This document shows positions 1 to 64,000 of a stretch of DNA of 64,000 nucleotides, piece by piece. Made by a program: the position numbers and the translations under genes. Numbering within the stretch: position 1 is the stretch's first letter; each line of letters begins with the position of its first letter. Source of the DNA: a virus. The notes below the pieces were generated by a model. It searched no databases, was not told the DNA's origin, and saw only the letters and a program-made list of their open reading frames with translations. Location: positions 1 through 64,000 of IMG/VR virus record IMGVR_UViG_3300036828_000568. The stretch is one strand, 5' to 3'.

Positions 1-94
1 CGGACCGTCCGATCCCCTAGGCGGACTAGGGGCGTCCAAGTGCGGGAGCTCGCCTACGGGGTGACCGCCACGTACAGGTTTCGGTAGGCATCCT
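1..94 (+). other. structured non-coding left edge
   Basis: No gene start or RBS is visible here. A hairpin with arms CCCCTAG (14-20) and CTAGGGG (26-32) is present and the stretch is GC-rich, unlike the genes that follow. Since it is followed by an intrinsic terminator it may be the 3' part of a transcript or structured RNA entering from the left, but no RNA family is recognised. Confidence 0.35.
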
Positions 95-122
95 GGGCAT
101 GATGTTAAACTGCCCTTTTTTA
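95..122 (+). terminator. intrinsic terminator before the first gene
   Basis: GGGCA (95-99) pairs with TGCCC (111-115) across an 11-nt loop and is followed by six T residues. It ends transcription arriving from the left; the RBS of the first gene lies just after it. Confidence 0.65.
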
Positions 123-133
123 GGAGGAGGCCC

Positions 134-403
134 ATGTCCAAGCGCAAGCGAAAACATTCCCTAGAGCTCCCCAAAGAAGGAAAACTATCTACTATTACTG
201 TCGATATGACCGAGGGTTCACGAGACATTGGTGAAACGCTGGCACAACGTCTCACAGATGTACGAACAAGTACATTGAACCAAGATGGTGATATGCGGGA
301 CGTTATGCTCAAGCTTCGTGTAGATACTGCCCACACCATTGCCGAGCTTGAAGCTTGGCGGGATGAAATCGACCGTACTCTTGCCTTCCTAAAAGCCAGG
401 TAA
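134..403 (+). CDS. hypothetical phage protein, basic N terminus
   Basis: 89 residues preceded by a strong GGAGGAGG site. The N terminus is very basic (MSKRKRKHSLELPKEGK) and the C-terminal half is charged and predicted helical, possibly a coiled coil. The stop overlaps the next start (TAATG), so the two are translationally coupled. No family is recognised. Confidence 0.75.
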   Translation: MSKRKRKHSLELPKEGKLSTITVDMTEGSRDIGETLAQRLTDVRTSTLNQDGDMRDVMLKLRVDTAHTIAELEAWRDEIDRTLAFLKAR

Positions 404-618
404 TGAAAACCCCCGTCAAATTCCGGCTAATTCAAACGCCATGCTGTGGACAGTTGCTCTGTTGGGTAAACCCACGGTTGCCAAACTTCTGTCCCGAATG
501 CGGAGAACGGGTACTAATGAAACTACGACATAAGTGTCCAGAAAACATTCTGGAAACTTATGAAGATGCATGGTTAAGCTATAGGAGGAAAAATGAAAAA
601 GCGATTTTGGATGGGTGA
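403..618 (+). CDS. small zinc-ribbon protein
   Basis: 71 residues with two cysteine pairs: CCGQLLC near residue 14 and FCPECGERV near residue 30, the knuckle pattern of a zinc ribbon. Such small phage proteins usually contact nucleic acid or host proteins; the exact role is unknown. It overlaps both neighbours, typical of this early cluster. Confidence 0.7.
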   Translation: MKTPVKFRLIQTPCCGQLLCWVNPRLPNFCPECGERVLMKLRHKCPENILETYEDAWLSYRRKNEKAILDG

Positions 619-808
619 TATAGGTGAAAAAGATGACTTTGGTGCCCCCATTAAAGATGAATTTATTGATGGCAAAACAAAGATGGGACCATGGGCAATC
701 ATGTCTATTGATTCTTGGCGACGTTACAGCCACGGTCAATTAGGAATGGGTTGGGGACAACGGTACAAGAAGCAAGAGGATGGTAGATGGTTGAAAGTAG
801 AGGGGTAG
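593..808 (+). CDS. hypothetical protein
   Basis: 71 residues, rich in Gly, Trp and Lys (MGWGQRYKKQEDGRW). A clear TAGGAGG site lies five bases before the ATG inside the end of the previous gene, which fixes this start. No family recognised. Confidence 0.7.
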   Translation: MKKRFWMGDIGEKDDFGAPIKDEFIDGKTKMGPWAIMSIDSWRRYSHGQLGMGWGQRYKKQEDGRWLKVEG

Positions 809-1011
809 ATTCTGACAACTTTATTCATGCTCATCGCCATGCCTATAAAGCGTGGGTAGATTTTTGCATTCTGCGCAATCAATTACCTTCACTATATGAT
901 GAACATGAATTGCTGCATTCTATTTCACACCATCTGCGCCACACGGTTTACCGCACAGGATTAGAAGTACCAAGGGAACATCGACACTACGCGCGTCGTT
1001 ATGGCAAATAG
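787..1011 (+). CDS. hypothetical His-rich protein
   Basis: 74 residues with many His and aromatic residues (HAHRHAYKAW; HSISHHLRH). It overlaps the previous gene by 22 bases and the next by 11, so it belongs to the same polycistronic run. The histidines could bind metal, but no family pattern is recognised. Confidence 0.6.
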   Translation: MVESRGVDSDNFIHAHRHAYKAWVDFCILRNQLPSLYDEHELLHSISHHLRHTVYRTGLEVPREHRHYARRYGK

Positions 1012-1201
1012 ACAAGAATTTTCCGATTTTACCGAATGGGCACAAGCCGCACATGACCGTGGTCTGTGGCTGTTCGGTACGAGTGAAGGCAGCGAAGCTC
1101 ATCTGTATTATTCTGAAAAAGAAAATCCTTGGGGTAAGCTTCGTGGTTTCTGGGAATACGGCACACACAAAGGATGGTTAGAACATGAAGCCTCGCTATA
1201 G
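1001..1201 (+). CDS. hypothetical protein
   Basis: 66 residues, Trp-rich and acidic, starting within the end of the previous gene. Nothing in it points to a function. Confidence 0.6.
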   Translation: MANRQEFSDFTEWAQAAHDRGLWLFGTSEGSEAHLYYSEKENPWGKLRGFWEYGTHKGWLEHEASL

Positions 1202-1379
1202 AGTACTGCAAGGACCTAATCGTGGGATATGGTACGTTTACGATAATGATACGAGTGAAAGAGTAAAGTCTTTGCCTACTCGCAAAGAAGCCCGCCGAGT
1301 TACCATTGGTATGAATGCAGGGTGGATACCAAATGAAATGGAAGAAAAGAAAAGCGGAGATCGAACGCCTTCTAGCTAA
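1185..1379 (+). CDS. hypothetical protein with short beta-rich core
   Basis: 64 residues; the segment GPNRGIWYVYDNDTSERV followed by a basic helix looks like a small beta-hairpin plus helix fold. It overlaps both neighbours. No family recognised. Confidence 0.55.
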   Translation: MKPRYRVLQGPNRGIWYVYDNDTSERVKSLPTRKEARRVTIGMNAGWIPNEMEEKKSGDRTPSS

Positions 1380-1599
1380 ACACGGTAAAGATAGAAGGTT
1401 GGCGCGATCTTTCCCGGATCTTAGTGTAGAGCAACGCACCGCTCCCACTTCTAATAGATTGAGCACTCCACCTGTACTCAAAAAAGAAGTTATGAGGGCT
1501 ATTCTGGGACCAGATTTTGTCGTAGAACATCTGCACAAATCTGGTTATCAAGTATTCCACCGTAAAGATCTACCGAATCTAGGTGGGAAGAAGCTGTAA
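1333..1599 (+). CDS. hypothetical basic protein
   Basis: About 88 residues from the ATG at 1333, chosen over an ATG at 1315 because AGGGTGG lies at a better distance. The N terminus is lysine-rich (MKWKKRKAEIERLL) and could bind nucleic acid. No family recognised. Confidence 0.5.
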   Translation: MKWKKRKAEIERLLAKHGKDRRLARSFPDLSVEQRTAPTSNRLSTPPVLKKEVMRAILGPDFVVEHLHKSGYQVFHRKDLPNLGGKKL

Positions 1600-1624
1600 A
1601 CCCGTGGTTTCTGCCAAATCTTAA

Positions 1625-1653
1625 TTGCAATCTAAGTGGTTACGCTTTATACT
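1625..1653 (+). promoter_or_regulatory. sigma70-type promoter for the 1684 gene
   Basis: TTGCAA (1625-1630), 17 bp, TATACT (1648-1653). Same TTGC...17 bp architecture as the promoters at 3091, 4331 and 6262. The downstream gene has the GAAAGGAGCCCGC leader. Confidence 0.6.
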
Positions 1654-1683
1654 TTACATAGTGGTTCGTGAAAGGAGCCCGCT

Positions 1684-1878
1684 ATGAAAGTAGGCGACCA
1701 AGTGTACATAAGCCCTGATGACCTCGTAGGAGTACCTCCGGAGGTTGCACAGGCAATGGAAGAAGCTGCCAAAATCATTGGCATTAAGGAATCCTTTGGT
1801 ATCAAATTGGCGTTTATCCAATATGCCAATGGCAGCACCGCGGAACTGCCGATAGAACTCTTACACAGGATTCACTAA
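1684..1878 (+). CDS. hypothetical small acidic protein
   Basis: 64 residues with a beta-type N and C terminus (VGDQVYISPDD ... IQYANGSTAELPIELL) around a helix, reminiscent of small SH3- or KOW-like barrels, but that is only an impression. GAAAGGAG precedes the ATG, and this is the first gene of a new transcription unit. Confidence 0.65.
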   Translation: MKVGDQVYISPDDLVGVPPEVAQAMEEAAKIIGIKESFGIKLAFIQYANGSTAELPIELLHRIH

Positions 1879-1879
1879 C

Positions 1880-2053
1880 ATGACCTGCAAGCACGAATAT
1901 CACTTCAATCGTGGTTGTGGCGTAAGAGTTTGTGACCTTTGTGGTGACCACAAGGGGCTTGAGCGCTGCTACTGCGGATGGAGCAAGACATCACCTGGCA
2001 AGGGGCGTGAAGAACTAGAGGAAATGGGGGAAGTAATAGATCCTGAGGATTAA
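1880..2053 (+). CDS. small Cys-rich zinc-binding protein
   Basis: 57 residues starting one base after the previous stop. Cysteine pairs CDLCGD and CYCGW, plus earlier CKH and CGV, suggest one or two zinc sites. The acidic C-terminal tail ends EVIDPED. The next ATG follows its stop directly. Confidence 0.6.
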   Translation: MTCKHEYHFNRGCGVRVCDLCGDHKGLERCYCGWSKTSPGKGREELEEMGEVIDPED

Positions 2054-2257
2054 ATGGCTCTTGTTTGTCCACTTTGGCCAGAATGTGGCTGCGGAACGCA
2101 AAGCGGTCCGCATACTTGTGAATATCGAGTGGAATGCTGGCGTCGTTATGGACTATTAGGTATTGATCCACGTAATCCAGACCCAGATGGCAGTGACTAT
2201 CATCTCATGAATAAGGTTGATGAAGAAGTTGCACGTGAATGGGGAAAGAAGATATGA
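2054..2257 (+). CDS. small Cys-containing hypothetical protein
   Basis: 67 residues; N-terminal CPLWPECGCGTQ and a later CEYRVEC resemble paired zinc ligands. Its stop overlaps the next start as ATGA. Confidence 0.6.
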   Translation: MALVCPLWPECGCGTQSGPHTCEYRVECWRRYGLLGIDPRNPDPDGSDYHLMNKVDEEVAREWGKKI

Positions 2258-2694
2258 CTGTTTTCATTATTGGTCCTAAAGATGTAATACGGCTTAGGGA
2301 AGCAACTGCTCGTGCTCGAGCAAAACCTATTCCATGGGATGTACTCAAACAAGGCCTCACCCCAAACCAACCAACTGGTCGCCTAACTCTTGCTGATCGC
2401 AAGGGCATACCACCAATTCCTCGTGAGCCAGAGCAGGTGATGTTACCGTTCGGCTGGCTCGTCGCAATCACATGCGAAGAACAGCCAGCCGGGTTCTTGC
2501 TGCATGTCTCCATGTCATCACCAGCAAAACGTAAAGTTCCAAGACAAGAGGCAATGAACATGGTTATTGAAGCATGTGGATTTAGCCCTCTTAATATCGT
2601 ACGCGCATGGCTTGAAGAATATGAACCAGGGAAAAACGCTGTCAATATGCTAGTCGTTATTCAGGCACGTGATGATACATGTACTACAACCTGA
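2254..2694 (+). CDS. hypothetical protein
   Basis: 146 residues from the ATGA-coupled start at 2254, preferred over 2239. The middle has beta-strand-like stretches (MLPFGWLVAITCEEQPAG) followed by helical segments. No family recognised. Confidence 0.6.
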   Translation: MTVFIIGPKDVIRLREATARARAKPIPWDVLKQGLTPNQPTGRLTLADRKGIPPIPREPEQVMLPFGWLVAITCEEQPAGFLLHVSMSSPAKRKVPRQEAMNMVIEACGFSPLNIVRAWLEEYEPGKNAVNMLVVIQARDDTCTTT

Positions 2695-3005
2695 TCAAAA
2701 CGCCAGACGGATATCGAATGGCCAAGTTCGATGACTGGTGGTTTGTAGATCAGATCTACAACATCACCTATCGGCGTGGCCGTTTCTACTGCGATTGCCC
2801 ACAAGGCGGAAAAGCCCCGACATGCCGTCATCGGAATATGGTGCCTATATTCTGTCGGCATAAGGCTGTCAATTCCGGTAAGTTCTACTGCTACGAAACC
2901 GGGGAATGGTTTCCGGCTATGGAGTCCGAAGGTGCTCCACGGACGCTCCCGAGACGCAGGGAAAGCAGGCACCGAAGCGTCGTGTCGAGAGACGAGGCCG
3001 GTTAG
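2679..3005 (+). CDS. SWIM-type zinc-finger protein
   Basis: 108 residues. Residues about 30-52 read YRRGRFYCDCPQGG then CRHRN, fitting the SWIM pattern C-x-C-x(n)-C-x-H used in DNA or protein binding. After it comes AVNSGKFYCYETGEW, and a near copy of that segment lies about 158 bp downstream in a different frame, so the C terminus after about residue 80 may be a frameshifted version of a longer ancestor. Confidence 0.6.
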   Translation: MYYNLIKTPDGYRMAKFDDWWFVDQIYNITYRRGRFYCDCPQGGKAPTCRHRNMVPIFCRHKAVNSGKFYCYETGEWFPAMESEGAPRTLPRRRESRHRSVVSRDEAG

Positions 3006-3020
3006 ACCCTCACCGGCACT

Positions 3021-3090
3021 TTTCAAAGCTGTCAATTCCGGCAAATTCTATTGCTTTGAAACAAATGAATGGCACCTTGCTATTTCTTAG
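3021..3090 (+). pseudogene. out-of-frame remnant of the SWIM gene 3' end
   Basis: Encodes FKAVNSGKFYCFETNEW, a near copy of AVNSGKFYCYETGEW in the gene just upstream, but in another reading frame and without its own start or RBS. It is best read as a duplicated or frameshifted C-terminal module. Confidence 0.45.
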
Positions 3091-3119
3091 TTGCTTTCTA
3101 TGTTTCTGTAAAGCATAAT
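3091..3119 (+). promoter_or_regulatory. GTAAAG-type promoter for the 3154 gene
   Basis: TTGCTT (3091-3096), 17 bp ending in CTGTAAAG, then CATAAT (3114-3119). The block GTAAAG directly before the -10 recurs in at least four other promoters of this window. Confidence 0.7.
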
Positions 3120-3153
3120 AGTAATAAGGTCGGGTGGCATGAAAGGAGCTACC

Positions 3154-3678
3154 ATGAAGAAATTACTGCTCGCCAGTGTGTTTGCGATTGTCGCAACCAC
3201 ATCGGCAAATGCTTGGACCGATGCTCGCGGGCATTGGTTTGAAGGGCCTGTTGGTCCTTATGGTGACCTGCCGGTGGGTCGTCGCTTTGAAGCTCCCCCG
3301 GCCATTCCTAATTATGTTGCTGACCAGCAGCCTGAAGAAGAGGCACCACCGGAACATCCGCCGGCTCGTGTAACCGTGCCTCCCCCGTATTCAGGACCAC
3401 CATCTATCGGATGGGTGTATGGTCCATATACTCAGTGCGCGAACCCGCCACAGTGTTCCATGGGTGTGGTGAACGTGCAGGCCGATGGGCTCAACGTTCG
3501 TGTTACTCCTAATGGAGCCAGCCCTGCGGTGATGGCATTAGTCAACGGCACTCCACTCTACCCGATAAAGCGGGAAGGTGATTGGTTGCTCGTGGCTGCT
3601 GGTTGTGATCTTACGCCCACGTTCGCGTGGTCGTGGTCTGCTGGTGTCCCTCTAAATCGATGTTGGGTTTATTTCTAA
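3154..3678 (+). CDS. secreted SH3-like protein
   Basis: 174 residues. Residues 1-20 form a signal peptide (Lys-Lys, hydrophobic core, cleavage after SANA). A Pro-rich linker (about 50-85) is followed by a C-terminal segment VNVQADGLNVRVTPNG ... REGDWLLVAAGC that matches a bacterial SH3 fold. Start chosen at 3154 because AAAGGAG lies just before it. It likely acts in the periplasm or at the cell wall, for example in exclusion or wall modification; that role is inference. Confidence 0.7.
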   Translation: MKKLLLASVFAIVATTSANAWTDARGHWFEGPVGPYGDLPVGRRFEAPPAIPNYVADQQPEEEAPPEHPPARVTVPPPYSGPPSIGWVYGPYTQCANPPQCSMGVVNVQADGLNVRVTPNGASPAVMALVNGTPLYPIKREGDWLLVAAGCDLTPTFAWSWSAGVPLNRCWVYF

Positions 3679-3691
3679 AGGGGAGGGAATA

Positions 3692-3784
3692 ATGGATACT
3701 GGAACGGTGGCTGTTAGTCTTCTAATCGTAATCCTCATTTTCTTCGCAGTCTTCGTTTCAATTTGGCCTATTGGAAGATGGTGA
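3692..3784 (+). CDS. 30-residue single-span membrane peptide
   Basis: MDTGTVAVSLLIVILIFFAV followed by a short FVSIWPIGRW tail: essentially one transmembrane helix. GGGAGGG lies before the ATG and its stop (TGA) overlaps the next ATG (TGATG), so it sits in an envelope-directed operon. Function unknown. Confidence 0.6.
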   Translation: MDTGTVAVSLLIVILIFFAVFVSIWPIGRW

Positions 3785-4173
3785 TGAAAAAGACTCTCCT
3801 AACCAGTATCGCTGCATTGTTCCTGGCAACAGGGGCAGCACATGCGACTGACAAGTTGCCAGACACTATAACCGGGACATGGTGCTATTCCGAAAAGGAT
3901 AATCCCAATCCGGAACTTGGTGGGCCGACAGTCTATACCGACCATAACCGCAAGATTTGCTTACGTGCTCTTGATCAAATTGGCATTAGAGAAGATGGTA
4001 TTGATGAACATGAGAGTGTTTGTACATTTGAGAAAATAATGCGGATTAGTGCTAATGCTTTTTTGATCCATGACCAATGTAAAGATGGCAATGGTGAAAT
4101 CGAAGGAGGTGGACCAGCAACATACGAAATTATTGACGGCAAGTTGGTTATCACTCCTCTTTCGGAGGGTTAG
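3784..4173 (+). CDS. secreted protein, periplasmic
   Basis: 129 residues with a signal peptide (MKKTLLTSIAALFLATGAAHA). The mature part has four cysteines (Trp-Cys, Ile-Cys, Val-Cys, Gln-Cys contexts), compatible with two disulfides, and a C-terminal beta hairpin YEIIDGKLVITPL. No family recognised. Translationally coupled to the membrane peptide upstream. Confidence 0.65.
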   Translation: MKKTLLTSIAALFLATGAAHATDKLPDTITGTWCYSEKDNPNPELGGPTVYTDHNRKICLRALDQIGIREDGIDEHESVCTFEKIMRISANAFLIHDQCKDGNGEIEGGGPATYEIIDGKLVITPLSEG

Positions 4174-4175
4174 GA

Positions 4176-4325
4176 ATGCCGAAGATCATAACCCTGCTGT
4201 TGACAATATCCTTAAGCGGGTGCGCAAATCCACATAGATTTGATCCAATGAGGCAACAGATTCTGCAACAAGAACAGAATGCATGTTTAAAGCAGGGAAA
4301 GAGCCCTCCAGAATGCAGACCATAA
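4176..4325 (+). CDS. small lipoprotein
   Basis: 49 residues with a lipobox LSGC after a short hydrophobic leader (MPKIITLLLTISLSGC), so Cys16 should be lipidated. The rest is polar and helical. It could be an outer-spanin-like or exclusion lipoprotein, but it is far from the endolysin, so no role is assigned. Confidence 0.6.
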   Translation: MPKIITLLLTISLSGCANPHRFDPMRQQILQQEQNACLKQGKSPPECRP

Positions 4326-4330
4326 AGAGC

Positions 4331-4359
4331 TTGCGTTCTATTTTCTTGTAAAGTACAAT
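4331..4359 (+). promoter_or_regulatory. GTAAAG-type promoter for the 4394 gene
   Basis: TTGCGT (4331-4336), 17 bp ending in TTGTAAAG, TACAAT (4354-4359). It is followed about 20 bp on by GAAAGGAGCCCGCC and ATG, the same leader as the 1684 gene. Confidence 0.7.
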
Positions 4360-4393
4360 TAGGGTATGGCAATGCTTTTGAAAGGAGCCCGCC

Positions 4394-4609
4394 ATGTCAT
4401 ACGTTCTTTGTGCTCGTGAAAAGACAGCCGAACTACCCCCTCAATACTACACCGGAAGGGCAGGAATGGACTGGCTTTCGTTAGACCGTGGTAATTCCTT
4501 CTTCTATGCAACCAAAAAGGCTGCAGATTGGAAGGCCATCCACTTCAACAAGTTCGAAAAAGTTCACGGCTACTCGTTTGTTGTGGTGAAGATGGTAGGT
4601 GTAGTATGA
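4394..4609 (+). CDS. hypothetical protein
   Basis: 71 residues, soluble, starting after a strong GAAAGGAG site; last bases overlap the next gene (ATGA). No family recognised. Confidence 0.65.
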   Translation: MSYVLCAREKTAELPPQYYTGRAGMDWLSLDRGNSFFYATKKAADWKAIHFNKFEKVHGYSFVVVKMVGVV

Positions 4610-4782
4610 GAAAAAACGTCTGGAAGGTCCTGGCGTACTACCCAAGAAGCTTGGGAAATCCGGTTGTTACCTGTACAACCGAGTCGTATGAAATAGCAAT
4701 GTCCCTTGCTGCCTTCTTTACGAAGCTTGGCTACGAAGCTACTGTGGTCAACCCCGTCGGTACACATAAAGCAAAATTGTGA
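4606..4782 (+). CDS. hypothetical protein
   Basis: 58 residues from the ATGA-coupled start at 4606. The pattern strand, helix (ESYEIAMSLAAFFTKLGYE), strand (ATVVNP) looks like a small alpha/beta fold. Stop overlaps a GTG start. Confidence 0.6.
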   Translation: MRKNVWKVLAYYPRSLGNPVVTCTTESYEIAMSLAAFFTKLGYEATVVNPVGTHKAKL

Positions 4783-5099
4783 AACCCATGATGGTGTGGA
4801 AATTTCTACATCCTGATATGACTCTAGAACATCTTGGCCTATTGCCAGGATGGTTAGATGAGGAAGATCCTCGCCCCGCAAAAGATCAGTTTAATAGTCA
4901 CTATGCTCATGGCGGGGGCTGGCGTCCCTTTAGTGGCTTCAAACTTCTTCCGAACAACACACTGACATATCCTGGCGACCCGCCGCTTATTCCATTGGCT
5001 CAATTGCGATTTCGCAACGAGCTAATCGTATTCTATGAACATGCTTGGGTGGCAATCATACACAAGGATCGGTACTTCGAAGCATGTAGGATGGATTAG
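4779..5099 (+). CDS. conserved phage-type hypothetical protein
   Basis: 106 residues from a GTG overlapping the previous stop (GTGA). The text is rich in Pro, Gly and Trp with well-formed motifs (GLLPGWLDEEDPRPAKDQF, HYAHGGGWRPF, YPGDPPLIPLA), suggesting a compact conserved domain. I recall similar proteins in other phages but cannot name a family. Confidence 0.65.
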   Translation: MKPMMVWKFLHPDMTLEHLGLLPGWLDEEDPRPAKDQFNSHYAHGGGWRPFSGFKLLPNNTLTYPGDPPLIPLAQLRFRNELIVFYEHAWVAIIHKDRYFEACRMD

Positions 5100-5106
5100 G
5101 AGAAGG

Positions 5107-5301
5107 ATGTTCATAAGTAAACGGCTCGGCAATACGATCTACACTGCCGAGAAATCGAAAAAGGGAGATCGTAGGTTACTTTGGTCCACAGTATGCGTGC
5201 ATAGCTTGGAAACCATTCGTGTTGATGTTGGGCAAGTTCCTAATCATATCCGAGAACAAGCATATAATCTGCATGAAAACGACAAGTTACGAGGAGAGTA
5301 A
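5107..5301 (+). CDS. hypothetical protein
   Basis: 64 residues from the ATG at 5107, chosen because TAGGAGAAGG precedes it. Basic N terminus, beta-rich middle. No family recognised. Confidence 0.6.
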   Translation: MFISKRLGNTIYTAEKSKKGDRRLLWSTVCVHSLETIRVDVGQVPNHIREQAYNLHENDKLRGE

Positions 5302-5302
5302 A

Positions 5303-5488
5303 ATGGATCTAGACTGGTACAAGGTTATCGATAGACTTTATATCGAAAGCTCGCAACATGCTCGGCGTGCAGAAATTGCTCTAAAAGAAAATCAAATAGA
5401 ATCTAGCCATTCATCTATTATTGTGGCAGGTATTCTAACCAGTATCGCAGATGCACTGAAAGCAGGTCTCAAATACAAGGGAGATTAG
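5303..5488 (+). CDS. small helical hypothetical protein
   Basis: 61 residues from the ATG at 5303 after GAGGAGAG. Almost entirely helical (HARRAEIALKENQIESSHSS ... SIADALKAGL). It may be a coiled-coil or partner-binding peptide. Confidence 0.6.
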   Translation: MDLDWYKVIDRLYIESSQHARRAEIALKENQIESSHSSIIVAGILTSIADALKAGLKYKGD

Positions 5489-5492
5489 AGTT

Positions 5493-5819
5493 ATGTTCAG
5501 GATAGAAGTGTTTGTAGACGATAAGAAACTACCAGGGTTTCTCCATGCTTGTGCAGGTCTCGTGGTGTCAATGTCACCACCTACACCTGTGGTGAACGTA
5601 CAAGAAGAAGGACTAAAAGCTGCGAGCAACGGCAGTATTCCCGACATGTTCTATAATGAATTAAAGAGAAAGAAAATGCAGGAGTTTACTCCTGCGGAAG
5701 CTCATGGCATCCTTAATGCTCTTGGGGCTTCGGATGCATCTTACAACTATGTCTGTAAGATTCTAAAAGATAAAAGGAAGGCAAGACTGGTGAAACGTGG
5801 AAAATGGAAGGTGCTATGA
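5493..5819 (+). CDS. hypothetical protein with C-terminal HTH-like half
   Basis: 108 residues. The N-terminal half is beta-rich (MFRIEVFVDDKKLPGF). The C-terminal half reads like a helix-turn-helix tail (EFTPAEAHGILNALGASDAS then NYVCKILKDKRKARL), possibly for nucleic acid binding. Stop overlaps the next ATG. Confidence 0.55.
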   Translation: MFRIEVFVDDKKLPGFLHACAGLVVSMSPPTPVVNVQEEGLKAASNGSIPDMFYNELKRKKMQEFTPAEAHGILNALGASDASYNYVCKILKDKRKARLVKRGKWKVL

Positions 5820-6094
5820 AACAGTATCCATACAAGAGCTACGTGTTCCGAAGCATTGATCCTATTATGGATGAACTTATGCCAATACTCAGGTCGAACA
5901 AGGCCAGCGAGCTGAGTAAACTGAGTGGCGTAAGCACTGCGACTATGTATCAGTGGCGCAAAAGGAAAACTCGTCGGCCGCAATTCGCAACGGTATCTGC
6001 TGTCGCATTAGCAGCCGGGTGCTATGGGATAAGCTTTGTTGATGGCAAGCCTGTGCTTCAGCATGAACCAGCAAAGCTGAAGGTTGTCAAATAA
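5816..6094 (+). CDS. HTH DNA-binding regulator
   Basis: 92 residues from the ATGA-coupled start at 5816. Residues about 25-65 (ASELSKLSGVSTATMYQWRK then RPQFATVSAVALAAG) are a Cro/CI-like XRE helix-turn-helix: helix, turn at GVS, recognition helix TATMYQW. It is the only clear small repressor-type protein in the early region and may control the early promoters; its operator is not known. Confidence 0.65.
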   Translation: MKQYPYKSYVFRSIDPIMDELMPILRSNKASELSKLSGVSTATMYQWRKRKTRRPQFATVSAVALAAGCYGISFVDGKPVLQHEPAKLKVVK

Positions 6095-6273
6095 AACCTC
6101 AACATAAGTCGCATAAGCACGGCCGATGTCCATGGTGCAACCTACGACAAGCGCGCAAGATTAGAATATGTCCCTACCAATTTAGAAAGAACACAGAATG
6201 TCGGTGCTGTACTCTTTGTGAAAAAGATTGTAGATTAGACCATAGCCCACGCAAATCCCGCTTGCGGTCGTAA
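6091..6273 (+). CDS. Cys-rich ORF without a standard start
   Basis: An open frame of 60 residues starts at ATA (6091), seven bases after GAAGG, and overlaps the stop of the HTH gene. It encodes basic, cysteine-rich text: GRCPWCNL, CPYQF, CRCCTLCEKDC, a zinc-ribbon-like pattern. Initiation could be at ATA or by a -1 shift out of the upstream gene at its stop. Neither is proven. Confidence 0.35.
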   Translation: MKPQHKSHKHGRCPWCNLRQARKIRICPYQFRKNTECRCCTLCEKDCRLDHSPRKSRLRS

Positions 6274-6290
6274 CTTCTTTGCATTAAACT
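6262..6290 (+). promoter_or_regulatory. promoter for the 6314 gene
   Basis: TTGCGG (6262-6267), 17 bp, TAAACT (6285-6290), followed by AAAGGAG and the ATG at 6314. Confidence 0.5.
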
Positions 6291-6313
6291 TTACGGCAAC
6301 AAAGGAGTTTGTC

Positions 6314-6667
6314 ATGGAATATAGGATACAAGGCAGAATTCATGGTCAGTGGAAAGCTACACTGGATGGTGTAATATATCCAGTAGTTCATAATGTTGAT
6401 TGTGATTTTAAGACCAATTTTCACAGTTGTTTTTATTCAGACCCAAACCATCCTCAAGTGCAAGAACTTATTGGACTTGTTTTAGAAAAGAAAAAGGTAA
6501 TTGTACAGAAATCATTTATTCATCCCTTTAGGGTAAGTCGTAGCGGAGACCGTTCTATAAGTTGTCGTGGATATGTTGGTCTGTTTGAAATTTTTAACAT
6601 CATATGGGACAAACAAATTCTTACTTTCAATTTCTCATTACTAAAACGTCTTGGCTATAACAGATGA
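6314..6667 (+). CDS. hypothetical protein
   Basis: 117 residues; AAAGGAG lies eight bases before the ATG. Mixed alpha/beta, no recognised motif, AT-rich codon use. Own promoter upstream. Confidence 0.65.
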   Translation: MEYRIQGRIHGQWKATLDGVIYPVVHNVDCDFKTNFHSCFYSDPNHPQVQELIGLVLEKKKVIVQKSFIHPFRVSRSGDRSISCRGYVGLFEIFNIIWDKQILTFNFSLLKRLGYNR

Positions 6668-6771
6668 ACTAACCCGCTTGTATCATTAGAATCTTGGGCG
6701 TAATGTAACTGCCACAAACCAATCGTAAATTCACGTTTTCATTTAATAAGCGGAATTTGTCGCGTAAAGGA

Positions 6772-6801
6772 TCCGCCCTCCCCAGGCCAGAGGAGGGCGG
6801 T
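6772..6801 (+). terminator. hairpin after the 6314 gene
   Basis: CCGCCCTCC and GGAGGGCGG form a 9-bp stem around a CCAGGCCAGA loop. No T run follows, so it may be an RNA-stability or pausing structure in the primase leader rather than a full terminator. Confidence 0.45.
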
Positions 6802-6817
6802 GTAGGAGGATCGCAAC

Positions 6818-6862
6818 ATGTGCAGGGCACGACGGCTAATCGTGCAGACAACAAGAATCTAG
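6818..6862 (+). CDS. possible 14-residue leader peptide of the primase
   Basis: TAGGAGG precedes ATG and a 14-codon frame (MCRARRLIVQTTRI) that ends 11 bases before the primase start. It lies right after the hairpin at 6772. It could be an attenuator or only a chance frame. Confidence 0.25.
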   Translation: MCRARRLIVQTTRI

Positions 6863-6873
6863 AGGACTAGATC

Positions 6874-8589
6874 ATGCCATCTAATGACATATTTAGCACG
6901 TATGCGGCTACGAAGCAAGCAGAAATTGTTGCGAAGCTCATGGAACTCTTTAAAGGCAATGAAAGATTCCACGGTGCAGCCGAGGTAAAAGGCTCAAAAC
7001 ATGATGAAGAAAAGAACAAGTGGCGTCCCGCCGGTATACGATTAGAGCATAGGGGAGCCACAGCCCAGGATTGGGAAAGTCATTTAGCAGGAGGCCGGTT
7101 TCTAGGTTTATCACCACTATTAGATGATGGGAATGTGTGGTTCACATGTATGGATGTAGACAAATTAGGAGATAGTGACAATTATGAGTTTAATTATCCA
7201 GAAGAAATGGATAAAATAAAGAAGTCAGGGTTTCCTCTTGTCGTGTATAAGACAAAGTCCGGGGGCCTGCGCGTCACCATATTCTTTTCAGAGCCGGTAG
7301 AAGCAGAATTAGCTGTACGTCGAATGCAACAGATGGCAGCTCAATTAGGCTATGCAGGATGTGAAATATTCCCCAAGCAATTCAAAGTAAACGATACCAC
7401 CAAAGATCATCCTGCATGGATATTCTTACCGTATGGTCCCACCGCAGGAATGTTTCCTGATCAGTATTGCATGAATGAATCTGGCAATGCGATGGAGCTG
7501 TATGAATCTGTTATTTTTGCAATGCGGAGTCGGATTACGAAACAGCAATTTGCTGATCTATTTGTAGTAGAATTGAAAGCAAGAGCTAATGGGAAGGCTA
7601 ACGGAAAGGCCCGCCCACAAGGCTTGTGGACAGAAGAAAAGGATTACGAAACAACATTGAATACGACATTTAACGATGGACCAATGTGCCTATGGATCAT
7701 AGCTCGTCAGAAATGCACCATGTATCAGCACAACTTCTTGATTACATGTGCGACGTTTTTTATGAGAAAATATACCGATAATTGGGATCATGCTTTAGGG
7801 TGGGTGAACAATAACATATTAGTTCCTCCAGGAGATCGGCGTAAGCTTGCAGAAATAATTGATAGCATGAATAAGAGGGATAAAACCAGACCATACGAAT
7901 ATCAATGTAAGACCGAGCCCATATGCAGTCATTGTTTTGCCAAGGCTTGCAAGAAGCAACCGTATGGAGTAGGTCTAGGAAATGGAATAGATTATAATGA
8001 TCTGGCTATTACTGTCTATAACAGCAAGCCTCAGGTTTTCTTTACGAATGTTGGTGAAGATCGTATATCGTGTAGTGCCGATGAATTATTGAACTTAGGA
8101 AAATATCGTGTTAAATGTTTGGAAAATTCATTATCGTTTCCCGAAACTATGCCTCGAAAAGATTGGGAACGTATTGTCAGAAATAGTTTAGAAAATGCCA
8201 CGATGGTAGATCCACCAGAAATATTGAAAACTGATGCATCAGAATTACGAATACTAGAAACATGGCTCAGCATTCATATTATGAGTGCTGTGCGCGCACG
8301 CGGCGAAGAATTTATGAAAGGCCAATGGGGTGAAGCTGTTCGTATAAAAGAAAGTGAAAAGCGGATATATTTCAAAGCTAAAAAGTTGTTTACGAGTGTA
8401 CGAATACAGCGTGGCATTCAAGAAGAAAAAGAACTTGTTGAATTTGTAGGAAGTAAATGTATAGAACATAAACAGGGACCAGGAGCACGCGAATGGTTCC
8501 GAAATACATACTCTATTGCATTTGACCAATTTAATGATGAAGTATTAGAACATTGGTTTTACCCTGATAAGGAGGAAAAGCGTGAATAG
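6874..8589 (+). CDS. archaeo-eukaryotic-type primase
   Basis: 571 residues. Residues 60-140 carry the hallmarks of the AEP/PrimPol superfamily: a DxD metal motif (MDVDKLGD, Asp94 and Asp96) after a strand, and a second motif KSGGLRVTIFF (128-138), where the common His is replaced by Arg. A Cys cluster near 345-365 (CKTEP, CSHC, AKACKKQPYG) is a zinc finger. It resembles primase domains of TOTE-type and phage systems. It should make primers for phage replication with the polymerase at the right end of the window. It is followed, with overlap, by the NusG-like gene. Confidence 0.65.
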   Translation: MPSNDIFSTYAATKQAEIVAKLMELFKGNERFHGAAEVKGSKHDEEKNKWRPAGIRLEHRGATAQDWESHLAGGRFLGLSPLLDDGNVWFTCMDVDKLGDSDNYEFNYPEEMDKIKKSGFPLVVYKTKSGGLRVTIFFSEPVEAELAVRRMQQMAAQLGYAGCEIFPKQFKVNDTTKDHPAWIFLPYGPTAGMFPDQYCMNESGNAMELYESVIFAMRSRITKQQFADLFVVELKARANGKANGKARPQGLWTEEKDYETTLNTTFNDGPMCLWIIARQKCTMYQHNFLITCATFFMRKYTDNWDHALGWVNNNILVPPGDRRKLAEIIDSMNKRDKTRPYEYQCKTEPICSHCFAKACKKQPYGVGLGNGIDYNDLAITVYNSKPQVFFTNVGEDRISCSADELLNLGKYRVKCLENSLSFPETMPRKDWERIVRNSLENATMVDPPEILKTDASELRILETWLSIHIMSAVRARGEEFMKGQWGEAVRIKESEKRIYFKAKKLFTSVRIQRGIQEEKELVEFVGSKCIEHKQGPGAREWFRNTYSIAFDQFNDEVLEHWFYPDKEEKRE

Positions 8590-9082
8590 CTGGACTTTGT
8601 TAAGACTAAATCCACAAACGCAATCGCGTTATGTCGGGCACGTAGTTGACAATATCCCGCATGTTGAGCTCTATTATCCTATGTATGAGCGGATTACTCG
8701 CCCACACGGTAAGAGGCAACCGATGGTTGTATGGATGCCGGTATATCCCGGATATGTTTTTGCACGATTAGATATGGATGGTGACGGAATACACGAGCTT
8801 GTGACATGCCCGGTAAAAGCGAGGTTCATTAAGTTTGGAGGCGAAATCAGCACAATACCTGATAAAGTCATTCATGAATTAAGAAGATTAGAATCACTGA
8901 GTATGCTCGTACGTGAAGTACAACGAGTAAATCCGTATAGACCGGGTGTGAAGGTGCGAGTTCATACTCCAGTGGCAGATATACAAGCTGTGATTGTCGC
9001 ATTGATACGTGGGAATAGATTAAAGGTTGACTCCTGCATTGGAACCATCACTGTTCCTGTCCACAAGGTGAATCTATTATAG
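8582..9082 (+). CDS. NusG/RfaH-like transcription factor
   Basis: 166 residues from GTG, with TAAGGAGG before it. The N-terminal part fits an NGN domain: WTLLRLNPQTQSRYVGHV, a YYPMYERITRP segment, a loop with basic residues and MPVYPGYVFARLD, the family's hallmark strand. The C-terminal part (PGVKVRVHTPVADIQAVIVA then NRLKVDSCIG) fits a KOW domain. It probably binds host RNA polymerase and modifies elongation or termination on the phage genome. It overlaps the primase gene by 8 bases. Confidence 0.75.
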   Translation: MNSWTLLRLNPQTQSRYVGHVVDNIPHVELYYPMYERITRPHGKRQPMVVWMPVYPGYVFARLDMDGDGIHELVTCPVKARFIKFGGEISTIPDKVIHELRRLESLSMLVREVQRVNPYRPGVKVRVHTPVADIQAVIVALIRGNRLKVDSCIGTITVPVHKVNLL

Positions 9083-9204
9083 GCTGTGCGGGCCTAGTAT
9101 AGCTGCATATGGGAGGCGGTTTGCTGGCCCTGGGGAAGGGTTGCAGTGCCACTAACAGGGTAGTAGCTTAGGGCGGTAAAGGCCTAACCAAAGGGAGGCA
9201 TCCA
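9083..9204 (+). other. 122-bp gap holding one copy of a 19-nt repeat
   Basis: Non-coding stretch after the NusG-like gene. It contains GGGTTGCAGTGCCACTAAC at 9138-9156, which recurs exactly at 58902-58920. AAAGGGAGG at its end is the RBS of the next gene. No promoter is obvious. Confidence 0.5.
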
Positions 9205-9486
9205 GTGGCCCGCAAACCAAAGCGAATACGTCGATGTCCAGTATGTGAAAGCAGCTTCGTTCCCTATAGGGATAATCACATATTCTGCAAGGAACGATGC
9301 AAAAATCTGCGCACTCACAGCGCGTGGCTGGCATATGAAAATAGAAAGTGTGAACAATGCGGGAAAATCTATGGCCCGAAGCGGAAATGGCAGAGGTTCT
9401 GTTCTGCATCCTGTGAACACGAGCATTGGAATAGGGAAAATGATGTGGCACAACGAATGCGTGATTTTAGAGCAAAAAGGATATAG
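9205..9486 (+). CDS. double treble-clef zinc-finger protein
   Basis: 93 residues from GTG after AAAGGGAGG. Two similar zinc-binding halves are visible: RRCPVCESSF ... FCKERCKN (about 10-35) and KCEQCGKIYGP ... FCSASCEHEHW (about 48-75). This tandem arrangement is common in small phage proteins tied to DNA cleavage or DNA binding, but the catalytic HNH residues are not evident. A strongly basic tail (RDFRAKRI) follows. Confidence 0.65.
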   Translation: MARKPKRIRRCPVCESSFVPYRDNHIFCKERCKNLRTHSAWLAYENRKCEQCGKIYGPKRKWQRFCSASCEHEHWNRENDVAQRMRDFRAKRI

Positions 9487-9555
9487 ACGAGGTTGTAATC
9501 AGTGTTTCGTGGGTGTAGGCTGTGGGTATAGCACAGCTTATGAAAGGAGCACGCT

Positions 9556-9735
9556 ATGACACTCGAAGACTTCCGGGCGAAATACGGCTATGATGCCGTA
9601 ACGCTCCAACTCTTGGTGTGGCGGTATATCGAAGCCACCGTTCACGACAATCCCGAAATGTCCCCAATGGCTGCACAAATTCAACAGGTTATTGTTGACC
9701 TGCGCGCGGCCTTACGCGATGGGGTGCAGCGATGA
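9556..9735 (+). CDS. small helical hypothetical protein
   Basis: 59 residues starting after GAAAGGAGCACGCT, the same leader type as other early genes. Entirely helical in look (LQLLVWRYIEATVH ... QQVIVDLRAALRDG). ATGA overlap with the next gene. Confidence 0.6.
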   Translation: MTLEDFRAKYGYDAVTLQLLVWRYIEATVHDNPEMSPMAAQIQQVIVDLRAALRDGVQR

Positions 9736-10205
9736 CATGGATCGTGCAACTGATAAGGCCACCGAAGGTCAACGACTTTCGTGATGGCTTTTTCCCACGG
9801 CGCTGTCATTACAAGAAAGGAGCGCAGGAACTTGTGGATGAAGTAATGCGCAAGGGTGGCGAAGCGGTGATGATGAAAGAAAGAGATATGCGGCACACCA
9901 TTGAAGCCAAGACTGCGAAGATTAAAGTGGCTGAATTGGATATGGTAGCTGCCGATGGTTCTCATGCCGAAGCTCTGCACGCTATACTCGAACCAACGAG
10001 GTGTTACAGGGCCTTCTACACATTCTACGGAAGTGGAATGGGATATCGTTGTAAGGTGATCGAAGCCACCTCGTACGAAGATGCAGAACAGAAACTCTAT
10101 AAGCATCTGCATGGCTTGGCAGGCCAAGGTGAAATCGAATACACCATTACCGACTACGAATTTTCATTCCGGCTGTACGACAGCAGAAAGAAGGTGCGGC
10201 TATGA
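9732..10205 (+). CDS. hypothetical protein
   Basis: 157 residues. A basic N-terminal half (MRKGGEAVMMKERDMRHTIE) is followed by an alpha/beta C-terminal half (RCYRAFYTFYGSGMGYRCKV then EDAEQKLYKHLHG). Coupled to both neighbours by short overlaps. No family recognised. Confidence 0.6.
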   Translation: MTWIVQLIRPPKVNDFRDGFFPRRCHYKKGAQELVDEVMRKGGEAVMMKERDMRHTIEAKTAKIKVAELDMVAADGSHAEALHAILEPTRCYRAFYTFYGSGMGYRCKVIEATSYEDAEQKLYKHLHGLAGQGEIEYTITDYEFSFRLYDSRKKVRL

Positions 10206-10564
10206 GTAAGACATACTGCATGGAGGCGGGCCACATGTTCGTAACTGTGACCCACCCTAAGATGGAAAAGCGCGGTCAGCCAGGGCACGATGAGTCCGGC
10301 CCATATTGGCAGGACGAAGCCTGGAAGGGCGTGTTTTCAATCGTCCTGGCTACTGGCGATTTCGTGTGGGTGCAGGCGGACTATTCGGCCGAGGGCCACC
10401 CCGAGGTCATGCGCGTGGGTGACGGTCGCGAAAAAGGCTACGATCATCACGGTGGCTGCGTACTCAGCGTGCCTGCCGCATGGTGCGAATACTGGACCGA
10501 AGAGGAAGCCAACAGCATAATGATGGCACAGGACGCCGACGAGCGCCTGCTGGATTATATGTGA
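10202..10564 (+). CDS. hypothetical protein
   Basis: 120 residues, GC-rich codons compared with its neighbours, Trp- and His-rich with an acidic C terminus (EEEANSIMMAQDADERLLDY). No family recognised. Confidence 0.6.
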   Translation: MSKTYCMEAGHMFVTVTHPKMEKRGQPGHDESGPYWQDEAWKGVFSIVLATGDFVWVQADYSAEGHPEVMRVGDGREKGYDHHGGCVLSVPAAWCEYWTEEEANSIMMAQDADERLLDYM

Positions 10565-10569
10565 GGAGG

Positions 10570-10590
10570 GAGGCTTCGGCCTCTTTCCCC
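10570..10590 (+). terminator. weak hairpin terminator
   Basis: GAGGC-TTCG-GCCTC (10570-10583), a stable UUCG tetraloop, followed by TTTCCCC. It probably closes the 9556-10564 run. Confidence 0.45.
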
Positions 10591-10704
10591 TACGGTGAAT
10601 TATTCCTGGGATTCTATCCCCTGTGTACAGATTATTTTGAAATTGCACTCCACATTTCGCGCGCGTACCATGGGGTAGTAAAGGCAAATGCGAAGGACTA
10701 GGCC

Positions 10705-10977
10705 ATGAGGCGTACTCTATTCATCGGGGTTGCTGCCCTGTGCATTGGGCTCTATGGGAGTGCAGCCCATGCCGAATTTGTGCCGACGCCCGACAATTGC
10801 ACCGCGGACCGAATGGGATTTGAGGCCATGCTGTGTATCCAGAAATACCCCGATTTGATGAAACGACGATTAGCTGCGCCTCAACCGGGGTTGCCTCCGT
10901 CGCCTCAGTCTGATTGCTATTTCTATGGGTTGTCTTCTGGTGCTTCAATGAATCAATTACAATGGGAGTGTCGCTGA
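10705..10977 (+). CDS. secreted small protein
   Basis: 90 residues with a signal peptide (MRRTLFIGVAALCIGLYGS then AAHA cleavage). The mature part has four cysteines (DNCTADRM, MLCIQK, SDCYFY and a C-terminal ECR), consistent with disulfides, plus a Pro-rich stretch. Periplasmic; role unknown. Confidence 0.6.
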   Translation: MRRTLFIGVAALCIGLYGSAAHAEFVPTPDNCTADRMGFEAMLCIQKYPDLMKRRLAAPQPGLPPSPQSDCYFYGLSSGASMNQLQWECR

Positions 10978-11210
10978 TGCACTGCTACCGTAAGACTAAG
11001 GAACAGGACGAGTTCAAGAATGTCAAGTGGCTCTATACCGTGGGCTACTACGAACCTCACACGTTCCGTGGCGAAGTGAACGTGACTGAATACCTGTGGG
11101 TGCCTCTGGAAGACACTAGTGATGAATACGAAGCGCGTGCAATGGTTAACTACCTGAATGGGGGAGCAGGCTATTTGTTCAGGTATCCTGGCCGGGAAAC
11201 TACGAAATAA
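10977..11210 (+). CDS. hypothetical protein
   Basis: 77 residues from an ATG overlapping the previous stop (TGATG). Text such as VKWLYTVGYYEPHTF and EYLWVPLEDTSDEYEARAM looks like a sheet plus helix fold. No family recognised. Confidence 0.6.
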   Translation: MHCYRKTKEQDEFKNVKWLYTVGYYEPHTFRGEVNVTEYLWVPLEDTSDEYEARAMVNYLNGGAGYLFRYPGRETTK

Positions 11211-11223
11211 CAAGGGTTGAACT

Positions 11224-11409
11224 ATGACCGTGTGGGCAGACGACGACGAGGGTCAGGTGCAAGTCGAATTCGATTTCGATGAGAAAAATGCATGGCTCGT
11301 GTTCAACAAAGAAACATCCGTGCTGCTAATGTCGCATAAAGAGGCTGTGGAGTTCGGGAAGCAATGGGCAGAAATGTTGGCAAAGATAGAGCAGAAGGGA
11401 GGAGGGTAG
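11224..11409 (+). CDS. small acidic protein
   Basis: 61 residues, very acidic N terminus (WADDDEGQVQVEFDFDE), then a helix (SHKEAVEFGKQWAEMLAKI). It might be a partner-binding or DNA-mimic-like peptide, but this is only charge-based. Confidence 0.55.
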   Translation: MTVWADDDEGQVQVEFDFDEKNAWLVFNKETSVLLMSHKEAVEFGKQWAEMLAKIEQKGGG

Positions 11410-11410
11410 A

Positions 11411-11623
11411 ATGGCGAGTGGTATAAATGAACCTGTCCAAAGAGTTCTTTTTGCTTTAGATAGAATAATTCGTAGTGCAGAAGAAAAAGAAGCACGTGAA
11501 TTATTTGACGCGGTTTTTGATTTAAGGCACGTTTGCATGAAAACCGGGAGGAAGTGGTCGTGGCCCTTCAATTGGGTAATGGACCATTTGGAAACAGAAA
11601 TGGAAAATTACGACAACAAATAG
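11411..11623 (+). CDS. helical hypothetical protein
   Basis: 70 residues, all helical (QRVLFALDRIIRSAEEKEAR ...), starting one base after the previous stop with GGAGGG before it. Confidence 0.55.
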   Translation: MASGINEPVQRVLFALDRIIRSAEEKEARELFDAVFDLRHVCMKTGRKWSWPFNWVMDHLETEMENYDNK

Positions 11624-12048
11624 GAGGAAAAAAGTGTACAATTTTACGGTGGGAGTACAGCGGTTTTTAGGGGAAAAATTCTGGTGGTTCTGGGGTTTAG
11701 CAGAATTTTTAAGGGAAAAATTCAGTATAACCGTGGTCAATTGTACGCGGAGTACTTCAAAATTGTACTCTAAAATGGCTATAATAGCGCACGTAAGGAG
11801 TTGTACAATTTGTACACTTTGTACAGAAGGAATCTTCGCGAAAGTTTACCAGGGTGTCTCACATGGTACACGCGTATTTAGGTCGCTAGATGTGGCTTTT
11901 TTGTGGCAATCTTGGCCCAAAAACTTCTTTATCTTCGCGGACAATTTCCTCTGTATCTTGACTTGCTTTCCCCGATTCATTATGCTTTACTGCGTCGGTA
12001 GCTGGCCCATACCGGTCCAGCACAAGCCATGGGAAAGGAGCACTTATC
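11624..12048 (+). promoter_or_regulatory. 425-bp regulatory gap with iterons and palindromes
   Basis: No convincing gene. It holds an 18-nt direct repeat (11664-11681 and 11706-11723, one mismatch), the second part of an inverted repeat GAATTTTT/AAAAATTC. A promoter-like TTCAAA-18-TATAAT ends at 11785. Three back-to-back 9-mers, TTGTACAAT, TTGTACACT and TTGTACAGA, start at 11801, 11810 and 11819, with looser copies at 11741 and 11763. TCTTCGCG occurs at about 11833 and 11931. It looks like an operator-rich control region for the basic-protein genes that follow. Confidence 0.6.
11958..11986 (+). promoter_or_regulatory. promoter for the 12049 gene
   Basis: TTGACT (11958-11963), 17 bp, TATGCT (11981-11986); the gene starts about 60 bp on with GGGAAAGGAGC. 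Confidence 0.55.
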
Positions 12049-12492
12049 ATGGCCCAGAAACCCAAGCAACTGAAGTCCGCTGCCGAGGCCCTCCACGATG
12101 CGAAGGTCCGGGTGGACCCCAAGACCATACCGGTCGCACCGGCGCAAGAAGATCAGAAGTCTGTGCCTGCGGCACAGGCGAAAGATCAGAAAGACGCCCC
12201 TGCGTCCACGAAGAAGTCCTCGAGCGCCGTCCAGAAGTGGAAGGCGGTTACGGCGGACAAAACCCTCTGCACTCTCGACATGACCATTACGGTCAAGCCG
12301 GAATTCCGGGCCAAGAACCCCAAGCGCGATAGCGCGAGGGCCAAGGCGGCCACCCGGTTCAACCTGTATGTCGATGGCCAGAAGGTCCGCGAGTACATCG
12401 ATCTTTGCCACACCAAGACGGGCCGCGCCAAGTCGGCGGCCCACGCTGATGTGCGCTGGGACTATGCACAGGGCTGGATCAACTGCAAGTAA
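12049..12492 (+). CDS. GC-rich basic protein, paralogue 1 of 3
   Basis: 147 residues with a Lys/Ala/Pro-rich flexible N terminus (1-60) and a compact C-terminal domain: TITVKPEFRAKNPKR, then RFNLYVDGQKVREYID and HADVRWDYAQGWI. This matches a pattern I know from many phages (I-x-V ... NPKR ... RF-x-x-Y ... V-x-x-Y ... D-(L/V)-R-W-D ... G-x-I). Its codons are strikingly GC-rich at third positions compared with neighbours, suggesting high expression. It may be an abundant nucleoid-like or virion protein; function unknown. Paralogues: 12941-13378 and 62371-62775. Confidence 0.65.
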   Translation: MAQKPKQLKSAAEALHDAKVRVDPKTIPVAPAQEDQKSVPAAQAKDQKDAPASTKKSSSAVQKWKAVTADKTLCTLDMTITVKPEFRAKNPKRDSARAKAATRFNLYVDGQKVREYIDLCHTKTGRAKSAAHADVRWDYAQGWINCK

Positions 12493-12508
12493 TCCAGCAC
12501 CAAAGGAA

Positions 12509-12536
12509 AGGGAGGGAGCGATCCCTCCTTTTTCCT
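12509..12536 (+). terminator. strong intrinsic terminator
   Basis: GGGAGGGA-GCGA-TCCCTCC followed by TTTTTCC, directly after the 12049 gene. Confidence 0.75.
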
Positions 12537-12940
12537 TCTTTCATTCTCGCGGAAAGAATCCCTCCAGCAGATCTTCGCGAAAGAATCTTTCTTCAGGACA
12601 GAATCTTTCTTGTATCATTTCAGCAACACTGTGGCCTGAATGATTGATGTTGCTCGCAACACACGGTAATTCAGCAACATGTTGCAGATATGTTGTAGAA
12701 AGAATCTTTCATGTTGCTCAGCCTCCAGTGTTGCATCAGCCTATTGTGCTGATTCTGCAACTGTGGTAAAATTACCACGAATGCCTTTTGGGAAGCCATG
12801 CATCATCTGCATACCAGCTATGCAATTCAACATGCATATTTTGCTTTACATCTTCGCAAAGCTTTGGTATCGTGTTTGCATGGTTAGGGCAATAGTGTCC
12901 TATTCCATACGGGCATACCGCCCATTCCATAGGTGTTAAA
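12537..12940 (+). promoter_or_regulatory. regulatory gap with repeated palindromes
   Basis: No gene seen. GAAAGAATCTTTC occurs at 12579-12591 and 12698-12710, with partial copies at 12552 and 12598. A perfect palindrome GCAACATGTTGC lies at 12674-12685, and TGTTGC/GCAACA half sites recur at about 12622, 12649, 12711 and 12729. TCTTCGC boxes shared with the 11.6-12.0 kb gap appear at about 12572 and 12848. This is the pattern of several regulators' operators upstream of the second basic-protein gene. Confidence 0.55.
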
Positions 12941-13378
12941 ATGAATACCACTACCCTCGTTACCACTACGGCTCCCGCCCCTCAGGTGTCGCTCTCCGAG
13001 CGTTCGCACCCTATGGGCAAGTCCGGCCACGTCCGGGCATGGCGCGCTCAGTATAAGGCATGGCGCGTCCAGGCTCCGGCTTCCGACGCCACCATCCGCA
13101 TCCTGCCGCAAGGCCGGTCGCCATGGGGGCGCGATACGGAGGGTGCGGTTTTCTACACTGCGCTCGCCAAGGGTGCCACGTTCCAGGCGGTCATGGATTT
13201 GGCCGCAAAGGCGGGCATCAAGTACATCCCCGCGCTCAAGCATCTGGCGTGGGCGTATACCGCGAATGCGGCATACCTCGAGGTCGGTGGCCAAGTCTGG
13301 TCAATGCCGCAAGCCACGGCTCCGGTCGCAGCTCCGGTCGTTGCCAAGGGCAAGGGCAAGGGCTCCAAAAAGTCCTAA
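12941..13378 (+). CDS. GC-rich basic protein, paralogue 2 of 3
   Basis: 145 residues. After a Thr/Ala/Pro leader the core reads TIRILPQGRSPWGRDTEG then GATFQAVMDLAAKAGIKYI and HLAWAYTANAAYLEVGG, which aligns in order and spacing with the cores of 12049-12492 and 62371-62775. It ends in a Gly-Lys tail (GKGKGSKKS). High GC at third codon positions. Own regulatory region upstream and strong terminator downstream point to high, independently controlled expression. Confidence 0.6.
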   Translation: MNTTTLVTTTAPAPQVSLSERSHPMGKSGHVRAWRAQYKAWRVQAPASDATIRILPQGRSPWGRDTEGAVFYTALAKGATFQAVMDLAAKAGIKYIPALKHLAWAYTANAAYLEVGGQVWSMPQATAPVAAPVVAKGKGKGSKKS

Positions 13379-13396
13379 CGCCTAGGTTCGTGTGGG

Positions 13397-13422
13397 GTGT
13401 GGCGTAAATGCCACACCCTCCA
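13397..13422 (+). terminator. intrinsic terminator
   Basis: GGGTGTGGC-GTAAAT-GCCACACCC, a 9-bp perfect stem just after the 12941 gene. Confidence 0.7.
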
Positions 13423-13446
13423 TCCCTCCCACATATGGTGTTGCTC

Positions 13447-13548
13447 ATGCGCAACTTCTTTTATTACCGCCTCATGCGCCGTCGCACTATGCGCCGTCGT
13501 ATGCTGTTCTTGTATACAATGCGTCAGGCCCTCCAACAATCCCTCTAA
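13447..13548 (+). CDS. possible 33-residue Arg-rich peptide
   Basis: An ATG frame between two terminators encodes MRNFFYYRLMRRRTMRRRML and a short helical tail. The internal ATGCGCCGTCG repeat gives two MRRR blocks. RBS is weak and no promoter is clear, so it may not be made. The strong positive charge would suit RNA or membrane binding. Confidence 0.3.
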   Translation: MRNFFYYRLMRRRTMRRRMLFLYTMRQALQQSL

Positions 13549-13573
13549 GCCTCCAAATATCCTCCTCGACTCC

Positions 13574-13598
13574 GGCCCGCCTCGTGCGGGCCTTTTTA
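13574..13598 (+). terminator. strong intrinsic terminator ending the left plus-strand module
   Basis: GGCCCGC-CTCGT-GCGGGCC (13574-13592) followed by TTTTTATTT. It ends the left plus-strand module. Between here and 13783 I see no gene; a lone AGAAAGAATCATTCC near 13613 resembles the repeats at 12.6 kb. Confidence 0.8.
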
Positions 13599-13783
13599 TT
13601 TGTCCATCATTCCAGAAAGAATCATTCCTATGTTATGGGCTCGGGCATCAGGGTCAGCGGTCCATCTACAGGAATCAACAGTCATTTTCCGTGGAATCCT
13701 CAAATACTTGTCACGCGCTTGATGAGAAGGAAACCTGATTTTGATGAGGAGCCAGAAACAATTTGCTTTACAAACTCAAGCCC

Positions 13784-13891
13784 CTAGTCAAACGACTTAT
13801 GATACAAGCACACTCCGACATAAGCCGCCACATATATCATCACAACGATCCCACCACAGACCCCCAGAAACACTATCACTTTAATAATCAT
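13784..13891 (-). CDS. 35-residue single-span membrane peptide
   Basis: MIIKVIVFLGVCGGIVVMIY continues as VAAYVGVCLYHKS: one transmembrane helix with a short polar end. It starts five bases after the stop of the upstream minus-strand gene and is the last gene of that operon. RBS is weak. Confidence 0.5.
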   Translation of the reverse strand: MIIKVIVFLGVCGGIVVMIYVAAYVGVCLYHKSFD

Positions 13892-13895
13892 TAGT

Positions 13896-14228
13896 TCAAA
13901 CCCCCGGCCCCTGTCCCTTCCTTTTCAACCACTTCCTCTCTTCCAAAACATTTTTGATAATAGTCCGTGCCGCCTCAGCAAATGACATCTCTACTATTTC
14001 ATCAGGAGTTTCGTCTGGCAACCCTAAAACAGATCCCATAAACTGCAACCTCGCAGCAGCTTCCACCAATGCCATTTGAACTCCCACGATAGCAGTTCCG
14101 GCGCTTCCTTGCGAATCTTCATTCTGTTTCTTTTCAAAATATTTTTGGATCGCACCATGAATCAGCGCGTAAGCTTCACTACGCGCGGCTTCAGCTTCTT
14201 GATGGTGTTTCTTAGTTAGCTTTATCAT
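13896..14228 (-). CDS. helical hypothetical protein
   Basis: 110 residues from the ATG at 14228 with GGAGAGG upstream; longer starts lack RBS. Nearly all helix (EAEAARSEAYALIHGAIQKY ... MALVEAAARLQFMGSVLGLP) with a basic C-terminal tail. No family recognised. Confidence 0.6.
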   Translation of the reverse strand: MIKLTKKHHQEAEAARSEAYALIHGAIQKYFEKKQNEDSQGSAGTAIVGVQMALVEAAARLQFMGSVLGLPDETPDEIVEMSFAEAARTIIKNVLEERKWLKRKGQGPGV

Positions 14229-14250
14229 GATGCCTCTCCGCAAAGAAGAA

Positions 14251-14270
14251 GAGGGGCATTTGCGCCCCTC
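14251..14270 (-). terminator. intrinsic terminator, minus strand
   Basis: GAGGGGC and GCCCCTC form a 7-bp stem; on the minus strand it is followed by TTCTTCTTTG. It lies between the 14275-14631 gene and the next gene. Confidence 0.6.
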
Positions 14271-14274
14271 CTGA

Positions 14275-14631
14275 TTAGACTTGGTTTGCCTGGAAGGCGT
14301 CGAGTACCATCTGGTGATATTCGATCGGGATCCTTGGCATGTACAACGGTTGGTCGGGGCGGGGTATGATGGCCCACGATGGATAACCGCTGGAGCTTGG
14401 CCATCCGACAGGGTGGCCGGGGCCACCATCGTAGCGCCATGCCAGCCGAGCCTCGCCATCCCACTGAATGAGGGCCAGTGTGTAGGTCAGCCGTTCCGTG
14501 GGACTTATGCCATCCCAACTTTCCGAGCCTTGGGGTTCCTTGCGTATTAGAATTTTTAGTATTCTTATACGAGCCTGGGGAAATAGGCAATCCTCCGGTT
14601 CGTATACCGTTGGTCTAGTCATCGTAGGCAT
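14275..14631 (-). CDS. hypothetical protein
   Basis: 118 residues, Pro/Trp-rich, AAAGGAG before the ATG and a GTAAAG promoter upstream. Text such as RLTYTLALIQWDGEARLAW and MPRIPIEYHQMVLDAF suggests a folded domain; family not recognised. Confidence 0.6.
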   Translation of the reverse strand: MPTMTRPTVYEPEDCLFPQARIRILKILIRKEPQGSESWDGISPTERLTYTLALIQWDGEARLAWRYDGGPGHPVGWPSSSGYPSWAIIPRPDQPLYMPRIPIEYHQMVLDAFQANQV

Positions 14632-14662
14632 GGCTATGCTCCTTTGCTCTTGCCAATGGTTA

Positions 14663-14691
14663 ATTATACTTTACACGAATAAGGAACACAA
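14663..14691 (-). promoter_or_regulatory. GTAAAG-type promoter, minus strand
   Basis: Read on the minus strand: TTGTGT, 17 bp ending in GTGTAAAG, TATAAT, then TTAACC. It drives the 14275-14631 gene. Confidence 0.7.
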
Positions 14692-14694
14692 CCT

Positions 14695-14892
14695 CTAATG
14701 CTTCCTTATGTTTACTTCCTTTTTCTCTTCCCTGGTTAGTTCCCTCAGCCCATGCCCATCATCCGTGATAGCCATCCCGTGGCCACATTCGTAGCAGATA
14801 ACAAAGTCACCGGCCACAGGACCCCGGCCTGCGGGGCCTCCCGCTTCCATGAGGCCCTCTATTTCAACTCCACATTTGGTGCAGGCAGGCAT
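14695..14892 (-). CDS. zinc-ribbon protein
   Basis: 65 residues from the ATG at 14892, with GGAGGGT before it. Cys pairs CTKCGVEIEG and CYECGHGM, about 30 residues apart, make a classic zinc ribbon. Basic C terminus (TREEKKEVNIRKH). Coupled to the next gene upstream (TAATG). Confidence 0.65.
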   Translation of the reverse strand: MPACTKCGVEIEGLMEAGGPAGRGPVAGDFVICYECGHGMAITDDGHGLRELTREEKKEVNIRKH

Positions 14893-15068
14893 TACTCTAC
14901 CCTCCACATCTTGGTAGCGTATGTCACAAGGTCCTTGAACATCAGCCGATCCAAGGCCACATAATGATCCCCGCCCGCGCGGGGCGCGCGGAGCCATATG
15001 CTCCATCCATCGAACGATGCGTATAGGCCATCGCCCAGATATATTTCGTTTACAGCTTTTTCAGTCAT
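14892..15068 (-). CDS. conserved small phage/bacterial protein
   Basis: 58 residues. The text NEIYLGDGLYASFDGWSIWL ... GGDHYVALDR is, from memory, a widespread small-protein pattern of unknown function in phages and bacteria. Overlaps the zinc-ribbon genes on both sides, so the three form a coupled set. Confidence 0.65.
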   Translation of the reverse strand: MTEKAVNEIYLGDGLYASFDGWSIWLRAPRAGGDHYVALDRLMFKDLVTYATKMWRVE

Positions 15069-15238
15069 GGTCTAGGGGTTGCCCTTAATCGTTTGCGTAG
15101 CTCTATCTTTTCTTCTTGGGTGAGGTTAAAGTTGTCGCTTATCCAGCGGCAAACATAGCAGACGTTGCGCTCATCAATCGCACCTATGGAATGTATTTCC
15201 AGGCCACATTCTTCACATGTGAATACCCTAGCAGTCAT
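15065..15238 (-). CDS. zinc-ribbon protein
   Basis: 57 residues with CEECGLEI and CYVCRWIS as paired Cys knuckles, followed by a basic helix (NLTQEEKIELRKRLRATPRP). It is ATGA-coupled to the next gene. Likely nucleic-acid or protein binding. Confidence 0.65.
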   Translation of the reverse strand: MTARVFTCEECGLEIHSIGAIDERNVCYVCRWISDNFNLTQEEKIELRKRLRATPRP

Positions 15239-15515
15239 AAACCTCTACCTCCGGCGGGCGTTCTTCTAGCATCTTTTTGTACTCGGGCATGTGCTGGATA
15301 GCTATGGCATTCAAGCCAGACCCTACCACTATCTGCATTCCACAGCTACGGCACTCGTACAGGTCGGCTTGCCAGAGTTTATAGGATTCCCATTCAGAAG
15401 CAAATAGTTTCCCTGGGATTGCTCTTGGCTTCTTAGGCTTCATCTCCTGTACGCGAATGCCGCATCGCGCCGGTTTGAAGAATGTGCCACATGAAACGCA
15501 GATAGGTTTCAGCAC
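15228..15515 (-). CDS. zinc-ribbon protein
   Basis: 95 residues. CVSCGTFFKPARCG at the N terminus and YECRSCGMQIVVGSG in the middle supply the zinc ligands, joined by WESYKLWQAD. Overlaps both neighbours slightly. Third zinc ribbon in this minus-strand cluster. Confidence 0.65.
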   Translation of the reverse strand: MLKPICVSCGTFFKPARCGIRVQEMKPKKPRAIPGKLFASEWESYKLWQADLYECRSCGMQIVVGSGLNAIAIQHMPEYKKMLEERPPEVEVYDC

Positions 15516-16312
15516 GCCCTCCTCCTTCTGATATAGCGCCAGAACGCGAACGCGCCAAGCAAACCCGGTAATCCGGTGCCGACTATCGGACCTGGGACCG
15601 GGACTTGCTGATTTACCGGCGTAGTCATAATCAGCCCACCTACATCGCCCTGTGCAAACGGAGGGTGCGTTCCACCAGTGAATGCGAACACCTCTGTAAT
15701 CTTGAACTGTTGGCCTGGAAGCATGGCACTCAGTGTTATATCATCGATCCGCAGGCCATTGCTGAACTGGTCCTGGCCCGCGAATGATGATGTACCTCCC
15801 ACAAATGGTCCGCAGAATGGATTGGGTGTATTGCAGACTAGGACCTGGGTAGTCACTGTGTAGCCAGGAGTGCCTACTGCCGGGGTTTCGATCGTGCCCC
15901 ATTTCGTAGGTAGCGTAATCATGGGGTTGCCCGTCAACGTGCCGGTCCACGAGGCGTAGAGGTACGCTGTCCCACCTTGGGGCGGAGCAAACCCATCGTT
16001 AAAGGTAAACTCGAATGTTGGGTTCGGACCTCCTAGACCGCCGCTGAACGTGTTGCCCCCTGGAGGGATAACTCCAGCAAAAATTTGGTCGAACCCGAAA
16101 CCAGTGGGACCAGTTGGTAAAATCGGATTGCCGATAATCTGCACGTTTGGGGCTATGCCTCCAGGCGTCACAGTCCCGGTGTTGGTGCCGAGGATTGCAA
16201 TACCAGTCATGCCAGCGCCAGGATCGAAGTAACCAACAGTCACAGTGTCAGCATTTGCTGCCAGAGGGCTGAGCAGCATGGTCGTAGCTAGTAACACAGA
16301 ACGCATTTTCAT
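15509..16312 (-). CDS. secreted protein with PEP-CTERM-like sorting tail
   Basis: 267 residues from the ATG at 16312; an earlier ATG at 16351 falls inside the promoter. It has a signal peptide (MKMRSVLLATTMLLSPLAA), a beta-rich Gly/Thr/Pro ectodomain, and a C-terminal tripartite tail: PGPIVGTGLPG, a hydrophobic span, then RRRRAC. This layout is that of PEP-CTERM/VPxxG proteins sorted by exosortase-type enzymes in Gram-negative bacteria. In a phage it would place a protein on the infected cell's surface. A paralogous tail is present in 17025-17699. Confidence 0.65.
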   Translation of the reverse strand: MKMRSVLLATTMLLSPLAANADTVTVGYFDPGAGMTGIAILGTNTGTVTPGGIAPNVQIIGNPILPTGPTGFGFDQIFAGVIPPGGNTFSGGLGGPNPTFEFTFNDGFAPPQGGTAYLYASWTGTLTGNPMITLPTKWGTIETPAVGTPGYTVTTQVLVCNTPNPFCGPFVGGTSSFAGQDQFSNGLRIDDITLSAMLPGQQFKITEVFAFTGGTHPPFAQGDVGGLIMTTPVNQQVPVPGPIVGTGLPGLLGAFAFWRYIRRRRAC

Positions 16313-16349
16313 CGTGGGGTTCCTTTTCCTTTGCCCCCATGCCTTTTGC

Positions 16350-16378
16350 ATTTTACTTTACGGAAGTTAGGGATGCAA
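16350..16378 (-). promoter_or_regulatory. GTAAAG-type promoter for the sorting-tail gene
   Basis: Minus strand: TTGCAT, 17 bp ending in CCGTAAAG, TAAAAT. The transcript would start near 16343, leaving a short leader with AAAGGAA before the ATG at 16312. Confidence 0.65.
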
Positions 16379-16379
16379 G

Positions 16380-16628
16380 CTACCAAAGTTCTCTAAGGAT
16401 CATTACAGATACAAGACCTGTAATAACAAGAAATGGATCCATGATCAAAGCGTAGGACCATGGATGAAAGTATAAACCATCAACTACAGATGCAGTAACC
16501 GCTAGAGCAAAGATTACTAAATCTATTCGGCGTGCTTGGAATTTCCATATCCTTGGCCCTATATCTATATTGAGCCAGTCTAGAAACCGGTCAAACCATC
16601 GTGGCGTTTGTGGGATTGGTATTCTCAT
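16380..16628 (-). CDS. small two-span membrane protein
   Basis: 82 residues from the ATGA-coupled start at 16628. Two hydrophobic segments (LVIFALAVTASVVDGLYF and MDPFLVITGLVSVMIL) joined by a short loop. Could be a holin-like or envelope protein; it is not near the endolysin. Confidence 0.55.
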   Translation of the reverse strand: MRIPIPQTPRWFDRFLDWLNIDIGPRIWKFQARRIDLVIFALAVTASVVDGLYFHPWSYALIMDPFLVITGLVSVMILRELW

Positions 16629-16903
16629 TTGATACCGTACTTTTCTTCCAGTTGTTTGATCCATACGTCTATTTCAGTTTCTTGTTTTTCTGGCATGGTT
16701 TTGGATTCTATTTTCATGCCTACACGTTTTCTTATTTCCTTTATTTCGTCTACTGTTTCGGCACGCATAATAAGATCATAAACGATATTAAATTCAATGC
16801 TTTGACGCCTTGCCTTAATTCGAACCATAGGAAATCCTGGGCGTGAAACATAGTGATAGCGTTTGCCATGGTTGTAAAACGATTTGAGGTGGGGGTATTT
16901 CAC
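16625..16903 (-). CDS. protein resembling the N-terminal arm of a tyrosine integrase
   Basis: 92 residues from GTG. The stretch FYNHGKRYHYVSRPGF then SIEFNIVYDLIM resembles the N-terminal region of rhizobial-type tyrosine recombinases (RHGK-x-RYYFRRPGF ... EFMAAYE). No catalytic domain follows; instead a helical acidic tail. The frame is open further upstream to the hairpin at 16981, so the true start is uncertain. Could be a remnant or a captured arm-type DNA-binding domain. Confidence 0.45.
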   Translation of the reverse strand: MKYPHLKSFYNHGKRYHYVSRPGFPMVRIKARRQSIEFNIVYDLIMRAETVDEIKEIRKRVGMKIESKTMPEKQETEIDVWIKQLEEKYGIK

Positions 16904-16980
16904 AACAGGAATATCATAGAATATAGGATGGCTATTTCGATATACATCATGATATTTTACCGGAGGGGTTTGGGGAGAAG

Positions 16981-17002
16981 CCCCTCGCGCGTACGCGAGG
17001 GG
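16981..17002. terminator. perfect palindromic hairpin
   Basis: CCCCTCGCG-CGTA-CGCGAGGGG, fully palindromic and flanked by T-rich text. It ends the 17025-17699 gene transcript on the minus strand. Confidence 0.65.
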
Positions 17003-17024
17003 TATTGTTTGATAGACCAGCGAG

Positions 17025-17699
17025 TTACGCTACAGCTTCACGTCGATACCACCATGCGAAACGCTTCTGGCGGAAACGAGCAAAGCCGAGCAACAGAAGA
17101 CCGACTAGTCCCGGCAACCCTGCTCCAACGATTGGGCCAGGAACCGGAGCCGCAACATCAACGCGATAATGCTCGAAGTCGGTGATAGTGCCACCGGTAT
17201 CGCTTATCGTGAAGCTGTTGATGGTTTCGCCGTTGATGGCAGTCAACGTGAAGAAGTTTTGCCCCGGCCCGAGTGGGCCGAAGAGTGAGAGCAGGTCGAA
17301 GTTGACCGGCTTGGTTCCACCACCTGGCTCGTTCGCGGTCACGGCCACTGTCACGTCGCCGGTACCTGTGATTGAGAAGATGTCGGTGGCGGTGGGTAGC
17401 ACCGTTGTCTTGTCTGCGGCAAAGACCTGCACACTCATACTGCCAAAGTCGTTGATCTTGATATCATTGCCTGAAGCTGCTCCGGTGAAACCAGTGCAGG
17501 TAACTAGGCAAGTGAAATCAACGAACCCTGTATGCTGGCCGTTGAAGCTGCCGACGACAAGATTGCTACCGGCGACATGGCTGTCGAAGTTAACGAGATC
17601 ACCTGTACTACCACCTGTGTCAGTGATGATCACGTCCGCCTTTGCAGGCATAACGGCGAGTCCCAAAAGCATGGTCCCCGCCAACAGATACTTTTTCAT
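17025..17699 (-). CDS. secreted protein with PEP-CTERM-like sorting tail
   Basis: 224 residues. Signal peptide MKKYLLAGTMLLGLAVMPAKA, then a beta-sandwich-like ectodomain (SMSVQVFAADKTTVLPTATD ... FFTLTAINGETINSFTI) as in carbohydrate-binding or cell-surface modules. The C-terminal tail has PGPIVGAGLPG, a hydrophobic span and FRQKRFAWWYRR. Same sorting architecture as 15509-16312. Probably a surface-exposed host-modification protein such as receptor masking; the role is inference. Confidence 0.65.
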   Translation of the reverse strand: MKKYLLAGTMLLGLAVMPAKADVIITDTGGSTGDLVNFDSHVAGSNLVVGSFNGQHTGFVDFTCLVTCTGFTGAASGNDIKINDFGSMSVQVFAADKTTVLPTATDIFSITGTGDVTVAVTANEPGGGTKPVNFDLLSLFGPLGPGQNFFTLTAINGETINSFTISDTGGTITDFEHYRVDVAAPVPGPIVGAGLPGLVGLLLLGFARFRQKRFAWWYRREAVA

Positions 17700-17902
17700 G
17701 TGCTAATGTCCTTTCGGTTGTTGCACATTACTGTTGGGGAAAGGTGATACTCGGTTTTTGTTATTTCATACACGACCCTCCTTCTTGGTTGTGTTCGACA
17801 ACCTCCGAAAACCCGGTATCGTTGTACCGGGCTGTAAAGCATTATTGCAGCATGATTTGCCGAACACAAGGCGTATTTTTTGTACAGAAAACTCGCGCGT
17901 CG
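17700..17902. other. gap between the sorting-tail gene and the array
   Basis: No gene supported. CCCGGTA and TACCGGG (about 17812-17831) form a 7-bp hairpin. Read on the minus strand, this hairpin would lie between the array and the start of the 17025-17699 gene. Confidence 0.4.
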
Positions 17903-18866
17903 TGGTACTTTCTTGTAGTATGGTTCGCTCACTTGCTGTGGTACACTCTTAGGTCGCCTGGCTCGCTCACGTCACAATGGTACTCTCGCCACTTTTGGCT
18001 CACTCCCGTTCTATGGTACTCTCCATATAGTTGGTTCGCTCTTCACCTATGGTACACTTGCTTCCGTTGGCTCGCTCTCCTGGTATGGTACTCTCCAGGT
18101 GATTGGCTCGCTCTTCTTCTATGGTACATTCTGCATTCTTGGCTCACTCACGTTTTATGGTACTCTCCGTTGGGATGGCTCACTCGTACAGGATGGTACA
18201 CTCAGTCAGGATGGCTCGCTCACTTTGTTTGGTACTCTCTGTCAATATGGCTCGCTTCATTCGTATGGTACATTCGTGCGTCATGGCTCGCTTACACTTT
18301 ATGGTACTCTTCAGGCTGTTGGCTCACTCCGCGGGTTTGGTACTCTTTGGTCTTGTGGCTCGCTTCCGTTCAATGATACACTCGACCAGGATGGCTCGCT
18401 CACCTCATATGGTACTCTAACCAGTTATGGCTCGCTCTTCGACGATGGTACACTCCCAATACGTGGCTCGCTCTCATGATATGGTACTCTTCGAAGACAT
18501 GGCTCGCTCTTGTGGGCTGGTACACTCGGTCGGGGTGGCTCGCTTCCTATGGTACACTCTATGAACATGGCTCGCTCAAGTTTCCTGGTACTCTTCCCCG
18601 CGCAGGTTCGCTCACCATTTATGGTACTCTTTCCCATAGTGGCTCACTCTTCTCGTATGGTACACTCTGGCATGTTGGTTCGCTCGCAGTCTATGGTACT
18701 CTCTGCATGGGTGGCTCGCTTTCATCATATGGTACACTCAGGTGGGGTGGCTCGCTCTGTCTTATTGGTACACTCGACGCTTATGGCTCGCTCACGCACT
18801 ATGGTACTCTCGTGTCGATTTGGCTCGCTCTCTGACTCTGGTACACTCACGCTTACTGGCTTACCA
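17903..18866. repeat. 54-box alternating 18-bp repeat array
   Basis: Two 10-bp boxes alternate: TGGTAC(T/A)CT(C/T) and TGG(C/T)TC(G/A)CT(C/T). Box starts are 18 bp apart, so the pair repeats every 36 bp. The segments between boxes are 8 bp and all 53 differ. Spacing departs from 18 bp only near 17939-17978 (20 and 19), 18536-18550 (14) and 18802-18821 (19). The last box overlaps the TAA stop of the minus-strand IS110-like gene (18861-18863). Within the boxes nearly all variation is at third positions of a plus-strand frame reading G-S-L and G-T-L, and 15 of 26 segments after the GSL box end in TA, giving Tyr before GTL. In-frame stops (17916, 18477) and the spacing changes break that frame. 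Confidence 0.9.
18099..18835 (+). pseudogene. broken GSL/GTL hexapeptide-repeat coding frame within the array
   Basis: From a GTG at 18099 the frame reads GSLxxYGTLxxx repeats until TGA at 18477. An ATG at 18476 (ATGA) opens a second frame that is out of register for 24 codons, is restored by the 4-bp loss near 18540, and then reads GTL/GSL repeats to 18835. A period of six residues with conserved Gly and Leu is expected of a beta-solenoid. No signal peptide, RBS or clear start is seen, so this is listed as a relic frame, not a working gene. Confidence 0.35.
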
Positions 18867-19676
18867 AGTTCCCCACTCGGGCGGTGGTTCGATCTTATCG
18901 ATGTGCCCGAGGTGGGTTATTGGGAAAGGTTGTGGAGCATCTTTCCCAAACTCTAGCTTGTACCACACCTGATGCAAGTGGGACAAGAATATCTTAGTAG
19001 CGTACCGACGACTACGAGCATCTATCTGTGCAGGAGGCAATTTACCTGTAAGAAGATGCTTGCGTGTTTCCGTAGGTTTCTTATAGCGTGGCAAGAGTTC
19101 CCTAGCAGTCTGTGCGTTGCCGCCGTTTTCGTTGCGCTTGATTTCATATTCCTTGCGCACCTCATAGATCTTGCCGTAATAGCATTTGTCGTTGTTGTGG
19201 AATTTCATAAAGCATTGACCGATATGCCAGCACAATGTCTTAAGACCAGCATTCCAAGGGCGCTTTTCACCCTCGCCCCATTTGTCTGTGGGATCCAACC
19301 CGGCAAAGCGCCAGATATGCCCGGTGGAGGGGCAGACTTTGATGTCGATATGGGCGATTAATCCGGCTGATATTACTGGCCCAATCCCAAAAATGTTCTT
19401 CATACGACGGCCAATTTCTTTGCTGTCGCTATACCGGTCAAGCGCACTACGGAGGTTGCGTTCCAGTACATCGCTCTGTACTGCCAACCAGTTCAGGATT
19501 TCGTGTGGTTCTACCACTTCTTCAGTGGTCATAGACCGGATTTGGTTATCCGACCGTTTGCGCATTTCCTGCATGATGTAATAGCTATCAACAAGGAAGC
19601 GTGCTTCCCTATCTGATAGTGTTACCGCCGCTGTCCGTAAATCACGGGACAGTCGTTCTACAGATTCTATGTCCAT
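18861..19676 (-). CDS. solo IS110-type C-terminal (Transposase_20) domain protein
   Basis: 271 residues from the ATG at 19676, which has AAAGGAG at proper distance. Residues 1-90 are helical and charged, unlike the RuvC-like DEDD domain of IS110 transposases. Residues 95-180 match the IS110/IS116/IS902 C-terminal domain: IFGIGPVISAGLIAHIDI (95-112, HhH-like), HIWRFAGLDP (120-129) and a basic helical part. Where IS110 enzymes carry the Ser-Ser-Gly catalytic stretch this reads KWGEGEKRPWN (132-142), so the nucleophilic serine seems absent. A basic C-terminal extension follows. It is coupled by a one-base overlap to the upstream membrane-protein gene, as an operon member rather than an inserted IS. 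Its stop lies in the repeat array. Confidence 0.65.
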   Translation of the reverse strand: MDIESVERLSRDLRTAAVTLSDREARFLVDSYYIMQEMRKRSDNQIRSMTTEEVVEPHEILNWLAVQSDVLERNLRSALDRYSDSKEIGRRMKNIFGIGPVISAGLIAHIDIKVCPSTGHIWRFAGLDPTDKWGEGEKRPWNAGLKTLCWHIGQCFMKFHNNDKCYYGKIYEVRKEYEIKRNENGGNAQTARELLPRYKKPTETRKHLLTGKLPPAQIDARSRRYATKIFLSHLHQVWYKLEFGKDAPQPFPITHLGHIDKIEPPPEWGTW

Positions 19677-19963
19677 TACCATTCTCCTTTCATTGGAACA
19701 TATACTCCATTACGCTCTACTAATTGAACCGGGTTCATACCCGGTCCGACACTACGTTCTGCGCACGCCCGCACGCGCGGGGGTCGTTTTACCCATAATT
19801 TCCGACCAATGAACGTGCCTAGCTGGATTGTTAACACGCATATCCAAAACAGGCCCACTATGATTTGAGCTGCTAATTGAATTAGTAGCCCGATCAATAT
19901 CAGGGTTTCGCGCGCTAGTAGAACTAGCAGCACTCCCAGTATAAAAAAGAACACCAAGGTCAT
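19676..19963 (-). CDS. small membrane protein
   Basis: 95 residues with two long hydrophobic stretches (MTLVFFFILGVLLVLLA and LILIGLLIQLAAQIIVGLFW plus ICVLTIQLG) followed by a basic tail (RKLWVKRPPRVRAC). Inner-membrane location is likely. Stop overlaps the start of the IS110-like gene (TAATG), linking the two in translation. Confidence 0.6.
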   Translation of the reverse strand: MTLVFFFILGVLLVLLARETLILIGLLIQLAAQIIVGLFWICVLTIQLGTFIGRKLWVKRPPRVRACAERSVGPGMNPVQLVERNGVYVPMKGEW

Positions 19964-19971
19964 AGTATCAC

Positions 19972-20103
19972 CTATTCGGTGCCCCCACTTTCGCAGGGGG
20001 CTCGCGGCTTAGTCAGAATCCTTTCAGGTATCTCCACTGCCACAGGAACTGTCCCACTATGGGGGCACCACGACAGGGCCTTACTGAAATCATAGGCGGA
20101 CAT
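19972..20103 (-). CDS. possible 43-residue protein
   Basis: An ATG frame (MSAYDFSKALSWCPHSG ...) runs to TAG eight bases before the next gene's start. Its RBS (AGGGA) is too close to the ATG, so expression is doubtful, but it fills the gap and is in the operon direction. Confidence 0.3.
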   Translation of the reverse strand: MSAYDFSKALSWCPHSGTVPVAVEIPERILTKPRAPCESGGTE

Positions 20104-20178
20104 TCCCTAAACTGCCGGAGTTACTATAACCGCGACCACCGGCTGCGCGGTGCTCTTATCGAACTTAACCATGCCCTA

Positions 20179-20207
20179 ATTATACTTTACAGAAACAAGG
20201 AAAGCAA
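20179..20207 (-). promoter_or_regulatory. GTAAAG-type promoter, minus strand
   Basis: Minus strand: TTGCTT, 17 bp ending in CTGTAAAG, TATAAT. Best match to the consensus in the window. It would drive the membrane-protein/IS110-like operon, and transcription could continue into the repeat array. Confidence 0.75.
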
Positions 20208-20217
20208 TGCTCTTGTT

Positions 20218-20388
20218 TTATTTTGTTTTTCCGATTATTTCGTTCAGTTCTGCTAGGGTTTTGTCTGGAGAACTAACGACTGCACTGATTTTGCATTTTC
20301 CTGGGAATCGTATATCAAAATCCTTTATATGTTCTAACCATGATTGGATCAATTCATCAGGAAGTTCTGTTATCGTCAGGATCTTCAA
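20218..20388 (-). CDS. hypothetical protein
   Basis: 56 residues from TTG at 20388, chosen because GGAGG precedes it at six bases. KILTITELPDELIQSWLEHI then an alpha/beta continuation. Overlaps the upstream gene's end. Confidence 0.5.
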   Translation of the reverse strand: MKILTITELPDELIQSWLEHIKDFDIRFPGKCKISAVVSSPDKTLAELNEIIGKTK

Positions 20389-20521
20389 CTTCTGCCTCCA
20401 CTTTTCCTGTGCCCTCACAATGAGTGCATGGTGTAATGTCTGTAATGATAAAATTATGGGAAGTGTCCATTGTTATTACTTCACCTTCACCCTTGCAACA
20501 TGGACATGTGACCTTTGGCAT
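20357..20521 (-). CDS. DnaJ-type zinc-finger small protein
   Basis: 54 residues. CPCCKGEGEV and CTHCEGTGKV are two C-x-x-C-x-G-x-G repeats, the zinc-binding unit of DnaJ central domains. Acidic tail. GGGAGG before the ATG. Could act as an adaptor; no J domain is present. Confidence 0.65.
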   Translation of the reverse strand: MPKVTCPCCKGEGEVITMDTSHNFIITDITPCTHCEGTGKVEAEVEDPDDNRTS

Positions 20522-20703
20522 TATCGTCCTCCCTTCAGATGTATACTGTGATACCATTCTAATTTTGAAACAGTATCACGATAGCTCTTGTTTCCTGGAA
20601 TTCCAGACAAGATTTTTAATAGCCGGTTGATTTGCATATCGGTAATACCGACCGCTCGAAATGCTTCATACATCTGTAGTGCAGTGTCATCTGATACAAC
20701 CAT
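20521..20703 (-). CDS. hypothetical protein
   Basis: 60 residues, helical (DDTALQMYEAFRAVGITDMQ, INRLLKILSGI). GGAGG before the ATG. Overlaps the next gene by one base. Confidence 0.55.
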   Translation of the reverse strand: MVVSDDTALQMYEAFRAVGITDMQINRLLKILSGIPGNKSYRDTVSKLEWYHSIHLKGGR

Positions 20704-20725
20704 AGTACCTCCTATAAAGTTGGAG

Positions 20726-20815
20726 CCTCCCCGTTCCGCTTACCTGCGGTCTTAAAGCGTAGGGGGAGGCCCCTGGAGTGGAGAGCACGCCACTCCCGCA
20801 CAGAACCATGACAGG
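20726..20815 (-). other. structured spacer, possible terminator or RNA element
   Basis: GCCTCCCC (about 20727) can pair with GGGGGAGGC (about 20762) around a 25-nt region with its own hairpin, and GGAGTGG/CCACTCC forms another. It separates two minus-strand genes. It may be a terminator or regulatory leader. Confidence 0.45.
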
Positions 20816-20817
20816 GG

Positions 20818-21123
20818 TCAGGAGTCCCGTGCGTTTTCTTTTTCGACCATACCACCTCCTACAGCAAATCGAGGCAGGAACCGTTTTAAAGATCCATCGA
20901 GGATATCGAGGTGGTTATGAATTCCTAGAATATCATGCATGAAATTAAAGTCACTTGCTTCTAAAAGATGCTTTAGATGCAATGGTTTGATTTCGAAGTG
21001 AACAATCCTTAATTCTGATTCTATGTATGATGATTGAACATCACGACCATACTTCTTATACATGCGCGCGGCGCGCTCAGCAATTTGTTGTATGAGGCTG
21101 TTTTCTTCCCGGATGTTTGCCAT
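20818..21123 (-). CDS. DUF6874-like phage protein
   Basis: 101 residues from the ATG at 21123 with AAGGAA upstream. The text LRIVHFEIKPLHLKHLLEAS, NFMHDILGIHNHLD and LKRFLPRF follows a pattern I recall from small phage proteins (PLDL-x-x-LL ... F-x-F-x-HD-x-x-GI ... FLPR). Function unknown. First gene of the minus-strand module. Confidence 0.55.
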   Translation of the reverse strand: MANIREENSLIQQIAERAARMYKKYGRDVQSSYIESELRIVHFEIKPLHLKHLLEASDFNFMHDILGIHNHLDILDGSLKRFLPRFAVGGGMVEKENARDS

Positions 21124-21142
21124 CGTTGGTTCCTTAATTATG

Positions 21143-21188
21143 TTGCGAGCCCTGGAGTACGGGGGGCGTATTTTCCAGGGCTCGCAGC
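21143..21188. terminator. long hairpin between divergent modules
   Basis: GCGAGCCCTGGA and its near-perfect complement TCCAGGGCTCGC form a stem of about 12 bp around an 18-nt loop. It lies between the minus-strand operon start and the late module, insulating them. Confidence 0.55.
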
Positions 21189-21400
21189 CAAACGGAGTCA
21201 GAGATGTGGGTGCTGTTCCGTTTAACCATAAAAGTTTACAGCGTTGATAACCGGATGGCAATAATCTTTTGCGGTGGGGGCTTGTAAAATGATACAACAT
21301 GTGGTACTGTCTTTTCCCCAACGGACGCAGTGCCAGGAGCCACGTCTCGTTGGCTTAGACCTCTACCTACAATCAGGAGGTCTGTTCTTCCCCTTGCCAC
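21189..21400 (+). promoter_or_regulatory. leader of the late module with a probable promoter
   Basis: TTGCGG (21269-21274), 17-18 bp containing TTGTAAAA, then ATACAA/TACAAC. This is a variant of the GTAAAG promoter family and may start late transcription through terminase. AGGAGG occurs 25 bases before the small terminase ATG. No gene is seen here. Confidence 0.4.
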
Positions 21401-21673
21401 ATGCCCGATCCAGTAGAAGGCGAAATTCTTGGGCCTGAGCATGACTATAACAAAGATGACCTTTCGCCCAAAGAATTTCTCTATGCAGTTTATCGCGATA
21501 AGAAATTGCCTATGTCCGTGCGGATTGATGCGGCAAAGGCGGTCGCTGTGTATGAGCATCCTCGCCTCCAGCAAGTAGCGAGTGATGTTACGGCAGGAGT
21601 TAAACTCATAATTGAAGGTGGACTCCCACCTCTTCCGGGCACTAACATAATAATGCCAGATGTGGAGAAGTAA
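21401..21673 (+). CDS. putative terminase small subunit
   Basis: 90 residues. The core SPKEFLYAVYRDKKLPMSVR then IDAAKAVAVYEHPRLQQV matches a pattern in small terminase proteins of alphaproteobacterial phages (P-x-x-R-x-DAAKA-x-x-YEHPRL). It lies directly before the large subunit. It would recognise the packaging site and regulate the packaging ATPase. Confidence 0.6.
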   Translation: MPDPVEGEILGPEHDYNKDDLSPKEFLYAVYRDKKLPMSVRIDAAKAVAVYEHPRLQQVASDVTAGVKLIIEGGLPPLPGTNIIMPDVEK

Positions 21674-21781
21674 TTCCGTGGTTAATCAGACTCCCAACCT
21701 GCTCTGATCACGGTAGTTCGTAGCCCCAACTTTCCCCACCAGCCCTCCCCCCCGACCCGGCGAGTTGCTGCTACGAATACA

Positions 21782-21812
21782 GGGAAGCCGGGAACGCGAA
21801 CCCGGCTTCCCA
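21782..21812 (+). terminator. strong hairpin just before the large terminase
   Basis: GGGAAGCCGGG-AACGCGAA-CCCGGCTTCCC, an 11-bp perfect stem ending about 10 bases before the ATG. No T run follows; it is likely a transcript-stability or translation-control structure. Confidence 0.6.
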
Positions 21813-21820
21813 ACCAAAAC

Positions 21821-23122
21821 ATGACAATACAACTTCCAATCCCACTACAAGGACAAAGAATTATTAGTCTGCCTCGCTTGCATCCTGGGCAGATAGAAGC
21901 TTTCCTAATGTCTGCTCGATTTAGAGCATTGCGTTGTGGGCGACGGTGGGGGAAGACTAATTTCTTAAAAGCTGTCGCCTGTGACTTCGCAGCGAAAGGT
22001 GCCCAAGTTGGATGGTTTGTCCCTAACTACCGCTATGCCTCGGAGGCGTATAGTGAAAACGAGGTTACGCTAGAACCCGCCGTTCGAAGTTCCTCACGCA
22101 ACTTGGGCACCATTCATACAACCTCTGGTGGACGAATTGAACTCTGGACTCTTGAGGATGAAAAGGCTGGTCGTTCCCGTCGTTACCATCTGGTGATTAT
22201 TGATGAAGCCGCTTTCACTAAGCCGAATGCTATCGCCATCTGGGAGAAAGCTATTAGGCCAACGCTGCTGGACTTCCGTGGCGCTGCCATCGTTGCATCA
22301 AACACTAATGGGATCAACGAGGATAATCTTTTCTGGCGCATCTGCAATTTGTCAGAGTACGGATTCAAAGAATATCACGCACCGTCACATAACAATCCGT
22401 TCCTCCCAGCCGATGAACTCGAGCGTCTTGAGCGCGACAACCACCCCCTCGTCTATGCCCAAGAATACTTAGCAGAATTTGTCGATTGGTCAGGTGAAGC
22501 ATTCTTTAGCCTGAACAATTTGTTAACCGAAGGCAAGCCAGAACCATTTCCTCAGCGGTGTCTTTATGTTTTTGCAACGATGGATACTGCTGTTAAGACT
22601 GGTAAAGAAAATGATGGTACGGGAGTTATCTATTGGGCATATGAAAGACTTGGTGAGGAGAAGTGGTTAAAGATTATTGATTATGAATATTTGCAGATTG
22701 AAGGTTCTTTGCTTGAAACTTGGCTTCCTGTAGTTTATCAGAACTTAGAAGAATATGCGAAAAAATGTGGTTCAAGGCTAGGACACCGAGGGTGCTTTAT
22801 CGAAGACAAGGCCAGTGGGTCGATTCTGCTACAGCAAGCACGACGCCGGATGCTAGTCGTCAGCGAAATGCCGCAAAAGCTCACGCAGCTTGGAAAAGCG
22901 GAGCGAGCGATAAACGTCAGCGGGTACGTGTTCCAAGGCAAAGTCAAACTTCTGGAAACGGCGTACGATAAAGTGCTTTCATATAAGCAAGTCACAAAAA
23001 ATCATCTACTTGGGCAAGTGCTAGGGTTCCGTGTAGGTGATGTTGAAGATCGAGCAGATGATCTGTTAGATGCCTTCACATACGGTATCGCAATTAGCAT
23101 GGGAAATTGGGAGGGATTCTAA
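21821..23122 (+). CDS. terL: terminase large subunit
   Basis: 433 residues. ATPase domain: Walker A RCGRRWGKT (38-46) and Walker B VIIDEA (125-130). Nuclease domain: MDTAVKTGKENDGTG (Asp255), FIEDKASG (about 327-334) and a C-terminal DRADDLLDAF, the three acidic clusters of RNaseH-like packaging nucleases. It translocates DNA into the prohead and cuts it. No clear SD precedes the ATG, unusual here, and a strong hairpin lies just upstream. Stop overlaps the next start. Confidence 0.9.
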   Translation: MTIQLPIPLQGQRIISLPRLHPGQIEAFLMSARFRALRCGRRWGKTNFLKAVACDFAAKGAQVGWFVPNYRYASEAYSENEVTLEPAVRSSSRNLGTIHTTSGGRIELWTLEDEKAGRSRRYHLVIIDEAAFTKPNAIAIWEKAIRPTLLDFRGAAIVASNTNGINEDNLFWRICNLSEYGFKEYHAPSHNNPFLPADELERLERDNHPLVYAQEYLAEFVDWSGEAFFSLNNLLTEGKPEPFPQRCLYVFATMDTAVKTGKENDGTGVIYWAYERLGEEKWLKIIDYEYLQIEGSLLETWLPVVYQNLEEYAKKCGSRLGHRGCFIEDKASGSILLQQARRRMLVVSEMPQKLTQLGKAERAINVSGYVFQGKVKLLETAYDKVLSYKQVTKNHLLGQVLGFRVGDVEDRADDLLDAFTYGIAISMGNWEGF

Positions 23123-23715
23123 TGACCGCGATAACTGTAGATGAAACCTCGCGCGGACAAATTGTTGCGACAGAAAATATGTTGACGAGTATTACACTAA
23201 AGTCGGTCCCTACACAATATGGAAATGATTATATCTGTTTGGTTAATCAATTTCTGGTGCAAGATGAAGATGGTAATCCTGTTGTAGTAGAAGAAAATGT
23301 ATTGTTTAATCTTCACATTGCAACATCTCACGTGAGCGTTGACAGCAATCTCATGTCTGGTGGCAGAATGCGTTTTGCAAATCTCGTAGTTAAAGAAATT
23401 CCTCCTGGAAGTAGTTTTGAAGTTGAATACGAACCCATCCCAGCACCCCCAACTCTAACTTCGATTTCACCGGATACTGCTGTGTCCGGTGATCTTGATT
23501 TTACGCTTTCTTGTATTGGCACAGGATTTGATGCCAATACAGTTATTAGATTTGGTGATTTTGATGAACCAACAACTCTTGTTTCCGACACTGAAGTGAC
23601 AACGGTAGTGAAACCTTCGTTGTTTGCGCCAGCCACAGTTCCTGTCGTCGTACATGAGGGTCCGTTTAATACGGATCCTATTGATTTTACCTTCACAGAA
23701 CCTGTGGTGGAATAA
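23122..23715 (+). CDS. virion protein with IPT/TIG-like Ig domain
   Basis: 197 residues from ATG at 23122 (TAATG overlap). N-terminal half beta-rich. The C-terminal half TLTSISPDTAVSGDLDFTL ... GTGFDANTVIRFGD ... TVPVVVHEGPF is a clear IPT/TIG Ig-like fold. Probably a head decoration or neck-associated protein, from its place between terminase and portal. Confidence 0.65.
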   Translation: MTAITVDETSRGQIVATENMLTSITLKSVPTQYGNDYICLVNQFLVQDEDGNPVVVEENVLFNLHIATSHVSVDSNLMSGGRMRFANLVVKEIPPGSSFEVEYEPIPAPPTLTSISPDTAVSGDLDFTLSCIGTGFDANTVIRFGDFDEPTTLVSDTEVTTVVKPSLFAPATVPVVVHEGPFNTDPIDFTFTEPVVE

Positions 23716-23716
23716 G

Positions 23717-24049
23717 ATGGTTGCCTACGTTGTTGATAGTACCAAAGTTGGAACGGCTCTGGTGTCGGCAGCCGGAGCTATAACTTCTATTACTGTTGCT
23801 GCGGTGCCAACAACTACAGATAAGGATACCCAGGTCCGTATTACAGATGGCCTTGGAGGTCGTACTTTGGTCGCAGCTACTATATCTGCATTAGCTGCTT
23901 TGTTTGAACCAAGGCCAGGAGTTCCTCTAACTCCAGGATTAACTGCTCCAACTTTTCCTAGATCATTGTTTACTGGTTCACAAGCATTTGCAAATGGTCT
24001 CTATGTTGCGAGTTGTCCAACAGGAATGTCTTTTACAGTGAATGCATAA
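23717..24049 (+). CDS. small virion-type protein
   Basis: 110 residues from ATG at 23717. Ala/Val/Thr-rich beta text (GTALVSAAGAITSITVAAVP). Likely a head-decoration or structural protein in the packaging operon; family not recognised. Confidence 0.55.
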   Translation: MVAYVVDSTKVGTALVSAAGAITSITVAAVPTTTDKDTQVRITDGLGGRTLVAATISALAALFEPRPGVPLTPGLTAPTFPRSLFTGSQAFANGLYVASCPTGMSFTVNA

Positions 24050-25573
24050 ATGACCTCTATCCCATCTGGTTCAATTGATACAACTCCTGGCAATGCTTTG
24101 CAGGAGCTTCTGGTAGCTCCCGATATTGTCCCTGGAGATGTCGTGAGCTACCAGACTTGCAAAGAAATCTACTTATATCATCCATTGGGAGCACGCATTA
24201 CCGAAGGTCCTGTAAGTCTTGCAATGTCGCAAAAGCGCGATATCAAGGTTCCAGACAGTCCCGGTGAATTATGTGTAGATGCCTTTAATGAGGAATGGAA
24301 GGCTCTTGGCTGCGATTTTCTTGTTCATAATCTACTTACTATTAGTCGGATTTATGGCGTGGCTAGTATCGCCCTATTGATTGATGGGTTGAAAAGCAAT
24401 GTGCCAATCGACTATTGGGAGTTACCTGATCTTAATGTTTCTTTCAATGTACTTGACCCTCTTAATACTGCTGGTAGTCTGGTCCTCAATCAAAATCCTA
24501 ATGCTATCGATTTTTTGAAATATACTCAGATTGCAGTTAGCGGGACTGCGTATCATCCCTCGCGTACTGTAACGGTAACGAATGAAAAGCCTATTTATCT
24601 GGGTTATACTACCTCTGCTTTTGGCTTCGTTGGGCGCTCAGCTTATCAACGCGCTTTTTATCCACTGAAATCTTACATTAAGAGTTTGATTGCTGATGAT
24701 TTGGTTGAAACGAAAGTTGGTGTCCTCGTAGCGAAGACGAAACAACCCGGTAATTTCGTCGATAATATCATGGCCTGGGCGATGGCGTTCAAGCGTGCCA
24801 TCGTAAAAGAGGCAGAAACTGGTAACGTAATCAATATTACACCTGAAGAAGACATTGAATCTCTTAATATGCAGAATTTGGAAGGCCCGCACGTTCTTGC
24901 TCGTAGAAATATCTTAGAAAATATCGCGAATGCAGTTGACATGCCCGTAAAACTCCTCACCCAGGAGTCGTTCGCAGAGGGGTTTGGGGAAGGTTCGGAG
25001 GATGCGAAGGCGGTAGCGCGATATATGGACCGACTACGGGAGGTCATGGATCCAGTATATCGGTTTCTTGATCGTATCGTAATGCACCGCGCCTGGACTC
25101 CTGCCTTCTTTAATAGTATAAAGAAACAATTTCCAGAAAAATATGATGGAATGTCTTATAAAGAAGGATTTTATGAATGGGCTAATTGTTTTCAAGCTGT
25201 GTGGCCTTCTTATTTACGTGAACCTGATTCTGACCAAGTTAAGGTTGATGATACTAAGATGAAGGCTGCTATTTCAGTTTATCAGATTTTGGAGTTTTCA
25301 CTCGATTCTGAAAATAAAGCTCGTTTAATTCAATGGATTGCAGACGCAATTACGAACAACAAGCTTTTGTATTCTAGTCCGTTAACTCTTGACTATAAGA
25401 AATTGCTGACACAATTGAAAAAAGATCAAAAAATGCGTGAACAGCAGCAAGAAATTGGCATGGAACCGGATGATCCTAGGCCAGAACTTCCAAAAGTTAA
25501 GATGGCAAGAGCAGATTCGCGTGAAAAAAGCGTAATTCATTTGCTTGAGCACCTTAGCAATGTCCCTAAGTAG
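24050..25573 (+). CDS. portal protein
   Basis: 507 residues, placed after terL and before protease and capsid genes. The text VDAFNEEWKALGCDFLVHNL then RIYGVASIALLIDG, and later MPVKLLTQESFAEGFGEGSE, fits DUF1073-type portals. It forms the dodecameric DNA entry ring. ATG follows the previous stop directly. Confidence 0.75.
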   Translation: MTSIPSGSIDTTPGNALQELLVAPDIVPGDVVSYQTCKEIYLYHPLGARITEGPVSLAMSQKRDIKVPDSPGELCVDAFNEEWKALGCDFLVHNLLTISRIYGVASIALLIDGLKSNVPIDYWELPDLNVSFNVLDPLNTAGSLVLNQNPNAIDFLKYTQIAVSGTAYHPSRTVTVTNEKPIYLGYTTSAFGFVGRSAYQRAFYPLKSYIKSLIADDLVETKVGVLVAKTKQPGNFVDNIMAWAMAFKRAIVKEAETGNVINITPEEDIESLNMQNLEGPHVLARRNILENIANAVDMPVKLLTQESFAEGFGEGSEDAKAVARYMDRLREVMDPVYRFLDRIVMHRAWTPAFFNSIKKQFPEKYDGMSYKEGFYEWANCFQAVWPSYLREPDSDQVKVDDTKMKAAISVYQILEFSLDSENKARLIQWIADAITNNKLLYSSPLTLDYKKLLTQLKKDQKMREQQQEIGMEPDDPRPELPKVKMARADSREKSVIHLLEHLSNVPK

Positions 25574-25736
25574 TGAAATTGGAAGATCTTTGGCTTATTT
25601 GCGGAAAAAATACAAGGTTTCTGAGCGGGATCTAGTGTCTTTAGCGAAAAAGTTGTCACAAACAGAAGAACAAGAAGAAAGTTGGGAAGAAATCACCCAA
25701 AACTATCTAAAACATAGAAAAAACAGGAAAAGGTAA
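25560..25736 (+). CDS. small basic helical protein
   Basis: 58 residues from ATG at 25560, overlapping the portal end by 14 bases. Highly charged, basic C terminus (NYLKHRKNRKR). No family recognised. Confidence 0.5.
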   Translation: MSLSSEIGRSLAYLRKKYKVSERDLVSLAKKLSQTEEQEESWEEITQNYLKHRKNRKR

Positions 25737-25844
25737 GAAATTGCCTTCATAAGAAGGGGTGTGGTAAAGTAAAAATGCCCCCACTGAACAGAACTCACTT
25801 ACCTGGGGCGAATGCACCTGAAATCTTCACAAAAGGAGTATCTT

Positions 25845-26441
25845 ATGACTGGTATTCTAGCATACATCTTCCCGGTTGGTGGTGGACCGGTTGATCCTGG
25901 CTTTGGCGTGCCCGGATGGCCTGCTCATCCGATTGCGCCGGGTGGTCAGCCGCCCGGTATCTGGGGCGGCCCTGGATCGTTGCCACCGTGGGTGATGCCA
26001 CCTATTGCTCCTGGTGGTATGCCTCCGGGCATCTGGGGTGGTCGTCCACCGTCTTATGTTGATATCGGACTTCCTGGTCCGCAGCCAGTACCTGGATGGC
26101 CTCCAGTCATAATGCCACCGATCTACTATCCTCCTGGCGGTGGTGGTTCCCCTCCGGGCATTTGGGGCGGCGCTGGCTCGTTGCCGCCGTGGGTCATGCC
26201 GCCAATTTTCATCCCGATTCCTCCGGGAGAAAAGCCTCCGGAGCCCGGTAATGGCTTGACACCATCACATCCAATTGTGATCCCACCTCCGGCGGGTGGT
26301 GGTGGCGGTGATAAGCTGTTGGTGCATGTCTATATCCCGGGAGCCGGTGGAGTCTGGTTCCTAGTTGAAGGTCCACCGCCAGCTCCGACACATCCGATTG
26401 TAGAGCCGTCACCTCCGGCACAGCCGAAGCGTGGTGGGTGA
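25845..26441 (+). CDS. Pro/Gly-rich repeat protein
   Basis: 198 residues from ATG at 25845, with AAAGGAG before it. Repeats of PPGIWGG and SLPPWVMPPI, and much PGG, make a low-complexity rigid or disordered protein. Proteins with PPGIWGG-type repeats are known to me from other phage head modules but have no assigned role. Confidence 0.65.
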   Translation: MTGILAYIFPVGGGPVDPGFGVPGWPAHPIAPGGQPPGIWGGPGSLPPWVMPPIAPGGMPPGIWGGRPPSYVDIGLPGPQPVPGWPPVIMPPIYYPPGGGGSPPGIWGGAGSLPPWVMPPIFIPIPPGEKPPEPGNGLTPSHPIVIPPPAGGGGGDKLLVHVYIPGAGGVWFLVEGPPPAPTHPIVEPSPPAQPKRGG

Positions 26442-26458
26442 GGAAGTAATATTTCGAC

Positions 26459-26487
26459 CACAGTGAGACCTTTCCCACCTCACTGTG
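26459..26487 (+). terminator. hairpin after the Pro/Gly-rich gene
   Basis: CACAGTGAG and CTCACTGTG pair over 9 bp. A second stem, GGGTCACGGA/TCCGTGACCC (26499-26545), follows with CCTTTCCCC. Together they likely terminate or reset transcription in the head operon. Confidence 0.5.
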
Positions 26488-26563
26488 TAAACTCGATGGG
26501 TCACGGAACGCCCTTAATCCCGCTGCAAACGGCTATCCGTGACCCCTTTCCCCGGAGGTCAAA

Positions 26564-26878
26564 ATGCCATTGACTGAAAAGGGTGAAAAAATTAAATCTG
26601 CGATGACCAAGCAATATGGTCCCGAAAAAGGTGAACAAGTTTTCTATGCTTCCAAGAACGCAGGGCGAATTACCGGGGTAGATGATTTTCAACATATGGG
26701 GTTCACTGGTGGTGAAGCCAAACCGATTAAGGATTTGATTTCTGAATGTGATGCGCTTGCAACCCGGTTAGATGCTTTTGAAAAACGCAAATCAATGCGT
26801 AAGCCTGAACAAGTTAAGCCGAGGACCAAAGACAATATGCAGCCATCTATGCCCCACCCTAAGGAACCGGGTGGATGA
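26564..26878 (+). CDS. conserved small phage head-module protein
   Basis: 104 residues. The N terminus (MPLTEKGEKIKSAMTKQYG then EQVFYASKNAGRITGVD) is a pattern often found in phage head regions. The tail is polar and Pro-rich. Stop overlaps the next start (ATGA). Role unknown. Confidence 0.6.
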   Translation: MPLTEKGEKIKSAMTKQYGPEKGEQVFYASKNAGRITGVDDFQHMGFTGGEAKPIKDLISECDALATRLDAFEKRKSMRKPEQVKPRTKDNMQPSMPHPKEPGG

Positions 26879-27990
26879 CCAAAGCGGCAGGGATCTTGTT
26901 TAAATCCCCAGAAGGTCGTGTTTTGCTTTGCCGTCGTACTGATGGGTTGGGATGGTGTACTCCAGGTGGTGTACAAAAAGATGGCGAAACAATTGAATCC
27001 TGCGCCGTTAGGGAGTGCTTGGAAGAAACGGGGTTTCTTACCGGTCATGCAGGAAGATTGCTTTGCCGTCGAGTTGCAGATGATGTTGATTTCACCACTT
27101 TTATTTACGATTGCGATGATGAATTTGTCCCTAAACTAAATCATGAACATGATGCTTTTGTTTGGATAAATCCTGATCATGCTTCTAGCATGAATTTGCA
27201 TCCTGGTATAAACATTGCCCTGCGCAAAATGAAGGGCATGAATGAATTACAGCTTGCAGAGGCTATCAGGGACGGGGAGCTGGTTTCTCCTCAATATATT
27301 GAAAATGTTATGCTAGTGGATATGCGAATCAGTGGTACAGGGTTCAGCTTTAGACCCAAGCTCAATGAGTGGGTATATCGCCGTGACACCATATATCTTA
27401 GCCCTGAATTTGTTAATCGATGTAGCGGAATTCCAGTTATTTTGGACCACCCAAGCACTCAGATTCTTAATTCTGATGAATTCTCCAAGCGAGTCGTTGG
27501 AACAATGTTTCTACCATATGTTAAGGGAGATGAGGTCTGGGGAATTGCCAAGGTTTATGATCGTAGGGCACAGATAGCATTAAATGACTTTGATCTTTCT
27601 ACTTCACCTAGCGTAGTATTTAGGGATACGAGTGTAAATTACAATATCGAAATGGATGATGGTAGTAATTTGCTGGTCGAAGGAAATCCAAGTTTTGTGG
27701 ACCATTTGGCAATTTGCGAAAAGGGTGTGTGGGACAAAGGCGGCGATCCTTCTGGAATTCGAATTGATTCCCAGGCAACTGGTGAACCCAGGGAAAAGGT
27801 TGTCACCGCAAAGCCAGATCAAGGTGGTATTCTACCAGAGCCACCTTTGCCGATTGGTGGATCTAATGATGTTCCTGCTCCACCGATGCAAAGTATTCCA
27901 CCCGGTCTAGTTGGTTTGGCAGATAATCTTGGCCGACTTACCGATAGAATTGAGAAATTCATGACTCGGCGAGACCTGATGGTCCGTTGA
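26875..27990 (+). CDS. Nudix hydrolase fused to DUF2213-like prohead protease
   Basis: 371 residues. Residues 1-125 are a Nudix domain: box GGVQKDGETIESCAVRE (31-47) then CLEETGF (48-54). Residues about 140-310 carry DUF2213-type text (VDMRISGTGFSFRPKLNEWV, YLSPEFVNRCSGIPVILDHP), a capsid maturation protease family located before capsid genes. The Pro-rich tail leads to a basic helix. The Nudix part may remove a damaged or signalling nucleotide, or bind a ligand; this is inference. Confidence 0.75.
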   Translation: MTKAAGILFKSPEGRVLLCRRTDGLGWCTPGGVQKDGETIESCAVRECLEETGFLTGHAGRLLCRRVADDVDFTTFIYDCDDEFVPKLNHEHDAFVWINPDHASSMNLHPGINIALRKMKGMNELQLAEAIRDGELVSPQYIENVMLVDMRISGTGFSFRPKLNEWVYRRDTIYLSPEFVNRCSGIPVILDHPSTQILNSDEFSKRVVGTMFLPYVKGDEVWGIAKVYDRRAQIALNDFDLSTSPSVVFRDTSVNYNIEMDDGSNLLVEGNPSFVDHLAICEKGVWDKGGDPSGIRIDSQATGEPREKVVTAKPDQGGILPEPPLPIGGSNDVPAPPMQSIPPGLVGLADNLGRLTDRIEKFMTRRDLMVR

Positions 27991-28037
27991 ACCGCGCGAT
28001 GAGCGCATAGTGTAAGCTGCAATATAGGAGTCTTACG

Positions 28038-29045
28038 ATGCCCACTACCGCAGCAGACGGCAGCGTCAGCGTGGATTCATTGCTCGCCGACGCCATTTCG
28101 AAGATGGATGCGCTCACCAAGCGCATGGATGCCCTGGAGACCGGCGAAAAGCACGGGACTCCGATCAAAGGAGACGACGATGACGATAAAAAGTCTAAAT
28201 CGGATAGTAAGGCAGCGTCGTCTCGCGGCGACGACGATGACGATGAACGCCGAAAGGACAGCGGCGGGAAGGCCGACGGTTCGACAGCTCCCAAGACTAA
28301 GATCCTTGACTCAGAAAAAGCTGATGCAAAGGCAGATGCAGGCTTCCCTCCGTCCAAGATGAAAAAGGACGATGATGGGGAGCTTGAAATCAAACATGGC
28401 AAGGAAAAGTCCGATGCTTTTCCGCCCAAGAAAAAGGACGATGCTGCCAAGGCCAAGTCCGACGACGATGATGACGACAAAAAGGACGACGCGGCCAAGG
28501 CAAAGTCCGACGACGATGATGACGACAAAAAGAAGAAGGACGACGCTGTGAAGGACGACGCCATTTCTGGTCTGCGCAGGCAAATTGCAGACCAGCAATC
28601 TGTTATTGAGCGGCTGCAATCGCTCATTAAACCTCGTTCCGATGATGAACATGCTCAGTTTGCAGAGGCTCAGTCTCGGGCTGATGCCGTGTTCAATGGA
28701 TTTGGGCAGCGTGCCCCACGTCCGCTTGATGGTGAGGGTATCCTCGACTATCGGAAGCGGCTGGCAACGAAGCTGAAAAATCATTCGGCGATTTGGAAGG
28801 GTGTGAAACTTTCCGTGTTGCCGGAAGAGGCTTTTGGCATTGCCGAAACCCAAATCTATACAGATGCGACAACCGCCGCCACCAATCCTGTGGATCTGGA
28901 AGCAGGTGAATTGCGCATGGTCACGAAGATCGACCCCGCGACCGGTGTGCGCTCGAACGTCTTCTATGGTAAGGAGTCGTTCGTGAAAGCGATGGGTCGT
29001 CCGGGCCGTAGGGTTGCGTCTTTCCGCACCCTTGCTTCCCAGTAA
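28038..29045 (+). CDS. putative scaffolding protein with acidic repeat linker
   Basis: 335 residues. N-terminal helix (LLADAISKMDALTKRMDAL), then an extreme Asp/Lys linker (about 50-175) with tandem blocks of AKSDDDDDDKK, a coiled coil (ISGLRRQIADQQSVIERLQS), and a conserved C-terminal domain ending in NVFYGKESFVKAMGRPGRR. Its place between protease and capsid genes suits a scaffold that is degraded on maturation. Confidence 0.6.
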   Translation: MPTTAADGSVSVDSLLADAISKMDALTKRMDALETGEKHGTPIKGDDDDDKKSKSDSKAASSRGDDDDDERRKDSGGKADGSTAPKTKILDSEKADAKADAGFPPSKMKKDDDGELEIKHGKEKSDAFPPKKKDDAAKAKSDDDDDDKKDDAAKAKSDDDDDDKKKKDDAVKDDAISGLRRQIADQQSVIERLQSLIKPRSDDEHAQFAEAQSRADAVFNGFGQRAPRPLDGEGILDYRKRLATKLKNHSAIWKGVKLSVLPEEAFGIAETQIYTDATTAATNPVDLEAGELRMVTKIDPATGVRSNVFYGKESFVKAMGRPGRRVASFRTLASQ

Positions 29046-29078
29046 CCCTTCCCGCACTCTAAAGAAGGACCATTCGCT

Positions 29079-29687
29079 ATGGTTTCACTGAACCCCTATG
29101 TCCAGACCAATGCGGCTGGAATGTTCACCATTGAATCCGATGGATTCATTGTGGGCACTGCGATGCCTGACCCGGCAGCTCGGTTCGCGCTTTCTGGTGG
29201 GTGGCTTGCACAGACCGAAACTCTCCCCATGTTTGGTGGAGTGGCTATTGGTGAAAGCATTCCCCAGGAACGCCCACCTATGACGCGTGCTGATGTTGCT
29301 CTTGGCGGCATTATCGCTCGTTCTGCCGGCTATCCTACTCTTACTGGTTTCAGCGTATTCGATCAGAACTATGCGGCGGTGAATACTCCACAGTCACCTG
29401 TTCCAACAACGGACAAGGGTGGTATGGTGAACTTCTATCGCCTTGGTTCTGGTGCTCGCGTTGCGCTGGCAATCGACCCCACCTTGATTACCTTGGAAGG
29501 TACTCTGATTACTTCCCAGGTTTCTTGGGACTTTGCTAACCAGAAGATCATTGCGTTTGCCACCACGGCATTGAACGTGAGGGTCTTACAGGTCAGGGCT
29601 TCGGGGTGTATGGTTCCATCATACAATGCTGGAACCGGATTCGTAACGTGGAACTACAACGGAGCAGCAGCGCTCTGTCTGCTGTAA
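29079..29687 (+). CDS. head structural/decoration protein
   Basis: 202 residues, hydrophobic and beta-rich, no charged tails. It starts MVSLNPYVQTNAAGMFTIES and is immediately upstream of the capsid gene. It likely decorates or stabilises the capsid; similar proteins occur next to DUF2184 capsid genes. Confidence 0.6.
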   Translation: MVSLNPYVQTNAAGMFTIESDGFIVGTAMPDPAARFALSGGWLAQTETLPMFGGVAIGESIPQERPPMTRADVALGGIIARSAGYPTLTGFSVFDQNYAAVNTPQSPVPTTDKGGMVNFYRLGSGARVALAIDPTLITLEGTLITSQVSWDFANQKIIAFATTALNVRVLQVRASGCMVPSYNAGTGFVTWNYNGAAALCLL

Positions 29688-29703
29688 GGCTACTCTCAAC
29701 CTG

Positions 29704-29727
29704 AAGGCCGGGGCCTCTCTGGCCTTA
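29704..29727 (+). terminator. hairpin between decoration and capsid genes
   Basis: AAGGCC and GGCCTT pair across GGGGCCTCTCT. It is a modest stem just before the capsid RBS. Confidence 0.4.
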
Positions 29728-29749
29728 TCCTTAACCAAAGGAGTATCAC

Positions 29750-30772
29750 ATGGCTTCGATTGCTCCGGCATTCGTTCAGGTTCATCCTTCTTACATGATG
29801 CCTGATACCCTGATGCCGTATTCCCAAGCGTCTGGTGCTTTCGAGCTCCTGGCGTCAGGTGCCCCACTTGTCCGGCTTTCGGATGGTGATCTTTACGCTT
29901 ACATCAAGCGTGTTGATCTGCGTACCCGCATGGCGGCTGGTCAATCAGCTTACAACCAGTTGCCGGGTGTCAACTTCGCACTGTCGCAAATCAGTGCGCC
30001 AACGTACCTTCTGCGGGTTCGTGCTGAATATGATCACCACGACACGGCAGCTATGGCACGATGGGGCCTTAGCATCGTAGATGCTCATCGCCTCGGTATG
30101 CGGCAAGCCACGTTCCAGCTTATTCGGAATGGGCTTCTGTACGGCTTCAACCCGGCAAACGGTGAGGGGCTGCTCAACGCTACCGGAGCCACAGCTATCA
30201 GTCTTCCGGCAGATAGTGCGGGCAATTCGACTGTAGTCACCTATGACAACGGTCAAATGGCGTTTTTCCTTATTTCCCAGGTGCAGGCGATCAAGACCAG
30301 GACTAATCAGCTTGGAATTGGTCGTAAGTTCGTATTCGTTGGGCCGCAACGCACGCTCGGTGCAATGGAATACCAGAACATTGTGCAACTCACCAGTTAC
30401 CAGCGCGTCGGTGCTGGTAGTCAGTCTACGGCAGGCGTCATCAAAGATGTTCTTGCTGTAAACGATGATGATATCATCTGGGCCTATGACGATACGCTTA
30501 TCGGCAAGGGCGCAGGTGGTAACGATGCGGTGTTGATTGTTATGCCTGAGGTCGAACAGCCCAAGGGTTCGGCGATCAACACGAACGAATTTGCCAAACT
30601 CACACCGTCTATGACTGCTTGCACGATTCAGCTTGCAGATATGGCCGCGCCGCGTGAAATTCCAGTTCCGCTTGCTGGTGGTGCAATTGACGTGCTTGCT
30701 GAGCAGCGCGTCACTTCTGGATGGGCAGTTCGTCCGGAAGCCGTCACAATCGTGACGATGCAGTATCAGTAA
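29750..30772 (+). CDS. major capsid protein
   Basis: 340 residues, matching DUF2184-type capsid proteins: RTRMAAGQSAYNQLPGVNFA, a central YGFNPANGEGLLNATGA, and a C-terminal sheet ending TVVTMQYQ-like (VTIVTMQYQ). AAAGGAGT precedes the ATG. GC and codon choice (CAG, CGT, GGT) look optimised for high expression, and a strong terminator follows. Confidence 0.8.
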   Translation: MASIAPAFVQVHPSYMMPDTLMPYSQASGAFELLASGAPLVRLSDGDLYAYIKRVDLRTRMAAGQSAYNQLPGVNFALSQISAPTYLLRVRAEYDHHDTAAMARWGLSIVDAHRLGMRQATFQLIRNGLLYGFNPANGEGLLNATGATAISLPADSAGNSTVVTYDNGQMAFFLISQVQAIKTRTNQLGIGRKFVFVGPQRTLGAMEYQNIVQLTSYQRVGAGSQSTAGVIKDVLAVNDDDIIWAYDDTLIGKGAGGNDAVLIVMPEVEQPKGSAINTNEFAKLTPSMTACTIQLADMAAPREIPVPLAGGAIDVLAEQRVTSGWAVRPEAVTIVTMQYQ

Positions 30773-30806
30773 TCGTGTCTCCTCGGTGGTTGCTCGGCAA
30801 ACTTGA

Positions 30807-30838
30807 TTAGGGCGGTGGCCTCCGCCCTAATCCTTTTG
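30807..30838 (+). terminator. strong terminator after the capsid gene
   Basis: GATTAGGGCGG and CCGCCCTAATC form an 11-bp stem followed by CTTTTGG. It probably limits read-through after the highly expressed capsid gene. Confidence 0.75.
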
Positions 30839-30848
30839 GGAGGAATTT

Positions 30849-31382
30849 ATGCCTGAACTGTTCATCGGTAATGTGTCTAAACAGATTCAAATGTTCGCTT
30901 ACCGCGTGCCAGAGCGGCAAGGAATCATTACTCAAACAATCCCAATAGGAACCCAAATTCGGGTTGCCCCTAACGGTATCAACACTGACTTATCTCCGCT
31001 TGAAGTAGATGCGATTATTGCTCAACATCGTGTGTATGGGATCAGGCCAGCAGAAGATTTGAAGGAAAATAGTAGTCCATTCAATGGGCTTATTTATTCT
31101 ATCGGAAAACCTATTACCGTGGAAAAGCTTCAAAAAGCTATGCGGAAAAAGGACGATGAACTCAAGGAATTTGGGGCAAAAGTAAGGCAAGAGGCTGCTC
31201 TTGCAGTAAATTCGCAAATTGAAGAACAAATCGGTGCGCCTTTGCGCAACTTGGAAATGAGTTTTCAAGAGGAAGAACCGCGTGGCGGGTATTCCGATGA
31301 TTTGGACCATATTGCAGAAGGGGTTCGTGTTACCCGTGAAAGTAATGTGGCTCCTATTGAAGGGCGACGTAGTCGTCGGTAA
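30849..31382 (+). CDS. head-module hypothetical protein
   Basis: 177 residues. N-terminal beta part (LFIGNVSKQIQMFAYRVPER), then a long helix (DDELKEFGAKVRQEAALAVN) and a disordered basic tail ending RRSRR. Position suggests a head-completion role. Confidence 0.55.
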   Translation: MPELFIGNVSKQIQMFAYRVPERQGIITQTIPIGTQIRVAPNGINTDLSPLEVDAIIAQHRVYGIRPAEDLKENSSPFNGLIYSIGKPITVEKLQKAMRKKDDELKEFGAKVRQEAALAVNSQIEEQIGAPLRNLEMSFQEEEPRGGYSDDLDHIAEGVRVTRESNVAPIEGRRSRR

Positions 31383-31384
31383 AT

Positions 31385-31894
31385 ATGGCTGATGTAGCCG
31401 TAAGACCAAAAGCAGGTCCTCCCCTAGTAATTCCGCCGGGGGATCCAACTATAGAAGGATTTACAGCTTGGGTGTCGGCTGTAATGGGCGTGTCTGCTGG
31501 AGATATGCCAGATCCTACTACACTTCAGGTTGCTTTTGATCAAGCTTTAAATCTTACTTATTTGGGATTGCAAGGTGTTCCTAGTCAAGTTACGACTATG
31601 AGTATTTATGCTCAGGCTGTTTATAATCTAGGTGGACATTATTTAGTAGAGTTTGCAGTAGATAATCCAAATTCTACGTTTTGGACAGATTTAAGAAATA
31701 AATTCGGTATCTATAATTTTACAGGTGGGCTCACAAACCAAGCTCATGACCAGGGAACTGGTGAAGGGATGTACATTTTTCCTATTTTTGCTGGTATGAC
31801 AATGTTGGGTCTACAATTACTGAAAACCCCTTGGGGACGCGCTTATCTGGCAATAGCCGGTAGTTGGGGAACACTCTGGGGTCTTACAATATGA
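31385..31894 (+). CDS. putative head-tail connector
   Basis: 169 residues, position 2 after the capsid gene. Helical text DPTTLQVAFDQALNLTYLGL and MSIYAQAVYNLGGHYLVEF resembles DUF4054-like connectors. Ends ATGA-coupled to the next gene. Confidence 0.45.
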   Translation: MADVAVRPKAGPPLVIPPGDPTIEGFTAWVSAVMGVSAGDMPDPTTLQVAFDQALNLTYLGLQGVPSQVTTMSIYAQAVYNLGGHYLVEFAVDNPNSTFWTDLRNKFGIYNFTGGLTNQAHDQGTGEGMYIFPIFAGMTMLGLQLLKTPWGRAYLAIAGSWGTLWGLTI

Positions 31895-32385
31895 AACTCC
31901 AGTTTGGTGTTCGTGATATTCCCTACGCTGCCAGATACACGGCACAATCGCCGTTAACCCCTTCTATGAAAAGAAGAAGGGCAACGATTTTATCTCCTCA
32001 ACAACGAGGGTATGGACAAGGCAAGACCACCGGTCAAGTGGCTACGGAATTAGAAAAAAGATACGGAATTATGGAGACATTCTTTGGATTTGAAGAAAAT
32101 TTCATAGTAGAAAATTTTGAAAAGGCTTATGCAGAAGGTACGACAAACGGAATGAATTTGGGTCCTTGGGATGTTAAATGGGATCCTTTTCCTTTAGAAA
32201 ATAGATTTGCGCGAACATTAACTGGTCGTAAATTTGATGGTGTAATTAAAGGAGTTCCTACTCAAGCTGCACAAAGAGGTGTTTCACATTTACGACGAAA
32301 TCCATATACTCCTCGCGCGCCTCGCCCTAGCTTTGTAGACACTTCACTCTATCAACGAAGTTTCACAGCATGGTTGGAGCCGTAA
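31891..32385 (+). CDS. putative tail-completion/neck protein
   Basis: 164 residues from the ATGA-coupled start at 31891. Basic and aromatic (MKLQFGVRDIPYAARYT ... VSHLRRNPYTPRAPRP). Position between connector and sheath genes suggests a neck role. Confidence 0.5.
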   Translation: MKLQFGVRDIPYAARYTAQSPLTPSMKRRRATILSPQQRGYGQGKTTGQVATELEKRYGIMETFFGFEENFIVENFEKAYAEGTTNGMNLGPWDVKWDPFPLENRFARTLTGRKFDGVIKGVPTQAAQRGVSHLRRNPYTPRAPRPSFVDTSLYQRSFTAWLEP

Positions 32386-32386
32386 T

Positions 32387-32548
32387 ATGCAGAATATCGG
32401 TTTGATCCTTTTAGTCTTCGCCTTCGTATTTGCTGTGATTGCAGCGTGCATCATGCAAGGGACAGGGCGCTGGAATTTCTTGGCAGCAGCAATCGCTTTC
32501 TGGATTGCCAGTGAACTGATTGGTGGTCTTGGGAGGGTTTTGCATTGA
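32387..32548 (+). CDS. 53-residue membrane protein
   Basis: MQNIGLILLVFAFVFAVIAA then a second hydrophobic run (FLAAAIAFWIASELIGG): two transmembrane helices with a short polar link. Overlaps the next TTG start by four bases. Small phage membrane proteins in structural operons may be holin-like. Confidence 0.55.
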   Translation: MQNIGLILLVFAFVFAVIAACIMQGTGRWNFLAAAIAFWIASELIGGLGRVLH

Positions 32549-32691
32549 CACAGTGGGCTGACCTAAGTTCAAAGGAACGCCTTATTCTTGGAGGCTTTAT
32601 TCTCATTGTACTTGTATTGATCCTTCTAGCTTGGATTGGTTACTTTTCAGGTGGTTGGGAATCTGCTACTGATGCAGTGCAAGGAAAATGA
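32545..32691 (+). CDS. 48-residue single-span membrane protein
   Basis: Starts at TTG overlapping the previous stop. One transmembrane segment (LILGGFILIVLVLILLAWIG) flanked by polar ends. ATGA-coupled to the next gene. Confidence 0.5.
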   Translation: MTQWADLSSKERLILGGFILIVLVLILLAWIGYFSGGWESATDAVQGK

Positions 32692-32903
32692 TAATAGAAA
32701 ACTGCGAAAAATGTGGTGGCACACATATCGGATCATATGAGTGTCCTTTTACTGATGAACAAATTAGGATAATGACGATGGCAACAGAACCCTGTTCTCC
32801 CATCAGTAAACCAGGTGGTCCTCAAGGCAAAGGAACTCCTATGCCTAAGCCACCGAAGCCAACATCACCCGGTTGTGGTTCGAATTCTTCTGGGGGGAAG
32901 TAA
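32688..32903 (+). CDS. small Cys/Pro protein
   Basis: 71 residues with CEKCGGTHIGSYEC (zinc-knuckle-like) and a Pro/Lys/Gly tail (GTPMPKPPKPTSPGCGS). Role unknown; inside the head-tail operon. Confidence 0.55.
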   Translation: MIIENCEKCGGTHIGSYECPFTDEQIRIMTMATEPCSPISKPGGPQGKGTPMPKPPKPTSPGCGSNSSGGK

Positions 32904-33148
32904 TGGCAATTCTGCCATATATGAGGCAGTTGTCGCTGGATTATTATAAGAATAATTTTCCTATAACTCCTGCTGTGGTGACTGCTCCGGCAGTATCTGA
33001 ATTACCTTATCAGTTTCCTTCTCCTGAGCTAGGGGATCCTCTACCTCCTCCTACGGGTGGTGGTATTCCAGAAGCTCCTAATGATGGTAGAACATATGCT
33101 CGTCAGAGTGTTGCTTGGACAAGTACTTGGGAAGGTGGGTCCTATTAA
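32903..33148 (+). CDS. small Pro-rich protein
   Basis: 81 residues from ATG overlapping the previous stop (TAATG). Pro-rich middle (SELPYQFPSPELGDPLPPPT). Couples to the next gene by the same overlap. Confidence 0.5.
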   Translation: MAILPYMRQLSLDYYKNNFPITPAVVTAPAVSELPYQFPSPELGDPLPPPTGGGIPEAPNDGRTYARQSVAWTSTWEGGSY

Positions 33149-34515
33149 TGCCTTCCATTAACGACGCTCTTAATTCTAAACCTCCTCTTGGTGCTGCTCT
33201 CGCGCAGGGTGTCAAAACCCTGTCGATGGATCAACAAATTTCTTTTTCCCTTTATCAGCGTTATGTTTTTCCACTCGATGGCATGGTTTACTGGATAAAG
33301 GTTCCTTCCCAAGCCGGGTCTATTACAACCCCCGGTATTCAAACAATAGCTGGATTAGCTGCAATAACCGATGATGGTGGTGCTGCCATTCAGGTTGCTC
33401 CTGGTAGTTTTTGGGGTACGAATAGAGTTGTAGGTGGTAAGATTACTAATCCTCTTACTGCTGTTGACCAAGGACTTTCGACAGCAGAAGTATTATATTA
33501 TGATTTTACTGGTCCTTCTTATTCGTATGTAACTGCGACTACTGGAGTTCTTCAACCAGGAGAAAGTATAGATATTCCAGATCATAATCCAAGTGGGGCA
33601 TGGGTTACTTCTCCTAGTGATGGTCATAAGTTTTCATGCGTCGTGTATATTTCACTACCTTCTGTTACCTTACCAACTGATGTTAATGTTCAAGGCTCTT
33701 TTCATTATGCATCAACTAGCGAACAGCGTGAAGATGCAACTGTAGATTCTAATGACATTGTTTTTACTTCATTGTCTGAAATTCAGGCTTTTAATCAAAT
33801 AGGTCCTAATAACCTATACATTGGGACATATAGGGACTTGTTGTTCGCTTTTAGCAGTCGTGCTAAATTGTACGAACAAGCTGATCTTTACCATTATCAA
33901 GGTGTTGCAGTTAAATCAACTCATGCAACACAAATTATTAGTGATCCTAGTCAATTTAATCCTACTACTATTCCTTCTAATTCCCTACCTATTTGGTTGA
34001 GTCTTTCTGGTTATGTCCCGCCGTATCCTACTTTTAATTGTCCTTTTCCTTTGTATCCATCTTATCTTGTGGACGATAATTTACCTCCTCCTTTCGGTTC
34101 AGTACATATAGAAGAAACAAAAGCATTAGCAATGATCCCATACATGGGTCCTAAAACACAGACCGCTTATCTGTGTAGAGATAAAGTTAAGATTCATTTA
34201 TATGGGTTAGATGCAGAAGATGTAAGTGATTTTATGATTTGTGTAGAAAATTATTCTCGTGATTGGATGACTCTTGGATTTGCGAATAGCCCTGTTCCTT
34301 ATGATGAAAAGCAGACTGCAACAGAAACAAAGACAATTTCTCAGCGTAAATCTATAGAATATGAGGTTAATTATCTGCAAACTGTAGTAAGAGATATAAC
34401 GCGACAATTTATCCTTCATGCCAAAGTTCAATTTTATGATCCACAATTCTTCACTGATCAACCGGAGGTAACTCCCCATGCCACAGACAACTTATCTACC
34501 AGTCTACACGGCTGA
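33148..34515 (+). CDS. virion structural protein with shared NPL/DQG module
   Basis: 455 residues. An N-terminal strand block (SFSLYQRYVFPLDGMVYWIK) is followed by residues 97-167 (GKITNPLTAVDQGLSTAEVL ... LQPGESIDIP ... AWV ... GHKF), a module also present in 50372-51937 and 53469-53774. The C-terminal third ends with VNYLQTVVRDITRQFILHAK. Likely a virion surface or neck/tail component. Confidence 0.55.
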   Translation: MPSINDALNSKPPLGAALAQGVKTLSMDQQISFSLYQRYVFPLDGMVYWIKVPSQAGSITTPGIQTIAGLAAITDDGGAAIQVAPGSFWGTNRVVGGKITNPLTAVDQGLSTAEVLYYDFTGPSYSYVTATTGVLQPGESIDIPDHNPSGAWVTSPSDGHKFSCVVYISLPSVTLPTDVNVQGSFHYASTSEQREDATVDSNDIVFTSLSEIQAFNQIGPNNLYIGTYRDLLFAFSSRAKLYEQADLYHYQGVAVKSTHATQIISDPSQFNPTTIPSNSLPIWLSLSGYVPPYPTFNCPFPLYPSYLVDDNLPPPFGSVHIEETKALAMIPYMGPKTQTAYLCRDKVKIHLYGLDAEDVSDFMICVENYSRDWMTLGFANSPVPYDEKQTATETKTISQRKSIEYEVNYLQTVVRDITRQFILHAKVQFYDPQFFTDQPEVTPHATDNLSTSLHG

Positions 34516-34813
34516 ATATCCTATTCTTGCCAAGGCTCAAAAGCCGGGTGGGGTGACAGTACTCTCAGCAGTCAGCGGTGGTGATGTGCCGAACAAGCCG
34601 ACATATGCTGCCGGTACAATCCAAAGTTTAGAGCAAACATTGGCGGCTGAAGCAGAAGCTGCTGCTCATCAAAATGAAGGTGTTACCGAGGAACCCGAAG
34701 ATAATGAAGTGCATGAGGAAGAAGTAGAAGAGGACGATGGGAACGGTGGAACAGTAAAGAGGAAGCGCACTGTTACCCGTTCCAGGACTACGACGACCCA
34801 TCGTCGTCGATAA
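34478..34813 (+). CDS. small Glu/Thr-rich protein
   Basis: 111 residues overlapping the previous gene by 38 bases; GGAGG before the ATG. Acidic centre (EEPEDNEVHEEEVEEDDGNG) and a basic Thr/Arg tail (TRSRTTTTHRRR). Disordered; may bridge virion parts. Confidence 0.5.
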   Translation: MPQTTYLPVYTAEYPILAKAQKPGGVTVLSAVSGGDVPNKPTYAAGTIQSLEQTLAAEAEAAAHQNEGVTEEPEDNEVHEEEVEEDDGNGGTVKRKRTVTRSRTTTTHRRR

Positions 34814-34836
34814 TTTTAATAGAAGGAACGTGAACC

Positions 34837-36489
34837 ATGGCCGTCCAAACTCAGTTTAGCACGGACCCCAATGCTATCGTAACGGTCCACGTTTCGATCA
34901 TTGAGGCCCCGACCCCTATCAACTATCAACGTACCGGGGCATTTGTGTCCTTTGGTGCGACTTCTCTTGCTGTTGGAAGTACTGTGTTGTTGACACAGTT
35001 TGGTGATATCGAAATTCCTCCTTCTGACGACCCTGCTGGTCCTCCAATTCTTTTGGGGCCTGCGGCTGTTACGAGTGTGACCTGGGCAGCGGGAGTTGCG
35101 ACAGTTACCACTACAGATCCGATGCCTGGGGTTCAAGTAGGTGATATGGTTCCGTTTATTATGAAAGACTTTGAACCCATTGGCCCGGGACTCAATGGTT
35201 TACATGATGGTACGATTACTTCTCCTACGACGTACACATACCCGGTTGCTGTTGATCCAGGAGCAGTTACTACATATGGAACATATCAGTTTCAATCGGC
35301 AGTCGAATTGTCACAAATGGCAACGACTTTCTTTGCTCAGGGTAATGAAGTTGGAGTATGGATACTTGAACTTGGGTATGATAATAACCCGGATAATAAC
35401 GTCGCAGCCCTTGAAAATTGGCTGAATGAAAACCCACTTACGATCTATGCTTTCTTACTGCCTCGCCGGTTTGGCTGTGATCCGTTTATCTTGGGATCTG
35501 CTGAACAGCCACTTCCTTTTACCAATATGCTCAAGCGATATGAGGCTCCTTCAAATACGATGGAATATTTCTGGATTACTGTGGTCGGTCAACTGCCTCC
35601 TGCAGCAGGGCAACCAGGAGCTGGTACTATTTGGACAGCCGTGACAATGAATAATCTGTTCTATCCAGGCCAGTTGGGTTCTGGTGGAACTAAGGGCATT
35701 GGTTCGTCCTTTAAAGACGTTATTCAAATGGTCGAAGCCCCTGTGCTTAGTGACCCAACTCTTATCTATGTCCCAGCAAGCGGGATTGATCCCGAACGGT
35801 GGGAAATTCCCAGTTTCCTGGATCCGGAGGGTGAGTTTACGCTGGCGGCGGCGTTCTACAATGCCTTGGCGTATCGCCCATCGAATACGAACCGTATTAC
35901 CCCGATGGCGTTCAAGTTCATGTACGGGGTTACGGAATATCCGCAGCGACACAACGGTCCACTGCTCCGTAGTTTCAAGTCAGCAAATACGAACTACATT
36001 TCAACCGGTGCAGAGGGCGGTATTGCTTTCACCATGATTTATGAAGGAGTTACGCTCGATGGGCATGACTACTTCAACTGGTGGTATACGATCGATTGGG
36101 TGCAAATCGAGGTTAACTTGAACCTCAGCAATGCTATTATCAATGGCTCGAATAACCCGCTCGCTCCGTTGTACTACAACCAGGATGGAATCAACTATCT
36201 GGAAACTGTCCTTTTCCACACTATGCAGAGCGCGCAAACGTTCGGCATGGTACTCGGCAAGATTGAAATGACCGGTTACGATGGCCCGGATCTTACTGCG
36301 GCTATCAATGGTGGTCAGTTCGCCGGCAAGTGTAACGTGAATGCTGTGCCGTTCCTCCAGTATTCACTTGCCAATCCTGGAGACTACAAGATCGGTGAAT
36401 ATGATGGGCTTTCTACCCTGTTTATTCCCGCGCGTGGCTTCATTCACATTCTTGTGAATGTTGTTGCAACCGACCTTATCTCAATCTAA
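34837..36489 (+). CDS. tail sheath protein
   Basis: 550 residues. The length, the position just before a 146-residue tube protein, and the text EVGVWILELGYDNNPDNNVA then NWLNENPLTIYAFLLPRRF fit contractile-tail sheaths (DUF3383-like). C-terminal strand-rich segment GFIHILVNVVATDL. A sheath implies a myovirus. Confidence 0.65.
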   Translation: MAVQTQFSTDPNAIVTVHVSIIEAPTPINYQRTGAFVSFGATSLAVGSTVLLTQFGDIEIPPSDDPAGPPILLGPAAVTSVTWAAGVATVTTTDPMPGVQVGDMVPFIMKDFEPIGPGLNGLHDGTITSPTTYTYPVAVDPGAVTTYGTYQFQSAVELSQMATTFFAQGNEVGVWILELGYDNNPDNNVAALENWLNENPLTIYAFLLPRRFGCDPFILGSAEQPLPFTNMLKRYEAPSNTMEYFWITVVGQLPPAAGQPGAGTIWTAVTMNNLFYPGQLGSGGTKGIGSSFKDVIQMVEAPVLSDPTLIYVPASGIDPERWEIPSFLDPEGEFTLAAAFYNALAYRPSNTNRITPMAFKFMYGVTEYPQRHNGPLLRSFKSANTNYISTGAEGGIAFTMIYEGVTLDGHDYFNWWYTIDWVQIEVNLNLSNAIINGSNNPLAPLYYNQDGINYLETVLFHTMQSAQTFGMVLGKIEMTGYDGPDLTAAINGGQFAGKCNVNAVPFLQYSLANPGDYKIGEYDGLSTLFIPARGFIHILVNVVATDLISI

Positions 36490-36501
36490 TGAGGTGACCC
36501 C

Positions 36502-36942
36502 ATGGCCTTTCAGTTCACTCCTCCCGGCGTCCTGAACCGGCTCCGGGCATCAGTAGTATTTAATGAACATCCAGAACTCAATGTAACCAGCAATTTTCTT
36601 ACAACGGAAGGTATTCGCCTTGCGTTGGAAGGAAATGCTACGGATCTGTTGCCTGCGATGGTCAGCTTGGTGAGCAGCCCCGCTCCCTACCTTGCAGCAT
36701 CTATTACGATGTCGATCGTGCGTAGTGCGACTTTGGCCGCAATCTATAAACTTCAGTTTGAAGATACCACCCTCGTAGGTCTGGTAAGCATTTTCCCAGA
36801 TACGGATGTTCTCAATCCATTTATTATCAACAACGTGGCGCTTGAAAGCATTCGTGAAATGGCTATGGCAGGAATGGAAGCTGCCATGGTGGTGACTGCA
36901 AGAGGATACTACAATGTCAACACAGGGTTCTTCGGGACCTAA
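36502..36942 (+). CDS. tail tube protein
   Basis: 146 residues directly after the sheath gene and before the chaperone pair, as in contractile phages. Beta-rich with LVSSPAPYLAASITMSIVRS and a C-terminal helix. It should form the inner tube. Confidence 0.6.
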   Translation: MAFQFTPPGVLNRLRASVVFNEHPELNVTSNFLTTEGIRLALEGNATDLLPAMVSLVSSPAPYLAASITMSIVRSATLAAIYKLQFEDTTLVGLVSIFPDTDVLNPFIINNVALESIREMAMAGMEAAMVVTARGYYNVNTGFFGT

Positions 36943-36956
36943 CCGAGGAGTAGCGT

Positions 36957-37526
36957 ATGACTAAACCAGCTCTGAACAGGAAATTAAACCTAGTTCTGAG
37001 TGTAGAAACCGAAAAGGGGCCAGTCCACATCCACTCAAGTCCAATAAGTAGGGAAATCTTCGAAGATAATTTCCTTACAATATCCCGGGCCTTTACCGCT
37101 GTCTACACGAACGGATTAGGACCAGTGACAGGGCCGCGAGTTGCGGCTCTATTGCTTAAGGAAGAAGCGAAGAAACTTGGCGTCTGGGAACGAACCCAAC
37201 AGTCGCTAATGGCCGAAATCTACCGGTTAACAAACGTGATTGCTCCTGGTGATGGTGGCTGGGAAACTATGCCGTATGACATTGCCAAGAAGCGTGGTGT
37301 AATAGATGAGGACGCAGCGGCAGAGGTAGAAAACTGCATCGTATATTTTATATGCGCCTCGTCAATTCACCTGAGAGCGGAAATGGCAGTGGCGCTGGAA
37401 GGGTTGAACACTCTCTGGAGCGCGCAAACTACATCGTCGAATTGTACGGAATACATGCGCTCCTTGCCGATATCGACGCAGGAAGAGAATACTGGCGAGA
37501 ATCAGACGATAGCGGTGAATCAATAA
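36957..37526 (+). CDS. tail assembly chaperone, short form
   Basis: 189 residues between tube and tape measure, the standard place of tail chaperones. It overlaps the next frame by 175 bases in a -1 relation, as in gpG/gpGT-type frameshift pairs. Helical C terminus (IHLRAEMAVALEGLNTLWSA). Confidence 0.6.
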   Translation: MTKPALNRKLNLVLSVETEKGPVHIHSSPISREIFEDNFLTISRAFTAVYTNGLGPVTGPRVAALLLKEEAKKLGVWERTQQSLMAEIYRLTNVIAPGDGGWETMPYDIAKKRGVIDEDAAAEVENCIVYFICASSIHLRAEMAVALEGLNTLWSAQTTSSNCTEYMRSLPISTQEENTGENQTIAVNQ

Positions 37527-37657
37527 TCCATTCTTGCCTTGATTGGCTGATGGATGAGGGGTTCGCCAAGTTTTTTGATCAATTTGAACTATCCTGGCCG
37601 CACACATCTCGGTTGCAGTGGCAGCAGAGATATATGATCGCGATGTGGAAAGCTTGA
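37352..37657 (+). CDS. tail assembly chaperone C-terminal frame (-1)
   Basis: About 101 residues from an internal ATG that lacks an RBS, in the -1 frame relative to 36957-37526; the frame is open upstream of the ATG. Text SLERANYIVELYGIHALLAD and FAKFFDQFELSWPHT. Most likely made as a fusion by -1 frameshifting in the overlap; a T-rich UAUAUUUUAUA stretch near 37341-37352 is the nearest candidate, but no canonical heptamer is seen. Confidence 0.5.
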   Translation: MRLVNSPESGNGSGAGRVEHSLERANYIVELYGIHALLADIDAGREYWRESDDSGESIIHSCLDWLMDEGFAKFFDQFELSWPHTSRLQWQQRYMIAMWKA

Positions 37658-37658
37658 A

Positions 37659-40600
37659 ATGGCTTACAAAGCGGCCATAAAGATTACTCCTCAGTTTGAT
37701 CCTGCTGGTGATTTGCAGAAATTGACATTGACTGTGCAAAGATTGAATGCACAGACTCAGCAGCTTAATCAAAAGTTTTCAGCACGAATACTTCCATTTA
37801 ACCCTAAGCTTCAATCCAACAGCCAACTAATCGCACAACACAGCCGACGTACCGCTCGAGCTATAGATAGGCTCGAGCGAATTTTTAATAGCGTTGTGAG
37901 TCGATTGATACAGACACTAGGGGGAATGTCTAGGTTTATAATCAGAGGATTTAACGTCGAGGCATTCGTTATATCCCCGGTTATGGGTCTAATAGGATCG
38001 GTAAGCCTGGGTATCTTACCGATGATGCTTGCTACGGCAACTGGAATATTCAAATGGTTGTGGAATAAGGTTGCAGAACTAGGTGATGCAATGATACAGG
38101 ACCGTATGCTCGCAATGCGTGCGGGCACCACGGTCGGGGCGATAAGAGCGTTTAGAACTGCTTTCCCTATGATTAATGATCCTAATTTAATTGGGAACGT
38201 TGCTCTTACTCGTATTGACCTAACTAGCCGAGCAACATCTGTTCTACATTGGCTTTTGAAGGTTAAAAAGTCTAATGATTCAATGACGGTTATTGTAGAT
38301 ACCCTTATTCAAGCCAGGGAATTTATGAAGAAAGAATCTGCTGATAGGGCCATTTTGAGTGCCCAAAACTTTAAATTGTTAGAAACTATGAATGCTCAAA
38401 CTTTATTGAACTTGCGTGAAATGACTGATGACGAATTTATGCATACGATTGAACAATATCATACCCTACGACCAAGATTTTCACAAACTGTAGAAGCCCA
38501 GAATATGCTTGTTGATTTTATTCTTCAAATAAAAAGAATGTGGACTAATATCGAAACAAAACTTGGAAAGACATTAGTAGAGACTGGCATTACGAAATCT
38601 TTAGAAAACTTGAGTAAGGCTACACTAGATTTTATTGATTTTGGATTACATCTACCGGTTACTCAAAGAATGTTTAAGGGTTTAGAAGGAGATATACAGT
38701 GGTTTGCTGATTGGTTGGGTGATACCAAAAATCAGAAAAGAGTTGGTAAAATTGTTCAAGATATGATACTTAATTTTGAAAAAGGAGTTGCATACTTAGT
38801 AGAATTTTCTGGTAATGTAGAAGAAGCCCGTGAAATGCGCCGGGAAATTCTGCGCTTTGAAGCCCGTGAAGGGCGTCGTGAACGTGGACTTCCTGCAAGG
38901 CCACGACGTATGCCTGGGGTTCCTGGTGGAGTAGTTAGGTCTTTTGGACCTAAGCTGCCGGAAGGGCAAAGACTACAACCCGATCAAACTAGAAAGCCAG
39001 TGCCTACAGAAAAACCAGATTCATCAGGAACACGCCCCCAAACTCCATCTACTCCAACGACGAGAGCAACACCTCCTACCGGTACATCGCCTTCAACGCC
39101 TTCTACTACTGCTCCAGGTTCAACTCGACCAGCTCTAACTCCTACCCCGTTAGGACCGTATAATCGACCACGCGGTCCTGCGATTGAACACCCACATTGG
39201 ACTCGACACCCTACCAAGGTTCGTCCTTCTCCTTTTCCAGCTCCTGCTCGCCCCGCTCCTGCCCCCGCTCCTGCCCCCGCTCCTGCCCCCGTTGCTCCTG
39301 CTCCTACTCCACCTGCTGCTTCACCTAAATTGGGTGAAACTCGTGTAAGACCTGATGGTAAGATTGAACAGTGGAATGGTTATCAGTGGCAAGGACCAGT
39401 TGCGCCAGGAGGAACAGGTCGCCCCGCGCCTGCTCCTGCTCCTATTCCTGTCCCTTCACCACAACCATCTAATGTACCTCTAGGTCCTTATAACCGTCAA
39501 CGTGGTGATCCACGTTGGACTCGACATCCTCAAGCCCCTTTAGAGCCTTCTGGTCGCCCAAGGGATGCCCCGTTTACAGGAGATCCGTTTACTGCGGCAA
39601 GAGTCCCAGGTCAAAGGGGGGGACCTTCTGGTCCGCCTGCGTATGGTCCGCCCAAGCCACCGTTTCAACCGGTTACGGAAGATGATATAATTCAGCGTCG
39701 GTTTAGAACAAATCAACGAGTACCAATAGATCCACGCCGGTATCCTGATCGCCCGTCTGGTAGGCCCAGAGATGCTCCGTTTACAGGGGCTCCCCCTACT
39801 ACAGCAGGAATTCCGAGTTTAATAGAACAGCAGCGTGCTCCTCTTAGACCTTCTGGTCGTCCTAGAGATGCTCCGTTTACTGGAGGTCAATTTGATCCTG
39901 TTACAGGGATGCCGCGTAGTGCAGTCGGAATTCCAGGTGCAGTGGGTGGACCTTCTGGTCCTGCTGCTCCTAGGGCTCCGGTAATTCCTGTGACTCGTGG
40001 ACCATTACCTTTTGAACCGCCTAAACCTCCGATGCAACCAATTATAGAAGGTGATAGAATACCACGTCCGTTTAGAACAGGTCAAAGAGTACCAATAGAT
40101 CCGAATAGGTATCCATTACCATCTGGCAGGCCCAGAGATACACCGTTTACCGGCGCACCTCCGTCCGCAGCCGGTGTTCGTGGAGCTCAAGGTGGACCTT
40201 CTGGTGCTGCGGCATATGGTCCACCTAAACCACGACCAGGTTCAGAAATTCTGGATAATGACATTATAACACGTCAATTTAGAACGGGGCAACGAGTTCC
40301 AATAGATCCGCGTCGATATCCTGACAGACCTTCTGGTCGTCCTAGAGATGCTCCGTTTACGGGAAGACCTTATGACCCGGTTGGCGTGGCTCCCTTGACA
40401 GAACGTCAGGAAAGGTTGTCTCGTCCATCTCCATTTCCTGGACCTCCCACTGCTCCTGCTCCTAGTCCTGCTCCTGCTCCTACTACTTCTGGTGTACCTT
40501 CAACTCGTACTGCTCCTACTGGTTCAGTTCCTTCTCCGGTAGGACAACAAGTTTTACCACCATCGGCTACTGTCGGTGTACGACCCCCATTTCAAGCTGG

Positions 40601-42542
40601 TCCTCCACCGTTAGTAGCTGGACCGGGTGGAAAGGTAAATGAAACAGATTTCTATAGTAATGTAAGAGAAAAATTTAGACTTTCTCCATTGAATGGTTTT
40701 GTTCCTAAAGACGGTGATAGATGGGGTATTAAAACTGGAAGTCCTGATGAATGGGCCAGATTGGCGGTTGCAACAGCAAAACAAGAAAATAATATGGACG
40801 CTACTCCTAATAAAGATGGTGGAATGCTTCAATTTAAACAGGAAGATCTTAAGCGTTTGGGTGTCACAGGTAATGTTGCTGATCCAAATGCACAGACACA
40901 AGCTCTCGTAAATCAGTGGTCAAAAAATGTCCCTGCATCTGGTGTTTTTAGTTCACCTGTTCCAAAAGGAACACCAGGATCAACTACTTTTTCTAATGGT
41001 AGTACGTGGGGTGGAGCAGGAACAGAATTTGGATCATTGCAATGGGGTCCGACTGCAACTAATTTGAAAACAATACCAAGTCGATTGGAACATGCAGATA
41101 TAGAAAAACATCTGCCTGCGGCGGATGAACTGCAAAAACAAGTTGGAGTACAAAATGCGGCTGATGCGCCAATGTGGGATAGGCCATGGGAGAAAGTGAA
41201 AGCAACATCTGGTGACACTGGTTATGTTGGGACTGGTGGATTTAATTTTATGGGAAGTAAACGAGCTAAAGATATGGGGATGGGGGATGTTTCCCTGTAT
41301 TCTGCTACAGCTCAACAAACATTTGAGACAGGAATCACTGATGGAAAAGGACCAGCAGTCATTCGTGCGAATAAATACGCTGGTCCTGATATAGCTGGTT
41401 TCTTAAAAGATCTGCATGATGCCGGTGCTCCTCTTAAAGATTTTGCTGGTGCTTATGTTCAAAAACCTCGACAACACGGTCATGGTAACGCGGTAGATAT
41501 TGAAACTGGATTTGGTGGTGGGCCTGATAATAGCCCTGCTCTATATAAATGGGCTAAGGAAAATCCTGAATTATTTCAAAAAATACAAGATGATCATCAT
41601 ATGAAGAACCTTACTAAAGAAGCTAGTGGTGTGAATGATTGGGGGCATTTTGAATGGTCGCCACAAAGAAAGGCTACACCGGCCGAAATGGAGGCTCGTA
41701 AAAAGAGTAATTGGCCCGATTCTAAAGAGGCAAAAGAAGGAGTAGCTCCTAAGGGTCTTCCCACTGGTGATGATCAAACATATACTAAAGATTGGGCTGT
41801 ACCGAATACGGTGTTAGGAAGAGAACAATGGAAATGGACTCAGCCGAATGCCGGGGTTCCTTCTACAAATCAGCCTTCAACTACAGTGACACCGACTGGT
41901 AAACCATGGCCAACTGTTGATGTGCCAAAAGCATTGGAAAAAATGCAGACAGATCCTGAAACTGGTCAACAAATATTCCCTAGAGAAAGGCTTACTCCAC
42001 AAAAAGGTGGAATTCCTGCGCCACATGTTCCTCATCTTCCTAAAATGGTGAAAGGAGCTCCTTATAGAGGAATATTTGATACACCTAAAGATGTTCCTTG
42101 GTATCTTGATACACCATCTACCTCACTTGTGCCTACTGATTTAAAGAATAAGAAGAAGAATGAACCTGCTCAAAAACCTCCACCTCCAAGATGGACTGAA
42201 GGAGAAGCTCTTCCCTATACTAATTATGATCCTAATGCAAATCCAATGGATAATTTGAGAATATTGAATAGTTCTGATGCAAGAGCGACATGGGCCAAGC
42301 CATACGGTTCAGATGTTCGTGATATTCCATATCCCCCGGCAGAGGATAAACCCAAAACCCAGGTTGAAGATCCTGATAAGGGTGAAAAGAAAAATCAAGA
42401 TACAGACAAGCCGAAAGATTCTGATAAACCGACTAAAGATAATGATAAACCAGCTCAAGATTCTGATAATAATAATTCTGATTCTAATACTTCTACAGAC
42501 GCACCTACTGCTGAAGATCATCCTGCCGACACGGATTCCTAA
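37659..42542 (+). CDS. tail tape measure protein with two lytic-type domains
   Basis: 1627 residues, the longest gene. The N terminus is helical (LQKLTLTVQRLNAQTQQLNQ) with hydrophobic spans at about 105-137. Residues about 440-990 are Pro-rich, with repeats of PSGRPRDAPFTG (five) and FRTGQRVPIDPRRYP-like blocks (three). About 1030-1085 resembles a lysozyme-like domain (ARLAVATAKQENNMD ... MLQFKQEDLKRLG). About 1265-1335 has HGHGNAVDIE and WGHFEW, the His/Asp/His set of an M15-type peptidase. It sets tail length and likely digests peptidoglycan at DNA entry. Acidic Asp/Lys tail. Confidence 0.8.
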   Translation: MAYKAAIKITPQFDPAGDLQKLTLTVQRLNAQTQQLNQKFSARILPFNPKLQSNSQLIAQHSRRTARAIDRLERIFNSVVSRLIQTLGGMSRFIIRGFNVEAFVISPVMGLIGSVSLGILPMMLATATGIFKWLWNKVAELGDAMIQDRMLAMRAGTTVGAIRAFRTAFPMINDPNLIGNVALTRIDLTSRATSVLHWLLKVKKSNDSMTVIVDTLIQAREFMKKESADRAILSAQNFKLLETMNAQTLLNLREMTDDEFMHTIEQYHTLRPRFSQTVEAQNMLVDFILQIKRMWTNIETKLGKTLVETGITKSLENLSKATLDFIDFGLHLPVTQRMFKGLEGDIQWFADWLGDTKNQKRVGKIVQDMILNFEKGVAYLVEFSGNVEEAREMRREILRFEAREGRRERGLPARPRRMPGVPGGVVRSFGPKLPEGQRLQPDQTRKPVPTEKPDSSGTRPQTPSTPTTRATPPTGTSPSTPSTTAPGSTRPALTPTPLGPYNRPRGPAIEHPHWTRHPTKVRPSPFPAPARPAPAPAPAPAPAPVAPAPTPPAASPKLGETRVRPDGKIEQWNGYQWQGPVAPGGTGRPAPAPAPIPVPSPQPSNVPLGPYNRQRGDPRWTRHPQAPLEPSGRPRDAPFTGDPFTAARVPGQRGGPSGPPAYGPPKPPFQPVTEDDIIQRRFRTNQRVPIDPRRYPDRPSGRPRDAPFTGAPPTTAGIPSLIEQQRAPLRPSGRPRDAPFTGGQFDPVTGMPRSAVGIPGAVGGPSGPAAPRAPVIPVTRGPLPFEPPKPPMQPIIEGDRIPRPFRTGQRVPIDPNRYPLPSGRPRDTPFTGAPPSAAGVRGAQGGPSGAAAYGPPKPRPGSEILDNDIITRQFRTGQRVPIDPRRYPDRPSGRPRDAPFTGRPYDPVGVAPLTERQERLSRPSPFPGPPTAPAPSPAPAPTTSGVPSTRTAPTGSVPSPVGQQVLPPSATVGVRPPFQAGPPPLVAGPGGKVNETDFYSNVREKFRLSPLNGFVPKDGDRWGIKTGSPDEWARLAVATAKQENNMDATPNKDGGMLQFKQEDLKRLGVTGNVADPNAQTQALVNQWSKNVPASGVFSSPVPKGTPGSTTFSNGSTWGGAGTEFGSLQWGPTATNLKTIPSRLEHADIEKHLPAADELQKQVGVQNAADAPMWDRPWEKVKATSGDTGYVGTGGFNFMGSKRAKDMGMGDVSLYSATAQQTFETGITDGKGPAVIRANKYAGPDIAGFLKDLHDAGAPLKDFAGAYVQKPRQHGHGNAVDIETGFGGGPDNSPALYKWAKENPELFQKIQDDHHMKNLTKEASGVNDWGHFEWSPQRKATPAEMEARKKSNWPDSKEAKEGVAPKGLPTGDDQTYTKDWAVPNTVLGREQWKWTQPNAGVPSTNQPSTTVTPTGKPWPTVDVPKALEKMQTDPETGQQIFPRERLTPQKGGIPAPHVPHLPKMVKGAPYRGIFDTPKDVPWYLDTPSTSLVPTDLKNKKKNEPAQKPPPPRWTEGEALPYTNYDPNANPMDNLRILNSSDARATWAKPYGSDVRDIPYPPAEDKPKTQVEDPDKGEKKNQDTDKPKDSDKPTKDNDKPAQDSDNNNSDSNTSTDAPTAEDHPADTDS

Positions 42543-44140
42543 TGCGATATTATAGCATTTCTATCGATAAAGCTCCAGGGGTATTTAAACCGGCGGAAGG
42601 AGCATCTATTCCTGGTGCCCTGTGGGATACGTGGATTAATGGGGTAAATGATTTTGGTGCTCAGCAGATTGAATTTTCAATAGAAATGCAAGAAACTGCT
42701 GCTCCAACTAATAATTCACAAATTGTTATCAAGGGGGTAAGTTGGGATCAAATTAAAGAAACAAATAATCTTATAAATAAAGGGATTTTGATGCACGCTG
42801 GTATGAAACCAGGGTTGCCCCTTGCCACGGCGCAATCCCAGCACTATACTGAACTCTTCCGTGGAATTATTCTTAGGGCCTGGGGTAACTGGGAAGGCAC
42901 CGAAATGAGTATCGGCCTACAGGTTGCTTCCGGTAAGGCAGCGGAAAAGAGTGCTGATAGTGGAGGGGGTAAGGGCGGAAGTCAGCTTGCAGGTCTAGCA
43001 GAATCTTTGATTGGGAGTTTTGGTGGAGGTGGAGGTGGGAGTGCTGCCGCTGTAATTGCACGACACAATTATCTAAGAAATGTAGACAAGCTTCGTTTTC
43101 AACGAACTGGTCCACGTTCTATTGATGGAAGGCCATTTTCACGCGGACCAGTTTCACAGAGCCCAGGAGTTCAGCCACTTGATACTGGTGGGAATGGTGG
43201 TACGAGTGCTGGCTTTGATATGAGTGGTACAGGAATTAGTAGTCCACAAGTAGGAGGTGATTTTTTCGGGGGAGGTACACCTGGATTAACAGATCCTCTT
43301 AATCTTATTCATAACATGATGCCGAATATGCCAATGTCTTCAGCCGTTCAACAAATGCTTTCTAAAGCATTCCCTGGAGCTAATATCATCACAAATATTC
43401 ATCCTGGCCTTAAACTTCCTCACCAGGATGCAGGCATGTATCAAAGCATGTCTCAAGTTATGCCTTTCTTAAAGAATTTAAGTCAATCAATATTAGGGGC
43501 TAAGAACTATACCGGGGTTAGAGCTGCCTCATACGGTGATACTGTTCACGTGTTTGATGGTACACAGCCTCCTATTAATTCCGGTTTGATTCAGGTTATA
43601 GATATTATTGGACAACCTACATGGATTGATCAGCAACGAATTCATCTAAAAACTGTGTTGCGAGCAGATTTACATATTGGTGATAGATTTACACTTCCGT
43701 CAAATATCTTAATGGCATTAAGTCCTGAAGCTAACGTCTTAGGAGCAAACGGAGCAGCCAGTCCACAACGGTCACATGTTACTGTAGAAGGGATGGTATT
43801 TAGAATATATAAAATTCTGCATGTTGGTGATTTTCGAAGTCCACACGGTTCTGATTGGAGTTCAAATTATGAGGCTCAAGTAGAAGGAGAAGGAGGTACA
43901 ACTCCTCCTGGTGCTGATTCTGGTGCGAGTGTAAATAGTTCGAGTCAGCAGCAAAATCCTAATAATCAACCAACGAGTGAAGAACCCCCCGCTGTTCCTT
44001 CTCAAATACCAGGAGTAACTGTGCCTCCTTCGATTGATACTACTCCACAAAAATTGGGAATATCTCCACCCTTTAAGAAGGATATTCCTCAGAATGTTTC
44101 TTTCGGTTCTAAGTACACTCGTAAGACAAGGCACTACTGA
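42542..44140 (+). CDS. baseplate hub-type protein
   Basis: 532 residues. The beta-rich N terminus (YYSISIDKAPGVFKP ... QIEFSIEMQETAAPTNNSQI) is followed by a Gly-rich loop (SFGGGGGGSAAAV) and a C-terminal domain with LRADLHIGDRFTLPSN. Lies between the two tape-like genes and baseplate genes; hub function is inferred from place and fold-like text. Confidence 0.5.
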   Translation: MRYYSISIDKAPGVFKPAEGASIPGALWDTWINGVNDFGAQQIEFSIEMQETAAPTNNSQIVIKGVSWDQIKETNNLINKGILMHAGMKPGLPLATAQSQHYTELFRGIILRAWGNWEGTEMSIGLQVASGKAAEKSADSGGGKGGSQLAGLAESLIGSFGGGGGGSAAAVIARHNYLRNVDKLRFQRTGPRSIDGRPFSRGPVSQSPGVQPLDTGGNGGTSAGFDMSGTGISSPQVGGDFFGGGTPGLTDPLNLIHNMMPNMPMSSAVQQMLSKAFPGANIITNIHPGLKLPHQDAGMYQSMSQVMPFLKNLSQSILGAKNYTGVRAASYGDTVHVFDGTQPPINSGLIQVIDIIGQPTWIDQQRIHLKTVLRADLHIGDRFTLPSNILMALSPEANVLGANGAASPQRSHVTVEGMVFRIYKILHVGDFRSPHGSDWSSNYEAQVEGEGGTTPPGADSGASVNSSSQQQNPNNQPTSEEPPAVPSQIPGVTVPPSIDTTPQKLGISPPFKKDIPQNVSFGSKYTRKTRHY

Positions 44141-45969
44141 TGGCTAAGACTATTAATCTTACCGTACAAGTAGATGACTCGCAGTTCCAAAAGTTCATGC
44201 GGGACTATACGGCGTTTTCAAATCAAGTGAAAACGCTGCAAGTCAATTTCAAGGCTGTGACCAATACAATAAGTCAGGCACAAAAACAGACAATAGATTG
44301 GCAAAAGTCTTTACAGGGTGTTAATAATTTCATAACAGGGATTGTTCCTGGGGTAAAGAAAATCACTGAACATTTTTCCAAGTGGGCTGCTCTTATTGGC
44401 GGCATTGGGATGATGTTGGGGACTGGCAGTATACTTGGAATTGATCGGTTGGCGAATACGTTGGTTCAGCGCCGTCGCCAGATGCTAATGCTGGGAGGTG
44501 ATTGGGGCGGCATTCAGGCTCGTCAGCTAGGCGCACAAGGCACCATTTCCGATACTATGGGAGTTATGCAAAGAATTCAGTATGGTAAGATGGGTGACGT
44601 TCTTACTCGTGCTGGTCTACAGGCGGCTGGCGTTAATTTGAAGGATGTACTAGATCCCAATAAAAGTTCTGCGGATATTTTTGAAGATGTTATTCGGAAA
44701 ATGCCTGAAACGTTCAAACAGGCAGAACCAGGACAGGAACTTCAGTTTATTATTGGTCGTCATTTAGACAAAATAATGCCAGTTGAAGAATGGATGAAAT
44801 TTATCAAGCCTGGGGGCGGTGTTGATATAAATGAACAACAGCGAGTATTGAGAAATATTGAAGAACAAAAGAAACATCCCGGTCTTACCCCGGAAGAGGG
44901 GCGTTCCTGGGCGGATCTGTATACAGCGGCCAAGGCTTTCGTAACTGATATACAGACTAAGCTCGGTTCATCGCTTTCTGGCATTGCTGGCTCGCTTACC
45001 GAAGTCAGTAAAGGATTCAGTAACCTACTGGATGCTCTTTTAGATTCCCCGGCTGTTAAGAGAGCCTTGGCACAAGTCAAAGAATGGTTAGATTCATTTG
45101 CAGAATACTTGAAAGGGGATGAGGCTAAGAAAAAACTGCAAGAATGGACTGAGGAAATGGAAAAAATTCCTTGGGCCAAGTTAGGTGAAGTGATTGGGAC
45201 GTTCATTGAAAACTTAGGAACAGTTATTAGAGCGTTGTTGGCGTTGAAGGGATTAACCATGGGAGCCGCTGTAGGTGGAGCAGTAGGTGGTCCTTTGGGA
45301 GCCGCTGTAGGTGGAGTAGTAGGAGCAGGAGTTGGGTGGTTTTCACCGGAACTTCTTCAAGGAGCATTTACCGGGAAACTTCCTTGGCCAGGAGCCCCTG
45401 GTCAAGCAGATCGCCAAGAATTACAACAGGAGCAAACTCCTGGTCAACAAAAATTCAATAATTACATGGACTATTTCCTAAACGGATTAGGAGGATGGTT
45501 TGGTTTCGGAAAGCAACAACAGGCTCCTACATTCCCGGTAAATCCGATGGATCCTAATGCTACTGTTCCACCGGCAGCGACAGGACAACCTCAACAGCAG
45601 CAGCAAGGAGCAGTGGTAGGTCCTTCGAATTTTGCTTTTAATAATAGTCCAGTTAATAATATGATAGCTTCTGGAGGCAGTAGAACTTCGCTTGCGATGG
45701 CAGGTGGAGGTGGAGGTAGTCCAACATCATCTGTTAATGTTGCTTCAATGGCAGGATCAGTTAGAAGCTTTGCTCCACGAACAACAGGAACTGGTGGGGA
45801 TTTTACATCATCAACTCAATTAGCATTGAATATGGCTAATGGAGGAAGACAGAGGGGGCGGAGTGGTCCATTAGATGTAGATAATTGGCAAATGAACAGA
45901 ACTGCACAGCTTCGTATTGATAATGTTGCAGGAGCAAGTGTGTTTGCTACTGGAGTAGGATTAGCCTGA
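44140..45969 (+). CDS. second tape-measure-like protein
   Basis: 609 residues. The N terminus (INLTVQVDDSQFQKFMRDYT ... QVKTLQVNFKAVTNTISQ) has the strand-then-coiled-coil start of tape measure proteins. Gly-rich membrane-type segments (AAVGGAVGGPLGAAVGGVVG then AGVGWFSP) lie in the middle and a Gln/Gly/Ser-rich tail follows. It may be an ejected inner-tail protein. A second such gene besides the 1627-residue one is unusual. Confidence 0.55.
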   Translation: MAKTINLTVQVDDSQFQKFMRDYTAFSNQVKTLQVNFKAVTNTISQAQKQTIDWQKSLQGVNNFITGIVPGVKKITEHFSKWAALIGGIGMMLGTGSILGIDRLANTLVQRRRQMLMLGGDWGGIQARQLGAQGTISDTMGVMQRIQYGKMGDVLTRAGLQAAGVNLKDVLDPNKSSADIFEDVIRKMPETFKQAEPGQELQFIIGRHLDKIMPVEEWMKFIKPGGGVDINEQQRVLRNIEEQKKHPGLTPEEGRSWADLYTAAKAFVTDIQTKLGSSLSGIAGSLTEVSKGFSNLLDALLDSPAVKRALAQVKEWLDSFAEYLKGDEAKKKLQEWTEEMEKIPWAKLGEVIGTFIENLGTVIRALLALKGLTMGAAVGGAVGGPLGAAVGGVVGAGVGWFSPELLQGAFTGKLPWPGAPGQADRQELQQEQTPGQQKFNNYMDYFLNGLGGWFGFGKQQQAPTFPVNPMDPNATVPPAATGQPQQQQQGAVVGPSNFAFNNSPVNNMIASGGSRTSLAMAGGGGGSPTSSVNVASMAGSVRSFAPRTTGTGGDFTSSTQLALNMANGGRQRGRSGPLDVDNWQMNRTAQLRIDNVAGASVFATGVGLA

Positions 45970-46763
45970 TGCCATTTGATGCTCAGTTAAAATATCAAAT
46001 TTGCCCGATTATCCTAACAGGTGGCACGGCTGCTCAAATGAATGGCGGCATGATGCCATTAATCAGCATGTTTGCTACGAATAGTGATATTAACTATTTA
46101 GGATTGCCATTTGACATGGGTGACTTAGATAGTGCGTTCGGGCATTTTAATGTTCTACCGGGTGGAACATTGGTTACTCAGCAGATTGCTAAATATCCAT
46201 TTGCTAATCAATGGGTTGCTGCGAATGCGGTTATCCGTGAACCATTAACTCTTTCTGTTATTATGGATTCTCCTATGCGGCCTCCATCCAATAATCCTTT
46301 TATGGATGTTTGGCAATACAAGCAATCAGTATTCACAGCGTTAAAGGCAACTCTTGATCGACACAATAATATAGGAGGAACGTACACTGTTGCTACTCCA
46401 GCTTTCATGTATGAAAACCTTGTCATGCTTTCTATGACAGATAATTCACGTGGGAATAATTCCCTGCCGCAGAATGCTTGGCGTTTTGATTTTGAAAAAC
46501 CCCTTATTACACTAACTGATTTGCAAGGGGCACAGAACCAATTAATGAGTGCAATGTCACGGGCAACTCCTAACACAGGACAGGTGACAGGACAACAACC
46601 CGGTCAATCTCAAGGTGATGCAACACAGGCTCGAACTCTAAAAATCACAGGAGGACTTACGATAAATAAACCTCAAGCTTTAACACCTCTTCCAAATCAA
46701 GGCGGTGGTAACTTTCCTGCTCTTCCTAGTCCAGCTAGTTTCCCCTATGGCGGTGTTTCGTGA
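45969..46763 (+). CDS. baseplate/tail protein
   Basis: 264 residues; text LKYQICPIILTGGTAAQMNG and MYENLVMLSMTDNSRGNNSL. The position next to the plug and spike genes suggests a baseplate component. GTG of the next gene overlaps its stop. Confidence 0.5.
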   Translation: MPFDAQLKYQICPIILTGGTAAQMNGGMMPLISMFATNSDINYLGLPFDMGDLDSAFGHFNVLPGGTLVTQQIAKYPFANQWVAANAVIREPLTLSVIMDSPMRPPSNNPFMDVWQYKQSVFTALKATLDRHNNIGGTYTVATPAFMYENLVMLSMTDNSRGNNSLPQNAWRFDFEKPLITLTDLQGAQNQLMSAMSRATPNTGQVTGQQPGQSQGDATQARTLKITGGLTINKPQALTPLPNQGGGNFPALPSPASFPYGGVS

Positions 46764-47278
46764 CTACAATTATTCCATTTATACCATCTAACTTAGTGGC
46801 TCCTTCTTTTCGGGCTGTATTTGATGGTGTTGATCATAATGTGATTATTACTTGGAATGTTTCTGCACAACGATATTATGTTAATGTCTACACATCGAAC
46901 GGGGCCTGGGTTATCACTATTCCTCTTTTTGCAAGTCCTCCTGGGCGTGCAGCAGCGAACGCAGTTTATGATCCATTTCTTAATGCCGTAATTGTAGACT
47001 TGGTTGATCCTAGTTTGTGGCCTTGTCCTCTTGCTGGTCCAATAACTAAACCGGGAACGATAATTGATTATACCTTGGAAAATTTTCAACCTTTGACATA
47101 TAACGGAAGGTTTAGATCATTACACATTAATTCACAGCGGTTTTCATTTCCTATTGACTTTAATCCTGGGCAGTTGGTTGTTCTTGGTCAAGTAAGTCGA
47201 TATCTTAATATGATAGAAAGTGTATTTCAAACATCTTCCATGATTTATCGAAACGGTTCGTTCGAAATCAACCCATAG
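46760..47278 (+). CDS. baseplate plug-like protein
   Basis: 172 residues. IPFIPSNLVAPSFRAVFDG, YYVNVYTSNGAWVITIPLFA and a late strand block recall DUF6983-type baseplate plugs that close the tail tube. Starts at GTG overlapping the previous stop. Confidence 0.5.
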   Translation: MTTIIPFIPSNLVAPSFRAVFDGVDHNVIITWNVSAQRYYVNVYTSNGAWVITIPLFASPPGRAAANAVYDPFLNAVIVDLVDPSLWPCPLAGPITKPGTIIDYTLENFQPLTYNGRFRSLHINSQRFSFPIDFNPGQLVVLGQVSRYLNMIESVFQTSSMIYRNGSFEINP

Positions 47279-47285
47279 GTGTACC

Positions 47286-48494
47286 ATGGGACGATATGAT
47301 GCTCATATGAATCCGCTTTCTTACCGCTTGCAAGAGTGGTTGGATAAGCATGTCACTAATCACAGAGAACAAGAAGCTAAATCCATTCCTGGACATGTCC
47401 AGAAAATGGAAAAAGACTTCATGCACATTGCCTTTGAAACAGGCAATAAGATCTTTACTCCTCCTGTGATGAAAATGACTCAGTCATTTTCGAGGTTTGG
47501 CCGTGAACCTACTCAGAACAAAGATATGGGAATGGCCGTTCCCGGCGACTATTATTTGGGAGGTATTTCTGCCTTCGGTGGTGGCAGAACTAATTTCTAT
47601 CCTCGTGGTAATCTTTCTTCTCTTAGTTTTCAACCTGTAAGCAATTTGGATGCACCTAAACGTGATTATGATCAGCATTGGGAAACTGGTGGTCCTAATG
47701 GTTGGCGATGTAAGGTCCAAGAAAAGCAAACCAATTCTCCTCCTCCTGGGGCATTTGCAGGCGGGAATGGTGGTGGTAGCGGAGGAAATGGTGGTTCATC
47801 AGCCGCAGCAGTAACAAGATCCCACCGAACAGTAATGCAGCAGAGAAATGCTGTTCAGTTTGCAGATAGCGGTGGGTCTACAAGTCAAAGTGGTTCATCA
47901 CAACAGCAACAGCAACAGCAGAAAGACTATACTGAATTTAGTTTTGATAAAGATGGTCAAGGTATTGTACAAAGTAAGGATAGGAAACATTATCTTAAAG
48001 TAAATCAAAAAGATAAAAAGATTATGTTAACCGGTGAAGGTGACAGCACCTTCTTTGGAAAGAATAATGCTTATTTGAATTCAGCCGGATTATGTATCGT
48101 AAATCCAGAAGGACAATCTGAAGAAAGCGGTGCTGGTTGGGATGATCAACAACAAGGTGGAAGTAGTCAAAGTGGTAGTGGACAGGGTGGGCTTGGTGGA
48201 CAGAGTGTTCTAACCGGTCATGTTGCAGGAATGCCATTATCATCTGGCAGAGCGTTACAGCAAAGAATGCCCAAGGTAGTAAGAACAAGAACAGGAGTAG
48301 CAATTCCTACGTTGCCATATAGAATCACTAAAGAAGGTGATCTTGTGATAAATCCTTTAGATGGTGGTGGAGGTGGTGGTGGCGGTGGTGGAGGGAATAA
48401 GGTATATTTGGGAGGTGATCCTCAGAAGCATAAGTTCTGTTTGGTTGAAACGGTTTGTGGTCCTAGCAAGAATGTGTATGCGAGGATTGGATGA
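47286..48494 (+). CDS. baseplate spike (gp45/V-like)
   Basis: 402 residues. MAVPGDYYLGGISAFGGGR then NLSSLSFQPVSN matches the spike family pattern, followed by a Gly/Ser/Gln-rich linker and repeated strands (QGIVQSKDRKHYLKVNQKD). The membrane-piercing tip of the tail. Confidence 0.65.
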   Translation: MGRYDAHMNPLSYRLQEWLDKHVTNHREQEAKSIPGHVQKMEKDFMHIAFETGNKIFTPPVMKMTQSFSRFGREPTQNKDMGMAVPGDYYLGGISAFGGGRTNFYPRGNLSSLSFQPVSNLDAPKRDYDQHWETGGPNGWRCKVQEKQTNSPPPGAFAGGNGGGSGGNGGSSAAAVTRSHRTVMQQRNAVQFADSGGSTSQSGSSQQQQQQQKDYTEFSFDKDGQGIVQSKDRKHYLKVNQKDKKIMLTGEGDSTFFGKNNAYLNSAGLCIVNPEGQSEESGAGWDDQQQGGSSQSGSGQGGLGGQSVLTGHVAGMPLSSGRALQQRMPKVVRTRTGVAIPTLPYRITKEGDLVINPLDGGGGGGGGGGGNKVYLGGDPQKHKFCLVETVCGPSKNVYARIG

Positions 48495-48907
48495 GAACCT
48501 ATGGCCGAACCCAAGATGTGATTTCTGGTAAGAAAAAATGGTGGGTTGTCACGACCGACCAAGGGGGGTATAATGACTCTGTCTATTTAACTGACCTAGC
48601 TCAAGTATTGAAATTAAACTTGGGTGAAAGTCCGTTCTTTGCTAACTATGGTATCCCGGCCCATGAATCAATCATGACTCAGGTGTTCCCAGACTTTTAT
48701 ATCGCACGTACTCAACAGCAATTTGCTGGATATTTTGCATCGTTGATTGTAACGGCACTTCCAGTTCAACAGGGCTCAGCAGACAGCTTCGCAACACAAC
48801 AAGAGGGTGCTTCTGCTCCTCGGTACTATCTCAATGTCCTCACTAACTACGGCTCACGTATCGGCGTTCACGTAAGACCGGGATACCCGGTAGAGCAGCC
48901 TATCTGA
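48491..48907 (+). CDS. baseplate wedge protein (gp25/gp46-like)
   Basis: 138 residues with WWVVTTDQGGYNDSVYLTDL, AQVLKLNLGESPFFANYGIP and MTQVFPDFYIARTQQQFAGY, typical of small wedge proteins before the J-like gene. Overlaps the spike stop. Confidence 0.65.
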   Translation: MRTYGRTQDVISGKKKWWVVTTDQGGYNDSVYLTDLAQVLKLNLGESPFFANYGIPAHESIMTQVFPDFYIARTQQQFAGYFASLIVTALPVQQGSADSFATQQEGASAPRYYLNVLTNYGSRIGVHVRPGYPVEQPI

Positions 48908-48917
48908 AGTTAAAATC

Positions 48918-50372
48918 ATGGCAATTCTTCCACTCATAATGACACCACAGGGGTTGCAGCCCGCAGCTCCGGCAGACTTACGAGCAAGCCTGATTTCACT
49001 TGTTTCTGCAATAGTGCCAGATTATACAGCCAATCTGCCTGGGTCATTGATTGAAGACATTTCTAGTACTGATACATTTGCCTTGGTTGAAAGTGATAGT
49101 TTTCTTGTAGACTTGGTTAACTCCGTCACTCCTTTTGGTGCTAATGCATTCTTGCTGAATCAACTTGGCATTCTATATGGAGTAGACCATCAACCAGTTA
49201 CGAATACTGCCGTCTATGTAGTATTTCAAGGACCTCCTGGTTATGTGATTAATCAGGGGTTCGTAGTAGGCGATGGAACTTATCAGTATGTTTGTCAGAC
49301 CGGTGGCATTTGCGGGATAGATGGAAGTACTCTTCCAATTTATGCTTTGGCTACGACTACAGGAGCATGGGAAGTTTTACCGAATACCGTGGTTCAATTT
49401 CTAACTTCTGTCCCTGCCAGTATTCCACTTTCCTGCACTAACCCGGTAGCAGGAATTCCTTCATTATCTGGCGAACCGATTAGCGTATTCCGTGAACGAT
49501 GTTTCACAGCAGGCCTCGCAGCATCCACCGGTATGGCTCGTTATTTGAAAACACTTTGTGGAAATATTCCGGGAGTGCAAAATCGTTTAATTGCTATTCA
49601 ACAAGATAGTGGTCAGTACGTGGTGATTGTGGGTGGAGGAGACCCGTATCAAGTTGCTCATGCTATTTGGCAATCTGATTTCTATACCCCTGGTCTTTCT
49701 GGAGCAACAATTAGAATAACCAACATTTCTAACACTAATCCAGTGGTTATCACCACAGCCGCTAACCATAATCTTAGTGATAATGATTTAGAGGTTATTT
49801 CTGGTGTAGTAGGGATGGTAGGAATAAATGGAATTGAATATCCTATAACTACAATGCGGACAGCTTTTCCAAATAGCCCTGGTCCAATTCCAGATAGACA
49901 GTTTACAATTCCTGTTAATGGAACTACTATGGGTCCATACATGTATGGAGGAACTGTTTTTCCTAATCCTATCAATATAAATATTTCTGTTGCTGACTTT
50001 CCCGATTCGTATATCATTCCTTTTGTTATTCCACCACAAGAACGTGTGTTCATACAGGTTATCTGGCGAACAGATTCACCAAACTTCGTTTCACCAGATG
50101 CAGTAGCCACGGCAGCGGTTCCGGAAATTGTTGATTACATTAATTCACTACCGGCAGGAACAACTCCGATTAACTTGAATGTATTGAACAAGGTTTTCTT
50201 AGATGCTGTTTCTACTATCTTAGTTGGTGAATATATTGTTGATTTAGAATGGAGCATTACTATAAATGGAATTCCGTTTTCTCCAGTTAGTGGAACTCAG
50301 GTTATTTGGGGCGATCCGTTTAGTTATTTCTATACTGAAAATGGGCAGGTTCAAGTCTTAAGGGGTCCGTAG
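48918..50372 (+). CDS. baseplate J-like protein
   Basis: 484 residues. VSAIVPDYTANLPGSLIEDI ... AFLLNQLGILYGV is the family N terminus, with a central beta part, an inserted Ig-like block and a C-terminal wedge domain. It joins sheath baseplate and fibres. Coupled to the next gene (TAGTGC; GTG start). Confidence 0.75.
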   Translation: MAILPLIMTPQGLQPAAPADLRASLISLVSAIVPDYTANLPGSLIEDISSTDTFALVESDSFLVDLVNSVTPFGANAFLLNQLGILYGVDHQPVTNTAVYVVFQGPPGYVINQGFVVGDGTYQYVCQTGGICGIDGSTLPIYALATTTGAWEVLPNTVVQFLTSVPASIPLSCTNPVAGIPSLSGEPISVFRERCFTAGLAASTGMARYLKTLCGNIPGVQNRLIAIQQDSGQYVVIVGGGDPYQVAHAIWQSDFYTPGLSGATIRITNISNTNPVVITTAANHNLSDNDLEVISGVVGMVGINGIEYPITTMRTAFPNSPGPIPDRQFTIPVNGTTMGPYMYGGTVFPNPININISVADFPDSYIIPFVIPPQERVFIQVIWRTDSPNFVSPDAVATAAVPEIVDYINSLPAGTTPINLNVLNKVFLDAVSTILVGEYIVDLEWSITINGIPFSPVSGTQVIWGDPFSYFYTENGQVQVLRGP

Positions 50373-51937
50373 TGCAACCGACTGTTTTAGAACCTGGTCT
50401 AGCCTTTGTTATCACTAGAGGTGGTACTTCTGTACAGATTGTTGATATAACTAAGACGATTGGTGGTTCTGAAGTTCCTATGAATGAATTGGGTGGGGTT
50501 ATCATAAACCCACTCAGAGCGATAGATCAAGGAATTACTACAGTTGAATCGTTATATGTAAATCTTCTTGGTCCAGCTTCTATCAGTCAATCTGGTGGAA
50601 ATACTGAAATAATTCCAGGTCAATGGTTTCTTGTTCCAGCTAACACGAATGCTTGGGTAAATGCAAGGACCAATAATCATAAATTTACTTCATATTTTCG
50701 TTCTACGTTCAGGCCACCTCATCCTTCACTTCCAGTTCCTGGTCAACCAGGAACTAATCTACCAGCATTAGGAGCAGAGCCAGGGGCACCTCCATATCCA
50801 CCTCGTTCTGTTACCGGGTTGACAACGGTTATTCCATCTTATTTGTATCAAGAATATACTGATGATGATGACTTGCAAGGATGGGTTGAAGCTCAGAATA
50901 TAATGCAGCAGGATTATGTTGATACATTCAATGCTCTTAATCTTCCGATTTATACAGGGCCTATTGTATCTGGTGCTTTGTTGGATTGGGTTGGTCGTGG
51001 TGTTTATGGTTTTCAACGTCCTGTTATTGGACCAGAAATACAGAGTACGTTTGGACCATTGAATACGTATGGGCCGAATTGGCTCGTACCAATGTGGGAT
51101 GAATTTGCTCCTGCTACTCGTAATCGTGGAACTTGGCAAGTCGCAGTTAATACTCCTGATCTAAATAACTTGGGTCCTTCACATGGTGATTACTGGACTG
51201 CGGTGACTGCTAGTCCCAATGTGCCAGAAACAGCTCCGTCCTCTATACCAGGGATTGGAGGGTTCTTAATCTACGATGGGGATAAAATACTATATGATGC
51301 CGGTAGAAAAACTTATGGTCAAACTGATCTTTCTGGGGTAGAGGCTGTTTTCGGGTTAAATGTGTACGAACATTATGATTTTGAAAACCTTGTTTTAACT
51401 AATGATGATGTTTATCGTCGAATCCTTTCATGGCATTTCTTTAAACAAGACGGAAATTACTTTTCTACTGAATTCTTAAAGCGTCGAGTATGGCGATTTT
51501 TATATGGGAAGGATGGAAAAGACTACGATTATATTGATATGACATTAGGTGCTCCACATCCTACTCCCCAATGGCCGGGAAGCGTGGCTGAGCTTACTGA
51601 TAAATTTATTGCTGATCGTAGACAAATAAGCGTAACGATGGGTGCAAATAGAAACGTCTGCATTCGCTTTGTATTAGGTGACCGTCCTGTGAATGGCGGA
51701 ACGATGTTAAATGTGGTAGGGTGCAACGGGTTCAACCCAGGGTTTGGAATGACTCCTCCGTGGACTATAGGAAATGATATTGTCAATAGGCCAAACTTCG
51801 GGATTTATTTGAACGACATTGAAACAGCCTATACTCCCTACCCACGATTACCAATGATGCAAACCTTTAAAGAAGCGTTAGATCTAGGTGTGCTTGAAGT
51901 TCCGTATCAGTTTAACTTCTCCTGCAAGATAGGGTGA
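50372..51937 (+). CDS. baseplate/tail protein with shared NPL/DQG module
   Basis: 521 residues from GTG. Residues 41-108 (GGVIINPLRAIDQGITTVES, LYVNLLGPA, IIPGQWFLVPANTNAWV and HKFT) are the module shared with 33148-34515 and 53469-53774. The rest has aromatic, Pro-rich text (PIVSGALLDWVGRGVYGFQR). Follows gpJ, so probably a fibre-attachment protein. Confidence 0.55.
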   Translation: MQPTVLEPGLAFVITRGGTSVQIVDITKTIGGSEVPMNELGGVIINPLRAIDQGITTVESLYVNLLGPASISQSGGNTEIIPGQWFLVPANTNAWVNARTNNHKFTSYFRSTFRPPHPSLPVPGQPGTNLPALGAEPGAPPYPPRSVTGLTTVIPSYLYQEYTDDDDLQGWVEAQNIMQQDYVDTFNALNLPIYTGPIVSGALLDWVGRGVYGFQRPVIGPEIQSTFGPLNTYGPNWLVPMWDEFAPATRNRGTWQVAVNTPDLNNLGPSHGDYWTAVTASPNVPETAPSSIPGIGGFLIYDGDKILYDAGRKTYGQTDLSGVEAVFGLNVYEHYDFENLVLTNDDVYRRILSWHFFKQDGNYFSTEFLKRRVWRFLYGKDGKDYDYIDMTLGAPHPTPQWPGSVAELTDKFIADRRQISVTMGANRNVCIRFVLGDRPVNGGTMLNVVGCNGFNPGFGMTPPWTIGNDIVNRPNFGIYLNDIETAYTPYPRLPMMQTFKEALDLGVLEVPYQFNFSCKIG

Positions 51938-51946
51938 GGATTCGCC

Positions 51947-53458
51947 ATGGCAATGCTTTGGAGTAATAATGCTTCCACCACGGTTGCAGGAGCTATCGCC
52001 GCTACAGACACCACGGTAACACTGAATTCGTTAGAATTTTTTCCAGGTAATCCTCCCAACACACCTCCTATTAATACTGGTGATTATTTCGTTGCTACTT
52101 TCTATGATCAACAGACTAAGACTTTAAACGAAATTGTCCATGTTACCGGTGTTTCTGGCAATACAGCTACGATTGTACGCGGGCAGGAAGGAACTACTCC
52201 TCTTGCCTGGAGTGCTGGTGATATTTTTGCTAATTTGATTACCGCTGGGACGCTTGACAATTTTGTTCAAAAAGGTGCTGTCCCTATTGATACTTCTATC
52301 GTATACGTGGGGGATGATACTTCTACAAATCCGTTGCATATTGTCTGTAATACAGTTCCTGTTCCAGCGAACTTTTCAGTTGGAATGCTTTTCAATATTA
52401 GGGTTGGAACGCAATGGGCAGCAGGAGTGAATGCGAACTTACCGGCTACTGATCTTCAGCTTAATGGCAAGCCGGTAGTTCTTGCCAAGCGTACTGACGG
52501 ATCGAATTTGGTGGGTGGTGAATTACGACGTGGTCAGGATTATATTTTCATTTATAATGGAGCAGCATTTGATACTACAATGATGCCTGTTCCACAACAA
52601 CCTCCTCAGTATACTTTCTATGTTAGGTCAGACGCCGCGAGTACCGTTAATTCAAGTGGCATTGAAAGTGCCTCTGGTTTTGCGAATACTGTGCAGGATG
52701 CTTTCCGTACAATTCAGGGTGCTATCAACACAATTAAAGCCAGATATATTTCTTCTCTTGCCATTACTATTAGAGTGGCAGATGGAGTTTATCAAAGTGG
52801 CTTTGGAGATAATACTCAATATATCGCGTCTTGGAATATTGTAGGTAATAGAAGTCAGCCACAAAACTGTCAGATCATCTGCACTTCAGTAAGTCCGTCT
52901 ACATATGTTCCTTATGCTCCGGTAGCAGTTTGTGTCGCTCTTGGGCAGGTCTCTGTTATGACTGTGGCTGGATTTAGCTTCCAGTCGTATAATCAGAACG
53001 CTTTGATTGATGGTCTCTTAGAACTATGGGATTGTCATTTTACCGCTCCTACAAGTGGATTGCCATGTGTTGATTCTGCTGGAACTGCTCGGATCTATGG
53101 TTACTGCACATTGTCAGCGGCGAACGCATTTTCTCAATTCGCCTGTGCCCATGCTGGTGGACAAGTGGGTTTGGGATACTATGATGGAATCTTCACGCCT
53201 ATCGGTTTTAATATGACCATAAATGGTACACCGAATGTTACACAGGGATTTGTGTCTGGATTCGAAACAGGGACTATTTCCATATACGATAATGTTTGCG
53301 CCTTCACAGGTCAGTGCCATGGATATCAGTATATTTGTTCAACCGGTGGTGGCATCGGGTTCTATACTGGAAATACCGGTATTCTGCCAGCAGATACTCC
53401 TGGAATTGTTACGACGGCATCGCCTGGTGATTGCGGTGGATGGATAACTCACGGATAA
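51947..53458 (+). CDS. tail fibre/beta-helix protein
   Basis: 503 residues. The N-terminal strand domain ends in a sheet; residues about 215-480 carry pectin-lyase-like text (TVQDAFRTIQGAINTIKARY ... NIVGNRSQPQNCQIICTSV), expected of a right-handed beta-helix receptor-binding or depolymerase fibre. RBS GAGGATTCGCC before ATG. Confidence 0.6.
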   Translation: MAMLWSNNASTTVAGAIAATDTTVTLNSLEFFPGNPPNTPPINTGDYFVATFYDQQTKTLNEIVHVTGVSGNTATIVRGQEGTTPLAWSAGDIFANLITAGTLDNFVQKGAVPIDTSIVYVGDDTSTNPLHIVCNTVPVPANFSVGMLFNIRVGTQWAAGVNANLPATDLQLNGKPVVLAKRTDGSNLVGGELRRGQDYIFIYNGAAFDTTMMPVPQQPPQYTFYVRSDAASTVNSSGIESASGFANTVQDAFRTIQGAINTIKARYISSLAITIRVADGVYQSGFGDNTQYIASWNIVGNRSQPQNCQIICTSVSPSTYVPYAPVAVCVALGQVSVMTVAGFSFQSYNQNALIDGLLELWDCHFTAPTSGLPCVDSAGTARIYGYCTLSAANAFSQFACAHAGGQVGLGYYDGIFTPIGFNMTINGTPNVTQGFVSGFETGTISIYDNVCAFTGQCHGYQYICSTGGGIGFYTGNTGILPADTPGIVTTASPGDCGGWITHG

Positions 53459-53468
53459 GGGGTAAGAT

Positions 53469-53774
53469 ATGAGCACTCCAGTTGCTGGAATGGCGTCACA
53501 AACATCGGCAACTCCCGGTGTTCCCACTAACGCAATAGCACCGAATCAGTCCGGTGGCTATATTGTCAATCCACTTGCGCCAGCAGATCAAGGACTTGCT
53601 GCGGCTGAAGTGCTATACGTCAGTCAAGTTGGTGCTGCTGATACGAGTGCTAACAACGTGACTGTAGCTCTTCAACCAGGGCAGTCGTACACAGTAATCC
53701 CGAATACGACCACACCGGTCAGTGTTGCATCTAACAGTGCGAGTCATCAGTTCACCGCTGTTCAATGGGCTTAA
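53469..53774 (+). CDS. small virion protein consisting of the NPL/DQG module
   Basis: 101 residues, almost wholly the module GGYIVNPLAPADQGLAAAEV, LYVSQVGA, ALQPGQSYTVIPNT and HQFTAV. It suggests a stand-alone decoration copy of domains found in two larger virion proteins. Confidence 0.55.
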   Translation: MSTPVAGMASQTSATPGVPTNAIAPNQSGGYIVNPLAPADQGLAAAEVLYVSQVGAADTSANNVTVALQPGQSYTVIPNTTTPVSVASNSASHQFTAVQWA

Positions 53775-53775
53775 A

Positions 53776-54330
53776 ATGGAACAGGTCGTAGCCCCACGTG
53801 AATCTGTCCTTGGTTCAGGAGCGGGTGGTCCGCTTACTGCGCCTACACAATGGAATGCATTTCAAGGATATATTCAGTATTCTTATGGGGTTGTGATTGG
53901 AAATCCTACTGGCGGTAATAAAGGGAACGGAACATTAAATCTTGATAATGGCCTTTATCTAGATGGAGTTATTGTAGATCTTACCAAATACCTTCTTCTT
54001 ACTGGCGGCACGTTGTCTGGGAAATTGACTCTAGCTATGGATCCTACTAATCCATTTGATGCTGCCACAAAGAAATACGTTGATGCTCAAATCGTAACTG
54101 TTAATGGAAATTTTGCCAGTTATCTTCCTTTAGTTGGTGGTACGTTGACAGGACCATTAACTCTTCCTGCAGATCCAACTACTGATTTTCAAGCTGCTAC
54201 GAAAATATATGTAGATAATAAAACTTCTAGTTTAATAGGAATAGCAGATGCACCGAGTGATGGAACTACCTATGGTCGGAAAAATGCGGCTTGGGTGAAT
54301 GCTTCCCTAATTGATGTAGGAACCTACTGA
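53776..54330 (+). CDS. tail fibre protein with TGG-L repeats
   Basis: 184 residues from ATG at 53776. TGGTLSGKLTLAMDPTNPFD and a second copy GGTLTGPLTLPADPTTDFQA are classic trimeric fibre repeats. Stop overlaps the next ATG. Confidence 0.6.
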   Translation: MEQVVAPRESVLGSGAGGPLTAPTQWNAFQGYIQYSYGVVIGNPTGGNKGNGTLNLDNGLYLDGVIVDLTKYLLLTGGTLSGKLTLAMDPTNPFDAATKKYVDAQIVTVNGNFASYLPLVGGTLTGPLTLPADPTTDFQAATKIYVDNKTSSLIGIADAPSDGTTYGRKNAAWVNASLIDVGTY

Positions 54331-55460
54331 TGGTTGCTAAAATTCAAATTCTTCGTTCTGTTACACCCGGTAGTCGTCCTTCTGGAAAGACGTATGGCGA
54401 ACCATATGTCAATTTTGGGGATAATCAGTTTGGGGTTTTTGACTCAAGCAACGTAGCACGTGACCTTATTGGTGTTCCGTATTTTTCAGCAGCACTTTCT
54501 TATATTCAAGGAGCCACGGTTAATTATCAAGGGAAACTTTATCAATCTATTACGTCTGTGGCGGCAGGAGCGTGGAACCCTGCGCAATGGGCTCTCGTCG
54601 TACAGCAATTTTATGTTGATAGTTCTGTAAATGCTTTTTGCCCGCAGAATTGTCGATTTATTTGTACCGGTACAACAACAACAAATCTTTCACCGTTCAA
54701 TGGTAGTAAGATAAAGATAAATGGTGCCTATTATGATATACCTGCCTCTGGTATTCAAGCTGTGAATACTAATCTTATGATAAATGGAGTAGGTGGAAGA
54801 ACTCTTGCTGCAAGTGCTCCCTATTATGTTTTTGCCTTCGCTACTGGACCTACTACTATTGGTCTTGATTTTCGAACAACTGGTGCTGGAGGTTATGCTC
54901 ATGTTATGTCGTCTACGCCTGGAAATTTAGGCGTCGAAATTATGTGTAATACCGATGGCTCAGGCAAAAATGACGGATATACTTTTGTTGGATTGATTGT
55001 TGCAAGTTCCGCAAGTCAATTTAGTGATACAGTAGGTACTAGACAGGTTCTTTCTTGGTATAACAGAAGACCTAAATCATTGCTTGGACCTGCTATTGGA
55101 GCTGTTAATACGACAGCAACAGGGGCACAAGAACTTTCTCCTTCTCAACGTCAATATTTCTTAAACTGGATAAATCAGGATGTTTATTTAGGAGTAATAG
55201 GATATTCTTATATAGATACGGCCGGACAAGCTACTTTTATTCAAGTATCATCTGACGGAGTTATTCTAACAAATCCATTCCCATACAATACTCATGCAGC
55301 AGTATCATATGCTAATAATTTGAGTTTTGGTCAATGGATGGATGGTACTGCTGCTCCATTTGCTAGTGAACTTGGCCTACACAGTAGTTCTATTCTTGGT
55401 GCTGTAACTGGTGGGACTGGAACTTTTAATGTGCGTCAAACTGGGATGATATTCGGGTGA
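54330..55460 (+). CDS. tail fibre-type protein
   Basis: 376 residues. It starts MVAKIQILRSVTPGSRPSGK, the common N-terminal attachment block of fibres, with the carbohydrate-binding-like YIQGATVNYQGKLYQSITSV then AAGAWNPAQWALV near residues 52-90. C terminus beta-rich. Confidence 0.6.
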   Translation: MVAKIQILRSVTPGSRPSGKTYGEPYVNFGDNQFGVFDSSNVARDLIGVPYFSAALSYIQGATVNYQGKLYQSITSVAAGAWNPAQWALVVQQFYVDSSVNAFCPQNCRFICTGTTTTNLSPFNGSKIKINGAYYDIPASGIQAVNTNLMINGVGGRTLAASAPYYVFAFATGPTTIGLDFRTTGAGGYAHVMSSTPGNLGVEIMCNTDGSGKNDGYTFVGLIVASSASQFSDTVGTRQVLSWYNRRPKSLLGPAIGAVNTTATGAQELSPSQRQYFLNWINQDVYLGVIGYSYIDTAGQATFIQVSSDGVILTNPFPYNTHAAVSYANNLSFGQWMDGTAAPFASELGLHSSSILGAVTGGTGTFNVRQTGMIFG

Positions 55461-55464
55461 TACC

Positions 55465-55734
55465 ATGGCTGATGTAGTAATAGGACCAACCTTTGGACAA
55501 GAATTAATTGCTGCTGGACTTGGAGGCTGTTCTGCTAGCTGGATGGAGAATGGTACTTTCTATAATCGTGAGTTGCTTACAGACGAGCAGAATATAAAGT
55601 TAGATGAGGTAATTGCGGCTCATGATCCCACTAAACCACCACCACCTACTATACTAGATAGACTAGAGGCTAGGGTTGAACAACTTAGTGCAGAAGTTGA
55701 AGAGTTAAAAGGCAAACGTAGAAAGAAAGACTAA
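55465..55734 (+). CDS. fibre-associated small protein
   Basis: 89 residues; N-terminal Gly-rich part, C-terminal Leu-zipper-like coiled coil (ILDRLEARVEQLSAEVEELK). Likely a fibre chaperone or oligomeriser. TAATG to the next gene. Confidence 0.5.
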   Translation: MADVVIGPTFGQELIAAGLGGCSASWMENGTFYNRELLTDEQNIKLDEVIAAHDPTKPPPPTILDRLEARVEQLSAEVEELKGKRRKKD

Positions 55735-56249
55735 TGGCTGCTGTCATCAAGATTAAGCGTCGTGTTGGCTCCTCCGGGGTGCCAACTTCGTTAGCTGAAG
55801 GTGAACTGGCATTCCAAGATCCCGGCGGTGGTCCAGCTAGTCTCTATATCGGCACTACTCCAGCAGCAGTAATGACTCTTGTCAGTGCTACTCGGCAAGT
55901 TGAAATTGCCGGGGCACAGACTATTACAGGAACAAAGACGATTGCTGTTGCTGCCTTCAAGTTGACAGGAGGTGCGAATACCAACATTCTTTCTACTGAT
56001 GGTGCAGGTAATCTAACATGGACCGCAGCCCCTGGAGGTGGAATTACAGCCGTTTCCCATGACACAACGATGACCGGTGATGGTAATGCTACTCCGCTTA
56101 GTGTGATCAAGCTGGCGACGGCACGGACCATCGGTATCACTGCCACTGGTGGAACAACGATTACGCAAACTCCAGCATCCTTTGATGGTAGTGCAAACGT
56201 GTCTATTAGTGGATTCGAAATTACTGGTTTGGATGGAGGAGTGTACTAA
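55734..56249 (+). CDS. tail fibre-type protein
   Basis: 171 residues with MAAVIKIKRRVGSSGVPTSL, AEGELAFQDPGGGPASLYIG (attachment block like 54330), then TITGTKTIAVAAFKLTGGAN repeats. Third fibre gene in a row. Confidence 0.6.
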   Translation: MAAVIKIKRRVGSSGVPTSLAEGELAFQDPGGGPASLYIGTTPAAVMTLVSATRQVEIAGAQTITGTKTIAVAAFKLTGGANTNILSTDGAGNLTWTAAPGGGITAVSHDTTMTGDGNATPLSVIKLATARTIGITATGGTTITQTPASFDGSANVSISGFEITGLDGGVY

Positions 56250-56464
56250 TGGGTGATCCTATTTTTGTTAGTAATGAAGCAGAGTCGGAAGAAAAGCCGA
56301 CTTATATAGTTTCCAGGTTAGTTGCCGGAGAAATACCTCCAGAAGAGGTAGTAATACCAGATGAGCCAGAAAAAGTTCCAGAAGATAGGCCAACTTACAT
56401 CGCTTATAAGGTGGAAGAAAAAGGAACCAGAGGAACTGGAAGCGACGATAACCCACCATCCTAA
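56249..56464 (+). CDS. small acidic protein
   Basis: 71 residues with a repeated unit: KPTYIVSRLVAGEIP and RPTYIAYKVEEKG, i.e. tandem PTYI motifs, and many Glu residues. Stop overlaps the frame at 56361. Role unknown. Confidence 0.5.
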   Translation: MGDPIFVSNEAESEEKPTYIVSRLVAGEIPPEEVVIPDEPEKVPEDRPTYIAYKVEEKGTRGTGSDDNPPS

Positions 56465-56588
56465 TGGTTTAATCGTACTTCAATTAAACCAACCTCTACA
56501 GAGTATCTTCCTTAGTGCAGAGGAAGCTTGTGCTATCGCTAAGGCTCTTTTAATAGAGGCACGTAGGGTCAGGATAGCAAGGTTATGA
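56361..56588 (+). CDS. hypothetical protein, start uncertain
   Basis: 75 residues if ATG at 56361 is used, which overlaps the previous gene by 104 bases. The unique part (LIVLQLNQPLQSIFLSAEEA then IAKALLIEARRVRIARL) is a strand plus helix. The true start may be internal. Confidence 0.4.
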   Translation: MSQKKFQKIGQLTSLIRWKKKEPEELEATITHHPNGLIVLQLNQPLQSIFLSAEEACAIAKALLIEARRVRIARL

Positions 56589-56959
56589 AATGGTTAAATC
56601 ACGAAAAAACTGAGACCTGGGTCATCTACTTTATTCTAGTGGTGGTGGTCCTGATAGTACTCGCCGCCATTGGATACATGGCGGGACGCTGGTATATCGA
56701 ACCTAGTCAGGCTCAACAAACTCGTGTTGATCTCTATGGTAATGTACCACTCGATGCTATTTTGTTACCGATTGATCGTAAGGCACTCGATGAAGCTTAC
56801 CATGCTCACCTCATCAAATTATGGACCGTTTGGCTTACTGATGGTGCCAAGGATTCGTCACGCTTTCGTAATGGATTGAAGATTGCTCGCGGGGCTTATC
56901 ACGAAGCAATAGAGGCTCTCACTAAACGTGAACAGCTATTGAAAGAACAGGCAAAATGA
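56585..56959 (+). CDS. membrane-anchored lysis-associated protein
   Basis: 124 residues, one N-terminal transmembrane segment (TWVIYFILVVVVLIVLAAIG), then a periplasmic part with a helical end (NGLKIARGAYHEAIEALTKR). Ends ATGA-coupled to the endolysin. Fits an inner-membrane spanin-like or holin-like role; not decided by sequence. Confidence 0.55.
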   Translation: MKWLNHEKTETWVIYFILVVVVLIVLAAIGYMAGRWYIEPSQAQQTRVDLYGNVPLDAILLPIDRKALDEAYHAHLIKLWTVWLTDGAKDSSRFRNGLKIARGAYHEAIEALTKREQLLKEQAK

Positions 56960-58515
56960 AAATAGTCATATCATCTGGCCACGGAAAATACATTCGTGGA
57001 GCCGAGGGTCTCATCGATGAAGTCGATGAAGCCCGCAGAGTGGTTGACCAGGTGGCAGAAATCCTTATCACTGCTGGAGTGCCGACTGTAGTATTTCATG
57101 ATAATACTAGTGATGATCAGGATGAAAATCTTAAACGTATTGTCGATTACCATAATGATCAAATACGTGATCGAGATGTCAGTGTACATTTCAATGCATA
57201 TTTAGATGAAGGTGAAACAACTCCTGATCCAAAGGGCACAGAAGTCTGGTATAAGACTCAAAATGCCTTAGCTGCGGAGGTAAGTGATTCTATTGCTGCT
57301 CACAGTGGTCTCAAAAACAGAGGTGCTAAACCCACGGATAATTTGTATTTTCTAAATGAGACGGATGAAGCTGCCATTTTAATCGAAGTTTGCTTTGTGG
57401 ATAGTCAAGCTGATTGTGATATTTATCGTGGGCGATTTGAAGATATTTGCTTTGCTATTGCAGAAAGCATTTCTGGAGAAACCATTTCCGGCAACCCTGA
57501 TCGTCCTGAAAAACCAGAACGTCCACCAGAAGGGCCGGACCATCCACCGACTGCACCAGAAGCTCGGCGTACATTGGAAGAAGGTGATGAAGGTGAAGAT
57601 GTTGCGGAAGTACAGCGTATTCTTGGTATACCTGATGATGGGGACTTTGGTCCTGCCACAGATTCTTGGGTTGCAGCGTTTCAAGCTGCATGTGGTCTTG
57701 ATGATGATGGTGTGGTTGGGCCAAACACATGGGAAGAATTAGATGATCTTGATACTAGAATGGAACAAGGCTTAGACGGCATTAGTGAAGAACTTGCTGT
57801 AAAGATTAATACTTTGGTCGAGCGTTCTGGGCTTGCAAATTATGAATGGGATGATCGGGGTGAGCCACCTCCCGGTTACATTGCCGGGATGGCTAAGACA
57901 TATGCTCTTGCAGTAACTCTATACCAAACTGGTAATCAGCCAATCTGGATTATGGGGAAGGCCGAGACTGGTGATTCTGATGACGATGCGTTAACATGGT
58001 ATCACAAAAAATTTGCAGATAAGGGAATGAAGAATGATAAGGATGGTATCGACACGTTGCGGCATTTATTTGTGATGATGATTGGTTTGGGGATGCGTGA
58101 AAGTTCTGGTAACCATTGGGAAGGCCGGGACATGTCTGCCGACAATGTTGAAGCTGATACATGCGAAGCCGGGTTATTTCAAACGTCGTGGAATATCAAT
58201 ACATGTTCGGATACAATACCTCGGCTGCTAAACGAGTATTGGGAAGACCCGAATGGATTCCAACCTACCTTTACTCATGGACTTTATCCTAATGCAAGTC
58301 AGCTAGATTGCTATGGAACTGGCGATGGAGCACGTTACCAATTTCTAGCACGATTTTCTCCAGCGTTTCATGTTCTTGTTACCGGTGTCGGAATGCGTTT
58401 GCGTGGTGGTGAAGAAGGCCATTGGGGACCAATTCGACGAGGTGAGGTTGATATAGTAAAAGAATTCGATGATCTTTTAATGGATGTTGAACGGTTAATG
58501 GATATAGAAGTCTAA
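56956..58515 (+). CDS. endolysin: N-acetylmuramoyl-L-alanine amidase with PG-binding domain
   Basis: 519 residues. An Amidase_3 domain covers residues 1-170: SSGHGKYIRG (His9), VSVHFNAYLD and IEVCFVDSQAD carry zinc and catalytic residues. A Pro/Glu linker follows, then a PG_binding_1 domain (DEGEDVAEVQRILGIP ... DGVVGPNTWEELD, about 212-262). The C-terminal 240 residues (from YIAGMAKTYALAVTLYQTGN) are an unknown domain with conserved-looking Trp, His and Cys residues, possibly another hydrolase or binding unit. Longer than typical amidase endolysins. Confidence 0.75.
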   Translation: MKIVISSGHGKYIRGAEGLIDEVDEARRVVDQVAEILITAGVPTVVFHDNTSDDQDENLKRIVDYHNDQIRDRDVSVHFNAYLDEGETTPDPKGTEVWYKTQNALAAEVSDSIAAHSGLKNRGAKPTDNLYFLNETDEAAILIEVCFVDSQADCDIYRGRFEDICFAIAESISGETISGNPDRPEKPERPPEGPDHPPTAPEARRTLEEGDEGEDVAEVQRILGIPDDGDFGPATDSWVAAFQAACGLDDDGVVGPNTWEELDDLDTRMEQGLDGISEELAVKINTLVERSGLANYEWDDRGEPPPGYIAGMAKTYALAVTLYQTGNQPIWIMGKAETGDSDDDALTWYHKKFADKGMKNDKDGIDTLRHLFVMMIGLGMRESSGNHWEGRDMSADNVEADTCEAGLFQTSWNINTCSDTIPRLLNEYWEDPNGFQPTFTHGLYPNASQLDCYGTGDGARYQFLARFSPAFHVLVTGVGMRLRGGEEGHWGPIRRGEVDIVKEFDDLLMDVERLMDIEV

Positions 58516-58530
58516 CCACAGGAGGCTTAA

Positions 58531-58692
58531 ATGCGAGATAAGGACAAGGTGCGAAGAATTCTTAACTACCCTGCGGGTGAAGGGCAACCTCCATCATTGG
58601 TAGCTGTTGGAACTCCTGCGGCTGTTCTTCAGCAAACTATTCCACTGAAACCACTAGAAGAAAAACCTGTCGCAGAAGAGGAAAAAGAATAA
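58531..58692 (+). CDS. small charged protein
   Basis: 53 residues after GGAGG. Basic N terminus (MRDKDKVRRIL), Glu/Lys-rich end (EEKPVAEEEKE). TAATG overlap with the next gene. No family recognised. Confidence 0.5.
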   Translation: MRDKDKVRRILNYPAGEGQPPSLVAVGTPAAVLQQTIPLKPLEEKPVAEEEKE

Positions 58693-58898
58693 TGCCATAC
58701 ACAATCAGTAACCGGGTGCCTGCGCTTCTAACAGGTCCCCTAACTCATAAGTATTTTTCTAATCCTACTTCTAGGTTTCTATGGGTAAATGAAAAACCCT
58801 ACGTTAGCCCGAATTGGAGTCCAGGTCAGCTAACGACTGCTAAAATGCGGGTAAACACGGCTAAAATGCCCATTAGGAGGGTTAACAGAGCCCTTTAA
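58692..58898 (+). CDS. small basic protein
   Basis: 68 residues, last plus-strand gene. Text such as VPALLTGPLTHKYFSNPTSR and a basic end (MPIRRVNRAL). No family recognised. Confidence 0.5.
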   Translation: MPYTISNRVPALLTGPLTHKYFSNPTSRFLWVNEKPYVSPNWSPGQLTTAKMRVNTAKMPIRRVNRAL

Positions 58899-58901
58899 AC
58901 G

Positions 58902-58955
58902 GGGTTGCAGTGCCACTAACCCGCACGCTATGGGGTACGGTATACCCCCCACTTC
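58902..58955. terminator. convergent terminator region with repeated hairpin element
   Basis: The 19-nt element GGGTTGCAGTGCCACTAAC at 58902-58920 (second copy at 9138) can fold as GGGTT/AACCC with inner AGT/ACT. A GGGGTA/TACCCC hairpin near 58931-58948 follows. It separates the late genes from the opposing replication genes. Confidence 0.5.
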
Positions 58956-58972
58956 AGCTAAATGTGGGATCT

Positions 58973-59437
58973 TCAGTTAAGTTTCTTGGTAATAGGAAAG
59001 AAGTCCGCAAATCGGCCAATACTCCTCGTTGCGTCATGAACTTCAAACTTTTCTAGCCGAGTAATTCCTTGGTCTCTATTAATCTTAGCATCACAACCAA
59101 ACTTTTCACCAGTTCTAAATTCTATTTGTACGTTCACAATTTCCCAGGCTTGAGGATCATGGGGTGAAATGCTACTAGGTAATTCAGAAGTGATTCCTTG
59201 AATTATTTTGGTTCTAGCCTCTGCCATATAGATTACAACATCTGGTTCTGAGTTCTTTACTAGGTCTTTAATTCCCTGAGCAACTATTTCCTTATGTGCG
59301 ATGTTCTGATAATAGACAGGAACTGCAAATCGTTTGTCATCTTTAATCAAAACAACCATCGGTTTGACTACTTTTTGAATAGCAAACATCGCACTTATTA
59401 GACTGAGTTCTTGGTCTACAAACTCACGAGGGTCCAT
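58973..59437 (-). CDS. hypothetical protein
   Basis: 154 residues; helix-rich start, then alpha/beta text (VKPMVVLIKDDKRFAVPVYY ... DVVIYMAEARTKIIQGI) and a C-terminal VQIEFRTGEKFGCDAKINRD. Last gene of the replication operon. No family recognised. Confidence 0.55.
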   Translation of the reverse strand: MDPREFVDQELSLISAMFAIQKVVKPMVVLIKDDKRFAVPVYYQNIAHKEIVAQGIKDLVKNSEPDVVIYMAEARTKIIQGITSELPSSISPHDPQAWEIVNVQIEFRTGEKFGCDAKINRDQGITRLEKFEVHDATRSIGRFADFFPITKKLN

Positions 59438-59696
59438 ACTTATATCCTTTTTTTATATCTTGGGCATAGGCCCAATCCCGCCATTTCTTATAAAGAAGAT
59501 ATGGAGCTTGATGACTCAAGCCTAATTCGTCACCTATTCTCCGCCAACGCATATTTTCCCTGTCTCTTAAATCAATGATCTTAAGAATTAGAGTAGGATT
59601 ACTAGGTTCGAAAGCAATTTTACGACCCTGAGGTCCTTTACGCGGTCTAAAGCCACCAGGAGCTTTACGATCGGGCACCATTTCTACACTAGCCAT
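59424..59696 (-). CDS. small HTH DNA-binding protein
   Basis: 90 residues. Basic Gly/Pro arm (FRPRKGPQGRK), then a helix-turn-helix-like part (LILKIIDLRDRENMRWRRIG, DELGLSHQAPYLLYKKW). Overlaps the helicase end and the next gene. Confidence 0.55.
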   Translation of the reverse strand: MASVEMVPDRKAPGGFRPRKGPQGRKIAFEPSNPTLILKIIDLRDRENMRWRRIGDELGLSHQAPYLLYKKWRDWAYAQDIKKGYKYGPS

Positions 59697-61171
59697 GATC
59701 TATACTCATCTCCTTGAAGGGTGGAACTAATAGTGATTTTCTTGCGCAGTGTTTTGATTAGCTTTTCATCTATTGTTCCACGAACCCGCAGGTCAATGTA
59801 GGTCACGGATCTAGTTTGACCTATACGATGTGCTCTATCCTCGCTCTGCTGCCTATCTTCATTGTCGAAACTGTTCGCATAGTATATTACCACATTACAG
59901 GCTGTCCAGGTATTCCCAAATTTTCCTACGCTTTGGTTACTCACGATGAATCTACATGTATCATCACGCTGAATCCGTCCTCTAGCCTCAAGACGTTCAT
60001 CTAACGACGTTTCTCCCCAGAAGCTGGCTGTACTTTCGGGACCGAATTCCTTGTGAAGGCGGTCCCGAATTTTTTCTAATGCTCGCGGCCATGGGCACCA
60101 TATGATTGCTTTATCAGAAGTTTGATGTAGTATTTCTACAACAGCATCAACCCGGTTTTCTGGGATATCTTCTACATTTCCCATTTCTGTTTTAACGTGT
60201 CCACATAATATGTGTTGAAGCTTGCCTAATTGGTCAAGCTTCTGGGTAGGACTAACAAACTCACCACTAGCAAGCTCAGCCATAGCTATATCACGTACAG
60301 AATTGTATATTCGTTCTTGTTCCGGGGTCATTTCTACATCCCAGAACTGGTAAATCTTGGGTGGTAAATCTAGAACATCTTTCTTCAATACCCGGTAGCT
60401 GTGTGTCATAATCTTTTGATTAAGTTCATCTAAATTACGATAATCAACTATGATAGTAGGCTTCCTATAAAACTTTCTATGGACTTCATCCATAACTCTA
60501 CTGGCAGCGGGCCGGAAGTCTATTTGTTCTGTGATTGCATACCGGTTTCTAAATCCCCAAAAAGTCTTCTGTCCTATAATTCGCCAGTCCAAATACCGGT
60601 ATTGAGTGTACAGATCCATCGGGCTTTCTGGAGCTACTAGTCCACTCAGTATACGACGGGCCACGAATTTGTCTGATAATTCATCTAGAATAAACTCGGT
60701 TCGCTTTGCACTTTCATGGCAGATAGTGGTCGATTCATCTATAACGCCAATGACTTTATGATCTTTAATAAATTCTAATAGATATTCACGTGCTTTACCT
60801 TCCCGGTTAAGGGCTTCAATATTCATTGTAAGGAATCGTGGACTCTTGGCATGAAGTAAATTTGCTTGCATCTGTCGGTGCGATGTGTTAGCACCACTCC
60901 GCCAGTAACCAATATTGAAAAATGAAAGTGTCTCTGGAGGGATCCACAATGTAAGTTCACCCGGTTCTTCTTCTGTACCTATCCAATTTAGATAGCACCC
61001 TTTCGGTGCTAGTATAACCAGATCCTGGGCTGTTCCGGCGGTAATTCTTGCCAGCCAATCGTCTATTATTGGCCTGGATTTACCTGTGCCTTGTTCCATC
61101 AACAAGGCATAGACGTCGTTATCCTTCAATAATTTTGCAGCAGTTTCTTGATGTTGATAAGGTAGTTCCAT
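59684..61171 (-). CDS. SNF2-type DEAD-box-like helicase
   Basis: 495 residues. Walker A LLMEQGTGKS (23-32), DEST variant of the DExx box (145-148), SAT-like region, and motif VI SEDRAHRIGQTRSV (443-456). This is the SNF2/RapA-type superfamily 2 set, common in phage replication loci. It would remodel or unwind DNA with the adjacent polymerase and exonuclease. Confidence 0.8.
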   Translation of the reverse strand: MELPYQHQETAAKLLKDNDVYALLMEQGTGKSRPIIDDWLARITAGTAQDLVILAPKGCYLNWIGTEEEPGELTLWIPPETLSFFNIGYWRSGANTSHRQMQANLLHAKSPRFLTMNIEALNREGKAREYLLEFIKDHKVIGVIDESTTICHESAKRTEFILDELSDKFVARRILSGLVAPESPMDLYTQYRYLDWRIIGQKTFWGFRNRYAITEQIDFRPAASRVMDEVHRKFYRKPTIIVDYRNLDELNQKIMTHSYRVLKKDVLDLPPKIYQFWDVEMTPEQERIYNSVRDIAMAELASGEFVSPTQKLDQLGKLQHILCGHVKTEMGNVEDIPENRVDAVVEILHQTSDKAIIWCPWPRALEKIRDRLHKEFGPESTASFWGETSLDERLEARGRIQRDDTCRFIVSNQSVGKFGNTWTACNVVIYYANSFDNEDRQQSEDRAHRIGQTRSVTYIDLRVRGTIDEKLIKTLRKKITISSTLQGDEYRSWLV

Positions 61172-61180
61172 CGTAGTTTA

Positions 61181-61621
61181 TTATAGCATGGCTGGTCTTG
61201 GAGTTAAACCCTTATGAATTATTTCATGGATTTCTTGAAAGTTCCAATTCCCAGGTCCTCCACCCCAACATGTTGCATGAACTCCTTCTAACCCATTATA
61301 AAACAGGGCATCTGCTTGATCCCCATTCATAAACCATAGCTCATCTATCCCTTCCCATTTTTTAGCATTAGGAATACGTCGAACAGCAATCCAAGCACTT
61401 GCACCATATCGGCAACGACGCATAAGCCATGCAACTTGAAATGAAGTGATATTTACAGCGTATGCATGAGTTCGTTTAAATTCAATCCAACCTTGTTTTC
61501 CCCAAGGGCTGCAAAATTCACTATCAGGAACTCCTGTAGATACTCCAGCAGTTTCAATAGATGTCCATTGATACTGAGGTAGTCCTAATCGGAATTCTTT
61601 TCTAAGTCCACCATCTTTCAT
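61181..61621 (-). CDS. VRR-NUC-like nuclease
   Basis: 146 residues. TGVPDSEFCS ... GWIEFKRT ... ITSFQVAWL gives the Asp, Glu-x-Lys and Gln of the restriction-endonuclease fold in VRR-NUC proteins and Holliday-junction-type resolvases. Coupled by ATGA to the exonuclease gene. It likely processes replication or recombination intermediates. Confidence 0.65.
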   Translation of the reverse strand: MKDGGLRKEFRLGLPQYQWTSIETAGVSTGVPDSEFCSPWGKQGWIEFKRTHAYAVNITSFQVAWLMRRCRYGASAWIAVRRIPNAKKWEGIDELWFMNGDQADALFYNGLEGVHATCWGGGPGNWNFQEIHEIIHKGLTPRPAML

Positions 61622-62319
61622 GGTCGATGCAATAGGTAATCGAGTGTATAGACTAAGTCAGGTTCTAATCCTTCTTGTTTACGAAGCCATTGCAAATAAT
61701 CACGAGGAATATTTCTAAACTCTTGCCCACGATGTTTGCCGAAGTTAAGAGTTTTCAACCTAACCGGTAGGGAAGATAACCCCAACAGTTGAGCAGGGGT
61801 GTGGTGCTCTAACATTTTTTGAAGAAGGCTAGTGGTGACGGCTACATCATATAATGCTTGATGAGGAAACTTTCCGACAGGAAGGTCTGGTTTTAATTCT
61901 AACCAATATCGAAGAACCTGATTGCTATAGCTGGGAGCTCCTTGCCAAATATGCTGAGCTGCTCGCTTGGTACAAATCCATGGTACGTTAATCTCTGGTA
62001 AAAACTTAGAATCAAATGCTGCATTATGAGCGACCATAACAGAATCTTGCTTGATAAATGTTTGCAGATGTTGGATTGTGGTGTACCTGTCCCTTGCTCC
62101 CTTTTCTTTTGTGAGTAAATCTCTAGTAATGTGGTTGACAGCCTGGGCATGGGGATTAAAAACCATATTCAGAGGTTGTTCAATATAAGTTTCATAGCAA
62201 CCAACTTGTTCCCACACTTTACCGGTATGAGCTAGGTCAATCCACGCAACTTCTAAAAGCTTAGCTCCTTTATCAGGATCTAAGTCCGAAGTCTCAGTGT
62301 CTAGTACAATAAGATTCAT
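61618..62319 (-). CDS. DnaQ-like 3'-5' exonuclease with Exo-X C-terminal part
   Basis: 233 residues. Exo I LDTETSDLD (6-14), Exo II HNAAFDSKF (about 98-106) and a C-terminal YDVAVTTSLL follow the DEDD pattern. The tail FGKHRGQEFRNIPRDYLQWL is the small C-terminal module seen in exodeoxyribonuclease X-like proteins. It proofreads or trims DNA ends with the family A polymerase encoded nearby. Confidence 0.75.
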   Translation of the reverse strand: MNLIVLDTETSDLDPDKGAKLLEVAWIDLAHTGKVWEQVGCYETYIEQPLNMVFNPHAQAVNHITRDLLTKEKGARDRYTTIQHLQTFIKQDSVMVAHNAAFDSKFLPEINVPWICTKRAAQHIWQGAPSYSNQVLRYWLELKPDLPVGKFPHQALYDVAVTTSLLQKMLEHHTPAQLLGLSSLPVRLKTLNFGKHRGQEFRNIPRDYLQWLRKQEGLEPDLVYTLDYLLHRP

Positions 62320-62324
62320 AGAAA

Positions 62325-62352
62325 AAATGGACCCCGCCTGCCGGGGCAGGGT
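62325..62352 (-). terminator. minus-strand intrinsic terminator
   Basis: GGACCC...GGGTCC with inner CCTGCC/GGCAGG; on the minus strand it is followed by ATTTTTTC. It ends transcription from the basic-protein gene 62371-62775. Confidence 0.65.
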
Positions 62353-62370
62353 CCAAGGCTGGGAACGCCC

Positions 62371-62775
62371 TTACGCGGCAGGCTTCGCCGTCGCCGGCTG
62401 AGCCTGTTGCGGAACTGGGACCACGGTCGGGCCGATGTGGATGAACTTGTGGTTTTCATCCCAACGCAGGTCGGCATAAATCATGCCTTCGGCCCGCTTG
62501 AAATCTTCCTTGATCTTTTCGACGTATGCCTTCACAGTCATACCAGTCTTATAACGCAGGAACCGCTGGTTTGCACCGCGAGCCTTGGCATTCTCCTTGA
62601 GCACGGTGATCACATGCTCATCGGGGTACTTGGGAAGACGCGGGCGGGCAACCGAACCCTCCGGCCGTTCCTTCTTTACTTTCGGAGCCTTGGGCTCCTT
62701 CTTTTCCCCTGCGGGAGCTGCGGGAGCGGCTGGCTTGGCAACAGGAGCAGGGCCTTGAGCCGGGTTAACTACCAT
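62371..62775 (-). CDS. GC-rich basic protein, paralogue 3 of 3
   Basis: 134 residues. Pro/Ala/Lys N-terminal arm (KKEPKAPKVKKERPEGSVAR) and core HVITVLKENAKARGANQRFL, RYKTGMTVKAYVEKI and MIYADLRWDENHKFIHI, the same layout as 12049-12492 and 12941-13378. High third-position GC. Own terminator downstream and AT-rich leader upstream suggest independent strong expression. Confidence 0.65.
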   Translation of the reverse strand: MVVNPAQGPAPVAKPAAPAAPAGEKKEPKAPKVKKERPEGSVARPRLPKYPDEHVITVLKENAKARGANQRFLRYKTGMTVKAYVEKIKEDFKRAEGMIYADLRWDENHKFIHIGPTVVPVPQQAQPATAKPAA

Positions 62776-62861
62776 GATATTCTCCTCTTATTTCTGGCTG
62801 TACTCTTCGTACATTATTCACTTAACACACCGAAGACAAAAAAGCAAGCCCTGAGAGAGAA

Positions 62862-64000
62862 TTATTTTTTTAACTGCCCCCAATTAGGACCACACTTTAC
62901 ATCAGTCAACATTGGAATGGTAATTACCGGCATAGCTTCTTCCATAATACGAGCACATTCCTTTGCTTGTTTCATATCAGTCAAGCTAAAACACAATTCA
63001 TCATGCAGTTGTAACACTGGTTGATATCCAGCTTTAACAAGATCTAACATGGCCTTCTTCGTTTGGCGTGCAGCACTCCCTTGAATCATTCTATTAAATG
63101 CTTTATGAACATGTGCTCGTTTTATTGGTTGACCATACCATGAATGATTAGGGTTACGTGTACGTCTAATGGCTTCATCATAAGGACATGCATATGGTAC
63201 TCCTGGTTCTGTAAAATCACGATACTCAATTGGTTCAAATAAATTAAAGTGATTACGAGCACCATCTATCAATTTTATATATCCGTGCTTTGCAGCATAG
63301 TTCATATATCGATCTGATGCTTCACGAACAAATGGTAGTTCAGCATCATACTGATTATAAACATCCCTTGCCTCATCTTCATCCATCCCTGTCATTAAAG
63401 CAAACTTCCTAATTCCAGCTCCATAAGCTTTTGCGAAGTTAGTATCCTTGGCGCGGGGGCGCTCAAGCCTAGTGATCTGTGCTACGTAATTATGAAAGTC
63501 TGTAGAAGGATCATTACGATACCGGTCAGCCGCTTTCTTTGCGCCACGCGCACGTAATAGTTCTGCTACGAATACGATTAACCGGTATTCTTGCTGTCTA
63601 TAGTCGATGCTGCACCAGAATTCCCCCTCTTCTGGTAGAAAGCAAGACCGTACAAGCGGAGCCCATGCATCATCCCTGCTAGGCATCTGCTGTAAGGGTG
63701 GGTCCGAGTAGCTAAACCGATGGCTTTTAGCTCCACCAGTTTCTGACTTGAATTGATTAATCGTTGGGTGTACTCTTCCATTATGAGCATATGCTACTAT
63801 GAATTTTTGTAAGAATTTGTCTGCTAGATCTGCTTGGTGCTTTATCTTTTGAACCATTCTTGGAAACCAGTGTCGATGACCTGTCATGACACTTTTATCA
63901 AATTTAGGATTTTTCTTTGCAGTAAATTCTTCAATTCGTATATCTAATTGTTCAAACTTCTTTTTTACCCATCGACTAGATCTAATATCTTTTAGACTAA
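62862..64000 (-). CDS. polA-like: DNA polymerase family A, C-terminal part
   Basis: Partial: the frame is open to the right edge. In-frame text upstream of the first ATG at 63887 (SSRWVKKKFEQLDIR, KNPKFDKSV) shows that this Met is internal. Motif A SIDYRQQEYRLIVF, motif B around TNFAKAYGAGIRKFA, motif C LQLHDELCF are all present, so the polymerase active site is complete. Main replicative polymerase, working with the AEP-type primase, DnaQ exonuclease and helicase. Confidence 0.85.
   Translation of the reverse strand, partial: SLKDIRSSRWVKKKFEQLDIRIEEFTAKKNPKFDKSVMTGHRHWFPRMVQKIKHQADLADKFLQKFIVAYAHNGRVHPTINQFKSETGGAKSHRFSYSDPPLQQMPSRDDAWAPLVRSCFLPEEGEFWCSIDYRQQEYRLIVFVAELLRARGAKKAADRYRNDPSTDFHNYVAQITRLERPRAKDTNFAKAYGAGIRKFALMTGMDEDEARDVYNQYDAELPFVREASDRYMNYAAKHGYIKLIDGARNHFNLFEPIEYRDFTEPGVPYACPYDEAIRRTRNPNHSWYGQPIKRAHVHKAFNRMIQGSAARQTKKAMLDLVKAGYQPVLQLHDELCFSLTDMKQAKECARIMEEAMPVITIPMLTDVKCGPNWGQLKK

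What the first reader, a model, noticed from the sequence alone, without database searches (positions are those of the whole stretch)
17903..18866. 54-box, 18-bp alternating repeat array with all-different 8-bp segments
Two related 10-bp boxes, TGGTAC(T/A)CT(C/T) and TGG(C/T)TC(G/A)CT(C/T), alternate every 18 bp for nearly 1 kb. By hand I count 54 boxes and 53 intervening segments with no two segments alike; spacing departs from 18 bp at only four steps. Conserved boxes with unique spacers are array-like, but neither CRISPR (8-bp spacers, no cas genes) nor a simple satellite fits. Possible roles are a processed small-RNA array, a binding-site ladder for a phage protein, or a beta-solenoid coding repeat. 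I know of no described element of this form in phages.
Basis: seen in the sequence. Interest (0 to 1): 0.92.

Follow-up and report, generated by a model that had tools for sequence, protein, structure and literature searches.

The report
A phage TIGR-TasA guide-RNA array
The ladder of repeats is a TIGR array: 27 tandem 36-nucleotide units that very probably become small guide RNAs for the Tas protein encoded next to it, placing it in a kind of RNA-guided DNA-targeting system first described in 2025, with its targets still unknown.

Summary
It is not an unknown element. Read on the minus strand it is a dual-repeat TIGR array (edge repeat RAGYGARCCA, loop repeat RAGWGTACCA, 8-nt spacers, 36-nt unit), and it begins at the stop codon of a tas gene (18861-19682, minus). 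That 273-aa protein scores 185.9 bits against NCBI's TIGR-Tas model (cut-off 100). Its predicted fold (pLDDT 90) matches TasH/TasR, then IS110. It has no nuclease domain, so it is TasA-type.

About 60 relatives beside arrays of the same repeat type were found in viral contigs. In 1,029 of their units, edge position 7 covaries with position 4 of the next edge (A-T 261, G-C 719, G-T 34, A-C 4). This is the inter-edge pair seen in the TasR structure, and it fixes unit and strand. Between phages about 17% diverged, units are either kept (spacers 1.5% changed, boxes 5.2%) or have both spacers new, which suggests selection on the paired guides.

No target exceeded background in the own genome, array-bearing phages or sister phages. 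RNA processing and DNA binding are inferred from Faure et al. 2025. Verdict: new member of a known kind.

The parts
17892..18866 (-). TIGR array: 27 tigRNA units; 27 edge-type boxes (the first degenerate), 27 loop boxes, plus a 3'-terminal truncated edge (GAG)
   Evidence: covariation
18857..18866 (-). 5'-truncated/degenerate first edge repeat (TGGTAAGCCA); overlaps the stop codon of tas
17892..17894 (-). 3'-truncated last edge repeat (GAG)
18861..19682 (-). tasA gene, 273 aa, solo Nop-type Tas protein without a nuclease domain
   Evidence: NCBIfam NF052498 TIGR_Tas_endo, 185.9 bits, E 9.2e-55; PDB sequence hits TasR 9mty and TasH 21kl; fold hits TasH/TasR
17808..17831 (-). terminator-like hairpin (CCCGGTA loop TACCGGG then UUUU) downstream of the array
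   Evidence: z -2.4; not listed by the consensus scan, U-run of only 4
18546..18549 (-). irregular 4-nt spacer B of unit 9 (TAGG), probably a non-functional unit
19676..19963 (-). 95-aa ORF that looks like a membrane protein, overlapping the tas start; possibly co-transcribed; role unknown
   Evidence: weak phrog_18173, unknown function

Best explanation
This is a phage-borne TIGR-TasA locus. The minus-strand transcript runs from tasA into the array and probably ends at the hairpin near 17812-17831 (inferred). TasA binds the precursor; the two halves of successive edge repeats pair (shown by covariation) and the RNA is cut within edge repeats into 36-nt tigRNAs: half edge, spacer A, loop, spacer B, half edge (cutting inferred from Faure et al.). 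A TasA dimer holding one tigRNA would bind a DNA target of about 16 bp, spacer A pairing with one strand and spacer B with the other, and bend or block it without cutting, since no nuclease domain is present (inferred). Spacer pairs are kept under selection and exchanged mostly as whole units between related phages (shown in relatives), so the targets probably matter to phage fitness and change over time. No site in the own genome stands out as a target; a competing mobile element or the host is the likeliest target (inferred).
For: NCBIfam TIGR_Tas_endo 185.9 bits vs cut-off 100, and all 41 aligned relatives hit it. TasR and TasH are the best PDB sequence hits. AlphaFold model pLDDT 89.8: the 11 best Foldseek hits are all TasH/TasR, the next 11 IS110. 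Alternating 10-nt repeats, 8-nt spacers, 36-nt unit, truncated edge at both ends, as published. About 60 relatives with arrays beside tas, 103 of 104 on the same strand, median distance 13 bp. Inter-edge covariation 7x4, z 16.6, and 8x3, z 13.0, against within-array permutations. Purifying selection and unit-wise turnover of spacers. Nothing above background in the own genome.
Against: No natural target found: nothing above shuffled controls in 2.96 Mb of array-bearing and related phages or 1.23 Mb of sister phages. Box D here reads RAG instead of the UG of TasR. The terminator has only four U. No expression data. One case of a single B spacer changing alone shows that unit swapping is not the only mode.
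Confidence: 0.95

Rival explanations
1. Protein-coding repeat: the array encodes a beta-solenoid-like repeat protein on the plus strand (GTLxxxGSLxxx).
For: Period is a multiple of 3; plus-strand ORFs of up to 210 aa run through parts of it.
Against: Non-triplet spacings break the frames and no ORF spans the array. Covariation links halves of neighbouring edge repeats, which a coding model does not predict. Arrays lie on the same strand as tas, read as GAG...CCA, in 103 of 104 cases.
Confidence: 0.01
2. A DNA-level binding-site ladder (origin, partition or packaging site) to which a phage protein binds the boxes; the 8-nt segments are mere spacers.
For: Regular 18-bp spacing; Faure et al. report ParB-like genes near some TasA loci.
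Against: Retained spacers are more conserved than the boxes (1.5% against 5.2% changed), the reverse of a binding-site ladder. G-U pairs are tolerated and A-C pairs are rare, which points to RNA.
Confidence: 0.02
3. An IS110-type transposase gene with its bridge RNA or terminal repeats.
For: Pfam Transposase_20 at 21.4 bits (cut-off 21.3); PHROG 4285 'transposase'.
Against: IS110 model 25 bits against a cut-off of 140. The protein lacks the N-terminal DEDD domain: IS621 aligns only from its residue 130. A long array of unique dual spacers is not an IS110 feature.
Confidence: 0.02

Closest known systems
TIGR-TasA dual-repeat systems (Faure et al. 2025, Science; PMC12045711), e.g. the Flavonifractor plautii FpTIGR
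   Same: Solo Nop-domain protein beside an alternating edge/loop array; 36-nt unit; truncated edge repeats at the ends; repeats ending in CCA (as in TasR arrays); inter-edge base pairs.
   Different: 8-nt rather than 9-nt spacers (FpTIGR has 18 nt in all per unit); box D reads RAG; 27 units where 5-15 is the usual number; tailed-phage contig from an uncultivated virus.
TIGR-TasH of Salicola phage CGphi29
   Same: Best cultured-phage protein match for the window's protein (34% identity over 80 aa); 16 nt of spacer per unit; closest solved fold.
   Different: TasH has an N-terminal HNH nuclease, absent here.
TIGR-TasR (PDB 9mty)
   Same: Nop fold; CCA box C; the edge-edge pairing seen in its structure is recovered here by covariation.
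   Different: RuvC nuclease domain; UG box D; 9-nt spacers.
IS110 transposases and box C/D snoRNPs
   Same: Shared Nop-type RNA-binding fold (IS110 shown; snoRNP from the paper).
   Different: No DEDD domain or methyltransferase partner; no bridge RNA; array of many guides.

Membership tests
TIGR-Tas | Effector with a Tas-type Nop domain | tested here: met
   NF052498 at 185.9 bits; Foldseek to TasH/TasR E 6e-7 to 2.5e-5 for the best ten
TIGR-Tas | Adjacent array of two alternating 8-12-nt repeats with unique spacers of about 9 nt | tested here: met
   10-nt edge and loop repeats, 53 distinct segments, mostly 8 nt
TIGR-Tas | 36-nt unit running edge to edge with paired edge halves | tested here: met
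   36-nt period; inter-edge covariation over 1,029 units
TIGR-Tas | 5'- and 3'-truncated edge repeats, then a rho-independent terminator | tested here: inconclusive
   Both truncated edges present; hairpin present but its U-run has only 4 U
TIGR-Tas | Box C/D motifs shared by edge and loop repeats | tested here: met
   Both repeats start RAG and end CCA; loop positions 3 and 8 are G-C in 911 of 1,029; box D differs from the UG of TasR
TIGR-Tas | Processing into 36-nt tigRNAs | not testable with these tools
   Needs small-RNA sequencing
TIGR-Tas | Both spacers target opposite strands of one DNA site | tested here: inconclusive
   No enrichment of dual-strand sites in the DNA searched; paired conservation and turnover fits joint use
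TIGR-Tas, TasH/TasR subtype | N-terminal HNH or RuvC nuclease | tested here: not met
   273 aa; query residue 90 aligns to TasH residue 139 and query residue 37 to TasR residue 124; no nuclease domain in Pfam: TasA-type
IS110 transposase | DEDD catalytic domain and full-length family score | tested here: not met
   25.2 bits vs cut-off 140; aligns only to model positions 168-263
CRISPR-Cas | Single repeat of 25-36 nt with spacers of similar size | tested here: not met
   Two alternating 10-nt repeats, 8-nt spacers

The most novel reading that the evidence does not exclude
TIGR arrays are actively diversified by an unknown process that replaces spacer pairs in place, inside the array, while selection holds the retained pairs nearly unchanged. 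This phage family would then have a non-Cas1 route to new dual guides.
Probability: 0.35. Interest if true: 0.85.

Novelty: new member of a known kind. Interest (0 to 1): 0.5.

Why it matters
It removes an apparent unknown: a phage repeat ladder is explained as a guide-RNA array. The locus and its relatives also bear on questions the founding paper left open. Comparative data show spacers kept under selection in pairs and swapped inside arrays, and the inter-edge pairs seen in one TasR structure hold across a whole TasA family. The lack of detectable self-targets and of targets in sister phages narrows where the targets may be.

Tried and rejected
Self-targets of the 27 units in the own 75 kb: background, apart from trivial hits of the unit with the 4-nt spacer. 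Dual-strand target search with 80 to 1,283 unit pairs, both orders, several gaps, 16-nt with mismatches or 12-nt cores, against 1.09 Mb, 2.96 Mb and 1.23 Mb of phage DNA, with shuffled pairings as control: no enrichment. One candidate (unit 14 against L249:1526 just after the terminase gene of a sister phage, one mismatch, site less well matched in the own genome) is at chance level and is not claimed. A weak excess at order rcA_B, gap 2 was not significant in the larger set. Plasmids: no Tas match. PADLOC: no match. Host genomes were not searched for targets: no host is known and single-pattern scans of such large collections would return chance hits.

Full report
Observation. On the plus strand, boxes TGGTACWCTY and TGGYTCRCTY alternate from 17903 to 18866. 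A parser recovers 54 boxes and 53 segments, all 53 different, with four irregular steps of 20, 19, 14 and 19 bp. Outside the array the pattern does not occur in the 75,158-bp virus record, and the reversed pattern gives no hit. A second contig, 17 mismatches away in 6,656 bp, has the same array as far as it reaches, with a single change in a box and none in a spacer. The array is real.

Identification. A minus-strand ORF (18861-19682, 273 aa) ends exactly where the array, read on the same strand, begins. Pfam gives Transposase_20 at its cut-off. The best PDB sequence matches are TasR 9mty (E 2e-10) and TasH (E 2e-9). NCBIfam's TIGR-Tas model scores 185.9 bits against a cut-off of 100, while the IS110 model scores 25 against 140. 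An AlphaFold2 model built on 41 relatives (pLDDT 89.8) matches only TasH and TasR at E below 0.001, followed by IS110 recombinases. There is no HNH or RuvC domain, so the protein is TasA-type.

Anatomy. Read on the minus strand, downstream of tas, the boxes are RAGYGARCCA and RAGWGTACCA. The first is the edge repeat: the array starts with a truncated copy of it, in which the tas stop codon lies, and ends with GAG, another truncated copy. This is the published arrangement: alternating 8-12-nt edge and loop repeats, short spacers, truncated edges at both ends, 36-nt tigRNAs (PMC12045711). A hairpin with a short U-run follows. Unit 9 has a 4-nt spacer and is probably dead.

Relatives. A scan for the boxes found at least 119 stretches in viral contigs. 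About 60 loci carry a Tas relative at 33-60% identity over most of the protein. Of arrays with eight or more boxes in tas-bearing loci, 103 of 104 lie on the tas strand, median distance 13 bp. In prokaryote genome records relatives occur in Acidobacteria, Halomonas, Propionivibrio and others. Some of these loci show arrays of related but different repeats by eye. Among 56 terminase relatives of the window's phage only four show tas in the stretch held (several stretches are too short to tell), so the locus looks accessory.

Unit and strand. In 1,029 non-redundant units, position 7 of an edge repeat covaries with position 4 of the NEXT edge: A-T 261, G-C 719, G-T 34, A-C 4. For the two positions within the same edge the figures are A-T 209, G-C 660, G-T 85, A-C 57. 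Position 8 covaries with the next edge's position 3 (C-G 927, T-A 25). The z-scores against permutations within arrays are 16.6 and 13.0; edge-loop and loop-edge comparisons stay below 2.4. These correspond to the two edge pairs of the TasR structure. The tolerance of G-U over A-C favours the minus strand as the RNA. In the window's own array alone the effect is in the same direction but small.

Evolution. Between arrays of phages about 17% diverged (L126/L061 and L022/L067), 32 units are kept with 8 changes in 525 spacer bases (1.5%) and 33 in 640 box bases (5.2%); 35 aligned units have both spacers new and only 3 keep one. Kept was defined as at most two changes per spacer, so the rates are truncated, but the observed rate is far below the flanking divergence. 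Units lost or gained and units replaced cannot be told apart with certainty, and recent recombination of the arrays could also lower divergence. One pair of near-identical loci (7 mismatches in 7,342 bp) differs by six mismatches inside one 8-nt B spacer. The best reading is that spacers are conserved elements exchanged inside arrays.

Targets. No dual-strand site exceeded shuffled controls in the own genome, in 2.96 Mb of array-bearing and related phages or in 1.23 Mb of sister phages. The target is unknown.

Mechanism and status. Shown here: family, fold, unit, strand, selection on spacers. Inferred from Faure et al.: processing, loading as a dimer, tandem two-strand DNA binding. Inferred here: regulation or blocking without cleavage, directed at other mobile DNA or the host. 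The locus is a new member of TIGR-TasA. I found one primary paper on the subject in the library; whether this contig is in its supplementary table could not be checked.

Noticed in passing
L081:2318-4453: A TasA relative of 711 aa whose gene is interrupted by an intein with a LAGLIDADG domain, inserted near the conserved LKTLCW motif.
   Followed up: partly
L109 and L114 arrays: Near-identical loci in which a single 8-nt spacer is replaced (AAGTAGAG / TGGACACG); the new one is one base from another spacer of the same array (TGGACAAG).
   Followed up: partly
window 17903-18866, spacer B: About three quarters of this array's B spacers start with T and about three quarters have A next; other arrays have other first-base biases, and B spacers are more purine-rich than A spacers.
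   Followed up: partly
L061: One array of about 112 boxes, the longest found; several viral contigs carry three or more separate arrays.
   Followed up: no
window 15509-16351 and 17025-17699 (-): Two secreted-looking proteins with similar C-terminal PVPGPIVGxGLPGL sorting-like tails followed by a hydrophobic stretch and basic residues, beside the array; no confident family match.
   Followed up: no
window 6874-8589 (+): Protein with a TOTE-type archaeo-eukaryotic primase domain match.
   Followed up: no
G043:C1:33671-34468, G019:C1:51855-52625, G050:C1:19946-20734, G036:C1:53621-54394: Several Tas relatives contain in-frame stops (TAG, TAA or TGA), either decayed genes or recoding.
   Followed up: no
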